A stretch of 64,000 bases of DNA from Acidobacteriota bacterium (GTDB lineage Bacteria; Acidobacteriota; Terriglobia; Bryobacterales; Bryobacteraceae), in NCBI GenBank assembly GCA_025350695.1, contig JANXXI010000338.1:1-64000 (forward strand), read 5' to 3'. Below the pieces are notes generated by a model. The model saw only the letters and a list, made by a program, of their open reading frames with translations. It had not been told where the DNA came from and made no database searches. The translations under genes and the position numbers were made by a program. Shown here piece by piece: positions 1 to 64,000 of the stretch (the first letter of the stretch is position 1; every line of letters starts with the position of its first letter).

Positions 1-110
1 TCCAAGTCTAATGTAGTGTCCCGATTTCCCTCAGCCCAAGCCGCTTGAACATCCAAATCGAACAAAATGTCTAACGAAGGAATTCCAAATTGAAGTTCAT
101 TGGTTATCAT
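1..110 (-). CDS. Partial hypothetical protein running off the left edge (MITNELQFGIPSLDILFDLDVQAAWAEGNRDTTLDLG...)
   Basis: Open minus frame from ATG at 110-108 to the window edge, starting just after the stop of the upstream ATPase ORF (112-114), so probably co-transcribed; not in the ORF track because it is truncated. Confidence 0.45.
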   Translation of the reverse strand, partial: MITNELQFGIPSLDILFDLDVQAAWAEGNRDTTLDL

Positions 111-111
111 A

Positions 112-1434
112 TTACTTGCCTTCCAGATCTAAACTTAGAGCTTTTTTCCTCAGCCTCTTGAATAGCAGCTCTCGGCTGAAAATGATTGTTTTTATTCTCG
201 TCTTCTCCTTATCCGAAGCTAAATCGAATCGATCATTCAACCGGATCTCTAACGGTCGCACAAGAACGTCTGTGTCACTATACCCTTTGTGAAGGTTGTG
301 GACAAACCATAGCCTACCAAGGCTGCTGTATTGGTTTTGATAGTTGGTGGGGTTGTTCGGAACAATAGCAGATAAGCCATCCGAAGTTAACGCGTGCGGG
401 CCGTTCCCATACCTCCTCCAAAGGGTTGGCATAAGTGCAGTGAATTTTTCTTCTCCGATTTCAATCGTCTCGCTTCGCAAATGTACCAACGCAAGAATTC
501 GATCCATGATGTAACTACGCTTTGCTGGAGTGTCTGCCTCAGTTGCTTTTAGTATCTTGCCCATTGCTTCTGGGAGCGAACCTGCGTGCGCAGTTGTAAA
601 TACAAGGTATCCCATTCCTGCGCATTCAAGAAGTTCCTTCCAATCCTCATTTTTCCTCGTCTCTCCGACAAAGAGGATTTCCGGTGTTTGCCGAAGCGAG
701 TCGTGGATGACTTCGCTTAGGCTTGTCGCGTCTATCGGATATTGTCGGGGTGTATAGTCAATTGACTCTCTAGCCTTTGCCTCCTGATCATCTTTTGGAG
801 GCACTTCCCAGAACTTTTTTTCGATCGGATCTTCAAAGGTAATGAGGTGAGGTTTTCGGGGATTGGGAGATGCAGACGTGCTACCAAGTTGAGTTACCCG
901 TCGCTTCAGTTGTTGATAGATCATTCCTCTTGTAACAAGACTCTTCGATGAATTTGTTGAACCGGTTATTATTACAATCCCGTGCTCACGCTCGTTTTGA
1001 AAAACCAGAGATCTCAATGCTTCGCAAATGTCATTAATTGAAAAAACTCCATACTCGTAAGAACTGCTGGGCGTGAATGCTTTGGACTCTGGAAGAGGAC
1101 TTACACAAGAATAATCGAGGCCGCTTGTTGGAGTTGAATCGGCGCGTACCGTAAAACTCCAGCGTTGCCCTGCAAAACACTTGCATGCCAATACTCTTCC
1201 AGAATTCTGCTTGCCGTTATTCAAATGACTCAACGAAACTTGAAACTCGTAGGATGACTTGGCTTTGGTCTCAAGTTCAGCTTTTGCCCACAAATGAAGC
1301 TGACTTTCCAAGTCACTTGGCCAAGATGTAGCAGAAAGCTCAGCGGCAGCGTCTCTATAGAAGGTGAAATCTGTCGTTTTGTAGACTGAATCCTCAGAAA
1401 AAACATTTATGGTTGGGAGCATTGAATTCGGCAT
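112..1434 (-). CDS. PilT/VirB11-like secretion or retraction ATPase (GSPII_E-like), divergent
   Basis: ITGSTNSSKS (Walker A position), LITFEDPIE (Asp-box-like), SLRQTPEILFVGETRKNEDWKELLECAGMGYLVFTTAHAGS (Walker B/His-box region like PilT 'LRQDPDVILVGEMRD..TG.LV..TLHT'). Confidence 0.7.
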   Translation of the reverse strand: MPNSMLPTINVFSEDSVYKTTDFTFYRDAAAELSATSWPSDLESQLHLWAKAELETKAKSSYEFQVSLSHLNNGKQNSGRVLACKCFAGQRWSFTVRADSTPTSGLDYSCVSPLPESKAFTPSSSYEYGVFSINDICEALRSLVFQNEREHGIVIITGSTNSSKSLVTRGMIYQQLKRRVTQLGSTSASPNPRKPHLITFEDPIEKKFWEVPPKDDQEAKARESIDYTPRQYPIDATSLSEVIHDSLRQTPEILFVGETRKNEDWKELLECAGMGYLVFTTAHAGSLPEAMGKILKATEADTPAKRSYIMDRILALVHLRSETIEIGEEKFTALMPTLWRRYGNGPHALTSDGLSAIVPNNPTNYQNQYSSLGRLWFVHNLHKGYSDTDVLVRPLEIRLNDRFDLASDKEKTRIKTIIFSRELLFKRLRKKALSLDLEGK

Positions 1435-1493
1435 ATAAATATGAAAAGAAGTTAAAGTGCTGAAAGTTTATCACAAATAATACCGCATTGGGT

Positions 1494-1521
1494 CTGCTCG
1501 AAACCCACTGCTCGAAACCCA
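1494..1521. repeat. Perfect 2x14 bp tandem duplication CTGCTCGAAACCCA
   Basis: Read directly: ctgctcgaaaccca ctgctcgaaaccca. Confidence 0.9.
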
Positions 1522-1530
1522 TGAGGATTA

Positions 1531-1567
1531 AACAACAAAAACGGCCGCTCCCCTTTCGGGAGCGGCC
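1531..1567 (-). terminator. Rho-independent terminator downstream of the groEL relic
   Basis: Perfect 10-bp stem GGCCGCTCCC/GGGAGCGGCC (1543-1552/1558-1567); minus-strand continuation is GTTTTTGTTGTTT. Confidence 0.8.
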
Positions 1568-1595
1568 CGGCTTCAACACACAAACTAAAAACTAC

Positions 1596-2355
1596 TTAGT
1601 AATCCATACCGGGGCCGTGATCACCACCCCCGCCAGCCGGAGCAGCCTTCTTCTCTGGAATCTCGCAGATCATTGCTTCCGTCGTCAGCATCAATGCGCT
1701 GATTGAAGAAGCGTTCTGCAGAGCAGTCCGGGTCACCTTCGTAGGATCGATGACGTCAGCCTTTACCAGATCTTCATAAACACCCGTAGCTGCGTTGAAA
1801 CCGTTACATCGGGTTCTTTTCAGCACGGATCTTTTCGACGATGATTGCGCCTTCATGACCGGCATTACCGGAAATTTGACGGCAGGGCTCTTCGCAAGCG
1901 CGGCGGATGATGTCAATACCAATCTGCTCATCACCAGTTCTCTTTACGTCTTTCAGAGCGATTGCGGCACGCAGCAGAGCCACGCCACCACCAGGAACAA
2001 TCCCTTCTTCCACAGCCGCGCGCGTTGCATGCAGAGCATCTTCCACACGAGCCTTCCTTTCCTTCATTTCCGTTTCCGTCGCAGTTGTCCGAAAGCCCGT
2101 CAGTGTGGCCTTTACTTCATAGGTGCCAGACGGCAACGCAGGGGCGATAAAGATTCCGGATGCATCGGATCGCACTGTGCGCGAAGTACCTGTTTCCTTG
2201 TCCGCCTTCCCCACCTCAACGTTAGGAATCACTGCCCCCGATTCGTCCATCACGGTTCCGGAAATAGTGCCGGTGGGTGCTCGCGAATATGCGCCTCCAG
2301 CCGCTAGCAACAAGGCTGCCGCAACTACGAGATGAAATTTTCCGCTAATTTTCAT
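1596..2355 (-). pseudogene. Chimeric relic: signal peptide + carboxypeptidase-regulatory domain (TonB-receptor N-terminus) joined in frame to a GroEL C-terminal fragment, then frameshifted
   Basis: ORF 1804-2355: [21 protein letters not shown]...[20 protein letters not shown]...[15 protein letters not shown] joined to [40 protein letters not shown] (GroEL). The GroEL tail continues in another frame: [45 protein letters not shown]...[12 protein letters not shown] to the stop at 1596. Confidence 0.9.
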
Positions 2356-2775
2356 TTTGTCCTCTTTCTTCTCGCGAAGGGAATTCTATACCGCAACGCG
2401 TCATAAGACATGCAGATCCCTTATTGAAAGAAGGTCAAGAAAACTATCCTTCCCTCTATGCGGCCCATCGAACGCCCAGCAACGTTTCATTGCAACTTAG
2501 CTGGATGCTATAACTGTTCGGGCTCCCTGTCAAGCGAAAACGACTGGGAAAAATTTGCTAGTGGCGGGAACTGCTACCGTGGACCAGGCCGATGCCTGAC
2601 TGAGAACAAAGGTCAATTCGTGGGAAAATTTATCTCTGGCCATTGTCCACGCAGCACCGATGGTATTCAAAAGACCAAAAGGGTAGCGGCGGTTCAGAAC
2701 ACAAATTATGACCTACTGCTTTGGTAGGATTCCAGATACTCCATGCCCCCCACCATCAGTTAAAATGTATTCTAG

Positions 2776-3910
2776 ATGACCATCGAAGAACTTGAAAGAG
2801 CCTACGGGACGCTTCGGCAGCAGGCAACTGCTGTGCGGAGCTATCTTTGACGCCCCAGCCAAACTCCGCGAACTAGCCAAAACTGAGGAAGCCATCTCCG
2901 ATCCAGCCTTCTGGAACAGCCCGGAACAGAGCCAAAAAATCATGCAGGAGCGCAAGCGCCTGGAAAATTCCATCGCCGAAGAAAAGAAGGTGGCGGGCAT
3001 GACGGAGGACCTGGACACCCTGTTCGAGCTTGGCAAAGAGGGCGAGAATGTCACCGGCGATATTGAACGGGACATGAAGATCCTTTCCGTTTACGTTGAA
3101 AAACTGGAAACGGGCATGTTGCTTTCTGAAGAGAATGATCGCTTATCGGCGATCCTCAACATTCACCCCGGCGCGGGTGGCACCGAAAGCCAGGATTGGG
3201 CGGAGATGCTGATGCGCATGTATATGCGCTGGGCCGAACGCAGTGGGTTTCCGTGTAACGTCACCGATTTGCTGGAAGGCGAGGGCGCGGGCATCAAGTC
3301 GGTCACGCTTGAGATTGAAGGCGAGAATGTTTATGGGCTGCTGAACTCGGAAATCGGCGTGCATCGGCTGGTGCGTATTTCTCCATTTGATTCGGCGGCG
3401 CGGCGGCATACTTCGTTCGCATCCGTGTTTGTGATTCCGTTGATTGACGACGACGTGAAGATCGAGATTAAGCCGGAAGACATTCGCGTGGATGTCTTTC
3501 GAGCCTCGGGAGCCGGGGGGCAGCACGTCAATCGGACGGAATCGGCCGTTCGTATGACGCACCTTGCGACGAACATTGTGGTGCAGTGCCAGAATGAAAG
3601 GTCGCAACACAAGAACCGGGCCAGTGCGTTGAAGCAGCTTCGGGCGCGGCTCTATGAACACGAGATGGACAAGAAGCGCGCGGCCGACAGGAAGCTGGAA
3701 GATACCAAGATGGGCATCAACTTCGGCAGCCAGATTCGCAGCTATGTGCTGGCGCCGTACCGCATGATTAAGGATCATCGTACCAAGCTTTCCATTGGCG
3801 ATGTGGACCGTGTGCTGGACGGCGACATTGGCGGGCTGCTGCACGCTTTCCTCGTCTTCCGCAAGACGGGTAAGACGGCGGGCGACGGTAAGGATGACCT
3901 CGACGTCTAA
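2776..3910 (+). CDS. prfB: Peptide chain release factor 2, expressed through a programmed +1 frameshift
   Basis: ATG at 2776 (MTIEELERAYGTLRQQATAVRSYL), then CTT TGA C at 2845-2851; the +1 frame continues DAPAKLRELAKTEEAISDPAFWNSPEQ...GGT-type HPGAGGTESQDWAEMLMRMY, SGAGGQHVNRTESAVRMTH. Confidence 0.97.
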
Positions 3911-4826
3911 GGCTGATTTGATTCAAGAAGCGGCGCGATTGTTGCGTGCGGGTAGGCTTGTGGCCTTTCCCACTGAGACCGTATACGGGCTTGGAGCGCA
4001 TGCCCTGGACGCGGCGGCAGTGCGACGAATTTATGAGGCTAAGGGGCGGCCTTCAACCAGCCCGTTAATTGTTCATGTGGCGGATGTGGCGTCTGCGCGT
4101 GCGTTGGCGGCGGAGTGGCCGGCTTCGGCTCAAAAATTGGCTGACGCTTTTTGGCCCGGACCGTTGACGATTGTCGTAAAAAAGATTTCAGCTGTGCCGG
4201 ATGAAGTTACGGCTGGGTTAGACACGGTTGGCTTACGAGTGCCCGCGCATCCGGTGGCTTTGGAGTTATTGCGCGCGGCTGGAATTCCCGTGGCGGCGCC
4301 GAGTGCGAATCGGTTCACGCAGCTTTCCCCAACGCGCGCCGAGCATGTGCGCGAAGGGTTGGGCGATGCGGTTGATCTGATTTTGGACGGCGGGCCATGC
4401 GAAGTGGGGATTGAATCAACCGTTGTTTCCGTGGATAGCGGTAAGCCTGTGTTGCTGCGGCCGGGGATGATTTCGCGGGCGCGGCTTGAGGAAGTCGTGG
4501 GACTGGTGGAAGTGGCTGGAGATGCGATTGAGGGAGATGCCCATGCGGCGCCGGGCATGCATCGGAAGCATTATAGTCCTCGGACACCGTTGCGGATTGG
4601 AGTTCCGGAGACCTTTGACTGCGCCTATTTGTGGCACAGCTCAGCGCGTGTTACCGCGCATGCGCGGCGGTTGCCGACGGATCCCGAAGGCTATGCGGTG
4701 GGGCTGTATGATGCACTGCATGAGCTGGATCGAACTAGGGCGCAAGTCATTTATGTGGAGCCTACACCAAGTGGCGCGGCATGGGATGCGGTTGTGGACA
4801 GATTGACGCGAGCGCAGAGCGCCTAG
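3894..4826 (+). CDS. L-threonylcarbamoyladenylate synthase (Sua5/YciO/YrdC family)
   Basis: LLRAGRLVAFPTETVYGLGAHALDAAAVRRIYEAKGRPSTSPLIVHV...PSANRFTQLSPTRAEHV; C-terminal Sua5 domain MHRKHYSPRTPL. Start trimmed to ATG 3894, overlapping the prfB end. Confidence 0.93.
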   Translation: MTSTSKADLIQEAARLLRAGRLVAFPTETVYGLGAHALDAAAVRRIYEAKGRPSTSPLIVHVADVASARALAAEWPASAQKLADAFWPGPLTIVVKKISAVPDEVTAGLDTVGLRVPAHPVALELLRAAGIPVAAPSANRFTQLSPTRAEHVREGLGDAVDLILDGGPCEVGIESTVVSVDSGKPVLLRPGMISRARLEEVVGLVEVAGDAIEGDAHAAPGMHRKHYSPRTPLRIGVPETFDCAYLWHSSARVTAHARRLPTDPEGYAVGLYDALHELDRTRAQVIYVEPTPSGAAWDAVVDRLTRAQSA

Positions 4827-5390
4827 TTACTCTTCATCCAATTGCGCGAAGAGACCGATGAAATCTACAGTCATGCTTAACCCTGCGGACTGGAACGTAG
4901 GCTTTTGCCCGATGCATTCCACCGCTCTTCCATTGACCACCTCGTATAGGATGCGCGCTCGTGGATCGGCTATCCAGATGGTGGAAACTCCCATGGCCGC
5001 ATAATCATCGCACTTTCGGATGGTTGGCTCTAGGCGGTCATCTGGCGATAAGATTTCAATGACCAAGATTGGTGGGTCTAAGGTGACAGGTGTCTTACGG
5101 TGTCCGGCTTCAAGAACGCATACGTCGGCGATACGGTAACGCCGCACGCTGTCATCGCCACCTCGAACGCGGACTCGCTGTTCCACCATCGCTCGAAATT
5201 TGACCCCATAAACTTCTCTTAGACTGTTGAGATGCATCGCCAAAAGGCTTTGAAGCAGACTATGAAAATATTCGCCCACATTGCGCTTCACGATGCACCC
5301 ATCGACGTATTCACAATCGGGCTCGTAAGACTTTCCGAGGTATTCTTCTAGCGGAACTAATGCGGCGACGCCCATACCCTCATAGTACAC
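4827..5390 (-). CDS. Uma2 family (DUF820) putative restriction-endonuclease-fold protein, intact
   Basis: LVPLEEYLGKSYEPDCEYVDGCIVKRNVGEYFHSLLQ...RIADVCVL...PPILVIEILSPDDRLEPTIRKCDDYAAMGVSTIWIADP. Confidence 0.9.
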   Translation of the reverse strand: MYYEGMGVAALVPLEEYLGKSYEPDCEYVDGCIVKRNVGEYFHSLLQSLLAMHLNSLREVYGVKFRAMVEQRVRVRGGDDSVRRYRIADVCVLEAGHRKTPVTLDPPILVIEILSPDDRLEPTIRKCDDYAAMGVSTIWIADPRARILYEVVNGRAVECIGQKPTFQSAGLSMTVDFIGLFAQLDEE

Positions 5391-5415
5391 TGTTCAAAAA
5401 TCTGTTCAGTCCCCG

Positions 5416-5444
5416 TTGACAATTCTCAGATTCCCGCGTACTGT
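5416..5444 (+). promoter_or_regulatory. Sigma70-like promoter for the GntR gene, followed by dyad-symmetric operator-like sequence (5438-5460)
   Basis: TTGACA-17 bp-TACTGT; overlapping GTACTGTATTAACAGACTAGTAC has dyad elements (CTGT..ACAG, ACTAGT, GTAC..GTAC). Confidence 0.6.
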
Positions 5445-5472
5445 ATTAACAGACTAGTACACTTTCCAAGCT

Positions 5473-5871
5473 ATGATCTTTCACGTCAATCCATCTTCGG
5501 GCTCGCCGATCTATCTCCAATTGATGGAGCAGGTGAAGCATGCCATCGAAATCGGGGCCTTGCTGGCAGGCGAACAGCTTCCCACGCTGCGAAAGCTCGC
5601 TGAGGAGCTAGTCATCAATCCGAACACCGTAGTCCGCGCTTATCGGGAACTTGAACACGAGGGTATCGTGGAGCTCCGTCATGGAGCGGGAGCCTTCGTT
5701 AGCGAATCGGCCCCAAATCGCGCGAAGATTTCGCTGAAAGCGCAAACGGTGATGCAAACCGCTGTTGATCGGTTGTCCGCTGCTGGATTGAACGAAAAAG
5801 AAATTCGACGATTGGTGGAGAGTGAACTTGCACGATTGAGGGCTGGAGATATGACAGGGAGGAACGCATGA
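5473..5871 (+). CDS. GntR family transcriptional regulator (short, YtrA-like)
   Basis: GSPIYLQLMEQVKHAIEIGALLAGEQLPTLRKLAEELVINPNTVVRAYRELEHEGIVELRHGAGAFV. Confidence 0.92.
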   Translation: MIFHVNPSSGSPIYLQLMEQVKHAIEIGALLAGEQLPTLRKLAEELVINPNTVVRAYRELEHEGIVELRHGAGAFVSESAPNRAKISLKAQTVMQTAVDRLSAAGLNEKEIRRLVESELARLRAGDMTGRNA

Positions 5872-6416
5872 CCGATTTTGCCATCGAGACTTCCGGGCTT
5901 CGGAAATCTTTCAAGGGACAAGCTGCGTTAGCGGGTTTGACATTCGCCGTGCCAAAGAGTAGCGTCTACGGATTCTTAGGGCGGAACGGCGCCGGAAAAA
6001 CCATTACCATTCGAGTTCTAATGGGTCTGGCGAAAGCCGACGCAGGATCGGCGCGTTTTGGGACTATGCCCAGGCGGCGGCAAAGCTGGGGTCGATCTCC
6101 GGCGGCGAATCGGCTACGTAACCGAAGACAAAGAACTCTACCATATATGACCGTCGATGAGATCACTCGTTTCACGCGGCCATTTTTTCCGGGTTGGCGC
6201 AGCGACTTGGAGCAGAGATACCGGAAAGTGTTTGACCTGCCCTTGAATAAAAAGATTCCTAATCTCTCGAAGGGCATGCGTTCCAAGTTGATGCTATTGC
6301 TTGCGATCTCACGCGGGGCGGAACTCCTTATCCTGGACGAACCCACGGACGGTCTGGACCCAGCCGCCGTGGAAGACGTCTACTCGCCGCCGGCTGGAAC
6401 TCCCATGGCCTCGTAA
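5868..6416 (+). pseudogene. ABC transporter ATP-binding protein: internal compensating indels and truncated C-terminus
   Basis: GFLGRNGAGKT, LSKGMRSKLMLLLAISRGAELLILDEPTDGLDPAAVEDV. The segment at about 6058-6145 reads properly only in another frame (LCPGGGKAGVDLRRRIGYVTEDKELYH); homology stops after AAVEDV. Confidence 0.85.
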
Positions 6417-6500
6417 CCATCGCACTTTTCGGATTGTAGGTTCCAGGCGGTCATCTGGCGATAGGACTTCATTAACCAAGATTGGCGAGTTTTCAACCCA
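6386..6500 (-). pseudogene. Uma2 (DUF820) internal fragment
   Basis: Plus-strand sequence parallels the intact uma2 at about 4978-5070: 'aactcccatggcc..gtaaccatcgcactttt cggat..ggttccaggcggtcatctggcgata.ga.ttca.taaccaagattgg'. Minus translation gives ILV.EVLSPDDRLEPTIRK. Confidence 0.85.
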
Positions 6501-6585
6501 AAATTTTCCCGCGGATGTTATTTAACCTTGTTAATCAAATTTGCCCCATCCTAAGGCCTAGTGTTTTAATCTAACCAACACCCCC

Positions 6586-7716
6586 ATGCACAAGAGACAA
6601 CTTACAAGACGCAAACTCTTAATCGCTGCCGGATCGCCACTGTTCGCGCGTCCTGCGTTTGACGCACCTCTGCGAAACTATTTCCGCTCTGGCGTGGAAC
6701 GCAACGGAATCGCCGGTGCGAGCTTGGCGGTGTGGAGCCATGGCGAGACCGTTTTTGAAGAACAGGTAGGTCAACAAAATGTCGAAAAGCGTCAGCCCGT
6801 AACCGCCAAAACAATTTTCCATTGGGCTTCAATCACCAAGACGATGACTGGCGCGGCCATCTTACAGCTGCGTGATAAAGGCTCGTTGCGCCTGGACGAC
6901 CCCGTGCTGCGCTACGTCCCGGAAATCAATATGGTGCGCAACCCGCATGGACCAAACCTTCGCATCACTTTGCGGCATCTGCTAAGTCACAGCGCCGGGT
7001 TTCGCGCCGGCACTTGGCCTTGGGATAACCGGCCTTTCGTTCCTACGGCTCCTGGAGCATGGGGCCAGTTGGCGGCCACTTTTCCCGAGACGGATATCCT
7101 GTTTCCTCCCGGCAGCCGTTTCAGTTACTCCAATTTAGGGATTCTGTTCCTCGGCCGGACCATCGAACGGCTGAGCGGGTTGCCCTTTGCACGCTACATT
7201 GAAAAGCACATTTTCGAGCCGCTGGGGATGAAATCAAGTTACTTCGATAAGACGCCGCCTGAGTTACTGCCGTATCGTTCCGCCAGTTACTACCGCAACG
7301 GGGCAACTCTAGGCGGCACGACCTTCGATTATGAGACCGGGGTAACCATGTCGAACAGCGGACTGAATGCCCCACTAGGAGACATGCTGCGGTATCTGGC
7401 CTCGCTTGGTGGGCACGGGCCAAGCTTGCTCGATCCGCGTTCGCTTGAAGAAATGTGGCGGCCTATTTTACCGGCTGAAGAGGGCGATTCGATGGGTCTT
7501 TGTTTCTTTGTGACGCAAAGAAAAGGCCTCAAGATGGTAAGTCACATGGGCGACCAAAACGCTTTTATTTCGCGCATTGGTCTTGTACCCGCCCACAAAA
7601 CTGCATATGCGGTGGCGTACAATACAACTTCGAGCGGCAGGGGGCAAGATACAAAAGCCTTCGATAAGCAGCTGAAGGAGTATTTCATTGATTCGGTTTT
7701 TACTAACCTCACTTAG
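6586..7716 (+). CDS. Serine hydrolase, beta-lactamase/class C family
   Basis: IFHWASITKTMTGAAILQLRDKGSLRLDDPVLRYVPE (SxxK), FSYSNLGILFLGRTIERLSG (YSN), HLLSHSAGF. Confidence 0.9.
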   Translation: MHKRQLTRRKLLIAAGSPLFARPAFDAPLRNYFRSGVERNGIAGASLAVWSHGETVFEEQVGQQNVEKRQPVTAKTIFHWASITKTMTGAAILQLRDKGSLRLDDPVLRYVPEINMVRNPHGPNLRITLRHLLSHSAGFRAGTWPWDNRPFVPTAPGAWGQLAATFPETDILFPPGSRFSYSNLGILFLGRTIERLSGLPFARYIEKHIFEPLGMKSSYFDKTPPELLPYRSASYYRNGATLGGTTFDYETGVTMSNSGLNAPLGDMLRYLASLGGHGPSLLDPRSLEEMWRPILPAEEGDSMGLCFFVTQRKGLKMVSHMGDQNAFISRIGLVPAHKTAYAVAYNTTSSGRGQDTKAFDKQLKEYFIDSVFTNLT

Positions 7717-8869
7717 CCTCAGTTTGGGCTTGTCCATTTTGGCCGCGCAGACGATTGACGCCATGAAGTCTGCCGACATTGACGCGGGAACCGCTTTTGC
7801 TTCCGACCAAGGCAAATTCCTTTTTGCGATCCGCATGGAGCGGGAGCCGCGGCTGTTTGTTGACGAGGTTCCTGGTCCGAAGCTGGCTAGGTCGGCGGAC
7901 GGTTTGTGGACCGCCAAAGCCACTCTTGAGACCGGCACTGTGCATTCGTTTCATTACGAAGTGGACGGTAAGAAATTCGGCGGGCGGAGTGATGTGCCTG
8001 CGTTTGGGCCTGATTCCTACGAACGAGCCGGGGTGCCGAAAGGCAAGCTTTCGGAGAAGATGGTCCACACCAGCAAGATTTATCCAGGATTAGTGAGCGA
8101 TTATTGGACCTATGTTCCCGCGCAATACGACGCAGCCAAACCAGCTGCGGTCATGGTGTGGCAGGACGGCCAGGGTCTAACTTCGCGCGAAGGGCGATCA
8201 CAAATTGTTTTCGACAACCTGACGCAGGATAAGAAGATTCCGGTAATGATCCATATTTTCATCTCACCCGGTAAGGTCGGCGACAAAGCCTGGCGGAGCA
8301 TTGAATACGACACGATGAACGATACGTACGTGAAGTTTTTGCTTGAGGAGATTTTGCCTGAAGTGGGCAAGAAATACAGCTTGCGCAAGGATGGCTACAG
8401 CAGGGCGATCGCGGGCGGGTCTTCGGGCGGCATTTGCGCGTTCAGCGCAGCGTGGTTCAAGCCCGATGAGTTCAGCCGCGTGCTCAGCCGTATTGGTAGC
8501 TTCACCAGCATTCAGTGGAAGCCGGGCGTGATTGATGGCGGCAACGTTTATCCAAATAAGATTCGCAAAGAACCCAAGCGGAATATCCGTGTGTGGTTGC
8601 AGGACGGGTGGAACGATTTGGAGAACAACCATGGTTCGTGGCCACTCCAGAATATCCAAATGGCGAATTCTTTAAAGATGACGGGGTACGACTTCCACTT
8701 GAGCTTTGGACGAGGGACGCACAACGGCGCGCATGGGTCGGCGGAACTGCCACGGGAACTAGTGTGGTTGTGGCGGAATTACGATGCGGCGAAGACCAGC
8801 CAACAGTTTGAGCAAGAGGCTGAGGAGAAGGCCAAACCCATGTTCCGGGTGAATATTATTAACCGGTAG
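7688..8869 (+). CDS. Secreted esterase, enterochelin-esterase (Fes/EsteraseD)-like
   Basis: Signal peptide; N-terminal E-set-like region; AIAGGSSGGICAFSAAW (GxSxG), GYDFHLSFGRGTHNGAHG; TTG start overlapping the previous gene. Confidence 0.8.
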   Translation: MIRFLLTSLSLSLGLSILAAQTIDAMKSADIDAGTAFASDQGKFLFAIRMEREPRLFVDEVPGPKLARSADGLWTAKATLETGTVHSFHYEVDGKKFGGRSDVPAFGPDSYERAGVPKGKLSEKMVHTSKIYPGLVSDYWTYVPAQYDAAKPAAVMVWQDGQGLTSREGRSQIVFDNLTQDKKIPVMIHIFISPGKVGDKAWRSIEYDTMNDTYVKFLLEEILPEVGKKYSLRKDGYSRAIAGGSSGGICAFSAAWFKPDEFSRVLSRIGSFTSIQWKPGVIDGGNVYPNKIRKEPKRNIRVWLQDGWNDLENNHGSWPLQNIQMANSLKMTGYDFHLSFGRGTHNGAHGSAELPRELVWLWRNYDAAKTSQQFEQEAEEKAKPMFRVNIINR

Positions 8870-8927
8870 TTGTTTGGGGGATTCCATTCAGGCGGCCAGT
8901 GCCTTAAGCCCGGTACAATAGTAGCTC

Positions 8928-10571
8928 ATGCGCATTGCTCTCGGGCAGATCAACACCACCATAGGCGATCTGGCGGGCAACGTGGACAATATGATTGCCA
9001 CGGTCCGCCAAGCTGCCAGTAGGGATGTGGACCTCGTCGTCTTCCCAGAACTTTCAATTACCGGTTATCCACCGCAAGACTTGATTGAGCGGCCAAGTTT
9101 CGTCGCCCGATCGGTTGAGGCCGTGGACCGCCTCGTTAAGGAATCGAAAAGCCTTGAACCGGCCATGATAGTCGGTTCGATTGAACCAGCCGAAGACGGC
9201 CGGCGGGTACGGAACCTGGCCATCGTGATTCAGCGAGGTAAGATTCTGGCCAAACAGCAGAAGATGCTGCTTCCTTCCTACGACGTTTTCGACGAACAGC
9301 GTTACTTTGTGCCGTCGGCCAAGGAACAGATGGTACACATCAACGGCGTGCCCATTGCGCTGACCATATGTGAGGATGCCTGGAATGACAAATACTTTTG
9401 GCGCCATCCTCTATATGACCGCGATCCCGTGGAGGAGCTGGTTAAGGAAGGCGCCAAGGTTTTGGTCAGCATCAATGCTTCCCCTTACAACATAGGTAAG
9501 CGCGCCCAGCGTAGCCGCATGTTTGAGGCGCTCGCGTGCCGCCATGGCATTCCAGTCGTATATGTGAATTCAGTGGGTGGCAACGATCAGCTGGTTTTTG
9601 ATGGGTCCAGCTTCGCCATGAGTTCCGAAGGCGCGTTGATTGCCTCGGCAAAGAGCTTTGAAGAAGACTGCCCGGTTGTCGATTTGAAGAAGCTAAACGG
9701 CGACAAGAACGCGAACCACGAAGACGAGAATCATGCGGCTTACCAGGCGCTGGTGCTGGGCACGCGTGACTATGTGCGCAAATGCGGATTTCAGAAGGTC
9801 TTGATTGGGCTTTCTGGCGGCATCGACTCGGCATTAGTGGCGGCGCTGGCCGTAAGCGCGCTGGGCAAAGAGAACGTGATTGGCGTTGGTATGCCCGGGC
9901 CTTACTCATCGGACCACAGTGTGACGGATGCGCGGGATATGGCTCAGCGGTTGGGAGTGCGGTTTGAACTGATTTCGATCAACGGGTTATATCAGGAATT
10001 TGTGCGCACGCTTGCGCCGGTGTTTGCGGGGGCTGCCGCGGACGTAACTGAAGAGAACATTCAATCACGGTTGCGCGGCAATACCTTGATGGCTCTATCG
10101 AACAAATGGGGCGCGCTAGTGCTGACCACCGGTAACAAGAGTGAGATGGCGGTGGGTTACTGCACGCTTTATGGCGATATGTGCGGGGGCCTGGCGGTAA
10201 TTTGCGATGTACCCAAGACGCTTGTGTACAAGCTGTGCCGTGTTGCGAACCAAGTACTGGGGCCGATGATTCCGGAATCTGTATTTATCAAACCGCCATC
10301 GGCGGAATTGCGGGCCGATCAGAAAGATACGGATTCGCTGCCCGAATACGATGTGCTGGATACGATCCTGCACGCTTACATTGAAGAGTCCAAGCCGGCC
10401 GCGGATATTGCCGCGGAGCATGAGTACCCCATTGATCTTGTGCGCGACATTGCACGCAAAGTGGATAAGAACGAATACAAACGGCAACAGGCGGCGCCGG
10501 GCATAAAGCTGACCTCGAAGGCGTTCGGCATGGGCCGCCGCTTTCCCATCGCACAGAGGTTCACGGAATGA
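8928..10571 (+). CDS. nadE: Glutamine-dependent NAD+ synthetase (nitrilase + NadE domains)
   Basis: MRIALGQINTTIGDLAGNVDNM...FPELSITGYPPQDLIERPSF; VLIGLSGGIDSALVAALAVSALG; LTTGNKSEMAVGYCTLYGDMCGGLAVICDVPKTLVYKL. Confidence 0.97.
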   Translation: MRIALGQINTTIGDLAGNVDNMIATVRQAASRDVDLVVFPELSITGYPPQDLIERPSFVARSVEAVDRLVKESKSLEPAMIVGSIEPAEDGRRVRNLAIVIQRGKILAKQQKMLLPSYDVFDEQRYFVPSAKEQMVHINGVPIALTICEDAWNDKYFWRHPLYDRDPVEELVKEGAKVLVSINASPYNIGKRAQRSRMFEALACRHGIPVVYVNSVGGNDQLVFDGSSFAMSSEGALIASAKSFEEDCPVVDLKKLNGDKNANHEDENHAAYQALVLGTRDYVRKCGFQKVLIGLSGGIDSALVAALAVSALGKENVIGVGMPGPYSSDHSVTDARDMAQRLGVRFELISINGLYQEFVRTLAPVFAGAAADVTEENIQSRLRGNTLMALSNKWGALVLTTGNKSEMAVGYCTLYGDMCGGLAVICDVPKTLVYKLCRVANQVLGPMIPESVFIKPPSAELRADQKDTDSLPEYDVLDTILHAYIEESKPAADIAAEHEYPIDLVRDIARKVDKNEYKRQQAAPGIKLTSKAFGMGRRFPIAQRFTE

Positions 10572-13063
10572 ATATCAAAGCAATTGGCGGCATGTTATTG
10601 ACGTTTGGAACGGCTGCTTTCTTGGTGTCTCAATCCGCGCCGGTGGAACAAGTGGGGCCGCTTTCAAATGGCAGGTTCCTGTTGAACAGCCGCGCTGTGC
10701 TTGATCCGGCAGGCAAGCAGATTCCGATTGACACATTGCCGATGAATAGCCTACTATCGCCGGACAAGAAACATCTTCTTGTTTTGCATGGCGGGTATAA
10801 ACCGCCGTCGATTCATGTGTTCAGCGCCGAAACACTGGCCCTGGAAAGTAAGGTGACTTTACCCGATGCTTGGCTGGGCATGGCGTTCGCCCCGAGCGGC
10901 AACATGCTGTATGTAAGCGGCGGGTCAAAAGCTGCGGTCTATGAGTATCGGTTTTTGCCCGATCAAGCCAAGCTGGAATTGACCCGAACGTTCCCGCTAG
11001 TGGCGGAGAAGGATCGCAAGCCGACCGATTTTGTTGGTGACGTCACATTGTCGCCCGACGGTCGCTTGATCTACATCGCGATGCTGTTCCACGATGAAGT
11101 GGCGGTGATCAATCCCCAATCGGGCATGGTGATCGAGCACTGGAAGACCGGCCGGCGGCCGTACAGGATCCTCTTTCATCCCGATGGGAAATCGTACTTC
11201 GTCTCTGCTTGGGCTGGTTCGGCGGTGTATCAACACGACACAAATACCGGGCAGAACATCGGCATGGTTACCACGGGTCCGCACCCCACCGACATGGTTT
11301 GGCGCGACCGGCGGAAAACGATTGAGGACGGAGACAAGGACGAATCAAGCGCGCGCATTTACGTTACGGCCGGCAACACGAACAACGTGAATGTGATTGG
11401 TATGAGCGGCGAGCGGACCATGTCGAACGTGGAAACAATCAACGTCGGTTTGTATCCCGTGATGCCGGCTGGAATGACTCCAAATGCTCTGGCCCTAAGC
11501 CCGGATAAAAACAAGTTGTTTGTGGCCTGCGCCGATGCGAACGCCGTGGCTATGGTGGATGTTTCGACGCCTAAGTCCCGCGTGGAAGGCTTCATCCCTT
11601 CGGCATGGTATCCGACGGCGGTGCGCGTGTTGCCCGACAACCGGCTGCTCATTTTCAACGGTCGTGGTACGCGTAGCTATCCGAATCCGAAAGGGCCAAA
11701 CCCCTCGAAGAAGGCGGCGCCTCTGCATGAAGGCGTTCGTACCGACGAGTATGTTGGCGCATTGCAAACCGGCACGATGCAGGTTATCGACCCGTTTGAC
11801 GACGAGAAGCTGGACGCTTGGACTAAGACCGTGCGCCGCAATTCGCCATACAATCCGGAGCAGTATCAAATCGCTCATCGTAACCCTTCCACGATAATTC
11901 CGCAGAATCCGGAACAAGGTGGTGGACCGATTGAACACGTGATCTATGTCATCAAAGAGAACCGGACTTATGATCAGGTGCTGGGCGATTTGGGGATCGG
12001 CAACGGCGACGCAAGCCTCACGTTGTTTGATGAAAAGATTGCGCCGAACCATCACAAATTGGCGCGGGAGTTTGTGCTTCTCGACAACTTTTATGTAAAT
12101 GCCGATGTAAGCGCCGACGGCCACAATTGGACGATGGCCGGGATTGCTCCGGATTATGTACAGCGCATGTGGCCGAACAGTTATGCGGGCCGTCGTAAGA
12201 CGTATGACTATGAAGGCGGTGAACCCGCGGCGCGGCCCCCCGGCGGTTATATTTGGTCGTCGGTATTGTCGAAGAAGCTTTCCATGCGGAACTTCGGCTA
12301 CTTTACCAATAACCTGAAAGAGGCTCCGGAATCCGGCAAGCAGGTAGCTTCAGTTCGCGACCCGCAACTTACGCCGGTTACTAACTTTGATTATCGCGGC
12401 TTCGACCTTGAGTATCTGGATGTGAATCGGGTGAAGGTGTTTCTTGCTGATTTGAAAAAGATGGAAGCTGAAAATGCCATGCCGCGGTTCATGATGGTGC
12501 GGTTGGGCAACGATCATACCAGCGGGACTTCGCCGGGCAAGTATACGCCGCAATCGCAAATGGCGGATAACGACTACGCACTAGGGCAGCTCGTCGAGGG
12601 CGTATCGGGCAGTAAGTTTTGGGCCAAGACCGCCATCTTCGTTTTGGAAGACGATGCACAGAACGGACCGGACCATGTGGATTCGCACCGGTCTCCGGCG
12701 TACGTGATTTCGCCGTATGTGAAACGTGGCGCGGTGGACCACACGATGTACAACACCACCTCAATGTTGCGTACCATGGAGTTGATCCTTGGTTTGAGTC
12801 CGTTAACCATGCATGATGCCGGGGCGCGGCCAATGGCCAACGCGTTTCAGACGACTGCGGACTTGAAACCTTATGCGGTGGAAAACCCGCGAATCGCCAT
12901 TGATGCGAGGAATCCTGCGAATGCGCCCAAGGCGGCCGAGTCGAGACGCATGAATTTCTCACAAGCCGATTCTATCGACGACGATGAGTTAAACGAGATA
13001 CTTTGGGCCGCAATACGAGGCACGCCTCCGCCGGCGCCCGTTCGGAGTTACTTTTCTAAATAA
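10568..13063 (+). CDS. YncE-like beta-propeller fused to a phosphoesterase/alkaline-phosphatase-like domain
   Basis: N-terminal propeller (SPDGRLIYIAMLFHDEVAVINPQSGMV); C-terminal PIEHVIYVIKENRTYDQVLGDLGIGNGD, FVLLDNFYVNADVSADGHNWT; ATGA overlap with nadE. Confidence 0.85.
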   Translation: MNIKAIGGMLLTFGTAAFLVSQSAPVEQVGPLSNGRFLLNSRAVLDPAGKQIPIDTLPMNSLLSPDKKHLLVLHGGYKPPSIHVFSAETLALESKVTLPDAWLGMAFAPSGNMLYVSGGSKAAVYEYRFLPDQAKLELTRTFPLVAEKDRKPTDFVGDVTLSPDGRLIYIAMLFHDEVAVINPQSGMVIEHWKTGRRPYRILFHPDGKSYFVSAWAGSAVYQHDTNTGQNIGMVTTGPHPTDMVWRDRRKTIEDGDKDESSARIYVTAGNTNNVNVIGMSGERTMSNVETINVGLYPVMPAGMTPNALALSPDKNKLFVACADANAVAMVDVSTPKSRVEGFIPSAWYPTAVRVLPDNRLLIFNGRGTRSYPNPKGPNPSKKAAPLHEGVRTDEYVGALQTGTMQVIDPFDDEKLDAWTKTVRRNSPYNPEQYQIAHRNPSTIIPQNPEQGGGPIEHVIYVIKENRTYDQVLGDLGIGNGDASLTLFDEKIAPNHHKLAREFVLLDNFYVNADVSADGHNWTMAGIAPDYVQRMWPNSYAGRRKTYDYEGGEPAARPPGGYIWSSVLSKKLSMRNFGYFTNNLKEAPESGKQVASVRDPQLTPVTNFDYRGFDLEYLDVNRVKVFLADLKKMEAENAMPRFMMVRLGNDHTSGTSPGKYTPQSQMADNDYALGQLVEGVSGSKFWAKTAIFVLEDDAQNGPDHVDSHRSPAYVISPYVKRGAVDHTMYNTTSMLRTMELILGLSPLTMHDAGARPMANAFQTTADLKPYAVENPRIAIDARNPANAPKAAESRRMNFSQADSIDDDELNEILWAAIRGTPPPAPVRSYFSK

Positions 13064-15081
13064 TGGGCCGAATTCACGTCTGCTTTGTCTGGCACATGCA
13101 CCAGCCTTTTTATAAAGATCTCGCTACGGGTGAATACAAATTACCGTGGACCCGGATGCATGCCTTGAAGGATTACTACGGTATGGTGAAGGTGCTGGAG
13201 GACTTTCCAAAAGTTCATCAGACGTTCAATCTGGTCCCTTCGATGATGGTCCAGTTGGAGGAATACGTTGCCGGAACCGCCGTCGATCCTTTTCTGCGAT
13301 GCGCCCTAAAACCGGCTGAAGAGCTAACGCACGCCGAGCAGAACTTCATTCTGCAATATTTCTTCCAAGCCAATGTCGGCCGGATGATCTACCGCTTCCC
13401 GCGCTATGGACAGTTGTACGAAGCCAGCCAGCAACTGCGGCGCACCTTCACACCGCAAGAGTTTCGCGACCTACAGGTTTTGAGCCAAGTGGCGTGGTTC
13501 GACGAGGAATTTTTGGCAAACGACCGGGATGTGGTGGACCTGGTGCGCAAGGGCCGCAACTACACGATTGAAGAACAGCGGATGATGGGCCGTAAGCAGC
13601 GCGAGATCATGTCGAAAGTGCTGCCGGTGTATCAGGAATTTTCCGATCGCGGGCAAATCGAAATCTCAGCCACACCCTTCTACCATCCTATCCTGCCTTT
13701 GCTGTGTGATTCCGATATTGCCGGTGTGTCTCACCAGGGCGTCCCACTACCGTCGCGCTTCCGCTATCCGGAGGACGCGCGCTATCAGTTAGTTAAAGCT
13801 CGCGAGTATATGAAGACGACGTTTGGTAAGGCGCCAGACGGATTGTGGCCGTCAGAGGGTTCAGTATCGGACGAAGCGATGAAGATCGCCGCGCAAACAG
13901 GCTTTAAGTGGTTCGCTACAGACAATGGCGTGTTGGGACGGACGCTCGGCACAACGGCCGGCGTGCATGAAACGTATCGCATCTACAACTGGAAGAACGA
14001 TGGGCACGAGATGAAGTGCATCTTCCGCGATCATTACTTAAGCGATTTGATTGGGTTCGTCTATTCGCAGATGGGGCCGGCGGACGCGGCGCAGCATTTT
14101 CTAGACCGGATCCGCGAGAATTGCGGCGGGCGCGACGCGATGGTGCCGGTGATTCTGGATGGCGAAAATGCCTGGGAATATTACGACAAAGGCGGACGTG
14201 AATTCCTCCGCGAACTGTACCAGCGGATCAGTGATGCTCCCGATATGGATGCCGTTACGGTGAGCGAGGCCATGGGGGCCAATCCGTCGCATGAGATTGG
14301 GCATATTTTCCCTGGGTCGTGGATCAGCGCGAATTTCGATGTGTGGATCGGAGCTGAAGAAGACAATCAGGCATGGCAAATGCTGTTGCGCGCGCGCGAG
14401 TCCTATGAGACGGGCAAGGACAAAGTTTCGGCTGAAGCGCGGGAGATGGCGTTCGAGGAGTTGATGATTGCCGAGGGCAGCGATTGGAACTGGTGGTACG
14501 GACCCGAGCATGATTCGGCCAACCGCGTCGAGTTCGATCAACTGTTCCGCGGGCACTTGGCGAATGTTTATAAATCGCTCGAAATCAGTCCGCCAGAAGA
14601 GTTGTCACGCACCATCTTGCAAATGTCGGTGACCGACTCGCACGATAAGCCGACGGGGCGGATCAAGCCGACGATTGACGGAGCGGTGAGCTCTTATTTC
14701 GAATGGCTGGGCGCGGGCAATTACCGGATTGAGGATAAGTCGGGCGCAATGCATAGCCAGCGCGGAATGATTCAGAGCATGTCGTATGGCACCGATAGTC
14801 AGAATCTATTTCTCCGGATCGATTTTCACGAGATGCCACCGGCGAAGAGTTTGGAGCTGCATTTTAAGACGGATACGGTAGAGATACAACTTACGTCACA
14901 GCGATTCTGTCTGGACCGGATTTTGGAGGCGGCGATTTCGTTGCGGGAACTCGGCGTGCAGCCTGGGGAGACTCTGCGGTTCCAGCTCTCGGTGTGGAAG
15001 GATCATTTGCCGGTGGCGGCGATTCCACAGTTGGGGTGGCTGGAGATGGATACGGCGGATCCTAGCGAGTGGCCTGGGTAG
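13063..15081 (+). CDS. Glycoside hydrolase family 57
   Basis: HVCFVWHMHQPFYKDLATGEYKLPWTRMHALKDYYGM, PSEGSVSDEAMKIAAQTGFKWFATDNGVL, VILDGENAWEYYDKGGREFLRELY. Confidence 0.93.
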   Translation: MGRIHVCFVWHMHQPFYKDLATGEYKLPWTRMHALKDYYGMVKVLEDFPKVHQTFNLVPSMMVQLEEYVAGTAVDPFLRCALKPAEELTHAEQNFILQYFFQANVGRMIYRFPRYGQLYEASQQLRRTFTPQEFRDLQVLSQVAWFDEEFLANDRDVVDLVRKGRNYTIEEQRMMGRKQREIMSKVLPVYQEFSDRGQIEISATPFYHPILPLLCDSDIAGVSHQGVPLPSRFRYPEDARYQLVKAREYMKTTFGKAPDGLWPSEGSVSDEAMKIAAQTGFKWFATDNGVLGRTLGTTAGVHETYRIYNWKNDGHEMKCIFRDHYLSDLIGFVYSQMGPADAAQHFLDRIRENCGGRDAMVPVILDGENAWEYYDKGGREFLRELYQRISDAPDMDAVTVSEAMGANPSHEIGHIFPGSWISANFDVWIGAEEDNQAWQMLLRARESYETGKDKVSAEAREMAFEELMIAEGSDWNWWYGPEHDSANRVEFDQLFRGHLANVYKSLEISPPEELSRTILQMSVTDSHDKPTGRIKPTIDGAVSSYFEWLGAGNYRIEDKSGAMHSQRGMIQSMSYGTDSQNLFLRIDFHEMPPAKSLELHFKTDTVEIQLTSQRFCLDRILEAAISLRELGVQPGETLRFQLSVWKDHLPVAAIPQLGWLEMDTADPSEWPG

Positions 15082-15106
15082 GTTTTATTGGCGGTAGAGA
15101 CTTCTG

Positions 15107-15129
15107 CCGGTTCCTTTTGATGGAACCGG
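15107..15129 (+). terminator. Terminator-like hairpin after the GH57 gene
   Basis: CCGGTTCC (15107-15114) / GGAACCGG (15122-15129) 8-bp stem; weak T-tract. Confidence 0.45.
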
Positions 15130-15706
15130 TTTCACTTCACCCGTTTTCGCTGCCGCCCAGCAGCTTCGCCTGCTTTACAGGAACCTCCTTGGCCAAATCT
15201 TAACCAGGAGGCTGCTTTCGAGTATACGATGCCAACGCGTTCGGCCTCAGCAGGCAGGCGCAACAGGAAACGCGGATGTTCCCCGCCGCCGCTCCAAAAC
15301 GAAATACTTGTAGGTTGTAGAACTCGGCCAACCCGCCCATGGGAATCTGGATCAAGCAAAACTGCCGTCTCACAACAAACACATTTCCTAACCCCCGCAA
15401 TCACAATCACTTACCGAATTCCGAAGCCGCAACCCCTTGCAGCCGCTTGCTACGCTTTTAACCAAAGAGATAAACTCTGCGCAGAATACTCTTTTTGAAG
15501 CGCTCCCCGCAAGGGGAGCCAGCCCTCGTATCGATTCGAGAAGCTAATAAAACTTAGTTGGTGGGACCGGTCAAACGGAAGTGGGGAAAGATGATCAAGA
15601 TTACGACTACGCCGACTGGCATGCGTCCGAACTCGGTGGTGACGAAACTGCTGGCGATGGTTCGGGCGCACTTGAATTCTGAAATGTAGAAAGGGCACAC
15701 GTCGGA

Positions 15707-17527
15707 TTGAACAAATTGGCATCAAGGTGCGTACCTTCTATGATGAATACCGTTCAAACTGGCGAAACCTCTCCTCAGAAACCACTGCGCTTGTGGCCGG
15801 GCGTAGCTGCGGCCGTCCTGCTATGTCTGCTCAAGTTTGTCCTGCCCACCGTTGTGCCCGAGGCCGCGGTTATAGCAATGCTTGGCGGCGTCTTGTGCGG
15901 TCTGGCTATCTTTGTGTGGTGGGCATTCTTCAGCTGTGCGCCGCGGACGGAACGTTGGGGGACTTTCGTCCTGATGATTGTCGCGTCGGCCGCAACGTGG
16001 TTCATTCTCCACAAGTCGATTGCCACGGCGATGATGGGGATGATGTTCGCCTTCTATTCCATCCCGGTGCTGAGCCTCTCACTGGTTATCTGGGCGGTGC
16101 TCAGCCAACGGCTTTCGGATGGGCTCCGGCGCGCGTCGCTGGTTGTGACCATCTTGCTGGCTTGCGGCGGATGGACGCTGCTGCGGACCGATGGCCTTAG
16201 AGGTGGCGGCGCTGACTTAGCCTGGCGTTGGACGAAGACCAGTGAGGAACGGCTAGTGGCTCTGCAGCCCGCGGCAATGGCCAAGATCCCTGAAGAACAA
16301 CCTGTAGTCAACAAAGCTGAAGACCATCCGGTTGCCCTCCCACCCGTTCCCGTGGCGGCGAGGACCATCGCCAACTGGCCCGGATTTCGCGGACCCGGCC
16401 GCGACAGCATCGTTTCCGTTATACGAATCAAGACAGACTGGTCCGCCTCACCTCCAGTGGAGTTATGGCGGCGGCAGATCGGGCCTGGCTGGTCGTCCTT
16501 CGCCGTTAGCGGTGACCTTCTCTATACTCAGGAGCAGCGTGGAGACGACGAGATCGTCAGCTGCTACAACGCAAACACCGGCGTTCCGGTATGGGTGCAT
16601 CGCGACGCCGCCAGGTTCTGGGAATCGAACGCAGGTGCGGGCCCACGCGCGACGCCAACCTTGCACGAAGGCCGTGTGTACTCCTTTGGCGCCACCGGAA
16701 TTTTGAACGCGTTAGACGCCCGCAACGGCGCAGTGTTGTGGTCGCGCAACGCGGCGTCCGACACGGGCAAGAAGATCCCGGGCTGGGGTTTTGCAAGCTC
16801 GCCGCTGGTGGTTGGGGATCTGGTGGTTGTGGCCACGGCCGGTCAACTCGCCGCCTACGACGCCTCGACAGGTGCTCCACGCTGGTTCGGCCCAAAGGAT
16901 GGCGGAGGCTACAGTTCACCACAACTCTTGAAGCTAGGTGGAGTGGAGCAGATTCTGTTGATTAGCGGAATTGGCGCAACGAGCGTGGCGCCGGCGGACG
17001 GGGCGGTGCTTTGGACGTACCCGTGGCCGGATACTGGCGGCATTTTGCAAGGAGCGGTAACAGCGGATGGCGACCTTCTAATCGGTGGTGGTGGCGCAAT
17101 GGGCGGAACAGGTTTACGCCGCGTTTCGGTTTCACACGGGCCCAGCGGTTGGAACATTGAAGAGCGCTGGACCTCCAACGGGTTGAAGCCCTACTTCAGC
17201 GACTTCGTTGTTCGCGATGGCCATGCGTTCGGCTTCGACGGTAACATTCTCGCCTGCATCGACCTGAAGGATGGCAAGCGTAAATGGAAGGGCGGACGCT
17301 ACGGCCAAGGACAAATGGTCCTATTGCTGGATCAGGGCTTGTTACTGGTGCTGTCGGAAGAGGGTGAGCTCGCGCTGGTTAGAGCGGCCACCGACCAGTT
17401 CACACAGCTTGCGCGATTCCCGGCAATGGAAGGCAAGACCTGGAACCATCCGGTGGTGGCCGGGGATCGCCTACTGGTGCGTAACGGCAGCGAAATGGTT
17501 GCGTTCCGGCTTGCCCTTGCGCCCTAA
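15707..17527 (+). CDS. Membrane-anchored PQQ-binding-like beta-propeller (BamB-like) protein
   Basis: Four to five N-terminal hydrophobic segments, then WPGFRGPGRDSIV and repeated propeller blades (LNALDARNGAVLWSRN, LAAYDASTGAPRWF). Confidence 0.82.
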   Translation: MNKLASRCVPSMMNTVQTGETSPQKPLRLWPGVAAAVLLCLLKFVLPTVVPEAAVIAMLGGVLCGLAIFVWWAFFSCAPRTERWGTFVLMIVASAATWFILHKSIATAMMGMMFAFYSIPVLSLSLVIWAVLSQRLSDGLRRASLVVTILLACGGWTLLRTDGLRGGGADLAWRWTKTSEERLVALQPAAMAKIPEEQPVVNKAEDHPVALPPVPVAARTIANWPGFRGPGRDSIVSVIRIKTDWSASPPVELWRRQIGPGWSSFAVSGDLLYTQEQRGDDEIVSCYNANTGVPVWVHRDAARFWESNAGAGPRATPTLHEGRVYSFGATGILNALDARNGAVLWSRNAASDTGKKIPGWGFASSPLVVGDLVVVATAGQLAAYDASTGAPRWFGPKDGGGYSSPQLLKLGGVEQILLISGIGATSVAPADGAVLWTYPWPDTGGILQGAVTADGDLLIGGGGAMGGTGLRRVSVSHGPSGWNIEERWTSNGLKPYFSDFVVRDGHAFGFDGNILACIDLKDGKRKWKGGRYGQGQMVLLLDQGLLLVLSEEGELALVRAATDQFTQLARFPAMEGKTWNHPVVAGDRLLVRNGSEMVAFRLALAP

Positions 17528-17636
17528 TGGCAGCCCGTGGTGGAAGACCGCTCCCTTACGTCACGGCTCGGTAACGTATTGAAACTACCGAGGCGCGAGC
17601 GTAAGCGCAAAAGGTGAATATGACCGGCCAGCGCAA

Positions 17637-18080
17637 ATGGAGAGCATCGGCGCAGGAGAAGTTAGCTGGCGGCGAGAGCCGCATGCCCCTCACGGAATGG
17701 GTCCGATGGCGGGCGCAGCACTAGATGGCAAGTTGTATATTGCCGTTCGCGATAAAGGCCTGATGATGTACGATACAGCAGCCAAGCGCTGGGAGACGAT
17801 TGAATCCGCCGCAAAGCCACGCTCCTGTCAGATGACAGCTTATCGCGGAGAAATTTGGATGCTGGGTGGGCGCGACACCGCCGGAGAAGATCAAACGTGG
17901 ATCTATTCGCCCAACGATCACCAGTGGCGCAACGGCCCATTGTTGCCGCGCCCACTAAGTTGGGGCGCCGCGGAAGTGATCGATGGGAAATTAATCCTAA
18001 CCGGAGGAGCCGGCAGTTACGGCAAAGATTACCTTTACACGGATCGAACCTTCGTGTTGCGCGATGGAAAGATTAAGTAG
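17637..18080 (+). CDS. Kelch-repeat protein (short)
   Basis: GAALDGKLYIAVRDKGLMMYDTAAKRWE, EIWMLGGRDTAGEDQTWIYSPNDHQWRNGPLLP. Confidence 0.6.
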   Translation: MESIGAGEVSWRREPHAPHGMGPMAGAALDGKLYIAVRDKGLMMYDTAAKRWETIESAAKPRSCQMTAYRGEIWMLGGRDTAGEDQTWIYSPNDHQWRNGPLLPRPLSWGAAEVIDGKLILTGGAGSYGKDYLYTDRTFVLRDGKIK

Positions 18081-18089
18081 CCGCTGAAC

Positions 18090-21000
18090 CTAAATTTCCT
18101 CGAACACGGAAAGCTTCGTCCACTTATCAAGCGCATTCGCCAACTGCTCCGGGCGGAACGGTTTTCCCAGGAAATCATCCATCCCCGCCTCAAAACATTG
18201 TTCGCGATGATGGGTCATTGCGTTGGCCGTCAAGGCCACAATCGGAGTCCTTCGCCCGCCTCGCTCAATCTCGCGTATCTTTTGCGTGGCTTCGTATCCA
18301 TCCATTTCCGGCATCTGGCAATCCATGAACACCATGTGGAAAGAGGACCGGCGGTAATGGTCGACTGCCTCTCGGCCGTTGTTGGCCACCGTCACATCAG
18401 CTCCTAACTTGCGAAGCATCGCTACCGCTACTTTTTGATTCACTAAGTTATCTTCCGCGAGCAACACCCGCCACTTGTTACTTACGGCTTGCGCCAGCGG
18501 CTGAAGCGAAGCGGCAGTTGAATCCGGCGACGGCCGATCTGCCGCCTCAGTCGATCTAAGCTCGACGAGCGAGCGAACTAAACTCGATATGCGGATTGGA
18601 CGCGAATGATTTAGCCACTCCGCTGGAGCTTTGAAATTTTCTTCCTTCGTGTTTGAGATGAGACAGACGCGCAGTTCCTGCCGCATCTCCTCAAACCAAT
18701 CCACTTCCCCAAACCCTTCAAGACGATCGTCGATTACAACCGTGCAAGGTCCCTGCTGTTCCCGCAAGACCTGCACCAAATCAAATACATTCGAAAATGC
18801 CTCAGCCCGGAATCCCGCCGCGTTCAGTTCATTTTTCAAGATTCGGGCGGCATCCAAGTGCGAGTAGCCCACCAAGGCCATGCCGCGGTTTACGTTGACC
18901 TCTGGCCGTACAGTCGAATTCGCCGCGTTGATCGGCATCCAGAATCCGAAAATCGAGCCCTCACCTGGCCGGCTTTCCACCTGGATTTCTCCACCCATCC
19001 CTTCCACCAATCGCTTGGAAATCGCTAATCCCAGCCCCGTGCCGCCATACTTGCGAGTATTCGAAGTGTCCACCTGCTGGAACTTATGGAACAACATCGC
19101 AATTTTCTCTTCGGCGATGCCAATGCCCGTATCGGCGACCGTGATCCGCAATCGGCCCTGCTGATAGGCGCATCCGATGAGTACATGACCCTTGGCCGTA
19201 AACTTGATCGCGTTGGACACCAGGTTCAGAACGATTTGCCGCACTCGAGTCGTATCGCCGGTAAGATCGGCTGGAACGCCCGGTGCTATTTCAAGCAGCA
19301 GTTCCAGATCCTTTTCATTCGCTTTGGGTCCGCAAAGCGTTACTACTTCTTCAAGGGTTCGCCGTAAATTGAAGGGAATACTTTCAAAATCAAGCTTGCC
19401 TGCTTCAATCTTTGAGAAGTCCAGCACGTCGTTTAGCAGCCCCAGCAGCGCATCGGCGGAGGTTCGAATGGTCTCGGCAAAATCGCGCTGTGCCGGATCA
19501 AGCGGCGTATCGGCCAGCAACGTAGTCATGCCGATGATGCCGTTCATCGGAGTACGCAGTTCGTGGCTGATCACCGCGAGGAATTCGCCCTTGGCCCGTG
19601 AAGCTGCTTCGGCCTTCTCTTTCGCTACCTCAAGATCCCGCGTGTATCGGATGCGCCCCACAATTAAGGTGACGGCTAAGTACAACACAATGCCGCTCAA
19701 CAGGATAAATGGAATCCAAAACATCGGCCTTTGATAGAAGGGCGGCACCGATTCAAAGGGCAGTGACTCAACGGGCGGATTGCTGCTCATTTGCAGCAGC
19801 TTTGCCTGTACTTCAATTCGGTGTGGCCCTGCCGGAGCCGAGGTCCACTCCGCAAGGCGGCCCAAGCCCCAATCACTCCAAGCCTGATCATCGAACCGGT
19901 ATCGCGTTAGTACTTTGTCCGGTACAAATTCACCCCAGTACGGAAGGGCTTCCCAGCGAAATCGCAGCTTGCCGCGTTCGTCCGCCAACTGCTCCAACCG
20001 GACGCGCGGCTGATGCTTCAACAGTGCGCTAATATGCAGAATGTAAGTGCCCCGCCCAAGGGACCCCACGTACACCTGTTGTTCTTCGACTAACAACGGC
20101 CATAGCGACAAGTTATCCAAACCGGAATCCATTTGAAACGAAAGCCAGGCGCCTTCCTCAAAAACAGACAGTCCCTTCTTCGTAGCCGCCCACAATCGCC
20201 CTTCCCGATCGGTCTTCACTTCAGCAACTTCATTCGACGGCAAGCCTTGCGCGGCGCCAAAGAAATGTACCTTATCGGTCTCATCGATATAGCCAACGCC
20301 ATTCGTTTTATCAGCGAACCATACGCGAGGCGCACCCGGCCGAATTCCTGGATCGGCGGTGACGCTATAAACGCCCCCATCCAGCAACTGATTGGTCCAT
20401 TGCCCTTCTTTCCACCGGCTCAGCCCCTCCGCCGTAGCGAACCAGTAAGAGCCGCTTCTATCCTCGGCGAACGAAAAGACCGCCTCCGATGGAAGCCCGT
20501 TCTCCTTGCCCCAACGGGTGAATTGACCTTCAATCCAGCGATATGCTCCTGCTTCCTTCGGCTTGCCATGAAGCGCGCCTTCGTGGCTTAGCAGCCATAG
20601 CCCGCCCTCGGAATCCCGGCGAATGCGATGTATGGGCTGATCCGTCAACCCGTCCTTGGCTCCGTATTGCCGCCATTGGCCTTTGAAGTAGCGGTAAGCT
20701 CCTCCGAAATGCGTGCCGCTAGAAATCCAAACCCCACCCTCCGTATCTTCGGCCAAACCGGTCACGCCCTGGGCTACATTGAAAAATTCAATGGAACCGT
20801 TCGCGTGGCGCACCTCGACGCTGCCGGCCGTACCCATCCACAAATCCCCATTCGAATGACGGAGAAATTCGTTGACTATGTTGCGATTCTCCGAATTGGG
20901 GTCCACCCAATGCGTCCATAGTCGAGTTGTGGAGCGGAAGCAGGCCAGGCCGTTTGAGGTGCCCACCCACAAATCGCCATTCGACCGGAACAAGGCGGAG

Positions 21001-21887
21001 GTAGCTAAACGGAACGGCCCAGGCACCGGCGACATTTCCTGCCAGTCGCCTTTATAGCGGTAGAGGATTTTGCCCGATTCAAACCCGGCTACTATGTCTC
21101 CATTCTGAGACACATCGCCGAAACGCAATTGGTCGGCGAAGGGTGGGATACGCCTGCCAAGTTTGCCCCCGGACATTTCCTGAAGACCCCGGGCGGACGC
21201 CGATTTGCGAACCCACACGAAGCCGTCCTCTTTCCTGTTGTATGAGGCAAACCCAAGTTCTTCGGTGCCGGGTTGACCCGCATGCTTCTTCCAACTTTTC
21301 CCAGTCCAGAGGTAAATCCCGTCGGCGGCATTCATCCAGGCGGACTGGCCGGAAGGCGCTAACAGAGCCGGCCCATCGGGCTTTGGAAGTGGGAAGCTGG
21401 ACGGCGCCGGTGTAACCTTTCCATCGTCGTAAACAAGAAGCTTCGATCCGACCTGGATCAGCAACGTTTTTTCACCCAGAGGAGCCGCGGACAAGATGTT
21501 CTCCCGGCCGGCTGCCAACAGGTTCACGCGCCTAAACCCCTGCCGGCCTCCTACATAGAAATAGCCGCTGCAGTTGAGCGCCACCTTGCCGTCTTGAAGC
21601 ACCCAGATTTGGCGCACGGATTCCTTGCAACTCAGACCTGATACGGCGGTCACCGTGTGCCAGGAATAGCCGTCGAACCAGGCGGCCCCTTCTTCGGTTC
21701 CGGCCCAGGTGATCTCTTCAGAATCTTCGACAATGGTGAGAATTGAATTGGACGGCAGACCGGAAGAAGTATTGAAACGAACCCAACGCCAATCGTCAAA
21801 GAACTGATTAAATTGGTCTTCGCGGGGGAAGGCGCAAAAAGACAGCACAAGACACAACAGGGCCAAGTGCTGACTTTTACGGATCAT
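18090..21887 (-). CDS. Hybrid sensor histidine kinase (propeller sensor, TM, HisKA, HATPase_c, degenerate REC, REC)
   Basis: Signal peptide, Reg_prop-like blades, Y_Y_Y-like region, [70 protein letters not shown]...[19 protein letters not shown]...[10 protein letters not shown]. Confidence 0.95.
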
Positions 21888-22019
21888 GTACCACCATCGG
21901 AGGAAGCGGTAGGGATCTTTGCTGGGTTGAAAACCTAGATGGGGTAGGAGGTGTTACTTAGAGGAAAGGATGGTGTCCTTGAGTTGCGATGGATAGGACT
22001 GGCGCGCAGCGTGCGTGCA

Positions 22020-22207
22020 GGCGCACTTGTGCCTGGGGCGTGAGTCTTTGCATTTTGAAATGTTCGCGCCAGCGGGCCGCACTTGCTTCAACTGGAAGGC
22101 CGCCAACCAAAACGGCCTGCTTGATTTGCCAAGCTAACGGCGCTGGTTCCCCAACCTGCGCCGCCTATCCAATGATTCCACCTGTACAACCCGCTGAACA
22201 CGATTGA
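22020..22207 (-). repeat. Dispersed repeat copy 1
   Basis: Shares CACTTGTGCCTGGGGCGTGAG and CGCCTATCCAATGATTCC with copy 2 (40128-40300), and GGTTGGGGAACC...GGTTGGCGGC..TTCAGT.GAAGC...CCCGCTGGC with copy 3 (44427-44615). Confidence 0.8.
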
Positions 22208-22687
22208 AAAACAACAACTCGAACTGTTCGAGACCGTCTGCCTTGGAAGACAAACGGTTTTTGTTTGAAGAGTAGTCCGGGCCCGGATTCGCTCTCTGGA
22301 TATAAGTTACTACGGTGGGTTGGTGGAGTGGATTTCTTTGCAGGCGTTAAGTGGTTGAGGGATGGGGAGATATAAATGTGTGGTGCGCGGTGATTCGAGA
22401 AATCGCCTTTCGATTTAAGTGAAATAGAATCAAGTATTCTGGTTACATGTCTCCTCTGCTGCCTCTTTCCGGCAGCATTCTGATGAAATGCCTTAGGTCG
22501 AGGATAGTCAACTTGCGGCCTTGCTGAGCACCGTTGTTCAGAACATGCCGCGTTACACAATGTACGATGAACGGCATATCCTAAACGTTGCGGGCTGGAC
22601 GTAACGGCTATTTTGGGGACAAAGCTTGATACACGAAGCGGTGGAAATCTGAAGCTTTTATCACGGAGGCGGGTTCGGCGGATCGAG

Positions 22688-22897
22688 TTAGTTTTCCTCA
22701 ACGAGTTCGAAGTGCGAGAGCTCGGGGATTGGGTCACCATCGTCGCGCATTGCTGAAGGATGCATTTCCATCGCCTTAGCCATTCGCTGTCTGGTTTCTT
22801 CCAGGCTGCGGCCGGTGGCTACGCAACCCGGCAGGACGGGCGCGTAAGCGCCGTACCCAGTGGTGGACTTTTCATAGAGGACCAGGAACTTGTTCAT
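22688..22897 (-). CDS. HicB-like antitoxin, no adjacent HicA seen
   Basis: KFLVLYEKSTTGYGAYAPVLPGCVATGRSLEETRQRMAKAMEMHPSAMRDDGDPIPE. Confidence 0.85.
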   Translation of the reverse strand: MNKFLVLYEKSTTGYGAYAPVLPGCVATGRSLEETRQRMAKAMEMHPSAMRDDGDPIPELSHFELVEEN

Positions 22898-23039
22898 TAA
22901 TTAAATATCAGCTTGTTTAGCTCGTTTCATTGTAGACTTCTGCGTCTTCGGGGGCATCTCGTCTGATTCGTGTCCGGCGACACTTACTTTTCCAGGCTTG
23001 ACTAAAGGCTAGCGTTTGGTCCGTGGTATGGTATTCGAT

Positions 23040-23303
23040 ATGGCGACCACCAAAATCACTATTACGGTTCCCCAAGAGCAAGTTGTGGAAATATGCGCCT
23101 TGGTCGCAGCCGGTCGCGCGACCAGCACTTCCGCTTTCGTAAAGCATGCAGTTTCCATTGCGCTTTCCGACGCGGCGGGCTGGAGGGAGATGCTGGACGA
23201 CGCTCTTACCCAAACAGGAGGACCATTAAGCGACAAGGAGCGCGCATGGGCCGACGGCATTCTGGCGCCAAAGAAGAATGTGCGGAAAAGGAAGGCGGCT
23301 TGA
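23040..23303 (+). CDS. Type II antitoxin (ribbon-helix-helix-like), VapB-like
   Basis: MATTKITITVPQEQVVEICALVAAGRATSTSAFVKHAVSIALSDAAGWREMLDDAL; overlaps the downstream PIN gene. Confidence 0.75.
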   Translation: MATTKITITVPQEQVVEICALVAAGRATSTSAFVKHAVSIALSDAAGWREMLDDALTQTGGPLSDKERAWADGILAPKKNVRKRKAA

Positions 23304-23677
23304 GCGGCATTACTTTCGATGCGGGCGGTCTGATCGCGTTGGACCGGAATGATCGCAAGGTGATTGCGCTGCTGGCCCGCGCCGCTGAACGCGGTCTTCG
23401 CGCCACGATTCCAGCAACAGCATTGGCGCAGGCAATTCGTAACCCTGCAAGGCAAGCCCGTCTGCGGCGTTTGATGAGGCAGAGCAGCACGGATTTGGTT
23501 GCATTGGATGGGCCGGACGCAACGGCGGTTGGCCTATTGCTTGCGCGAAGTGGCACTGCGGATATCGTCGATGCCCACGTCGCCGTTTGCGCCCAGCGAA
23601 CTGGTCAAGCTGTCGTCACCAGCGATCCAGGCGATCTCAGGCGTCTCTTGCCGGGCTTGCGGTTGGTCGTCGTTTAA
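23300..23677 (+). CDS. PIN-domain toxin, VapC-like
   Basis: TTG start overlapping the antitoxin stop (TTGA): LSGITFDAGGLIALDRNDRKVIALLARA...IPATALAQAIRN...TADIVDAHVAVCAQRTGQAVVTSDPGDLRRLL (acidic PIN residues D, D..D, D). Confidence 0.8.
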   Translation: MSGITFDAGGLIALDRNDRKVIALLARAAERGLRATIPATALAQAIRNPARQARLRRLMRQSSTDLVALDGPDATAVGLLLARSGTADIVDAHVAVCAQRTGQAVVTSDPGDLRRLLPGLRLVVV

Positions 23678-23759
23678 CGCTGGAAGGTGTTGAGGACTCG
23701 CGAAGCGACACAAGCACCTTGCTAGACTCCACGAGCGGGTCAATCATTATACTTATATT

Positions 23760-23911
23760 ATGACCCTCAAACTCCTCGCGCCGTCGGCACTAGCACTGGA
23801 TTGATTCTGCCCAAGGAACTACTCGCCCAGTTGGGATGGAAGGGTTCGCCGGCCTCAATCGTCACATGTCCCGGCTCCAGAGCGGTAATCACCGGTGGAT
23901 CGGAGGGCTGA
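23760..23911 (+). pseudogene. AbrB/MazE-type antitoxin relic with frameshift
   Basis: ATG 23760 reads MTLKLLA..., then another frame reads VGTSTGLILPKELLAQLGWKGSPASIVTCPGSRAVITGGSEG* (cf. MazE-like 'GNSxGVxLPKExLxxL'). Confidence 0.7.
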
Positions 23912-24229
23912 AAGACTAATCACTGCCGGGTCGCTTGACGTCCAGGTTAATCCGCCTGGTGGCATTTGATGGCTTGGATCGTACGCAAGCTGCGTGGTGC
24001 TGCCGCCTGACTCAGGTACGGTGAAAGTTAGTTAGTGCCTTGCTCTCTACATACCGCCCTGTGAATTCGCGCAATGCCCGTTACCGTGGCGGCCCCGACA
24101 GCCTGGGTGACGATTTCATTCCGTGATCCATAAGATTTCGCTTGCGGGGCACAACGTGGCGTATAATTTAAAGGTCCCACCCGCGTAGACGGAGCATCCT
24201 ACAGAAAGTACAATCGGTATCCTGAAACC

Positions 24230-25279
24230 TTGCAAATAAAAGCTGTTACCTTAAAGGCTCCTTCAAAGCTCATTACAAACGATTTTATTCTCTCGATAAT
24301 CGAAGAGGTGAATGTCGGCCTTCCCCGAAGCGAAGTCCTAACTTATTGCAAACAGTTGGAAGCTCTTTTTGCTAGAGCCGGTTCCAAGACGCGATATGTA
24401 AGGGACCGCGAAAACGGTGAAACCGCTCAAGTTCTTATGCAGCAGGCTGTACGGGATGCGATCACCAAATCCGGCGTGGCGCCGGAAGAGATCGATTTGA
24501 TGATCTTCTGCGGCGTGGGCCGCGGTTTCCTTGAGCCATCAAACGCCGCATTCCTGAGCCACAGCCTGGGGTTGAAATGTGAATTTTTCGATGTCGCCGA
24601 CGCGTGCATGAGCTGGGTCCGGTCCCTGCATTTGGCCTATCAGTTGTTGAAGGGCGGCGATCGCTACCGGAACATCCTAATTGTGAACGGTGAATTCACC
24701 ACCTACGAATTCGGCATTCCTGATATTTTCAAGATTAACTCGGCCGAGCAGTTGCGCTACTCCTTCCCGGCCATGACCATCGGCGAGGCAGCCACGGCCA
24801 CCGTTGTGGGTCCTTCCGATAAGCAGTGGAGTTTCAAGTTCCGCACCGACGCTTCCTATGCCCACCTCTGCACACTTACGCTGCCCGGTGCAAGCGACTA
24901 CGCCGGCCAGCACGACAGCATTGGTATTAATGGACTGTTGCGATTGGTCTCCTTCGGTAAGCAATTGACGTATCATGCGTTACGTCAGATGCTGGATTTT
25001 GCGATGGATAATTACGATTTCGCCGAACTCGCCAAGATCGACATTTGCTTTCCGCATGCGCCGAGTGACCCGGTAGTAGCCGCCGCCGCCCGCCGCTTGA
25101 GGCTAGGCGACCGACTGTATTCGAACCTCTTTTCGCGCTACGGCAATTTGATCTCCGCCTCAATCCCCGCCGCGATGTCGCTCGCCATCGACGAAGGGAG
25201 ATTAGTCAGAGGGAACCGCGTGGTTATGTGCCCTGCCAGCGCTGGAATTTCGCTCGGCTTAGTCGACGGCGTTTACTAG
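24230..25279 (+). CDS. 3-oxoacyl-ACP synthase III (FabH/KAS III)-like protein
   Basis: APEEIDLMIFCGVGRGFLEPSNAAFLSHSLGLKCEFFDVADACMSWVRSLHLAYQLL (active-site Cys), FPHAPSD (His), SRYGNLISASIPAAM (Asn). Confidence 0.82.
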   Translation: MQIKAVTLKAPSKLITNDFILSIIEEVNVGLPRSEVLTYCKQLEALFARAGSKTRYVRDRENGETAQVLMQQAVRDAITKSGVAPEEIDLMIFCGVGRGFLEPSNAAFLSHSLGLKCEFFDVADACMSWVRSLHLAYQLLKGGDRYRNILIVNGEFTTYEFGIPDIFKINSAEQLRYSFPAMTIGEAATATVVGPSDKQWSFKFRTDASYAHLCTLTLPGASDYAGQHDSIGINGLLRLVSFGKQLTYHALRQMLDFAMDNYDFAELAKIDICFPHAPSDPVVAAAARRLRLGDRLYSNLFSRYGNLISASIPAAMSLAIDEGRLVRGNRVVMCPASAGISLGLVDGVY

Positions 25280-25288
25280 TTCAAACCG

Positions 25289-26143
25289 CTACTGGTACAC
25301 GCACCTCTTATCGTCGCGATTCAGGTGGTATGTTTTGAAGTTCTTCGCCTTCGAATCCATGCAGCCTGTTAAATTCAGCAGTTCTACGTCCTTGAACTCA
25401 ACCGGCTGGCTCTCCGCCTGCAACGCAATGTAGCCCTCGCTCAAAACTGTTCCGTCTTTCTTGAACTCGGGATTGTAGCCGTTAGCCACCCCGCCGCCGA
25501 TCATCGGTTTTTCGTACAACAACACTAGTCGGCCTTCCGCCATCTGCCTAACGAACCCGGAACCCAACACTTCTAGTTCAACAGCCACCCACTCCTCATT
25601 TTTGTAGATTTTCGACGTCGAATTGGTACAGTGCGCTTTCACCATTTCACCGCCGCGGTGAATCTCCGTACCTGGTGTGCAGACGTTCATTGTGGTGCGG
25701 CCGCCCGCTAGAAGCTGAGCCTCGACAGAGATTGGCCAATCCTGGTCTTTTAGTATTGATTCTGGGGGCTGTGAATGGAACATGATGCCGCTATTCAACT
25801 TTGCGTAAGTCGGGCCGCCCTTGGCCTGCTCGCCGAAGAAGCGGTATTTCAAACGGACGCGAAAGTGGGATAGTTTCTGCTTGTAGAAGAGGTGTCCGAA
25901 GCGCGCGCCGAACTCGTCGTACTTGTCGTACATGACACGCAGCAGCCCGTTTTCCACACGGAAAGTATCCGCATAATTATCGCCGACTTCGTGATGAGCG
26001 AACTTCACGGCCCATCCGTCCAGGTTCTTGCCGTTGAAAATGGATTGCCAATCTTCGCGATTTGGATCGGCCGGTTGGGCGAGTAGGGGAATTGCAACCA
26101 TAGCTGCGACCAAGTGACGAGTGTGGAAGGGCATTTTTATCAT
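25289..26143 (-). CDS. DUF1080 (3-keto-disaccharide hydrolase) domain protein
   Basis: WQSIFNGKNLDGWAVKFAHHEVGDNYADTFRVENGLLRVMYDKY...NSGIMFHSQPPE...GYIALQAESQPVEFKDVELLNL. Confidence 0.9.
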   Translation of the reverse strand: MIKMPFHTRHLVAAMVAIPLLAQPADPNREDWQSIFNGKNLDGWAVKFAHHEVGDNYADTFRVENGLLRVMYDKYDEFGARFGHLFYKQKLSHFRVRLKYRFFGEQAKGGPTYAKLNSGIMFHSQPPESILKDQDWPISVEAQLLAGGRTTMNVCTPGTEIHRGGEMVKAHCTNSTSKIYKNEEWVAVELEVLGSGFVRQMAEGRLVLLYEKPMIGGGVANGYNPEFKKDGTVLSEGYIALQAESQPVEFKDVELLNLTGCMDSKAKNFKTYHLNRDDKRCVYQ

Positions 26144-26180
26144 TGTAAGCGAAGATCGGCATCGGGTTTTCAGTTTGCTA

Positions 26181-26209
26181 TTGACAGCAGTCTTATGCTG
26201 TCTTATAAT
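26181..26209 (+). promoter_or_regulatory. Consensus sigma70 promoter with embedded inverted repeat driving vapBC 2
   Basis: TTGACA (26181-26186), 17 bp, TATAAT (26204-26209). Perfect inverted repeat GACAGCA-N6-TGCTGTC (26183-26202). ATG at 26217. Confidence 0.85.
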
Positions 26210-26216
26210 TCATATT

Positions 26217-26495
26217 ATGAATGCAACGGCCACGCAACTCGCGAGAACTACCGAGCACCTGACAGTTCGAGGTATCCCTGCTGCACTTGCCTCCGCGCTT
26301 GAGCAGGAAAAGCGCCAAAGCGGACTTTCCTTGAACCAGACTGTAATTAACCTGCTTAGTCAAAGCCTGGGCGTTCGAGGGACCCGCAGCAACGGCTTAG
26401 CGAAGATGGCCGGGACGTGGAGCGAGCAGGATCAACGGGAATTCAACGAAGCCACCACGACAATGAACGAGATCGACCCGGATCTCTGGAAGTGA
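26217..26495 (+). CDS. Type II antitoxin, VapB/Arc-like
   Basis: TEHLTVRGIPAALASALEQEKRQSGLSLNQTVINLLSQSLGVRG (RHH-like) followed by WSEQDQREFNEATTTMNEIDPDLWK; overlaps the toxin start. Confidence 0.82.
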   Translation: MNATATQLARTTEHLTVRGIPAALASALEQEKRQSGLSLNQTVINLLSQSLGVRGTRSNGLAKMAGTWSEQDQREFNEATTTMNEIDPDLWK

Positions 26496-26914
26496 GCCGT
26501 TATTGCCTTGACACCAGCGCCTACAGCAATTTCAAGCGCGGTGAGCCTCGGGTTATTGAGCTTTTGGACAAAGCATCCTGGATCGGAGTTCCTTCCATCG
26601 TTCTTGGCGAACTTGCGGCTGGGTTTGAAAAGGGCAGTCATCGCGATAGGAATTTCGCTGAGATGGAAGAGTTCCTCGAAGCTCCGGTTATCCAAGTGCT
26701 TCCACTCGACAAGGAAGCCGCGTTCATTTTCGGAGTGTTGGTTAAGAAGCTGAAAGACCTTGGAAGGCCGATTCCCACCAACGACATTTGGATCTCCGCA
26801 ATTTGTGCGGCTTGCGGGGCGACCTTGATCACCTACGATGATCACTTCCGAAACGTTGAGCGTATTGGGGTGGTCGTCCTCGAAGCCCCGGCGCAGAAAT
26901 TGACGGCCAAATAA
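26492..26914 (+). CDS. PIN-domain toxin VapC
   Basis: GTG start overlapping the antitoxin stop (GTGA): SRYCLDTSAYSNFKRGEP...VPSIVLGELAAGFEKG...PTNDIWISAICAACGATLITYDDHFRNVERI. Confidence 0.92.
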   Translation: MSRYCLDTSAYSNFKRGEPRVIELLDKASWIGVPSIVLGELAAGFEKGSHRDRNFAEMEEFLEAPVIQVLPLDKEAAFIFGVLVKKLKDLGRPIPTNDIWISAICAACGATLITYDDHFRNVERIGVVVLEAPAQKLTAK

Positions 26915-26921
26915 CTGGCGC

Positions 26922-27524
26922 CTACTGTGCCGTCGGCTCAAATGCCCACGTCGGTGGAGTAATTCCCTTCGACCGTAAATAACTCACCAGTTGGCCACGA
27001 TGGTGCGCCGTGTGCATATACGCCCGCATAAACAAGTCGGTCCCATTGTGCGGCTTGATCCGTGAATTGAATTGCAGGTCCTTGCGGAGCATATCCTTCT
27101 CCTCCAGAGCCGATAACACGTCGGTCAAATAGTCAAACGAAGCTACCAGGTAAGCGCGGATCGATGCCTTGCCGCTCGCTGTTGGCGCGGTCGGAGCCGC
27201 TTTGATTTTGAACGCCGTCATATAAGCATCGTTGGCCCTGCCGATATGAACCAGTTGTTCCCCGAAGCTCCTTTGCGCCGGTACAGGTTTGAAATCAAAG
27301 GCCTCGGCCGGCATCGCATCGCACACGGCCAGCGTATAATCTTTGGTCACCTTCCAGTGTTTCAGAAAGCTATCGCGCCACTCGCGCGCAAACTGGTCTT
27401 TCCATTCGCCGGCCTCGGTCAGCGTAATCGCCGAAAGCAGAAATAGGATCTTGATTAGCATATCGCCTGCCATGCTAACACGCTTGCACGGGTTTCGATA
27501 AGATGAGAACACGATGACCCTCAC
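26922..27524 (-). CDS. DinB family protein
   Basis: KVTKDYTLAVCDAMPAEAFDFKPVPAQRSFGEQLVHIGRAND...AYMHTAHHRGQLVSYLRSKGITPP. Confidence 0.9.
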   Translation of the reverse strand: MRVIVFSSYRNPCKRVSMAGDMLIKILFLLSAITLTEAGEWKDQFAREWRDSFLKHWKVTKDYTLAVCDAMPAEAFDFKPVPAQRSFGEQLVHIGRANDAYMTAFKIKAAPTAPTASGKASIRAYLVASFDYLTDVLSALEEKDMLRKDLQFNSRIKPHNGTDLFMRAYMHTAHHRGQLVSYLRSKGITPPTWAFEPTAQ

Positions 27525-28602
27525 TCGCCGAGCTATCCTCGCCTCCGCCGCCGCGCTGCCAAGGCTTGCCGCTCAGACTCCGCCGCTTCCGCTGGCGCTT
27601 GCCGGACTTGAACATGGCCATTCCACTGGCTTCTTGCGCGCGTTGCAGAGCCGCACTGACGTGACGCTCAGCGGCATGTTCGACCCGTCAAAACCGCTTC
27701 TCGAAAAGTACTCGAAACAGTTCAAGCTGGAAGGCGTTCCTACATTCACGAACCTCGACAAAATGTTGGACGACGTGAAGCCAGACGCCGTCGCCACCTT
27801 CACCAGCACTTACGATCACGTGGCCGTTGTCCGTGCCTGCGCCAAGCGTAAGATTCCAGTGATGATGGAAAAGCCGCTGGCGGTATCGAATGAACATGCC
27901 CGCGAAATTGCCGCTTTGGCTCGTCAATCCGGCATCCCGGTAATGGTGAATTACGAGACAACCTGGTATCGCAGCCACCATGCCATGTGGGACCTATTGA
28001 AGCATCAGAAAGCGATTGGCGACGTCCGTAAGATGGTTGCGATGGACGGGCATCAAGGTCCGAAAGAAATCGGCGTAGGACCGGAGTTTCTCAATTGGCT
28101 CACCGATCCGGTGAAGAACGGCGCCGGAGCGCTTTTCGATTTCGGTTGCTATGGCGCCAATTTAATGACGTGGATGATGGACAACCAGCGTCCGCTGTCG
28201 GTCACTGCCCGGGTGCAGCATATGAAGCCACACATCTATGCCAAGGTTGACGACGAAGCCAACATACTGGTGGAGTATCCGAAAGCGATCGGCATAATTG
28301 AAGGCTCCTGGAATTGGCCGTTCAGCCGTAAGGATTTTGAGCTATACGCGGAGACCGGTTACGCCCACGCCATCGGCGGCAATGTGTTGAAGATTCGCCG
28401 CAAGGATGACAAGCAAGAAGAGATCAAGACGCCGCACGAACTGAATCAAAATGTTCGCGATTCGGTTTCGCATTTGTCCGCCATCACGCGCGGAGTGATC
28501 AAGCCCGGTGCGCTATCCTCACTTGAAAACAATCTGATTGTGACGGAAATCCTGGTGGCGGCGCGCGAATCGGCGAAGACCGGGCGTACAGTGAAGCTCT
28601 AG
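27514..28602 (+). CDS. Gfo/Idh/MocA family oxidoreductase
   Basis: Tat-like N-terminus; PLALAGLEHGHSTGFLRAL, VMMEKPLAVSNEHAREIAALARQSGIPVMVNYET. Confidence 0.93.
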   Translation: MTLTRRAILASAAALPRLAAQTPPLPLALAGLEHGHSTGFLRALQSRTDVTLSGMFDPSKPLLEKYSKQFKLEGVPTFTNLDKMLDDVKPDAVATFTSTYDHVAVVRACAKRKIPVMMEKPLAVSNEHAREIAALARQSGIPVMVNYETTWYRSHHAMWDLLKHQKAIGDVRKMVAMDGHQGPKEIGVGPEFLNWLTDPVKNGAGALFDFGCYGANLMTWMMDNQRPLSVTARVQHMKPHIYAKVDDEANILVEYPKAIGIIEGSWNWPFSRKDFELYAETGYAHAIGGNVLKIRRKDDKQEEIKTPHELNQNVRDSVSHLSAITRGVIKPGALSSLENNLIVTEILVAARESAKTGRTVKL

Positions 28603-28818
28603 TTAACCAATCGACTTCGTCCGAACGGCCGGAGCCTTTCGAACAGCAGCTTTCTTCACTTTCTTGACCTTCTTCTGCTTCGGCGCCTTGAACTTTTTGT
28701 TTCGCTGAGCCTTCGCCCGCTCCGTGCCGGCTGGCTGGGTAGTTTTCTTCCACAGCGGATTTGCCAAGAGCGAAGTCGACAACAATAGGCAGACAAAGAA
28801 TAGACGCATACTGATCAT
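28603..28818 (-). CDS. Small Lys-rich secreted protein
   Basis: Signal peptide MISMRLFFVCLLLSTSLLANP then KAQRNKKFKAPKQKKVKKVKKAAVRKAPAVRTKS. Confidence 0.55.
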   Translation of the reverse strand: MISMRLFFVCLLLSTSLLANPLWKKTTQPAGTERAKAQRNKKFKAPKQKKVKKVKKAAVRKAPAVRTKSIG

Positions 28819-28861
28819 TCTATCGGTTCAGTCGGCGGAAAACCTTAGGCATCTCTCTAAA

Positions 28862-30028
28862 CTACAAATAACTTAGTAGTTTAGACCCACTTTGCCTTTT
28901 CTTCTCAGCAAACCAGGCACAGAACGGGAACATGATCGCCATCGCCGCCAGCCACACCAAATAGACGCCAAGTATTCCCAGACCGAACTCCTTCGGTACG
29001 GGATGGTCTCCCGGGCGGCCCCACATCCAATCGGCATCGAACCCGGTGGCCAATGCGAACAACACCCCGGTTCCGTGCAGCAGCGGCACATGCATCAGGT
29101 AGAAGAACATCGGCACGCGACCCAGCGTCACCAGCGGCTTCAACCACCTAGGAGCCGTATCGGGCAACTGTGAAAGCAGCACAAGGGCAGGCCCCAGCGT
29201 CATCAATACATACAGCAGGGACGGCGGATACTTCATGCAGTTCAGGAACGAAAACAGCGTCCGCATTGCTTCCGGAAATTGCTGGTATGGCCGTGGATCG
29301 CCATACACGTTCAGCCATCGAATCACAACGAACCCGGTCACCAGTGCAAGTCCCGTCCGAAGCACCGCACGCCGCCTAGTCTGCTCGCCCCATGGAAAAA
29401 CCTCGCCGAAACCGTACCCCGCCAGCATTATGCCAATCCAAGGCAGCAACGGATACTGCGGGAAGAAGAAATGCCCCGGCCAAATCTCCATCGGCTTACG
29501 GTCATGCAACACCCGCCACAACCACCAAAAAGGTCCGAACTGCTCCGCTTTAATCGGGTCAGTCAAGTTATGAAGGGCGATGATCAAAACTCCAGCCAAA
29601 CCCACCCAACGCGTGGAGAAACGAAGCAGCCACGAAAGAACAATCATCGACCAGCCAATGGCCCAAATCACTTGCCCCACGGAGAACAGGTAGTTGAAGT
29701 TGAAGAACCAGCCAAAGCAGCGGATGAACGTCAACTCCAAGAAGATCAGCCACAGCCCTCGCGTCCACAGGAAGTGCCGCAGTTCTGGAATAGGCTTGCG
29801 GACGCGCATCAAGTGCCCACTTACGCCCGCCAGGAACACGAACGTTGGGGCGCAGAAGTGAGTGATCCAGCGGATGAAGAACAGCGCCGGCCACGTTTGC
29901 GCGGCGTCCATCGGGTCTGGCAGCGGCGTTTGAAAAAAATCGCGAGTGTGGTCAAGAGCCATTATGGCCATCACCAGCCCACGCAGCAGGTCAATCGAGT
30001 CTAGTCGATACGATCGTTGATCGGCCAT
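28862..30028 (-). CDS. DUF1624/HGSNAT-like membrane acyltransferase
   Basis: RLDSIDLLRGLVMAIMALDHTRDFF...FLAGVSGHLMRVRKPIPELRHFLWTRGLWLIFLEL; multiple TM segments; start trimmed to MADQRSYRLDS. Confidence 0.88.
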   Translation of the reverse strand: MADQRSYRLDSIDLLRGLVMAIMALDHTRDFFQTPLPDPMDAAQTWPALFFIRWITHFCAPTFVFLAGVSGHLMRVRKPIPELRHFLWTRGLWLIFLELTFIRCFGWFFNFNYLFSVGQVIWAIGWSMIVLSWLLRFSTRWVGLAGVLIIALHNLTDPIKAEQFGPFWWLWRVLHDRKPMEIWPGHFFFPQYPLLPWIGIMLAGYGFGEVFPWGEQTRRRAVLRTGLALVTGFVVIRWLNVYGDPRPYQQFPEAMRTLFSFLNCMKYPPSLLYVLMTLGPALVLLSQLPDTAPRWLKPLVTLGRVPMFFYLMHVPLLHGTGVLFALATGFDADWMWGRPGDHPVPKEFGLGILGVYLVWLAAMAIMFPFCAWFAEKKRQSGSKLLSYL

Positions 30029-30030
30029 TT

Positions 30031-31146
30031 CTAATTCCCAACCGCCTCGGCGAAAAATTTCCAGGATTGCATCGCGTTCAAATCCCAACGATAGCGCTCT
30101 TTGGCGATAGCCCGTCCGTTCACTCCCAACTTTGCTCTTAGTTCCGATGACTCCAGCAAGCGCGCCAAGGCAGCCGACAGCTCCGAGGCGCTCTTGGGAT
30201 CCACATGCAACGCTCCGTCGCCAGAAACTTCCGGAAGGCAGGAAGTGCACGAGGTGACCACCGGAACGCCACACGCCATCGCTTGAGCCACCGGCAACCC
30301 GAAGCCTTCGTAAAGCGACGGGTATGCGAACGCAGATGCGGCTTTGGTTAATCCGGGGAGGTCTGCCTCAGGGACGTATCCCAGGTACTTCACACCGGGG
30401 AGCCCACCTCGAATCCGGCGCATCGTCTCCATCGAAGCCCATCCCATGGGGCCTGCCAGCACAAGGTCGAAAGCTTCGCGCAAGTGGGTGGGCAACTGCT
30501 GATAAGCATCCAACAAAGTATCCAGGTTCTTCCGTGGCTCCACTGTGCCCAAAGCCAATATAAAGGGCTTATCACGGTGATAGCGGAGAGCAGTCGCGGC
30601 CGCATCGGCGTCGGTTACGTCAAAGAAAGGCGCCGGAATTCCCGGATAGATGGTCTTGATCCTGGCCGCATCCAGTCCCAGAATCTTTACCGCGTCGTGC
30701 TTGGTGTTTTCACTAATACTGATTAAGCCGCTTGCTTGTTTCAGCATCACGGAAAAGTGTTTCTCCGCGGTGATGTTGCCGGGTGTATGGAACTCCGGCA
30801 TAAAAAAACACGTCATGTCGAACAACGTAGCCGTGAGCTTCGCGCCCTTCGGCGATTTGTGGATCTGGTTAGTTGCGTGGAACAGGTCCGCCTTTCGATT
30901 CATCCAATTCAACGTCCAACTGCCCGGCAAGTTCATCCAGTAAAGCAAGGCTAAACGCGGAATGGTTTCGAGGGGACCCAGCACGGATGCTTCATGGTTC
31001 AACGGCCCGGCATCATCCAGCAACGGGAACGCCGTAACGGTGTTTTCCCCACGGTGCAGCATCAAATTCGCCAACCAATAATAGAGGTAATTTTTCACTC
31101 CCGCGCTTCGCAGCAGCAAAGGGGAGGCATCAATGGAGATCCGCAT
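30031..31146 (-). CDS. Glycosyltransferase family 1/4
   Basis: ALGTVEPRKNLDTLLDAYQQL, FAYPSLYEGFGLPVAQAMACGVPVVTSCTSCLPEVSGDGALHVDP. Confidence 0.95.
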   Translation of the reverse strand: MRISIDASPLLLRSAGVKNYLYYWLANLMLHRGENTVTAFPLLDDAGPLNHEASVLGPLETIPRLALLYWMNLPGSWTLNWMNRKADLFHATNQIHKSPKGAKLTATLFDMTCFFMPEFHTPGNITAEKHFSVMLKQASGLISISENTKHDAVKILGLDAARIKTIYPGIPAPFFDVTDADAAATALRYHRDKPFILALGTVEPRKNLDTLLDAYQQLPTHLREAFDLVLAGPMGWASMETMRRIRGGLPGVKYLGYVPEADLPGLTKAASAFAYPSLYEGFGLPVAQAMACGVPVVTSCTSCLPEVSGDGALHVDPKSASELSAALARLLESSELRAKLGVNGRAIAKERYRWDLNAMQSWKFFAEAVGN

Positions 31147-31173
31147 GCTATATAATTTCAGCGGGACCCATTT

Positions 31174-33783
31174 ATGTTAAACCGTCCAAGCATCCTTCAG
31201 CTTACGCTTTTTTTATCGCTGTTTGTAGCAGCCTTCGCCAGGCCCGCCGCGGCCGTTGATTTCGATAAAGATGTGCGCCCGATCCTTGAATCGAAGTGTC
31301 TGCAATGCCACGGAGCAGCCATGAAGCTGGCGAAGCTGGATCTGTCCAGCCGTGAAGCAATGCTGCGAGGTGGGGATCGCGGGCCCGCGCTGATTCCCGG
31401 ATCGCCGGAAAAGAGTCCTATATACATGCGCGTCGCCGGCCTTGAAAAACCCGCCATGCCGATGGGTGGAAAAATCTCTCCGGCGGAAGTGGAAATATTG
31501 AAGCGCTGGGTGACGGATAACGCGCCGTGGGGCGGCGTCATTGCCGCTAAAGTCGATCAGAAAGCCGTCGAAGCCATCGAAGACATGGTGATCCCCAAAG
31601 CCGCGCGTGAGTATTGGGCCTTTCAACTTCCGAAAAAAGCAGCCGTGCCGCAGGTCGCCGACCCTGCCTGGGGCAAACATCCAGTGGATGCGTTTCTGGC
31701 GAAGGAACTGGAAGCTCGCGGCCTGAGTCATGCACCCAAAGCTGATGCCCGAACCCTAGTGCGCCGCGCTTATCTCGATTTGACGGGCCTGCCACCAACC
31801 CCTGATCAGGTGCGCGAGTTCGTCAATGACGAGTCCCCTAAGGCATGGGCCACTCTGATTGAAAAGCTGTTGGCCTCCCCGCAGTATGGCGAACGCTGGG
31901 GCCGTCACTGGTTGGACGTTGCCCGTTATGCTGATTCGAATGGCTATGAACATGATTTCGATCGTCCCAACGCTTGGCGCTATCGCGATTACGTCATTAG
32001 CGCATTTAATAAAGACACGCCTTACGACCGCTTCTTAGTGGAGCAAATCGCCGGCGACGAAGTGGAGCATCCCACAGCCGAAACGCGCATCGCAACGGCG
32101 TTCTTGCGTAATCACGCCAAGATCGGTTTTCGCGAAAAGGACAACCCCCAGTTCCGCTACGAGTATCTGGATGACATGATCGCTACCCTGGGCCGTGGCG
32201 TCTTGGCGATGACCGTGCAATGCGCACGCTGCCACAATCATAAGTTCGATCCCATTCCGCAAAAAGACTATTACAAGTTACAGGCGGCCTTGTTTGGTTA
32301 CGTTGAAGTGGACCATCCCTTAGTAAGTGATGAAGAGGCGTTGAAGTACCGTAAACAATTGAACGAAGTGGAAGCAGCTCTGATCCCATTGCAAGATGAA
32401 CTGCGTCGCATTGAGCAGCCTTATAAAGACCTGCTGATGCCCGCCAAGTACAAACGCTTTCCGGCCAATGTGCAGGAAGCCATCAACACGCCAGAAAACA
32501 AGCGTACGCCTGGCCAGGTGTTACTCGCCAACCAGATCATCCGCACCACCAGCGTCAGCAGCATTGAGGTTGACCGCATCATCAATCCCGAAGATCTAGC
32601 TGCCAAGAAACGACTGCAGGCTAAAACTAAGGAAGTTGAAAAGCGCCGCCCCAAACCCGTACCGGTGGCCATGGGCATCACCGACGGGGATTACCGTTTC
32701 ACTCCCGATGGCCAGGGCGATGAACCCGCGCCGGGTAAGAGCCGCCAAGTGGCCGACTTCGAAGGCAGTTACTTGCATGAAGGCAATGGAACCTACAAAG
32801 TTCCGCCATCTTACTTCCTGCATCATGGTGATGCTAACTCGCGCGGCTCGCAAATGCAGCCCGGTTTCCTTACTGTCGCCACTTACAACAATCCTCCTGT
32901 CGCCGTGCCGCCGGCCGATGGACACACCTCGGGCCGCCGCCTGGCTCTCGCCAAGTGGCTAGGCTCGCGTGACAATCCCCTGCCTTCCCGCGTTATGGTG
33001 AACCGAATCTGGAAGCATCATTTCGGCCAGGGCATCGTTCCGACCATGGATAACTTCGGCAAGAACGGCGAGACTCCCAGTCATCCTGAACTGCTCGATT
33101 GGCTGGCGGTCGAGTTCATGGATCAAGGCTGGAGCATCAAGCAAATGCATCGCCTCTTAATGAATAGCGAGGCCTATCAGCAATCCTCAGAGTTCGCCAC
33201 GGAAGCCGATGTCGCGAAAGACGCAGCCAACCGTTATTTGTGGCGGTTCCGCCAGCAACGGCTTGAAGCCGAATCCGTCCGTGATGTTGTGCTGGCCACC
33301 TCCGGCGCCCTCAATCCGCAGATGTTCGGCAAGTCCATTTTTCCGCATATCAACGACGAAATCCTGGGCAGCATGACGAAGGGTATTTGGAACCAGACCG
33401 TTGGTGAAGACGGGCCCACCGAATGGCGGCGCAGCATTTATGTCTACCGCAAACGCGGCTTGGCGCTGCCGTTCTTTGAGGTGTTTGATCTCCCCGATCA
33501 GAACATTGCCTGTACGCAGCGAAACAGCTCTACCGTGCCGACGCAAGCCTTGATGCTGATGAATGACGATTTCATTTTGCGCCATGCGGGGATGCTGGCC
33601 CAAAGAATCAAAGCGGCGGCCAGCTCAAAGGATGAACAGTTGCGCATCCTTTACGAAATCGCGTTGTCGCGGCAGCCTAGTGCGCAGGAACGCACGCTGG
33701 GCTTGGTGTTCTTGGAAACACAGCCACTGGAAGCCTTCACTCACGTGCTGCTGAACTTGAATGAGTTTGTCTATATTCGCTGA
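31174..33783 (+). CDS. PSD1-type cytochrome c + DUF1549 + DUF1553 protein
   Basis: VRPILESKCLQCHGA, HPVDAFLAKELEARGLSHAPKADARTLVRRAYLDLTGLPPTPDQV, VQCARCHNHKFDPIPQKDYY, WRRSIYVYRKRG. Confidence 0.95.
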   Translation: MLNRPSILQLTLFLSLFVAAFARPAAAVDFDKDVRPILESKCLQCHGAAMKLAKLDLSSREAMLRGGDRGPALIPGSPEKSPIYMRVAGLEKPAMPMGGKISPAEVEILKRWVTDNAPWGGVIAAKVDQKAVEAIEDMVIPKAAREYWAFQLPKKAAVPQVADPAWGKHPVDAFLAKELEARGLSHAPKADARTLVRRAYLDLTGLPPTPDQVREFVNDESPKAWATLIEKLLASPQYGERWGRHWLDVARYADSNGYEHDFDRPNAWRYRDYVISAFNKDTPYDRFLVEQIAGDEVEHPTAETRIATAFLRNHAKIGFREKDNPQFRYEYLDDMIATLGRGVLAMTVQCARCHNHKFDPIPQKDYYKLQAALFGYVEVDHPLVSDEEALKYRKQLNEVEAALIPLQDELRRIEQPYKDLLMPAKYKRFPANVQEAINTPENKRTPGQVLLANQIIRTTSVSSIEVDRIINPEDLAAKKRLQAKTKEVEKRRPKPVPVAMGITDGDYRFTPDGQGDEPAPGKSRQVADFEGSYLHEGNGTYKVPPSYFLHHGDANSRGSQMQPGFLTVATYNNPPVAVPPADGHTSGRRLALAKWLGSRDNPLPSRVMVNRIWKHHFGQGIVPTMDNFGKNGETPSHPELLDWLAVEFMDQGWSIKQMHRLLMNSEAYQQSSEFATEADVAKDAANRYLWRFRQQRLEAESVRDVVLATSGALNPQMFGKSIFPHINDEILGSMTKGIWNQTVGEDGPTEWRRSIYVYRKRGLALPFFEVFDLPDQNIACTQRNSSTVPTQALMLMNDDFILRHAGMLAQRIKAAASSKDEQLRILYEIALSRQPSAQERTLGLVFLETQPLEAFTHVLLNLNEFVYIR

Positions 33784-33961
33784 ATGGGAACACCTCGGAC
33801 TGAGGTTCCCACGGTGTGTCTTCGGGATTCTCGATTGCGAGACCTTCGCCCAATCGTGGTTGCATCAATGCTTGGGAAGTCAAACTATTTTGAAAGCTAA
33901 ACGGAATTGGGTACGCAGTCCTTAAAGGCTTCAGAACAATAAATAGTAGAGTGTTAAGGTT

Positions 33962-35272
33962 ATGGAAACCTGTCTCAGATGCAAATCGGAGCTCGCGGAC
34001 GCAACCAAGGCCTGCCCAGGGTGTGGCTCCGTTGCTGGAGTTCTAACCGGCGACGCCACAGTCGTCATGGCCGCTGACTCCGCGTCCGCGCCCAGCCGCA
34101 CCTCCACCTCCCGCATACTCGAAACATCCATTCCCGACGACGGCCGCTTTCCCCCAGGCACACTCCTCAATAGCCGCTATCGCGTCGTCGGATTGCTTGG
34201 CCGCGGCGGAATGGGCGAAGTCTATCGCGCCACCGACCTAACGCTGGCACAAGCCGTGGCGTTGAAATTTCTGCCCGAAACCGGAGTCTCCGAAAGGGTT
34301 TTGGAACGCTTCCATGCCGAAGTGCGCATTGCCCGGCAAATCTCCCATCCCAACATCTGCCGCGTTTACGATATCGGCGAAGTAGACGGCCAGCCGTTCA
34401 TTTCGATGGAATATGTCGATGGCGAAGATTTGGCCGATCTACTCAAACGCATCGGGCGCTTACCCTCCGACAAGGCTCTTGAAACAGCGCGCAAGATTTG
34501 CGCCGGCTTGGCGGCGGCGCACGACAGAGGCGTTATCCATCGCGATCTGAAGCCGCAAAACATCATGCTCAACAAACGTGGCGAGCCGGTCATTATGGAC
34601 TTCGGCCTCGCCGCGGTCACCGATCAACTCACCGGCGCCGAGGCTCGCATCGGCACGCCCGCTTACATGTCGCCGGAGCAGTTGCGCGGCGACGAAGTGA
34701 CGGCCAAGAGCGACATTTACGCACTGGGGCTTGTCCTGTTTGAGATCTTCAGCGGCAAGCGCGCCTATGAAGCCCGAACCGTTGGCGACTTACTCAAGTT
34801 ACAGGAAGGCGCGCAAATGAGCAGCCTTACTTCGCTCGCCGCCGACATCGATCCGCAAGTCGAAAAAGTTATTAAAAGGTGCCTCAATCCAGCCCCGTCC
34901 CAACGCCCTGCCTCGCCTCTAGCCGTATCCGCTGCGTTGCCAGGTGGGGACCCACTTGCCGCCGCGCTGGCTGCCGGCGAGACGCCTTCCCCGGAACTGG
35001 TCGCATCGTCTGGTAAGACCGAAGGTATGGATCTGCGTTACTCCATCCCAATGCTGGCGTTGGTCCTCATCGTGGTGATCGCACTTCCCGTCATTTATAT
35101 CTCATTCTGCATACTGCAGCGATCCCCGGTTTCGTATTCGCGAGATGTGACGTCTTACCAGGCCCGTAAGATCGCCGCTTCCTTCGGGTATACGCAATCG
35201 CCTGCGGACAGCTACATCAAAATCACCAGTGGAGGGGCTAAAGACTACGCTCCTGAGCCTTCATTCGAATGA
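33962..35272 (+). CDS. Ser/Thr protein kinase with N-terminal zinc ribbon and C-terminal TM
   Basis: METCLRCKSELADATKACPGCGS; YRVVGLLGRGGMGEVYRATD; VIHRDLKPQNIMLNKRGEPVIMDFGLA; GTPAYMSPEQL. Confidence 0.95.
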   Translation: METCLRCKSELADATKACPGCGSVAGVLTGDATVVMAADSASAPSRTSTSRILETSIPDDGRFPPGTLLNSRYRVVGLLGRGGMGEVYRATDLTLAQAVALKFLPETGVSERVLERFHAEVRIARQISHPNICRVYDIGEVDGQPFISMEYVDGEDLADLLKRIGRLPSDKALETARKICAGLAAAHDRGVIHRDLKPQNIMLNKRGEPVIMDFGLAAVTDQLTGAEARIGTPAYMSPEQLRGDEVTAKSDIYALGLVLFEIFSGKRAYEARTVGDLLKLQEGAQMSSLTSLAADIDPQVEKVIKRCLNPAPSQRPASPLAVSAALPGGDPLAAALAAGETPSPELVASSGKTEGMDLRYSIPMLALVLIVVIALPVIYISFCILQRSPVSYSRDVTSYQARKIAASFGYTQSPADSYIKITSGGAKDYAPEPSFE

Positions 35273-35275
35273 CAA

Positions 35276-35312
35276 CCGCGCGGAACGCTCCAATACTGGG
35301 CATTCCGCGCGG
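35276..35312. terminator. Bidirectional terminator hairpin between convergent genes
   Basis: CCGCGCGGAA (35276-35285)/TTCCGCGCGG (35303-35312) perfect 10-bp stem between convergent CDSs. Confidence 0.65.
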
Positions 35313-35335
35313 CTGGTTTACTTCTTCTTACGCAT

Positions 35336-37975
35336 TCACCGGCCCGAGTAAGTCACTGTTATCGAGCTCGTATCGGAATCACCGGCGGCATTGGTGATCT
35401 TAAGCTCAAACGTATAATCACCGGGACCACTTGAGAACTGCGCGGTCGCCTTACTTTGGCCTGCCCCATAAATAGCCGCTTGCGAGCTACCCACGGAACG
35501 CCATTGATAAGTCAGCGCGCCATTCGCCGGCTCTACTGAACCGGAACCGTCCAAAACCACTTCGCGCGAGAAGCCATCCCATTTCACTGGCTTAGCCACG
35601 GCCAAAGGTAGACCGGCGCCACGAGTCGTCAACGCATCCAATACCCGTTGCGGAGTGAATGGAACTTGCCGGATCCTTGCACCGGTCGCATCGAAAATCG
35701 CATTCGCCAATGCCGCGGCGACGATCGTGATAGCGCCTTCACCCGCTCCATCCTGCGTTGCGTTCAGATTGTTGATCGGCACGGTGACCATCTGCGGCAC
35801 AAATTCACCGAACTGGAACACCGGGTACTTGCGCCAATCCGCGGCTGTCACGCCAAAGTCATCCCACCGCACTTCCTCGCGAAGAGCGCGGCTCATGCCT
35901 TGTAAGGTTCCACCTTCCATCTGATTTCGCAATCCATCGGGATTCGAAACCGGGCCTGAATCCTGGCTGATCACAAAACGCGTCACAACCACGTTGCCCT
36001 TGTCCTGGTCCACTTCCACTTCGGCGATCACCGTACTGTAGCCGTTATTTCCTTCATACAGCAGGACCGCCACGCCACGCCCAGTGACCTTGCCCTTTCG
36101 CAGGTTGCCACGCTTGGGGGCGCTACGGGTCTCCCATTTAGCTGCGCTGGCTGCTTGCTTCAACGCATCAATCAGTCGCGGGTCGGCCAGGTGGCGCAGA
36201 CGATACTGCACCGGATCTTCCCCCAACGCCGCGGCCACTTCGTCCATGAAGCTTTCATTGGCGAAGCTGTTCTGCAATCTGTTGGGTGAGCGCAGAGGCC
36301 CCGTAAAGAATGGAGATTGGATGGTATGCGACAGTACCCTTTCATTACGTAAAACCCCGGTGCTTCCCGAAACACCATTCACGGTTCCTGTTCCGTATGC
36401 CGGTGCTGCGTTGCTGTTGTTGCTGAACGCCGCTGGAACGGTCGGTGTTGTGTTCGGAGCCACAGCTGCAATGGTGAGCCCGACCAATTCCCCGGAAATT
36501 ATGTTAGCGGCCGCATTGCCCGTGGGTCGGCCGCCCTTGCTGAAGCTGAAGCCTTCGTAATCCCATGCAGTGAGTTGGTTCTTGTCATCCACACCGGCCT
36601 TTAACCTCATCACAAAAGCGGGGCCGTAGTTTTCACCCGCGACGTTTTCATCGCGGCGTGTGTATTGAACGCGCACCGGCTTGCCCACGGCTTGAGAAAG
36701 AATCGAAGCGTCGTAAGCAACTGTATCCACCCCATTGATACCGTAGCAACCTGAGCCTTCCTTGAAAATGACACGCAAATTGTTGGTGCTTGCGCCAAGC
36801 ACCGTGGCAATGGCGTCGCGCAACGGATAGACGCCTTGCGTCGCCGCATAAATAGTCCCCGTCGCTGCTGTCCCTGTACCCTTAATATCGGCAACGGCGC
36901 AGGAGGTTCCCATCGAACCGTGCATTTGGAACGGATGCAGATAGGTGGCCGAGAAGGTTCGTTTGGCCGCCTTCAATTGTCCATCTACATCGCCGCTATT
37001 TACAATAAATGCCTTGCGCGTTGGCTGCTTGGTCATGAAGTCATAAATGCCGTCAAACGCGGGCAGCGTAGTCCCTCCGGTCCAAGTTACATTCAGTGCC
37101 TGGGCCGCCTGCAGCGCGTCCCATTCGCGGTCCGCAACCACGCCCACGAAATCCTTCTTCACTACTACTTTCACGTTGCCAGGCATCCCTTTTACCGAGC
37201 TTTCATCCACCGAAACCACACGCGCACCTTGTCTAGTGGGACGAACCACCTTGCCATGAAGCATTCCCGGCAACCGCACTGCCTGCACGTATTCAAACTC
37301 GCCAGTTACCTTTGATGGAACGTCAAGACGCGGGATGGATTTGCCAAGCACGGTGTAAGTGGCCGGATCCTTGAATTTTGCCGCGGCGCTAATTGCCGTG
37401 CTAAGTTTCTTGCCGCCTACCAGGCTGCCGTAACTGACGCGGCGGGAACTATCGGCCTTCACCGAAATCACGCCGTTGATAATCTGAAGTTCGCTTACTT
37501 GGGCCTTCAATTGATCCGCCGCCATCTTCAGAAGCGTTTCACGCGCCGTCGCCAAAGCTTGTCGCAACGCGCTAGGACCGAACTGCGTCGGAGAACCTTG
37601 GCTACCGGAACTGACGCCTTGATCGGGCGTGATGGCCGTATCGCAAATGGTCATGTTGACGCGTTCGAAAGGCACATAGAGTTCATCGGCAGCCAACTGC
37701 GCTTGCACGGTACGGAAGCCTTGGCCGAAATCGCACTTGCCGGAGTAGACGTACACCGTCTCATCGGCGGCAATGGCTACCCAGGAATCCGTTGCGGTCA
37801 GAGGCACGGTTGGATAAGGAGCCCCACCAATAGGATTTTGCGCGGAAGCCTGTTGCGGATTTCCGGCAGCATGAAATCCAATTACCAGAGCGCCGGCGGT
37901 TTTAAAGAAGTCGCGCCGATTCAGCGCCTGATAGGCGTCTGTTGTCATGGTTGCGTGCTTCATACTCATTTCCCC
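35336..37975 (-). CDS. Molybdopterin-binding subunit of xanthine dehydrogenase/isoquinoline 1-oxidoreductase family, with C-terminal PKD-like domain
   Basis: Tat motif NRRDFFKTAG; WVAIAADETVYVYSGKCDFGQGFRTVQAQLAADEL; GEGAITIVAAALANAIFDATGARIRQVPFTPQRVLDAL; C-terminal VVLDGSGSVEPANGALTYQWRSVG...YTFELKITNAAGDSDTSSITVTYSG. Confidence 0.92.
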   Translation of the reverse strand, partial: GEMSMKHATMTTDAYQALNRRDFFKTAGALVIGFHAAGNPQQASAQNPIGGAPYPTVPLTATDSWVAIAADETVYVYSGKCDFGQGFRTVQAQLAADELYVPFERVNMTICDTAITPDQGVSSGSQGSPTQFGPSALRQALATARETLLKMAADQLKAQVSELQIINGVISVKADSSRRVSYGSLVGGKKLSTAISAAAKFKDPATYTVLGKSIPRLDVPSKVTGEFEYVQAVRLPGMLHGKVVRPTRQGARVVSVDESSVKGMPGNVKVVVKKDFVGVVADREWDALQAAQALNVTWTGGTTLPAFDGIYDFMTKQPTRKAFIVNSGDVDGQLKAAKRTFSATYLHPFQMHGSMGTSCAVADIKGTGTAATGTIYAATQGVYPLRDAIATVLGASTNNLRVIFKEGSGCYGINGVDTVAYDASILSQAVGKPVRVQYTRRDENVAGENYGPAFVMRLKAGVDDKNQLTAWDYEGFSFSKGGRPTGNAAANIISGELVGLTIAAVAPNTTPTVPAAFSNNSNAAPAYGTGTVNGVSGSTGVLRNERVLSHTIQSPFFTGPLRSPNRLQNSFANESFMDEVAAALGEDPVQYRLRHLADPRLIDALKQAASAAKWETRSAPKRGNLRKGKVTGRGVAVLLYEGNNGYSTVIAEVEVDQDKGNVVVTRFVISQDSGPVSNPDGLRNQMEGGTLQGMSRALREEVRWDDFGVTAADWRKYPVFQFGEFVPQMVTVPINNLNATQDGAGEGAITIVAAALANAIFDATGARIRQVPFTPQRVLDALTTRGAGLPLAVAKPVKWDGFSREVVLDGSGSVEPANGALTYQWRSVGSSQAAIYGAGQSKATAQFSSGPGDYTFELKITNAAGDSDTSSITVTYSGR

Positions 37976-38433
37976 ACCTCCTGTGCATAACGTTCCAATG
38001 CCTTTACCATTCGCGAATGCGTATGGCAACGGCAAATCAAGCCGGTCAAGCTCTGAATAATGTCTTCACGCGAGGCGCGTGGGTTCTTATCAATGTAAGT
38101 CTTGCCATAAAGCAGGATGCCGCTGATGCAGTAGCCACATTGCACGGCCTGCTCTTCAATGAAGAGTTGCTGCAATCGATGCGGCGTTTTCGTCGTGCCC
38201 AATCCTTCGATGGTGGTGACTTTCTTTCCCGCCGCATCCGAACACGGCGTTACGCAGGATCGGATAGGTTCTCCGTCCAGCAATACCGTGCAGGCTCCGC
38301 ATTGAGAAAGGCCACACCCAAACTTAGGGCCGTTGAGACCCAAATCTTCCATCAACAAATTCAACAGCGGCATGTTCGGGTCAACATCCGCAGTTGCCGC
38401 CTTGCCGTTGACAGTCAGCTTTACCTCAGCCAT
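37966..38433 (-). CDS. (2Fe-2S)-binding subunit of the molybdenum hydroxylase (IorA-like)
   Basis: LTVNGKAATADVDPNMPLLNLLMEDLGLNGPKFGCGLSQCGACTVLLDGEPIRSC...AVQCGYCISGILL...LICRCHTHSRMVKAL. Confidence 0.95.
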   Translation of the reverse strand: MAEVKLTVNGKAATADVDPNMPLLNLLMEDLGLNGPKFGCGLSQCGACTVLLDGEPIRSCVTPCSDAAGKKVTTIEGLGTTKTPHRLQQLFIEEQAVQCGYCISGILLYGKTYIDKNPRASREDIIQSLTGLICRCHTHSRMVKALERYAQEVGK

Positions 38434-38599
38434 ATCCTCTGTCTCCTTATTATTACTCGCGGGCTGAAATTTGCCACTTGGGGGAGTGCTTGCTCGCTCG
38501 CTCGTTTGGATTGGATTATATCGGAGTTGACAGCATGAGACAGGCAATTGGTGAAGAGTTTACAAGCTTTGATCGGGTCGTCGAATTATTGCTAATTGC

Positions 38600-38887
38600 T
38601 CAATCCAGCCACTCGAGGCAAGTGTCGGTCAACATGCCACCTAAGACGTGAGCGGCATCGCGTTCGACGGCGGCCAACACCTTGCTGGCAAAATCGCGGC
38701 TGGTTGAAACAGTCACTGCCGCGATCGTCGCGCGTTGCCAGGTATGTTCACCGTCGATCTCCGCTACAGACACGTTATGCCGCTCTCGCAGGCGGTCTTT
38801 CAGCCCCTTGACGACGCTTCGTTTATCTTTGAGGGATTGGGCATGGGGAATGCTGATCTCCATGGTCATTACCCCTATAACAGGCAT
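38600..38887 (-). CDS. DUF503 (YlxP-like) protein
   Basis: MPVIGVMTMEISIPHAQSLKDKRSVVKGLKDRLRERHNVSVAEIDGEHTWQRATIAAVTVS. Confidence 0.9.
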   Translation of the reverse strand: MPVIGVMTMEISIPHAQSLKDKRSVVKGLKDRLRERHNVSVAEIDGEHTWQRATIAAVTVSTSRDFASKVLAAVERDAAHVLGGMLTDTCLEWLD

Positions 38888-38964
38888 GTAGACTAGTGTA
38901 TCTTGGGGATGCCCAGGGCGAAACCATCCGTTGCCAGGCAACGTCGGAAATAACGAGGAATGCC

Positions 38965-40119
38965 ATGTATCCGAAAAATATGCTTCGCTATACGCTCCCC
39001 CTTCTGTTGACTGGCGGCGTCTTCGCCCAGTCGCATCAACCCGAATTTCGCCGTGCCGAGATTCGCGGTGGAGGAGGAGATGGTAAGTGCACGATCGAAG
39101 TGATCGTGGATGGCAGCGCCGAAGTGGAAATCTCCGGTGACGGGGCGACGGTGCGCACGATTACCGGCGACCGGGCGCGGTTCCGTCGTTTTGACTGCAA
39201 TCGGCCGATGCCGGTAAACCCAGTCAGCTTTCGTTTTAAAGGCGTGGATGGGCGGGGACGCCAATCGTTGCTGCGGCAACCGGGGCGCGGCCCGGCGGTG
39301 GTCCGCATTGACGATCCGGATCGCGGCAGTGAAGGCTACACGTTCGATATCGAATGGCAGGATGGCGGCCGGCAAGACCTGGGCAGTCCTTACGGCGGTG
39401 GAGCTCCACAGTCTCGCCGGGCGGAGATTCGCAGCGGAGGCCGTGAGGGTAAGTGCACCGTTGAAGTAGAAGTGGGCGGGAGCGCCGAGGTCGAAATTCG
39501 GGGCGATTCGGCTGTGTTGCGCCCGATGTCGGGCAGCCAGGTTAACTTCCGGCGTTTTGTCTGTAATCAACCGTTGCCTGCGGATCCGTTTGAGTTTCGG
39601 TTCACTGGGATTGATGGGCGTGGGAGGCAGTCGCTGGTGCGGGATCCAGGCCGCGGCGGAGTTGCGGTTGTTCGCATTGATGACAATGGCCGGAACATGC
39701 AGGCCTACACATTCGATATTGAATGGCGTGGTGGTGGGGCGCCGGTGAGTGGCATTCCAGAGCGAGGCGGCTTTGGCGGAGGACGCGATAGAGGCGAACA
39801 GCGGCAAGCTGACATTCGCGGCGGCGGTGGACATGGCAAATGCACCCTTGAAGTGCTGGTGGATGGCGTCGCTGAAATTGAAGTGCGAGGCGATTTGGCG
39901 TATATCCGCACCATCACTGGCGAGCATGCTTCCTTCCGGCGTTTTCAATGCAATACACCGATGCCTGATGCGCCTTACGACTTCAAGTTCTCCGGCATTG
40001 ATGGACGGGGCCGGCAGAAACTGGTTCGCAGCCCACAGCGCGGCGGGCCGGCGGTCATTCGTATTGAGGATCGGGATCGCGGACGTGAGGCGTATACGTT
40101 TGATCTGGAGTGGCGGTAA
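38965..40119 (+). CDS. Secreted protein of three tandem homologous modules, function unknown
   Basis: Signal peptide MYPKNMLRYTLPLLLTGGVFAQ; three repeats (approx. 39055-39360, 39418-39726, 39802-40116) of R.A[ED]IR.GG..GKCT[IVL]EV.V.G.AE[VI]E..GD.A..R...G....FRRF.CN.P[ML]P..P..F.F.GIDGRGRQ.L.R.P.RG..VVRI.D...YTFD[IL]EW. Confidence 0.85.
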   Translation: MYPKNMLRYTLPLLLTGGVFAQSHQPEFRRAEIRGGGGDGKCTIEVIVDGSAEVEISGDGATVRTITGDRARFRRFDCNRPMPVNPVSFRFKGVDGRGRQSLLRQPGRGPAVVRIDDPDRGSEGYTFDIEWQDGGRQDLGSPYGGGAPQSRRAEIRSGGREGKCTVEVEVGGSAEVEIRGDSAVLRPMSGSQVNFRRFVCNQPLPADPFEFRFTGIDGRGRQSLVRDPGRGGVAVVRIDDNGRNMQAYTFDIEWRGGGAPVSGIPERGGFGGGRDRGEQRQADIRGGGGHGKCTLEVLVDGVAEIEVRGDLAYIRTITGEHASFRRFQCNTPMPDAPYDFKFSGIDGRGRQKLVRSPQRGGPAVIRIEDRDRGREAYTFDLEWR

Positions 40120-40127
40120 AGTCAATG

Positions 40128-40300
40128 GGCACACTTGTGCCTGGGGCGTGAGGCTTTCGTATTGCGATGTTCGCGGCGCGAACTGCGATTGCTTCAATTG
40201 GAAGACCACAGCCAAGCGGTCCGCCTGGTTTGCCAAGCTCGGCGGACTGATCCAATCAATCCCGCCTATCCAATGATTCCTCAACTGCAACCCGCTGGCC
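40128..40300 (-). repeat. Dispersed repeat copy 2
   Basis: See copy 1; directly abuts a uma2 N-terminal scrap. Confidence 0.8.
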
Positions 40301-40303
40301 CTC

Positions 40304-40375
40304 TATGTAGTCACAATCCGGGTGATAAGTGTGGCCGAGGTATTCGGACAGCGGAACCGGACCAGCGTTTGGCAT
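40304..40375 (-). pseudogene. Uma2 (DUF820) N-terminal fragment
   Basis: Minus translation MPNAGPVPLSEYLGHTYHPDCDYIEG versus intact LVPLEEYLGKSYEPDCEYVDG at 5390-5280; homology then ends in repeat copy 2. Confidence 0.82.
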
Positions 40376-40432
40376 GCCTGCATTGTACCGCCAATCGCTT
40401 GCTGTACAATCAGAAGGGACAAACTCCTCACC

Positions 40433-42829
40433 ATGATGCCTCGTTTGCTCAGCATTTCCGCGCTTCTTGCCACATCCTCACTATGGGCGCAGGATCAAGC
40501 GGCCACGTTCCAACATACCGTCCAGCCTTTCCTCGCCACCCATTGCGCCGCTTGCCACAACGATAAGCAAAAAACCGCCAACCTCAGCTTCGATGCTTTT
40601 CGCGATCCCTCGCACGCCCTGAAGCAAACTACCGTTTGGGAAAACGTGCTTGACCGGCTGAACGCTGGAACTATGCCGCCCCCGGGTCCGGCGCGTCCGG
40701 CAAAAGTTGAAGTGGCCGCTGTGACGAAGTGGATTGAATCCCTTGTCAATCCCACTGGAGCGGCACGCGATGGGAACCCCGGCAGGGTCACGGCGCGACG
40801 GTTGAATCGCACGGAATATAACAACACGATTCGCGACCTGCTGGGAATTTCAATCCAGCCCGCCGACGAATTTCCCGTGGACGATTCCGGTTACGGGTTC
40901 GACAACATTGGCGACGTACTGACTGTCTCGCCCATGTTGATGGAAAAGTACATGGCCGCCGCGGCCAAGGTGTCGCAGCTTGCCGTGTTCGGTGAAGTTC
41001 TACCGCCGAAGCCCACAAGGCTTGCCCGCTTGCTGAACCGCCGCTCGCCGGAAGCGACCGATGTGTTGAGCAAGGACAATTATTTCCCCTATTCCATGCG
41101 CGGCTCCATGTATGGGAATTGGATTTTCCCCGCTGATGCCGAATATGAGTTCCGGTTGCGCGTGGCGAACTTCCGGCCTGACGTGGCGCCCGACAAGCGC
41201 GCCCGCATGCAAAACTCCAGCGCCGAAGAATTGAGCGCGCTGGACGAGATCAACCGCAAAGCTGCTCCCCCTCGCGATGTTGTGTTGACGGTCGATGGAA
41301 AGACTGTGTTGACCGGCGTTGTGGAAGGCACAGCAGCCTATGGCTACCATCGCGGCGAGTTTATTGCTCGCGTTCCAGTGAAAGCCGGCCAACGAATGCT
41401 GCGCGCGTCGTTCCCGGAATTGGCTGACCTTGAGGACCCGCGTAAGAACATTAATAAAGATATGCGGCGCCAGTTGTTTGTCGACTATCTGGAGATTGTT
41501 GGCCCCTTCGCGCCTAGCACAGCTGCACCCGATAGCTATCGGCGCGTCTTCATTTGTAACCATGGGCGTGGACAGCACCAAGCCTCGTGCGCGCGGCCAA
41601 TTGTTGAGAATTTGACTCGCCGCGCTTATCGTCGGCCGGTTACGCCTAAGGAAGTGGATTCGAAACTGGCGCTGGTGAATCTGGCGCTGAAGGATGGGGA
41701 TACGTTTGAAGAAGGCATCCGGCTTGCCCTTGAAGCCGTTTTAGCTTCGCCCAATTTTCTGTTTCATACTGGGCAACAACCTGCGGGCGAGTTCGGCGCC
41801 GCGTATCAGCTCAGCGAGTATGACCTAACCTCACGTCTTTCCTATTTTCTATGGGGCAGTATGCCGGATGAGGAGTTGTTTCAAAAGGCCGCCACGCACG
41901 CGCTGCATCAATCAGGGGTGCTGGAAGCGCAAGTTCGCCGCATGCTCGCCGATCCGAAAGCCACGAATTTAGTGGACAACTTCGCCGCCCAGTGGCTGCA
42001 ATTACGCATTCTTGGGCGCACCAAACCAGACCCGGCCCGCTTCCCTACTGTTGACGACGAACTGCTTGATTCGATGCGCCGCGAAACGAACTTGTTCGTG
42101 GAAGCGATGATCCGCGAGAATCGCAGCGTCCTTGATTTCATCGATGCGCCGTTCACCTTCTTGAACGGTCCGCTGGCGCGGCACTATGGCATCGCCGGCG
42201 TGGATGGCGAACAGTTCCGTCGGGTAAATCTGGAGGGAGAGCAGCGTAGCGGGCTCTTGACGCAAGGCGCGATACTAACCGTATCTTCCTATCCGACCCG
42301 GACTGCGCCAACAGTGCGCGGCAAATGGGTGCTGGAGAATTTGTTAGGCGCCGCGCCGCCGCCGCCACCGGCCGATGTGCCGGTGCTCGATGAATCGAAG
42401 AAAGCGACAACCATGTCGATGAGGGAACGGCTGGAACAGCATCGTAAGGACCCCAGTTGCGCGCCGTGTCATAACGCGATGGATCCGATCGGCTTTGGCC
42501 TGGAACGCTACGATGCCGTGGGGTCTTACCGCACCCACGAAGGCTCGGTTGCTATTGATTCGTCCGGCACTCTCCCCGATGGAAAATCGTTCGGCGGCGC
42601 TAAAGAGTTGAAGGCAATTCTAAAAAGCCAATCCGATGCCTTCACGCGCAACTTGACGGAGAAACTGATGACGTTCGCGCTGGGCCGTGGTTTGGAACGT
42701 TATGACCGCGCGGCGGTTGATCAGATTTGCAAGCAGGCCGCGCAAGACGGCTATAAATTTTCTAGCATTGTATTAGGCATCGTGAACAGCAAACCGTTTC
42801 AGATGCAATCGAACGATCCGGGGAACTAA
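40433..42829 (+). CDS. DUF1587/1592/1595/1588/1585 (PSD) cytochrome-type protein
   Basis: VQPFLATHCAACHNDKQKTANLSFDAF; RRLNRTEYNNTIRDLLGI; RLSYFLWGSMPDEELF; HRKDPSCAPCHNAMDPIGFGLERYDAVG. Confidence 0.95.
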   Translation: MMPRLLSISALLATSSLWAQDQAATFQHTVQPFLATHCAACHNDKQKTANLSFDAFRDPSHALKQTTVWENVLDRLNAGTMPPPGPARPAKVEVAAVTKWIESLVNPTGAARDGNPGRVTARRLNRTEYNNTIRDLLGISIQPADEFPVDDSGYGFDNIGDVLTVSPMLMEKYMAAAAKVSQLAVFGEVLPPKPTRLARLLNRRSPEATDVLSKDNYFPYSMRGSMYGNWIFPADAEYEFRLRVANFRPDVAPDKRARMQNSSAEELSALDEINRKAAPPRDVVLTVDGKTVLTGVVEGTAAYGYHRGEFIARVPVKAGQRMLRASFPELADLEDPRKNINKDMRRQLFVDYLEIVGPFAPSTAAPDSYRRVFICNHGRGQHQASCARPIVENLTRRAYRRPVTPKEVDSKLALVNLALKDGDTFEEGIRLALEAVLASPNFLFHTGQQPAGEFGAAYQLSEYDLTSRLSYFLWGSMPDEELFQKAATHALHQSGVLEAQVRRMLADPKATNLVDNFAAQWLQLRILGRTKPDPARFPTVDDELLDSMRRETNLFVEAMIRENRSVLDFIDAPFTFLNGPLARHYGIAGVDGEQFRRVNLEGEQRSGLLTQGAILTVSSYPTRTAPTVRGKWVLENLLGAAPPPPPADVPVLDESKKATTMSMRERLEQHRKDPSCAPCHNAMDPIGFGLERYDAVGSYRTHEGSVAIDSSGTLPDGKSFGGAKELKAILKSQSDAFTRNLTEKLMTFALGRGLERYDRAAVDQICKQAAQDGYKFSSIVLGIVNSKPFQMQSNDPGN

Positions 42830-42830
42830 C

Positions 42831-44180
42831 ATGACCAACAAACCGCTATCCAGACGAACGCTATTACGCGGCCTAGGCACGGCAATGGCATTGCCGCTGC
42901 TTGATTCAATGATTCCAGCCTTTTCAAGCGCTGCAACTAAATCGCCAGTACGCGCTGCGTTCGTTTATTTCCCTAACGGCGTGCAAGTACCATCGTGGTT
43001 TCCGCAATCTACCGGTGATGTTTCTCCGTTGCCGAATGTGTTGCCGCGCGTGCTGGAACCGCTGGCGCCGCACCGCAACGATTTTTCGTTGCTGGGTGGG
43101 CTCACGGTGAACGGAGGCCGCGCGCTGGGCGATGGGCCTGGGGATCATGGCCGCGCCGGAGCCAGTTATCTTACCGGCGCGCATCCTAAGAAGAGCTTCG
43201 GCCGTGACCTTCGCGCAGGCGTCTCCGTGGATCAACACATTGCCCAGGCCATTGGTTCGCAAACGCGTTTCGCTTCGCTCGAATTGGGTTGCGAAGAAGG
43301 TATTCAGGGCGGTAATTGCGACAACGGTTACAGCTGCGCCTACAGCAACAGTATTTCCTGGCGCACACCTACTACTCCGAATCCACCTGAAGTGCGGCCC
43401 CGCGCGGTGTTTGAGCGTTTGTTCGGAGCCGGCGAAATTGAGTCCGATCCCGTTCGCCGTGCGCGGCAGCAGCGTCAACGTAAGGGCGTCCTTGATTCCG
43501 TGCTGGAAGACGCGCGCCAGTTGCAGGGGAAACTAGGCGCAACGGATCGCCGCAAACTGGACGAATATTTGTACGCCATTCGCGACATTGAGACGCGCAT
43601 CGAAAAGGCCGAGCGCGCGCCGCGCCGGGAAGCACCGCCCATCGACAGTCCAGCATCGGGCGTCCCGGAAAATTACCTGGAGCACACGCATTTGATGTTC
43701 GACTTGATGACGGTCGCCTTCCAGACCGATGCCACCCGCGTGGCGACATTCCTGATGGCGATTGAGCAGAGCAACCGGGCGTATCGCGAGATCGGAATTC
43801 CTGATTCTCACCATGGCCTCACACATCACGGCGGAGACAAGGAAAAGATCGAAAAGTGCATTCAGATCAACCGCTACCAGATGGAGCAGTTCGCATATTT
43901 CCTGGGGAAACTAAAGGCCACGCCTGATGGGGATGGCACGTTGTTTGATCACGTGATGGTGACTTACGGCAGCGGTTTGGGCGATGGACACGAGCACGAC
44001 AATCTTCCTACGTTGTTGACCGGCGGTGGAAGTGGCTTGTTCAAGCATGGCCGGCATATCAAGTACAAGAACGAAACGCCCCTCGCGAATTTGCACTTAG
44101 TGATGATGGATAGGATGGGCGTGCCGGCAGAGTCATTCGCGGACAGCAACGGGAAGTTGGGCTACTTGGCGGATTTGTAG
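42831..44180 (+). CDS. DUF1552 protein
   Basis: LSRRTLLRGLGTAMALPLLDSMIPAF...RAAFVYFPNGVQVPSWFP...LLGGLTVNGGRALGDGPGDHGRAGASYLTGAHPKK. Confidence 0.95.
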   Translation: MTNKPLSRRTLLRGLGTAMALPLLDSMIPAFSSAATKSPVRAAFVYFPNGVQVPSWFPQSTGDVSPLPNVLPRVLEPLAPHRNDFSLLGGLTVNGGRALGDGPGDHGRAGASYLTGAHPKKSFGRDLRAGVSVDQHIAQAIGSQTRFASLELGCEEGIQGGNCDNGYSCAYSNSISWRTPTTPNPPEVRPRAVFERLFGAGEIESDPVRRARQQRQRKGVLDSVLEDARQLQGKLGATDRRKLDEYLYAIRDIETRIEKAERAPRREAPPIDSPASGVPENYLEHTHLMFDLMTVAFQTDATRVATFLMAIEQSNRAYREIGIPDSHHGLTHHGGDKEKIEKCIQINRYQMEQFAYFLGKLKATPDGDGTLFDHVMVTYGSGLGDGHEHDNLPTLLTGGGSGLFKHGRHIKYKNETPLANLHLVMMDRMGVPAESFADSNGKLGYLADL

Positions 44181-44426
44181 CTCTGAGCGAGGTTTGAGGG
44201 AAAGGCATGTCTGTCTTAGATCTTCGACCGAGCCAGCAAGTTGATTCCCCACGCGCTCAAAAACTCAATCTCCCCTGTTTCCCATAACTTACTCCCACAC
44301 CAAATACAATTCGCTTGCGCCCGCCTGCTAGCCTAATTAACGTAGAGAGCGAATCCGGCCGGACTACTCTTTATCCAAAACTGCTCCGTCTTGCGGCGGA
44401 GCGGTCTCGGGTATACCTGAGTTCTA

Positions 44427-44615
44427 CATCGTGTCAGTAGGGTTGCTAAACGTGGAAAAACTGGAAGGGCGGCATTGGTTGGGGAACCGGTGCTGTCCGT
44501 CTGCTATTAGGCAGACAAGCCGTTATGGTTGGCGGCTCTTCAGTGGAAGCGCAAAGCAGCCCCGCTGGCTCGATCATTTTTTAAGCAGCAAGGCGCCATC
44601 ACGGGCACACGTGTC
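44427..44615 (+). repeat. Dispersed repeat copy 3
   Basis: Aligns to the reverse complement of copy 1 through GGTTGGGGAACC, GTTATGGTTGGCGGC and CCCGCTGGC. Confidence 0.7.
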
Positions 44616-44769
44616 TTTAAATTTATGGAGGCTCAACATGCACAAAATCAACATTCTCGAACCTTCGCCAACTCCGGGCGGCCGCCGCTTCAACGCCAAA
44701 TACCGAATCACATCGTCGGGAGCCACCCGCTCTGAAATTCTCCCGCCAGCGGCCATTTCTGCTGCCGGC

Positions 44770-45163
44770 TTAGGCAGCGCGGGCTGCGATCGATCTCATG
44801 GCAATCGGGGCGCCTACCAAGTAAGCCGAACAAAAGATGCAGGACCCGGTCATAGGGGTTGCGATTCGTGTGCAGCCAGACCTTAATCCATTCGCCCAAT
44901 GGAACGCCGTCGTATTTATAGTGCGCACCCCATTCGTGGAAGCAGAGGTAGAGAATGATCGGAACGTAGGATGTGCGGGACAAAGGTACAACACGGTAGA
45001 TAAGGATCAGCGCAATGATGAAGACCAGCATGATGAGGTTTTCAAGAAACCAATCAAACACCACCGTGGGATGGTATGCGGAAGCGGCGAACACCGGAGC
45101 CATGGCGGCCACTAACAACTGGAGAAAACGGTTTTCGCGAAACGGGACTTGGGTCAGTAGCAC
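44770..45163 (-). pseudogene. DUF2238 (YjdF-like) membrane protein, truncated/frameshifted
   Basis: FDWFLENLIMLVFIIALILIYRVVPLSRTSYVPIILYLCFHEWGAHYKYDGVPLGEWIKVWLHTNRNPYDRVLHLLFGLL, then continuation in another frame VGAPIAMRSIAARAA; C-terminal half missing. Confidence 0.75.
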
Positions 45164-45316
45164 TCCGGCAAATTGTAGCGCAGCCCCTCGTGGCTAGGAA
45201 GTAATGTGCTTACGGGAGTTATCCCGTCGCGCCGGGCGCCTACCCGGCAGATACGCTTTATCGTTGTATTGAAACACACTCTCCCATACAATCGGGATTA
45301 CCCTCAGGGGGGTCAA

Positions 45317-48300
45317 ATGCCGCGATATTGTCCACTTTTTGCCGCTCTGCTTTTATCTGCCCTCGCCTCCGGCCAGGATGTCTTCGGCTCCATCCGCGGA
45401 CGCGTACTTGACCCATCAGGATCAGCCGTCCCCGGCGCCGTCGTGGTCGCCACTCAAACGGAAACCGGTGCTGCGCGCACTGCCAAGTCCGCATCAAACG
45501 GCGAATACACTTTTCCCAATCTGCCTATCGGGCCGTATCAGATTTCCGCGTCGCATACGGGCTTCAAACAAGCTGTTGAAATAGGGTTGGTGCTCCACGT
45601 TAGTGAACGGGCGTCTTTTGATTTCTCCCTGCAGGTGGGAGAAATGTCGCAGCAAGTGACTGTAACGTCAACCGCCGAGCAAGTGGAAACCGGCACTGGC
45701 GATCAATCCACGCTCATCTCCGGCGAACAGGTTCGCGAGCTTCAACTCAACGGCCGCTCCTTCATGACGCTGCTTGAACTTGTGCCGGGCGTGGCCTCTA
45801 ACATGGCTGATCGCACCGACCCGAATTCAACCCCTGATGTGGCCATCAATGGTTCCCGCAATAGCGCTTCGAACTTCAACATCGACGGCGGCAACAACGC
45901 GGACGTCATTGTAGGTTCAGGTTCGCTCAACACATTTACGTCCGTTGAAACTATCGCCGAGTTCTCTGTCATCACTTCGCCATATTCAGCCGAATACGGC
46001 AAGGGTGGATTTTCGCAGGTGAATGTGGTTACCAAAGGCGGCACAAAGAAGTACCACGGTTCCTTATTCTATTTCCTGCGCAACGATGCCTTTGCCGCCA
46101 ACGATTATTTGACTCACCAGACCTTGCCGCTGAAGCTGAATAACTTCGGTTACAACCTCGGCGGACCGCTGGTGTTCCCTCACTATAACCGCAGCCGCAA
46201 CAAGACTTTCTTTTTCTGGACCCAGGAATTCAACCGCATCACCAATACTCCGGCCGCCGTGAATACAACGACGCCAACGGCACTTGAGCGCGTCGGCGAT
46301 TTCTCCCCTCTTGGCCCCGGCGCCGACAAACTTTTTGGTACTGCCGACGATCCGGTTGTCGATCCTACTACCGCCAAAGGCTTCCCTGACGGCAAAATCC
46401 CAGCCTCTCGCATAGATCCAAATTCGGCAAAGCTAATGGCTCTGTATCCGCTGCCCAACTTCGCCGGGCCAGGTGCGATCAACTATACTTCAGCCGTCGC
46501 CTCGCGCCAAAATTGGCGCGAAGAGATGTTACGTATCGACCAAAATCTGACCGATAACCTGCGCCTGTTCGGACGATTCACACAAGATGCGTTCGACCTG
46601 GCGAACCCGTACGGAGGCTTCTCTCTTTCGGCAGTAACCACGCGCTTTGCCGGATTGGCCAATACCTACGGGAAGAGGCCAGGAAAGAACGTAGTAATCA
46701 ATGGATTTCACACAATTACTCCGACGCTGTTCCAGCACTTCCAATTTACTTTCGCCCGGCGCTACTTCAATCTGGGGCCCACGTCGAACTTATCGGATCG
46801 CAAAGGGTTGGGAGTTACTCTGCCCAAGCTGTTTCAGAACGGCGACCCCGATATTCCAGGCATCAACCTAGGCGCCGGTTACGCCGCAATCAGCCCCTAT
46901 CACGTCGGTCACAAAGAGCTGTTTAATCTGGAATTCTCGGACACATTTACGAAGGTGTACGGCAGCCATACCATCAAATCCGGCGCTCTTTATTCCTTTG
47001 GCGGCAATCTGGAGCAACCCAACAACGTGAACACTGGCGGCAGTTTCGCCTTCAGTACTAACTTTGCCAAGAACCCCGTGGCTAACTTCCTGCTGGGTTA
47101 TCCGAATACTTACACGGAAGTGGAAAAGCCCGTGGTTTCCGACGCACGGTTTGGGTTCTTTGAAGCCTTCGTGCAGGACGATTTCAAGGTTAGAAAAAAT
47201 CTTACTATTTGTTATGGCTTGCGCTACACCAATTACTACAATCCATATGATGTGAACAATGTGATGAGCAACTTCCTGCCATCCGCCTTCCAGTCGGCTG
47301 ATGCTCCCCAACTGGTGAGGGCAACCGGGGTGCTGGTTGCCGGCACAGGAAATCCACTCAATGGCATCATCGTCGCGGGCAAGAATTCCCCCTACGGAAA
47401 ACGCATCGCCAACAGCAATCTGAATTTGTGGGGACCCCGTTTCAGCTTCGCTTACGCGCCCTTCGCCCGCAGGCACACTGCTATCCGAGGTGGATGGGGC
47501 ATGTTCTTCACGCGACCGCTCATCGGCGCGTTTATCAACAATGCCTTCGACAATCCTCCGTTCTCGAAGACAGTTACGTTGAACCAGCCGTCCTACTATC
47601 TATTCGGGGGCTCCCCTCCTGCGCAGTCGCCACCCACGGTGACGGCCCTTGGCCTGTCACTCAAAGCCCCCACCGTTCATCGCTGGAGCTTCGGAGTGCA
47701 GCAGCAGATTCTGCGCAATGGCGTGCTGGACGTCAGCTATGTTGGCTCGCGATCACTGCGCCTGGAAATGCCGGTGGCGATCAACAATCCACTGGCGGGC
47801 ACAGTGCCCTCGGGGACCAATGTCAATTTCGTGCGGCCCTACACGGGCTATGGCGCGATCACGTCGCGGCAAAGTTCGGGAGACTCTAATTATCACGCGT
47901 TGCAAGTTAGCTTCAACCGGCGCATGACTAAGAAGCTTTCCGTGGGGGTGGCCTATACATGGTCGAAATCAATCGACGATGCGTCCAGTGACCGCAGCGC
48001 TACCGACGTTCCGCCAAACTCGCAAAACTTCCGCGCCGAACGCGGCCCATCCGACTTCGACCGCAGGCAGATCCTAACCGGCAACTTTATCTGGTCGCTG
48101 CCCGTGCTTGTGCGTTCGCCCTTTTTTAAGGGCTGGCAGATTTCCGGCATTGCGCGTATGTGGACCGGTACGCCTTTCGACGTGGTTATGAGTTCCGATG
48201 TAGCGGGTATTGGCGCTGTGGAAAATCAGCGGCCCGATGTTATCGCCGATACGAAAGGAACTCGTACCGTCAACGAATGGTTTAACGTCAATGCGTTTGC

Positions 48301-48589
48301 CCGTCCTAAGACCGGCACATTCGGCAACATGGGCCGTAACAGCCTTCGCGGCGCTGGGGTGAATAAGTGGGATTTAGCGCTGTTCAAGAGTTTCACACTC
48401 ACGGAAGACTCTAAGTTGCAATTCCGGTCGGAGGCGTTCAATGCGTTCAACCACCCATCGTTTACGACTATTGGCAATTCGCTGAATACGACCACTACGG
48501 GCGTCAATCCCGGGCTGAATAGCTTTGGTGTAGTAACGGGGACTCGTGATTCGCGGGTGATCCAACTGGCGTTGAAGCTGACTTTTTAA
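45317..48589 (+). CDS. Oar-like TonB-dependent receptor with carboxypeptidase-regulatory domain
   Basis: GSIRGRVLDPSGSAVPGAVVVATQTETGAARTAKSASNGEYTFPNLPIGPYQISASHTGFKQ; plug/barrel motifs; terminal aromatic VIQLALKLTF. Confidence 0.95.
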   Translation: MPRYCPLFAALLLSALASGQDVFGSIRGRVLDPSGSAVPGAVVVATQTETGAARTAKSASNGEYTFPNLPIGPYQISASHTGFKQAVEIGLVLHVSERASFDFSLQVGEMSQQVTVTSTAEQVETGTGDQSTLISGEQVRELQLNGRSFMTLLELVPGVASNMADRTDPNSTPDVAINGSRNSASNFNIDGGNNADVIVGSGSLNTFTSVETIAEFSVITSPYSAEYGKGGFSQVNVVTKGGTKKYHGSLFYFLRNDAFAANDYLTHQTLPLKLNNFGYNLGGPLVFPHYNRSRNKTFFFWTQEFNRITNTPAAVNTTTPTALERVGDFSPLGPGADKLFGTADDPVVDPTTAKGFPDGKIPASRIDPNSAKLMALYPLPNFAGPGAINYTSAVASRQNWREEMLRIDQNLTDNLRLFGRFTQDAFDLANPYGGFSLSAVTTRFAGLANTYGKRPGKNVVINGFHTITPTLFQHFQFTFARRYFNLGPTSNLSDRKGLGVTLPKLFQNGDPDIPGINLGAGYAAISPYHVGHKELFNLEFSDTFTKVYGSHTIKSGALYSFGGNLEQPNNVNTGGSFAFSTNFAKNPVANFLLGYPNTYTEVEKPVVSDARFGFFEAFVQDDFKVRKNLTICYGLRYTNYYNPYDVNNVMSNFLPSAFQSADAPQLVRATGVLVAGTGNPLNGIIVAGKNSPYGKRIANSNLNLWGPRFSFAYAPFARRHTAIRGGWGMFFTRPLIGAFINNAFDNPPFSKTVTLNQPSYYLFGGSPPAQSPPTVTALGLSLKAPTVHRWSFGVQQQILRNGVLDVSYVGSRSLRLEMPVAINNPLAGTVPSGTNVNFVRPYTGYGAITSRQSSGDSNYHALQVSFNRRMTKKLSVGVAYTWSKSIDDASSDRSATDVPPNSQNFRAERGPSDFDRRQILTGNFIWSLPVLVRSPFFKGWQISGIARMWTGTPFDVVMSSDVAGIGAVENQRPDVIADTKGTRTVNEWFNVNAFARPKTGTFGNMGRNSLRGAGVNKWDLALFKSFTLTEDSKLQFRSEAFNAFNHPSFTTIGNSLNTTTTGVNPGLNSFGVVTGTRDSRVIQLALKLTF

Positions 48590-48604
48590 AAGGGAGTCTT
48601 TACC

Positions 48605-50558
<1,954 letters not shown>

Positions 50559-50581
50559 TCCATTTTCGTTTGAGTAGTTTG

Positions 50582-50628
50582 AAAAAGCCGCCCGCGAGCC
50601 AACCAGCTCCAGGGCGGTTTCTATTTTG
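50582..50628 (+). terminator. Rho-independent terminator after gap
   Basis: AAAAGCCGCCC ... GGGCGGTTTCTATTTT stem-loop with T-rich tail. Confidence 0.65.
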
Positions 50629-50657
50629 GTCTGCGCCCAAGTCAGAATGGAAATGAT

Positions 50658-53600
50658 ATGATTTCAACAATCTTTATGAAACTCTTTAAATGCTTGGTGG
50701 CGTCTTTGCTGCTTGCCGCCTTCTCACCCTTTGCGTTTTCGCAAGCCGTAAATGCCACGCTGCTGGGCACCGTAACCGATGCCACTGGCGCCGTCGTTCC
50801 ACGCGCCAAGGTGGTAATTACCGAACAAAACACGAATGTGGCCAAAGCGGGCCAAACCAACGACAGCGGCAACTACACTTTCCCCGATTTACCCCCCGGC
50901 CTGTACATAGTTTCCGCCGAATTGGAAGGGTTTCGGAAAGAAGCTAGGCGCGACGTGAAGCTCGACGTCAACAGCAACGCCCGTGTCGATCTGCGTCTGC
51001 AACCGGGCAATGTCAGCGAGACGGTTGAAATCACCGGCGCTCCTCCGCTACTGCAAACCGAACGCGCCGATACGGGCCGTATCGTGGACGCCGAAATGGT
51101 TTCCGAATTGCCGCTGGGTGTAAATCGCAATTTTCAATCCTTGCTCGATCTGGTCCCAGGCACAACCGAAGCATCCTTCCAGCACTCGCAATTTTTCAAT
51201 GCATCCAGCTCTCTCCAAACCCAGGTAAACGGTCAAGGCCGCATGGGGAACAACTATCAGATTGAAGGCGTCGATAACAACGAACGCACAGGCCTGCTGC
51301 AAGTGCTGATCCCCCCGGCCGAAGCGATTCAACAGGTCAGCATCTCCACCACCAATCATGATCCGGAACTGGGACGCGGCACCGGCGCCGTTACTAACGT
51401 TATGCTGAAGTCGGGCACGAATCAAATACACGGTGGTCTTTATGAGTGGACGCAGAACAGCGCCTTCGACGCCCGCACCTTTTTCAGCAAGAGCGTCGGC
51501 CACCTGGCCTACAACCAGTTCGGCGGCAACTTGGGCGGGCCGATCAAACGGAACAAGTGGTTCATCTTTGGTGATTATCTGCGCACCATGGATCACGAAG
51601 CCAACACCAACACCATGACCATTCCTTCCGCCGCCTTCAAACAAGGCGATCTGAGCGCCGGCAGGAACACTGTATTTGACCCCGCTACAGGCGACCCGCT
51701 CACCGGCATTGGCCGCGTTCCTTTCAACGGCAATATCATTCCAACCACCCGTATAGATCCAATTGCGAAAAAGATCATGGCCTATTTGCCCGATCCCAAT
51801 CAGCCCTTCGTCGCAGCCACTCCCAGCAACAACTACTTCGCACTGCTGCCCATGGTCAAGACCACCGATTCATTCGACGTGAAGAGCGACTACACCCTCA
51901 GCGAGAAGGACCGGCTAACGGGCCGCATGAGTTTTTCCCGTCCCACTTCTTTCCAAGCCCCGGCTTTCGGTGACGCCGGTGGACCGGCGCAAGGCGGCTT
52001 TGCCGGCAGCGGTTTCCAGAAGACTTACTCAGCAGGCATCGGCTATAACCGCACCGTGACCCCCTCATTGTTAACCGAGTTCCGCCTCGGCGTGGCCCAC
52101 TACCATAATGAAGCCGTGCCAACCGATTACGGCAAGGACGACACCAGCAAGCTCGGCATCCCCAACGTGAACATCAACCAGTTCACCAGTGGTTTCGTGG
52201 GCATCAGCATCGGGAATTTTTCCAGCCCCTTGACTGGATATTCGGCCAGTGTTCCGTGGGTTCGGGCCGAAGCCAATATCGACATCGTCAACAGCTGGAC
52301 GAAGGTGCGGCGCAACCACACCTTCAAGTTCGGAGGCGACGTCCGCCGCATTCGTGACGACTTACTTCAGGACCAGACTTTCAGCCCGCGCGGCGTGATC
52401 ACGTTCGGCACGAATCAGACCTTTGCTCCCGGCGCCACAGGCGGAACAGGAGTTGCCAACAACATGGCCGGCTTCCTGCTCGGCTTGCCCAGCTCCGTGG
52501 GACGCGACGTCAACACGTACTTCCCCGCCATGCGTTTGTGGCAGACGTTTCTTTATGCCGCCGACGGTTGGCAGATCTCCCCGAAATTGACCGCCAGCAT
52601 CGGGCTGCGGTGGGAGGCCTATCCACCGGCAGTTCCGAGATTCGCGGGTGGTTTCTCCAACTACGATTTTGTCAAGAACCAATTGGTCATCGCCGGAGTC
52701 GGCGGCAACCCGATGAACTTAGGCATGCAGGCCCACTACAACTACTTCGCGCCTCGCGTCGGACTGGCTTACCGGCTCACCGAAAAGACGGTCATTCGCA
52801 CAGGGTTTGGCATGAGCTACTCTCCTTTCCCGGATAATAACTACGCCTATAACTTCCCGGTGCGTTCGAACAACAACTACACCAGCGCGGCCACTTACCT
52901 TCCGGCGGAAGACCCCATTACGCACAAGACCATTAACTTCACCAATGGATTCCCGCCCGTGCGTCCGGTGGAAGTGCCCGCCAACGGCATCATCACTAAT
53001 CCGGACATAACCTCCACCTATTTCGTGGTTCCAAAGGACTTCAAAAATCCCTATGTGTTGACATGGAATTTCGCGCTGCAACAATCTCTACCGATGAAGC
53101 TGGTTTTGGATGCGGCATACGTGGGCACCCACGGCGTACATATCGCGGGCTCGCCAAATCTAAACGCTGGAACGGAGATTGGAAAGGGCAGTCTCGGTCA
53201 ACCGCAATATCCGCGCACTGCCGCAACCACGCAGATCTTCCGGGGTTTTTCATCGAATTATAATTCGCTCCAAGTGAAGGTAGATCGCCGCTTCGGCACG
53301 GGTTTGAAAGTCACCACCTCCTTCACCTGGAGCAAGGGAATGTCTTGGCAGAATGGCGATGACGGCGGATTGTTCAACTACGTTGGAATGTCGCGCAGCT
53401 ACGCCCGGGCGGATTTTGATCGCACCTTAAATTATGTTCAGAGCTACATTTATGAACTCCCCTGGGGCCCAAAGCGGCGCTGGATGAGCCACGGCAGGGC
53501 GGGCCAACTACTAGGCGGCTGGAACGCATCGGGCATCCTTTCAGCTCGCACTGGATCTCCCCTAACGATTACCGCCAGCAATACGCTCCAACTACCCGCC

Positions 53601-53984
53601 AGTACACAGACCGTGGATCAAGTGGCTCCGGTCAACATTCTGCATGGCATCAACATCGGCAACCCTTGGATTGATACAGCAAGCTTCGCCCAGCCGCCCA
53701 ATACGAGATTCGGAACAACCGGACGCAACTTCATCAGCGGACCAGGCACGTTCGGACTGAACGCGAAACTGGGCCGCATTGTGCAGTTCCATGAGGGCAG
53801 ACTCCGGTTGGACGTGCGCGTCGAATCGTTCAACGTAACCAACACTCCGCAATTTTCCAACCCGAGCGTATCGCTTACTAGCACGACGTTCGGTATGATT
53901 ACCGGAACCCGTTCCACAGGCACGGGCGTCAACGGCACAGGCGGCGGACGGCTGGTTCAGTTGGGAGCCAAGCTCACGTTCTAA
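50658..53984 (+). CDS. Oar-like TonB-dependent receptor
   Basis: LLGTVTDATGAVVPRAKVVITEQNTNVAKAGQTNDSGNYTFPDLPPGLYIVSAELEGFRK; terminal RLVQLGAKLTF. Confidence 0.95.
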   Translation: MISTIFMKLFKCLVASLLLAAFSPFAFSQAVNATLLGTVTDATGAVVPRAKVVITEQNTNVAKAGQTNDSGNYTFPDLPPGLYIVSAELEGFRKEARRDVKLDVNSNARVDLRLQPGNVSETVEITGAPPLLQTERADTGRIVDAEMVSELPLGVNRNFQSLLDLVPGTTEASFQHSQFFNASSSLQTQVNGQGRMGNNYQIEGVDNNERTGLLQVLIPPAEAIQQVSISTTNHDPELGRGTGAVTNVMLKSGTNQIHGGLYEWTQNSAFDARTFFSKSVGHLAYNQFGGNLGGPIKRNKWFIFGDYLRTMDHEANTNTMTIPSAAFKQGDLSAGRNTVFDPATGDPLTGIGRVPFNGNIIPTTRIDPIAKKIMAYLPDPNQPFVAATPSNNYFALLPMVKTTDSFDVKSDYTLSEKDRLTGRMSFSRPTSFQAPAFGDAGGPAQGGFAGSGFQKTYSAGIGYNRTVTPSLLTEFRLGVAHYHNEAVPTDYGKDDTSKLGIPNVNINQFTSGFVGISIGNFSSPLTGYSASVPWVRAEANIDIVNSWTKVRRNHTFKFGGDVRRIRDDLLQDQTFSPRGVITFGTNQTFAPGATGGTGVANNMAGFLLGLPSSVGRDVNTYFPAMRLWQTFLYAADGWQISPKLTASIGLRWEAYPPAVPRFAGGFSNYDFVKNQLVIAGVGGNPMNLGMQAHYNYFAPRVGLAYRLTEKTVIRTGFGMSYSPFPDNNYAYNFPVRSNNNYTSAATYLPAEDPITHKTINFTNGFPPVRPVEVPANGIITNPDITSTYFVVPKDFKNPYVLTWNFALQQSLPMKLVLDAAYVGTHGVHIAGSPNLNAGTEIGKGSLGQPQYPRTAATTQIFRGFSSNYNSLQVKVDRRFGTGLKVTTSFTWSKGMSWQNGDDGGLFNYVGMSRSYARADFDRTLNYVQSYIYELPWGPKRRWMSHGRAGQLLGGWNASGILSARTGSPLTITASNTLQLPASTQTVDQVAPVNILHGINIGNPWIDTASFAQPPNTRFGTTGRNFISGPGTFGLNAKLGRIVQFHEGRLRLDVRVESFNVTNTPQFSNPSVSLTSTTFGMITGTRSTGTGVNGTGGGRLVQLGAKLTF

Positions 53985-54008
53985 GCACGAGTAGATCGAC
54001 TACCCTGG

Positions 54009-54035
54009 TGCGAGGGGCGCTCAAGGCCCCTCGCA
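54009..54035 (+). terminator. Stem-loop after the TonB-receptor gene
   Basis: TGCGAGGGGC/GCCCCTCGCA perfect 10-bp stem, 7-nt loop; no strong U-tract. Confidence 0.5.
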
Positions 54036-54036
54036 A

Positions 54037-54637
54037 ATGAAACCAACCTTCTTCGCCATTCTTCTAGCGCCGGTTCGCTTTCTCGCAACGCATTGTCCCC
54101 GACTGGCGCCACGCCGTAGATCTAAGAATGCCGCGCCTCTCGTCCAACCCAACTGGAGCCACATTCCTCACCATCCGCGACGGGGAATTCGTGCGTCGCA
54201 TCGGCAGCACCTTGAGCTTGGCTGGCCGGCCCTTCCGCTTCAATGGCAACAACACTTACTATCTGCAAGCCGGGATCGCCTACCATCGCAATGCGGGCGT
54301 GGAGGAAACGCTCGACAAGATGGCGGAGTTGGGCCTTACCGTGGCGCGAGCCAATGCGCATAACGATCATCCGCCGTCGCAGGATCCGGCGGCGATTCAA
54401 ACTGAGCCGGGCGTGTATAACGAAACAAACCTTATCGCGCTGGATCAATCCATCGTGGAAGCGAAGAAGCGCAACATCAAGTTAATCCTGAAGCTGACCA
54501 ATAATTGGACAGCGTACGGCGGCATTGAGCGTTACGTGCAATGGAAAGTTGGGCACCAGCCTTCGGCAGCCGAGACGCCGATTGCAGTGAGCGTAAGTGG
54601 CCGCGCGGCGAATGTGGTGGCAATGACTGTTCGGTAG
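54037..54637 (+). pseudogene. Truncated GH5-like endo-beta-mannanase relic fused to an unrelated C-terminal scrap
   Basis: FVRRIGSTLSLAGRPFRFNGNNTYYLQAG...GLTVARANAHND...IQTEPGVYNETNLIALDQSIVEAKKRNIKLILKLTNNWTAYGGIERYVQW matches the N-terminal third of GH5 mannanases; ends in QPSAAETPIAVSVSGRAANVVAMTVR. The signal-like start MKPTFFAILL lies in another frame. Confidence 0.75.
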
Positions 54638-54640
54638 GGG

Positions 54641-55807
<1,167 letters not shown>

Positions 55808-56035
55808 TTAGTTCGTTGGACTGAGAACTATCTTATTTCAATTGGTGGCTCAGTGGGCAGTGCTGTTTTCGATACTGCGTATTTGCGGATCTTGTACTGA
55901 TGTAACGTTATGCGACATGTCAGTATGCAGCGTGAGCCGTCGCCTGTTTTCGTTTTGGTGCACTGGCTCGGCAAGCCTCGCTCGGCGCGACTTTTCAGAG
56001 TCGCGCGTCGGTCTCGGACCGGCCCAACTAAGAAT

Positions 56036-56968
56036 TTACTCCGCGGCGTAGTAGCCGGCGCGTGCGCGTAATTGCGCCTTTGGATAACGCCGCTGTGCCT
56101 CAGGCGACAACGTCACTCGAATTTTATGAAAAGCGCCGGGCGCGCCGGTGGGTGGTGCGGAATATTCAAGCGCGTAACGGTTGCGGATGCGATCAAAGAT
56201 TAAGCCCAGTGACGATTCCAGATTTCCTGGCCTAAACGCCTCTCCACCGGTTTCCTCTGACAAGGAGAAAACGTTGGATAGCGTGAAATCGGGGTTTGTG
56301 TAGCGGCCTTTGGGGTCGGGTTCCGGACGGCGTGCACGGCCTGTCACAATGGCGTTTAGTACTGTATTAGCGCCATGAAGTTTTTTCAAAGTCTGTTCGT
56401 CATTCATCTGGTAGTTCAAACCCAGGTTGTCCGTGACGACCAAAATGGCTCGCCTGCCTGTAGCTGCGTTTTCTTTCATGTATTCAGCGGCCGCGACCAC
56501 CGCGTGATTGATCAAAGTCCCAGAGCCCAATGTTTTGTCGTTTACAGCCGAGTTAATTTGCCGGGAAACGGCTTCAAAATCGCCGGTGAATTCCTGAGTC
56601 ACCTTCTGATTGCGGGCGAAGAGCATGACAGCCAATTTGTCGTCGGGCTTCAGAACTGCCATTGCTTGACGCGACGCACGGGCGAGTGCATCAATCGATT
56701 TAGTCATGCTGCCACTGACGTCCAGCAGCAACAGGAGCGACACCGGCTCGCGTTCATGCCCGAAATGGGTCATAGGTTGTGGCGTATTTTCGTCGAAGAT
56801 GCGGAAGTCATCGCGGGTAAGTTCGTTCACCAGGCGGCCGCTATCATCCACTTGCACATCGACCCGGACAACCGTTGCGCCGGATTTAAAGAGCGGTTGC
56901 ACGTCCTGCGCGCGCGCCAAAGTTTGGCAAAACACGGCGGCGGCGAGAAAGGGGAGGAGAGCTCGCAT
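56036..56968 (-). CDS. VWA-domain protein of the VWFA-related acidobacterial type
   Basis: TVVRVDVQVDDSGRLVNELTRDDFRIFDENTPQPMTHFGHEREPVSLLLLLDVSGSMTKSIDALARASRQAMAVLKPDDKLAVMLF. Confidence 0.93.
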   Translation of the reverse strand: MRALLPFLAAAVFCQTLARAQDVQPLFKSGATVVRVDVQVDDSGRLVNELTRDDFRIFDENTPQPMTHFGHEREPVSLLLLLDVSGSMTKSIDALARASRQAMAVLKPDDKLAVMLFARNQKVTQEFTGDFEAVSRQINSAVNDKTLGSGTLINHAVVAAAEYMKENAATGRRAILVVTDNLGLNYQMNDEQTLKKLHGANTVLNAIVTGRARRPEPDPKGRYTNPDFTLSNVFSLSEETGGEAFRPGNLESSLGLIFDRIRNRYALEYSAPPTGAPGAFHKIRVTLSPEAQRRYPKAQLRARAGYYAAE

Positions 56969-57032
56969 GCGCCCATTATCGCTGTTTTCCCGCGGAGCTT
57001 GTCCGAACGACTGTTAATATAACGATTCGGAC

Positions 57033-58883
57033 ATGCATTCCATAATCGTAGGCACGGCAGGGCATATTGATCACGGCAAGACATCGCTGGTGTTGGCGCT
57101 GACCGGGGTAGATACTGATCGGCTGAAGGAAGAAAAGCAGCGCGGCATCTCAATTGAGCTCGGCTTTGCACATCTGGACATTGGCGACACTCGCGTGGGG
57201 TTCGTTGATGTGCCGGGTCATGAAAGGTTCGTTAAGACGATGCTGGCAGGGGCAACCGGCATCGATCTGGTGCTGTTCGTGGTGGCTGCCGATGAATCGA
57301 TCAAACCACAAACGCGGGAGCACTTTGACATTTGCCGCTTGTTGTCCGTTGAGCAGGGCATTGTGGTGATCACGAAGAAAGACGCGGTGGATGCCGATAT
57401 CGTCGACCTGGTGAAACTTGAAGTAGAAGAGTTTGTCGCCGGTAGTTTTCTTGAGGGTGCGCCGATGGTGGCGGTGTCGTCCAAAACGGGTGAGGGGATT
57501 GCGGAACTGCGTGCGGCCATCTCCACCATTGCAGCCAAAACGCGAGCGAAAGAAACGAAGCGCTATTTCCGCATGCCTGTCGATCGCGTCTTCACGATGA
57601 AGGGATTTGGCGATGTGGTGACCGGGACGACCTCGGCAGGCGCGGTGGATGTGGAACAGGACGTTGAGTTGCAACCTGGCGGTCAACGGATGCGCGTGCG
57701 TGGCTTGCAAACACATGGTGTGACGGCGAAGCGCGCACGGGCGGGCCAGCGCACGGCGCTGAATCTTGCGGGTGATGCGGAGGTGAAGCGTGGTCAGGTG
57801 GTGACGGAACCGGGCCGTTTTGAAGCGACTCGTCAGATTGATTGCAGCTTTCAATTGTTGCCAGGAGCCAAGCCGTTGAAGCATCGCGCGCAGGTGCATT
57901 TTCACGCAGGTACGGCGGAGGTGACGGCAGAGGGGCGCTTGTTTGGGGCGGCTGTGCTTGAGCCGGGAGCGTCTGCCATTGTGCGTTTCTTGCTGCGGCA
58001 GCCAATGTTGCTGTTGCCCGGGGATCGCTTCATCGCACGCAGTTTTTCGCCGGTGTGGACTATAGGCGGGGGACAAGTAATTGACATCGACGGGCCAAAG
58101 AAACCTACGCCCGAGCGGATGGCGATTTTTCAACGCGGGACGATTGCTGAACGGCTGGAGCAACTGGTGAAGGAGTCTGTTGGCGGGATCGGCATTGCGG
58201 GTTTAGTGCGGCGCACCGGTGTGATGGGGGCCGAAATTGAAAGCGCGCTGGCGGTTCCGGGTACGGTGAAAATAGGCACCGGCCAAGCGGCATGGTTCGT
58301 GAATGCGGCATGGTTTGCCGAGGCGCGAGGGCGGATTGAACAGCGTCTTGCGGCGTTCCACAAAGCGCAGCCGCTGGCGCCGGGGATGCCGAAAGAAGAA
58401 GTGCGGTCACGCGAGTTGGAAGGGGTGCCAGTGGCGGTGCTGGACGCGATTCTTGCGTCTGCCAAGACGGTTGTGAGTGAAGCTGAGAACTTGCGGCTGG
58501 CCTCGCACAAGTTGAATTTGAAGACCGATGAATCGGAAGCGGTGGCGAAGATTGAAGCGGCTTTTGAGAGGGCGGGGTTGGCCGTGCCTTCGACCAACGA
58601 CGTGCTGGCGGCGAGCGGCGTTGAGGTTGCCCGTGCGCGGCCGCTGCTGCAAATTCTTTTGCGGCAGCAGAAGTTGATCAAGGTTGGTGATGAGCTGCTG
58701 TTTCATCATACGGCGTTGGCTGAGTTACGACGGATCCTTGGCGAGCATAAGGGCGAACGGTTTACGGTGGGCGGCTTCAAGGATTGGACGGGAGTGTCGC
58801 GGAAATATTCGATTCCGCTGCTTGAGTATTTGGATCGGATGCGGGTGACGCGGCGTGAGGGGGATGAGCGTTTGGTGTTGTAG
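57033..58883 (+). CDS. selB: Selenocysteine-specific translation elongation factor SelB
   Basis: [102 protein letters not shown]-terminal winged-helix region ([35 protein letters not shown]). Confidence 0.96.
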
Positions 58884-58900
58884 TGGGATATGATTTGCTG

Positions 58901-59857
58901 ATGGCTTTGATCAAACTACTCGCTCCTTTTCTATTCGTGCTGAGCGCCTTGGCTCAGTCCGCGAATCCTACGCCATCCAAAGCCGAAGAACAACAGTTGC
59001 GGATGCTGGTTGCCAGGTCTCCTCGAGCTTCCTTAACCGGTTCGCCGCTAACAGTTGTTCCACCAAGTGCAGGGTGGGAGCTGGGTATGGTTACGTGGGT
59101 GGCGATGGACGCAAAGGGCCTGATCTATCTTCTCCAACGCGGAGACAAGGCAGATCCGATTGTTGTTTTGAATCGCGCCGGCAAGGTTGTGAAGAGTTGG
59201 GGGAAGGGCATGTATGTGATGCCGCATTCGATTCGTATTGACCCGGCGGGCAATGTATGGACGACGGATGCGGCCAGCTCGAAAGTCTACAAGTTTTCCA
59301 ATGAAGGCAAGAAGCTGATGGAGATCAGCGTGGGTGGCCAACCATCACCTTGCCCGAACAACTTTTGCGGTACGACGGACGTGGCCTTCGGACCTGGCGG
59401 GCGAATTTTCGTTGCCGATGGTTACGCGAATGCTCGCGTCATGGAATATTCCGCGGACGGGCGCAAGATTCGCGAGTGGGGAACGAAGGGCGGCGAGCCC
59501 GGGCAATTCAGGTTGCCACATTCCATCGTCATTGATGAGCACAACATTGCGTACGTCGCTGATCGGGAAAATGGCCGCATTCAGAAATTCAACTTGGATG
59601 GGAAATACGTTGGGCAACTGACTGGAACTGGCAAGACTTTTTCCCTGGCGAATCGCGGCGGGCGCTTGTACGCTGGGGCACAGCCGCGCAACTTGCCGAA
59701 CGGGTCGCCTGGCTGGATCTTTGAATTGGATCGCGACAGTGGGAAAATCCTGAGGTATGTAGAATCCACGAGAAATCATGGAATTGAGATCACCAACTCG
59801 GGCGAATGGTTGGTTGGTCCTGGGGCGAATGGTCCGCAGGTGTTTCGGCCGAACTAG
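58901..59857 (+). CDS. Secreted NHL-repeat (6-bladed propeller) protein
   Basis: Signal MALIKLLAPFLFVLSALAQSA; NVWTTDAASSKVYKFSNEGKKL, GRIFVADGYANARVMEYSADGRKIREWG, IAYVADRENGRIQKFNLDGKY. Confidence 0.9.
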   Translation: MALIKLLAPFLFVLSALAQSANPTPSKAEEQQLRMLVARSPRASLTGSPLTVVPPSAGWELGMVTWVAMDAKGLIYLLQRGDKADPIVVLNRAGKVVKSWGKGMYVMPHSIRIDPAGNVWTTDAASSKVYKFSNEGKKLMEISVGGQPSPCPNNFCGTTDVAFGPGGRIFVADGYANARVMEYSADGRKIREWGTKGGEPGQFRLPHSIVIDEHNIAYVADRENGRIQKFNLDGKYVGQLTGTGKTFSLANRGGRLYAGAQPRNLPNGSPGWIFELDRDSGKILRYVESTRNHGIEITNSGEWLVGPGANGPQVFRPN

Positions 59858-60111
59858 CTGGATCTGTCGCACAGCCGTTGCCCGTAACTATGGAACACGG
59901 AAACGATTCCACCTGGCAGATAGAACATAGGTTGATTTCGAATACGGGAAGAGGCGAGGCGGGGAGATTGAAGAGGCGTTTCGCGAAATTCGCGGGTAGC
60001 GAACTTCGGATATTTCCACTAGGCGCAAATTTCAGCGCCACACCGAGGCTCCAGTCGCTTCTGAACTGATAGACTCGAAACTAACCCGTTACTTAGGGGT
60101 TGGATAATACT

Positions 60112-63100
60112 ATGCGCCAAGCTTTCCTTGTTTTTCTCTCGTTTGCCGTCGCTCTCTCCCAATCGACGAACTCCGTTCTGAGCGGCACAATTACCGATTC
60201 ATCGAGCGCCATTGTTCCCGGGGCCAAGGTGACGGTGCGCAATTCGAATACCGGTGTGCAGAATAAGACCGAGACGAATAATTCAGGCGTTTATCTGTTC
60301 GGCTCCCTTCCGCCGGGCCCTTATTCGCTGACCGTGGAAAGTACGGGATTCACCAAGGCCCAAGTGAACGACCTGACTCTGGAGGTGGGCGGGCGCGCCA
60401 CGCGCGACGTCGCGATGCAGATTGGCAGCGTCACCGAAACCATGGAGGTTAAGGCCGAGTCGATCAGCTTGAACGTGGCTACAACTTCTGTAGGTGGCGT
60501 ACTTTCTGGCGAGCGCATTACCACTCTTCCGCTTGTGGATCGAGATGCGTTGGATTTGATTTATACGCAGGCCGGGATCGTTGGTAGTAACTTGGGCGGC
60601 AGCCGCGCGGGTGCGGTGAACGTTACTCTTGACGGCATCAACGTGCAGGATAATCGCTATAACTCAGGTGTTAGTTCCGTGTTTCAAAACTCGACGGATG
60701 CTATTGCTGAGATCCGCATTGTGACTTCGCCCGCCGATGCTGAATTTGGGCGCGGCTCGGGGCAAATTCAGATGGTGTCGAAGAGCGGCAGTAACAACCT
60801 GCATGGGGCGCTGTTTGAGCAGGCGCGCAATCGTGAGTTGAACGCGAATAATTTCTTCAATAATTTGCGCGGCCGGGACGCGCAGGGTAAATTAGTCAAC
60901 CCGCGCGATTTTCTGATTCAGAATCAGTTTGGCGGTAACATATCAGGTCCGATTAAGAAGAACAAGACGTTCTTCTTTTTTCTGACTGAAGCTAATCGCA
61001 TACGGTCGCATGAGACCGTATCGTCGAACACTTACACCGCGACGGCGCGGCAGGGATTGTTTAGGTTCTACGCCGGAGCGCGCAACGCTAACGCTAGCGC
61101 GGCAAACCCGTCGGTGGACGTAAACGGTAACCCCATCAGGGCAGATGTTCAGACGGCTAACCTGTTTGGGCGGGACCCTCAGCGGCTCGTCGGCGACCCC
61201 ACCGGAACCATGAAGAAGTTGCTGGACTTGATGCCCTTGCCCAACGATTTCCGTAGCGGCGATGGGTTGAACACGGCCGGGTATCGCTGGCAACGCTCCG
61301 CTCCGGATGATTTACTGAAGTTCCAATTTCGCATTGATCACAACATAAGTGAAAATCACCGAGCGAATTTCAGTTACAACAATGAGCGCGACGATTCGGT
61401 CAACACATTCATGCCGCAACCCTTCCCCACGTCGCCTGTGGATGCGCGATCGGTACGCGGCACGCTGTACTCGTTTGGGCTAATTTCCACGCTGCGGCCA
61501 AACCTGATTAACGAATTCCATGCTGGTGCGCAACGGGCCAGGTTTCGCTCGCAAGCTCCGTGGGAGGTCTCCGGTACAGGTCTGCTGCCGACGATTAAGG
61601 GGCAGCCATACATTCCCATTTTCCCAGCCGCCGTTGTGGGACCGATCGACACCTCGAACGATCCACAGGGCCGGTTCAGTCCGGTTTACCAAGCCTCTGA
61701 CGCCATGACTTGGTTGAAGGGTACGCATACGTTCAAGGGTGGCTTCGAATCTCGTTTTGTTTCGTCGAATGGGTTCAATTCGTTTGGGGTGATGCCTCGG
61801 GCGACCATCGGCGCAGGAGCCGTGCCCGTAACCGGAATCAGCACCGGGGCAACTCAAATTACCGGGATCGGCAACAACGCGGCACAGGCGCAAAATCTGT
61901 TGAATGTGTTGGCCGGTTCGTTCGCGCAGATTGATCAATCGTTTAACTCGCCGGGCGGACCCAATCCGCAATACTTACCCGGAGAGCCGAAGCAGCGTAC
62001 GTGGAGATCGCGAGAATTTAGCGGATACTTCAAGGACGACTACCGCTTGAAGCCAGGCGTGCTGCTGAACATCGGCGTGCGCTACGAATACTACGGCGTG
62101 CCGTTTGAAGCTAATGGCAAGACGTCGACTCTTGTTGGCGGATCGCAAAGCATTTTCGGGATCTCCGGCACTACGTTTGGAGACATATTCAGTCCTGGCA
62201 AAACAGCCGGCAGCTTGACGAACGTTGAACTTGGTAAGAGCTTGTTTCACGCCGACAAAAATAACTTCGCCCCGGCGGTGGGTATTAGTTGGAACTTACC
62301 CAAGCGGCTGTTGCATGGTAAAACCGGGGTCTTTCGCTCGGGTTATGGCATGGGTTATGAAAGGCACTCGCTCCGTTTGGTGGATATTGTCTCCGGTGAC
62401 GAGCCAGGTCTAAATACCGACGCCAGTTACCGTTCGGCCGGCATTATTACTCCATCAACCGGTGTGCTGCCGGCGCCTTTGGTAGGCAAGCCGCTGAGCA
62501 CCGTTCCTCTCACAGAGCGCACACAAACCATTAAGACGTTCGATTCCGGCCTACGCCAACCCTACGTGCAAAACTGGAACGCCACTCTTGAGATTGAGAT
62601 AGCCAAGGGGAGCACGCTTGATGTCCGTTACGTCGGGAGCAAGGGTACGCGCTTGTTACGCGGCACCAGCGTCAATGAAGTGAACATCGTGGAAAATGGC
62701 GTGCTGGATGCATTTAGATCGCTGCAAACCGGCGGCTGCCCGGCTCTGATGAACCGCATTATTCCGAACTGTACCGGAGTGCAAAACAATTCCACCATCC
62801 GAGATTTTCTGGCCAACAACAGTGTGGGTGATTTTGCAACCTGGCTCAATACCACGGCGTTCCAAACCGGAAACGTGGGAGGCCTGCTGACCCGCGCGGG
62901 TCTGCCCAACAACTTCATCGTCGCCAACCCGCAATTCCTCCATGCGAATCTAATCGGCAACTTCTCCAATTCCATCTATCATTCCATGCAGGTTGAATAC
63001 GTCTACCAATTGAATTCGGGCTTCACACTGCAATCGAATCTAACTTGGTCCAAACTGTTGGGCGACGATGAGGGCGACTCGCAGGATCAAGTTAGTAACT

Positions 63101-63798
63101 ACCGCACGCTTCGCAACCTCCGGTTAGACCGCCGCATTCTTGATTCACATCGCGCCTATGTAATTCGCAACAGTGGCTATTGGGAACTTCCCATTGGTCC
63201 AGGAAAGAAGTTCCTTACCTCGACGACCTCCCTTGCCTCAAAGATGTTAGGTGGTTGGAGCACCGGTTTCATCCTCAACTTTTTCGCCGGCGCGCCAATG
63301 GATTTATCCACCAGTTACTACACCACCACATTCAATGACGCCGCGGGCAACACACCCGTTCCTCTCACCGCGATCAGCAAGAGCACAGGGCAAGTGACAA
63401 AAAATGGTAACGGAGTAATCTATTTTCCAGGCTGGACACAAATAGATGATCCTTCAATAAAGCTTCTGGCTACCGCCACCCAGCGCTTCAGCGTTATGCA
63501 AGCCATCGCCGATGCCTCCGGCAAAACGATCCTGGTGAATCCGCTTCCCGGTCAACTGGGTTCGCTCGCCCCTCGTTTCCTTACCGGTCCCCGCGGCTTG
63601 CGCTTCGACTTGAATCTCCGCAAGAAATTCCAGATCAGGGAAGGCATGTGGTTTGAACTGCGCGCCGATGCGCAGAATGCATCGAACACACCATACTTTG
63701 ATAATCCGACAACCGACATTAACGACCCGGACTTCGGGCGTATTACGTCGGCTTCGGGGAATCGCGTAATTGTGGTTGGGGCGCGGTTCCAGTTCTAA
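60112..63798 (+). CDS. Oar-like TonB-dependent receptor
   Basis: VLSGTITDSSSAIVPGAKVTVRNSNTGVQNKTETNNSGVYLFGSLPPGPYSLTVESTGFTK; terminal NRVIVVGARFQF. Confidence 0.95.
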   Translation: MRQAFLVFLSFAVALSQSTNSVLSGTITDSSSAIVPGAKVTVRNSNTGVQNKTETNNSGVYLFGSLPPGPYSLTVESTGFTKAQVNDLTLEVGGRATRDVAMQIGSVTETMEVKAESISLNVATTSVGGVLSGERITTLPLVDRDALDLIYTQAGIVGSNLGGSRAGAVNVTLDGINVQDNRYNSGVSSVFQNSTDAIAEIRIVTSPADAEFGRGSGQIQMVSKSGSNNLHGALFEQARNRELNANNFFNNLRGRDAQGKLVNPRDFLIQNQFGGNISGPIKKNKTFFFFLTEANRIRSHETVSSNTYTATARQGLFRFYAGARNANASAANPSVDVNGNPIRADVQTANLFGRDPQRLVGDPTGTMKKLLDLMPLPNDFRSGDGLNTAGYRWQRSAPDDLLKFQFRIDHNISENHRANFSYNNERDDSVNTFMPQPFPTSPVDARSVRGTLYSFGLISTLRPNLINEFHAGAQRARFRSQAPWEVSGTGLLPTIKGQPYIPIFPAAVVGPIDTSNDPQGRFSPVYQASDAMTWLKGTHTFKGGFESRFVSSNGFNSFGVMPRATIGAGAVPVTGISTGATQITGIGNNAAQAQNLLNVLAGSFAQIDQSFNSPGGPNPQYLPGEPKQRTWRSREFSGYFKDDYRLKPGVLLNIGVRYEYYGVPFEANGKTSTLVGGSQSIFGISGTTFGDIFSPGKTAGSLTNVELGKSLFHADKNNFAPAVGISWNLPKRLLHGKTGVFRSGYGMGYERHSLRLVDIVSGDEPGLNTDASYRSAGIITPSTGVLPAPLVGKPLSTVPLTERTQTIKTFDSGLRQPYVQNWNATLEIEIAKGSTLDVRYVGSKGTRLLRGTSVNEVNIVENGVLDAFRSLQTGGCPALMNRIIPNCTGVQNNSTIRDFLANNSVGDFATWLNTTAFQTGNVGGLLTRAGLPNNFIVANPQFLHANLIGNFSNSIYHSMQVEYVYQLNSGFTLQSNLTWSKLLGDDEGDSQDQVSNYRTLRNLRLDRRILDSHRAYVIRNSGYWELPIGPGKKFLTSTTSLASKMLGGWSTGFILNFFAGAPMDLSTSYYTTTFNDAAGNTPVPLTAISKSTGQVTKNGNGVIYFPGWTQIDDPSIKLLATATQRFSVMQAIADASGKTILVNPLPGQLGSLAPRFLTGPRGLRFDLNLRKKFQIREGMWFELRADAQNASNTPYFDNPTTDINDPDFGRITSASGNRVIVVGARFQF

Positions 63799-63816
63799 AA
63801 TCAAGCCGGGCGCCGG

Positions 63817-64000
63817 TTACATCGTACGCAGTCGCACTTGCTCCACGCGATGGTCGGTTCCCTTGCGCAACACAAGCCGCGCCCGCTCGCGGGTCGGCAT
63901 TATGTTTTCCCGCAAATTCGGCCCGTTGATATCGCGCCAGATCGACTTCGCCTTATCCACCGCCTCCAGCTGGCTCAGGGCCGCATAGCGGTTAAAGTAA
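63817..64000 (-). CDS. coaA: Pantothenate kinase type I, C-terminal part (runs off the right edge)
   Basis: Minus translation [60 protein letters not shown]; matches the CoaA C-terminus (INGPNLxENIxPTRERAxLxxxKxxxHxVExVRLR). Missing from the ORF track because its start is outside the window. Confidence 0.93.

Follow-up and report, generated by a model that had tools for sequence, protein, structure and literature searches.

A receptor-groEL fusion in an Acidobacteriota genome as the probable left border of a two-gene cassette acquired horizontally, with nested direct repeats

Insertion with long target duplication was reportedly first described by Nobusato et al. in 2000. Such insertions are described for restriction-modification systems (PMC3031569, PMC1643837, PMC4978471 and PMC3154945). 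Staphylococcal phage-inducible islands, exemplified by SeCISE48, carry an integrase, and their attachment (att) site overlaps with the 18 bp at the end of groEL (PMC8125051), while homologous recombination in conserved flanks has been proposed for the core defence hotspots cDHS1/2 of P. aeruginosa (PMC10250203). In the present work, a window of 64,000 nucleotides from an Acidobacteriota genome (G000), which runs from base 1 of contig C212 and thus starts at a contig end, was found to contain an open reading frame fusing the start of a receptor gene to the tail of groEL. This fusion probably marks the left border of a cassette of two genes that would have been acquired horizontally and would be flanked by nested direct repeats.

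The fusion ORF (1804..2355, minus strand) encodes 183 amino acids. Codons 1-91 of a TonB-dependent receptor (2355-2082, minus strand), corresponding to its signal peptide and carboxypeptidase-regulatory-like domain, continue without a change of frame into the 3' end of a groEL gene (2082-1596), as the original prediction had proposed, and the switch between the two BLAST matches was located at 2082, where a single base (G) is common to both. On the receptor side, the stretch 2082-2552 corresponds to the beginning of a full 1,068-aa receptor gene on another contig, C301, together with its upstream region; on the groEL side, 2082-1577 matches a groEL 3' end, also on C301. The identities, 98% over 327 bp for the receptor and 91% over 506 bp for groEL, are far beyond chance. 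The groEL relic, hereafter R2 (1596..2082, minus strand, about 500 bp), runs from residue ~386 to the stop; the window thus holds the end of GroEL (Cpn60) and not its full-length frame, and this end is itself interrupted. The predicted frame break near 1800 was indeed found, as one extra A (about 1805, within 1804..1806) introduces an in-frame TAA stop into groEL at TGTAACGG, versus TGTACGG in C301 and TGTATGG in the sister species G001, and the GroEL part of the fusion ORF, from residue ~386, ends there as ...EKNPM*. Past the break, the groEL frame ends normally at 1596 and is followed by a strong intrinsic terminator of the groEL type (1567-1543, minus strand; hairpin with a 10-bp stem and a T tail), in agreement with the proper C-terminus and terminator that had been recognised earlier. 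The earlier observation holds in all the details that the assembled sequence allows one to check.

The intact receptor gene of C301 (3263-6469) encodes a Pfam CarboxypepD_reg domain followed by an outer-membrane barrel, while the window contains its first 91 codons only (2082..2355, minus strand), as a copy of C301 L041:3263-3536. One synonymous and five non-synonymous changes separate this fragment from its C301 parent (dS 0.014), which indicates a young and unconstrained copy. The duplicated segment extends upstream of the gene: the direct repeat R1, made of the receptor 5' end and upstream region (2082..2578, minus strand), has its second copy, R1', at C301 L041:3045-3536 (~490 bp). The coding parts of the two copies are 98% identical, and the upstream parts are much more diverged, with gaps, a discrepancy that weighs against the insertion model proposed below and would call for two source alleles or for gene conversion. 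A promoter-like site (TTGACA-17-TAGCAT; 2505..2533, minus strand) is present in both copies, as a match to the consensus that is no more than expected by chance in the region. The G000 genome is rich in receptor paralogues, with >100 places encoding receptor N-termini of the CarboxypepD_reg type.

The fusion ORF has retained a start codon, a signal peptide and the promoter-like site, and the frame was kept across the junction, as would be expected if the fusion produced a functional new exported protein combining the secreted domain of the receptor with a GroEL-derived tail. This is nevertheless highly improbable, considering that one joining in three would be in frame by chance, that the groEL frame breaks off at codon 183, that non-synonymous changes outnumber synonymous ones five to one in the receptor part, and that searches of relatives gave no homologue of the fusion. 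Truncation by the frame break, relaxed selection and absence from relatives indeed indicate that the fusion ORF is probably a by-product, a non-functional junction relic that is most likely junk, and the fusion protein itself is probably unimportant.

The original prediction had proposed either a real illegitimate recombination event or an assembly chimera. The part that stands is illegitimate joining, with one common base at the junction. In a chimera, misjoined repeats would have created a receptor/groEL junction that is absent from the cell; the genome contains the groEL and the receptor sequences two times each, in a fragmented assembly (391 contigs, 4.8% contamination) with a contig end nearby, all of which would favour such an error. 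It is unlikely all the same, because the switch occurs at one common base and not within a long repeat, because, with the genome rated 100% complete, no other contig provides a source for the groEL part (9% off C301) or the receptor part (2% off) of the window, and because the terminator kept behind R2 is lost in the C301 copy. No contig carries the window's variant of groEL or of the receptor continuing intact.

The groEL sequences on either contig do not appear to be native to this genome. R2 is 91% identical both to the C301 copy, R2' (L041:2497-3014), and to the groEL of G001, and the three 3' ends are roughly equidistant (dS 0.27-0.31); as amino-acid changes are few, most of this divergence arose in functional groEL genes. 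When resident genes were compared with those of G001, dS reached 0.90 for the N-terminal part of groEL (C22), 1.11 for groES and 1.50 for prfB. As these values are far above those of R2 and R2', both tails come from donors near G001 and not from the resident groEL. An intact groEL of the same genome had been expected as a point of comparison for the relic; the resident gene is in fact divided between contigs C22 and C142, and these pieces, far more distant from R2, were rejected as the parent of the relic. At the resident groEL 3' end on C142 (L043, positions 1-3300), synonymous sites are nearer to those of G005, a genome of another genus, than is the case for the N-terminal part, and this end is possibly another 3'-end replacement. 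It is followed by genes for a 577-aa protein, whose N-terminus weakly matches the PADLOC candidate PDC-S60, and for a PIN-domain protein.

Between the groEL terminator and the contig end, the window carries a cassette whose GC content is 45%, versus 56% in the rest of the window. Its first gene (112..1434, minus strand, 440 aa, GC 45%) encodes a PilT/T2SSE-like ATPase, and its second, KaiC-like gene is represented by the N-terminus (1..110, minus strand) of a protein of about 1,290 aa in its whole form, cut by the contig end. The ATPase scored 50.9 bits against the PilT family, far below the cut-off of 319.1, which places it outside that family, and 37.2 against the broad Pfam T2SSE model, above the cut-off of 24.9. 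TFEDPIE and THAGS-like motifs are kept, and Walker A is altered to GSTNSSKS in the window copy. In two other genomes of the same family, G188 and G022 (L113:4809-9634 and L114:1-4556), an ATPase of this kind, 38% identical to that of the window, is directly followed by a single KaiC-like gene, which is its partner there rather than pilus genes. The KaiC-like domain forms the N-terminal part of a big protein, which reaches 1,287 aa in G188, while in G022 the contig stops within it.

The 36 codons at 110-1 match the N-terminus of this KaiC-like protein, a match that is weak when taken alone (E about 0.001-0.005). C301 starts inside an 820-aa ORF, open at its 5' side, and continues with the groEL 3' end (2497-3014), an upstream region and the intact receptor; the 820-aa ORF matches the KaiC-like protein of G188 and G022 from residue ~508. 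These N- and C-terminal matches argue strongly that C212 and C301 hold the two halves of one gene and would join across a gap of ~470 codons, or ~1.4 kb, for which no bridging contig exists in the assembly. The joining is supported by an order-wide search, in which the C-terminal half of the gene was found as a single copy in G000. Were C301 and C212 derived from two related strains that had been binned together, R1/R1' and R2/R2' would be alleles and not repeats, a view to which the contamination of 4.8% and the differences of 2-25% between repeat copies lend some weight. We consider this unlikely, as the two contigs complement each other as halves of one rare gene, without overlap, and as alleles would keep the order of the modules, which is here permuted.

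Clear matches to the cassette were restricted to G000, G022 and G188, a patchy distribution. No wider relatives were found in genome contigs, searched with peptide patterns, in viral contigs or in plasmids, and a sample of the phylum gave nothing beyond generic KaiC; phage matches were of the generic PilT-like kind. No PADLOC model matched the window cassette, AbiL included, and the large KaiC-like protein had no match in PADLOC, PHROG or plasmid searches. Flanking direct repeats were looked for around the cassettes of G188 and G022, and none was found. The readable cassette genes include no transposase or integrase, ~1.4 kb of the insert being unread. A defence role, suggested by size, low GC and setting, is a guess, and the PilT-like/KaiC-like pair constitutes an uncharacterised two-gene unit.

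On the other side of the fusion, the left chromosomal flank is formed by prfB (peptide release factor 2; 2776..3910, plus strand), and homology to G001 begins exactly at its ATG. An apparent RF2 programmed +1 frameshift site, CTTTGAC, was noted in this gene (2776-2860), the ATG frame stopping at TGA and the long ORF continuing in the next frame. Further on, an 88-bp segment (6398-6485), located where a truncated ABC-transporter ATPase ORF ends, is an 86% identical copy of part of a Uma2-like gene at 4827-5390, which constitutes another small duplication of a gene fragment. No tRNA and no Rfam match were found in the window. The receptor gene does not adjoin prfB in six relatives. A clean empty site was not found: G001 has no insert at prfB, but no close receptor copy was found in that genome. 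This counts against the insertion model.

From a mechanistic point of view, the two junctions, the two pairs of repeats, the gene split between C212 and C301 and the donor-like groEL sequences can be read directly on the contigs. Once these are joined, the full order would be prfB, R1, R2 with its terminator, the ATPase gene, the KaiC-like gene, R2' and R1' leading into the intact receptor, and the inserted genes would thus be flanked by two pairs of long direct repeats, R1/R1' (~490 bp) and R2/R2' (~500 bp). The original prediction of a lone capture of a groEL end by an unrelated exported N-terminus does not account for this arrangement, in which both modules recur in permuted order on C301, compared with the window, and flank a two-gene cassette; we count this permutation in favour of insertion. 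The most likely route and order of events would comprise two steps. In a donor near G001, an incoming groEL 3' end carrying the cassette would first have crossed once with groEL, leaving groEL tails on both sides of the cassette in a layout like those of G001 and G010, described below. A second event, at the receptor gene, would then have placed R1 on both sides of the block. The cut receptor start would from then on have read into groEL, and the one-base insertion and relaxed selection would have followed. A simple tandem duplication of the groEL tail and receptor start was also considered; it gives the right junction, but leaves the terminator and the different flanks unexplained.

Parallel arrangements of groEL, cargo and groEL were found within the family. 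In G001 (L105, C38, 1-4300), AbiLii and AbiLi, an RloA/RloB-like pair (PADLOC E = 3.6e-16 and 2.2e-84, respectively), come after an intact groEL with its terminator; next to them lies a groEL fragment, which shares 98.8% identity with the G001 groEL over 162 bp and runs off the contig. In G010 (L142, C26, 2750-3840), groEL and its terminator precede a DUF433+DUF5615 pair, which looks like a toxin-antitoxin pair, and a groEL fragment covering residues 314-416. In G139 (L151, C98, 3457-7278), a shrunken and internally deleted relic of the groEL 3' end lies away from the groEL of that genome; its last 191 bp are 98% identical to that gene, and it is located ~1.8 kb from an AAA_21/DUF4276 pair. 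The layouts of G001 and G010 are rare, since none of the 59 other regions downstream of groEL surveyed in the family contained a groEL copy within 5 kb, these 59 relatives having a single groEL end and no combination of cargo and copy. Many apparent groEL fragments in the family survey corresponded to contig ends. As the 59 regions contained varied genes and no groEL copy, the idea that the region downstream of groEL is a family-wide defence hotspot was not supported.

The outer boundaries of the groEL fragments vary from case to case, which fits homologous or illegitimate events and no fixed site. A common fixed att site in groEL had been considered, as the fragments of the window, C301 and G001 appeared to begin at the same base, and was rejected because their true starts differ. 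A site-specific island, that is, an integrase-borne element with its attachment site in groEL that would have displaced the groEL 3' end, has a precedent in the staphylococcal islands of the SeCISE48 type, which enter the 3' end of this gene (PMC8125051), and could account for a groEL end followed by its own terminator in the window. It is very unlikely here: the cassettes of G000, G001 and G010 contain no integrase, as far as they are readable, the duplicated part measures ~500 bp and is not an 18-bp att overlap, and the fragments start at different residues (about 314, 346, 374 and 386). It may also be tentatively imagined, from three cases, that in this family the groEL 3' end serves as a travelling homology arm, small defence-like cassettes passing from species to species with this tail attached, docking in groEL through recombination and later taking the tail along to further loci; such a generalisation appears doubtful.

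If the insertion of a cassette between nested repeats is the correct reading, what appeared as a chimeric gene would become a readable record of a foreign gene pair entering a chromosome with no evident recombinase. The nested repeats and donor-like groEL tails would moreover provide testable footprints of recombination-driven cassette movement outside restriction-modification systems.

Compared with described systems, the locus resembles the core defence hotspots cDHS1/2 in that conserved genes lie beside changing defence cargo with no single type of mobile element (PMC10250203); by contrast with these hotspots, for which scarless exchange was proposed, partial copies of flanking genes are present here and the site is not consistently occupied. 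As with SeCISE48, accessory genes have landed at the 3' end of groEL (PMC8125051), but the locus described here involves ~500 bp of groEL, variable fragment starts and no integrase in the readable part. The AbiL pair, in which the AbiLi ATPase is associated with the AbiLii/RloB partner, is clearly matched by the cassette of G001, while that of the window is unrelated to it. The closest known phenomenon would be insertion with long target duplication, the present rearrangement being probably of this known kind, with another cargo. As in those insertions, defence-like or selfish genes would be bordered by long direct repeats of host sequence, variable in extent, with no transposase or integrase evident in the genes that can be read; unlike in the cases so described, the cargo is a PilT-like/KaiC-like pair, the repeat pairs are apparently nested, their copies have diverged and no empty site was found.
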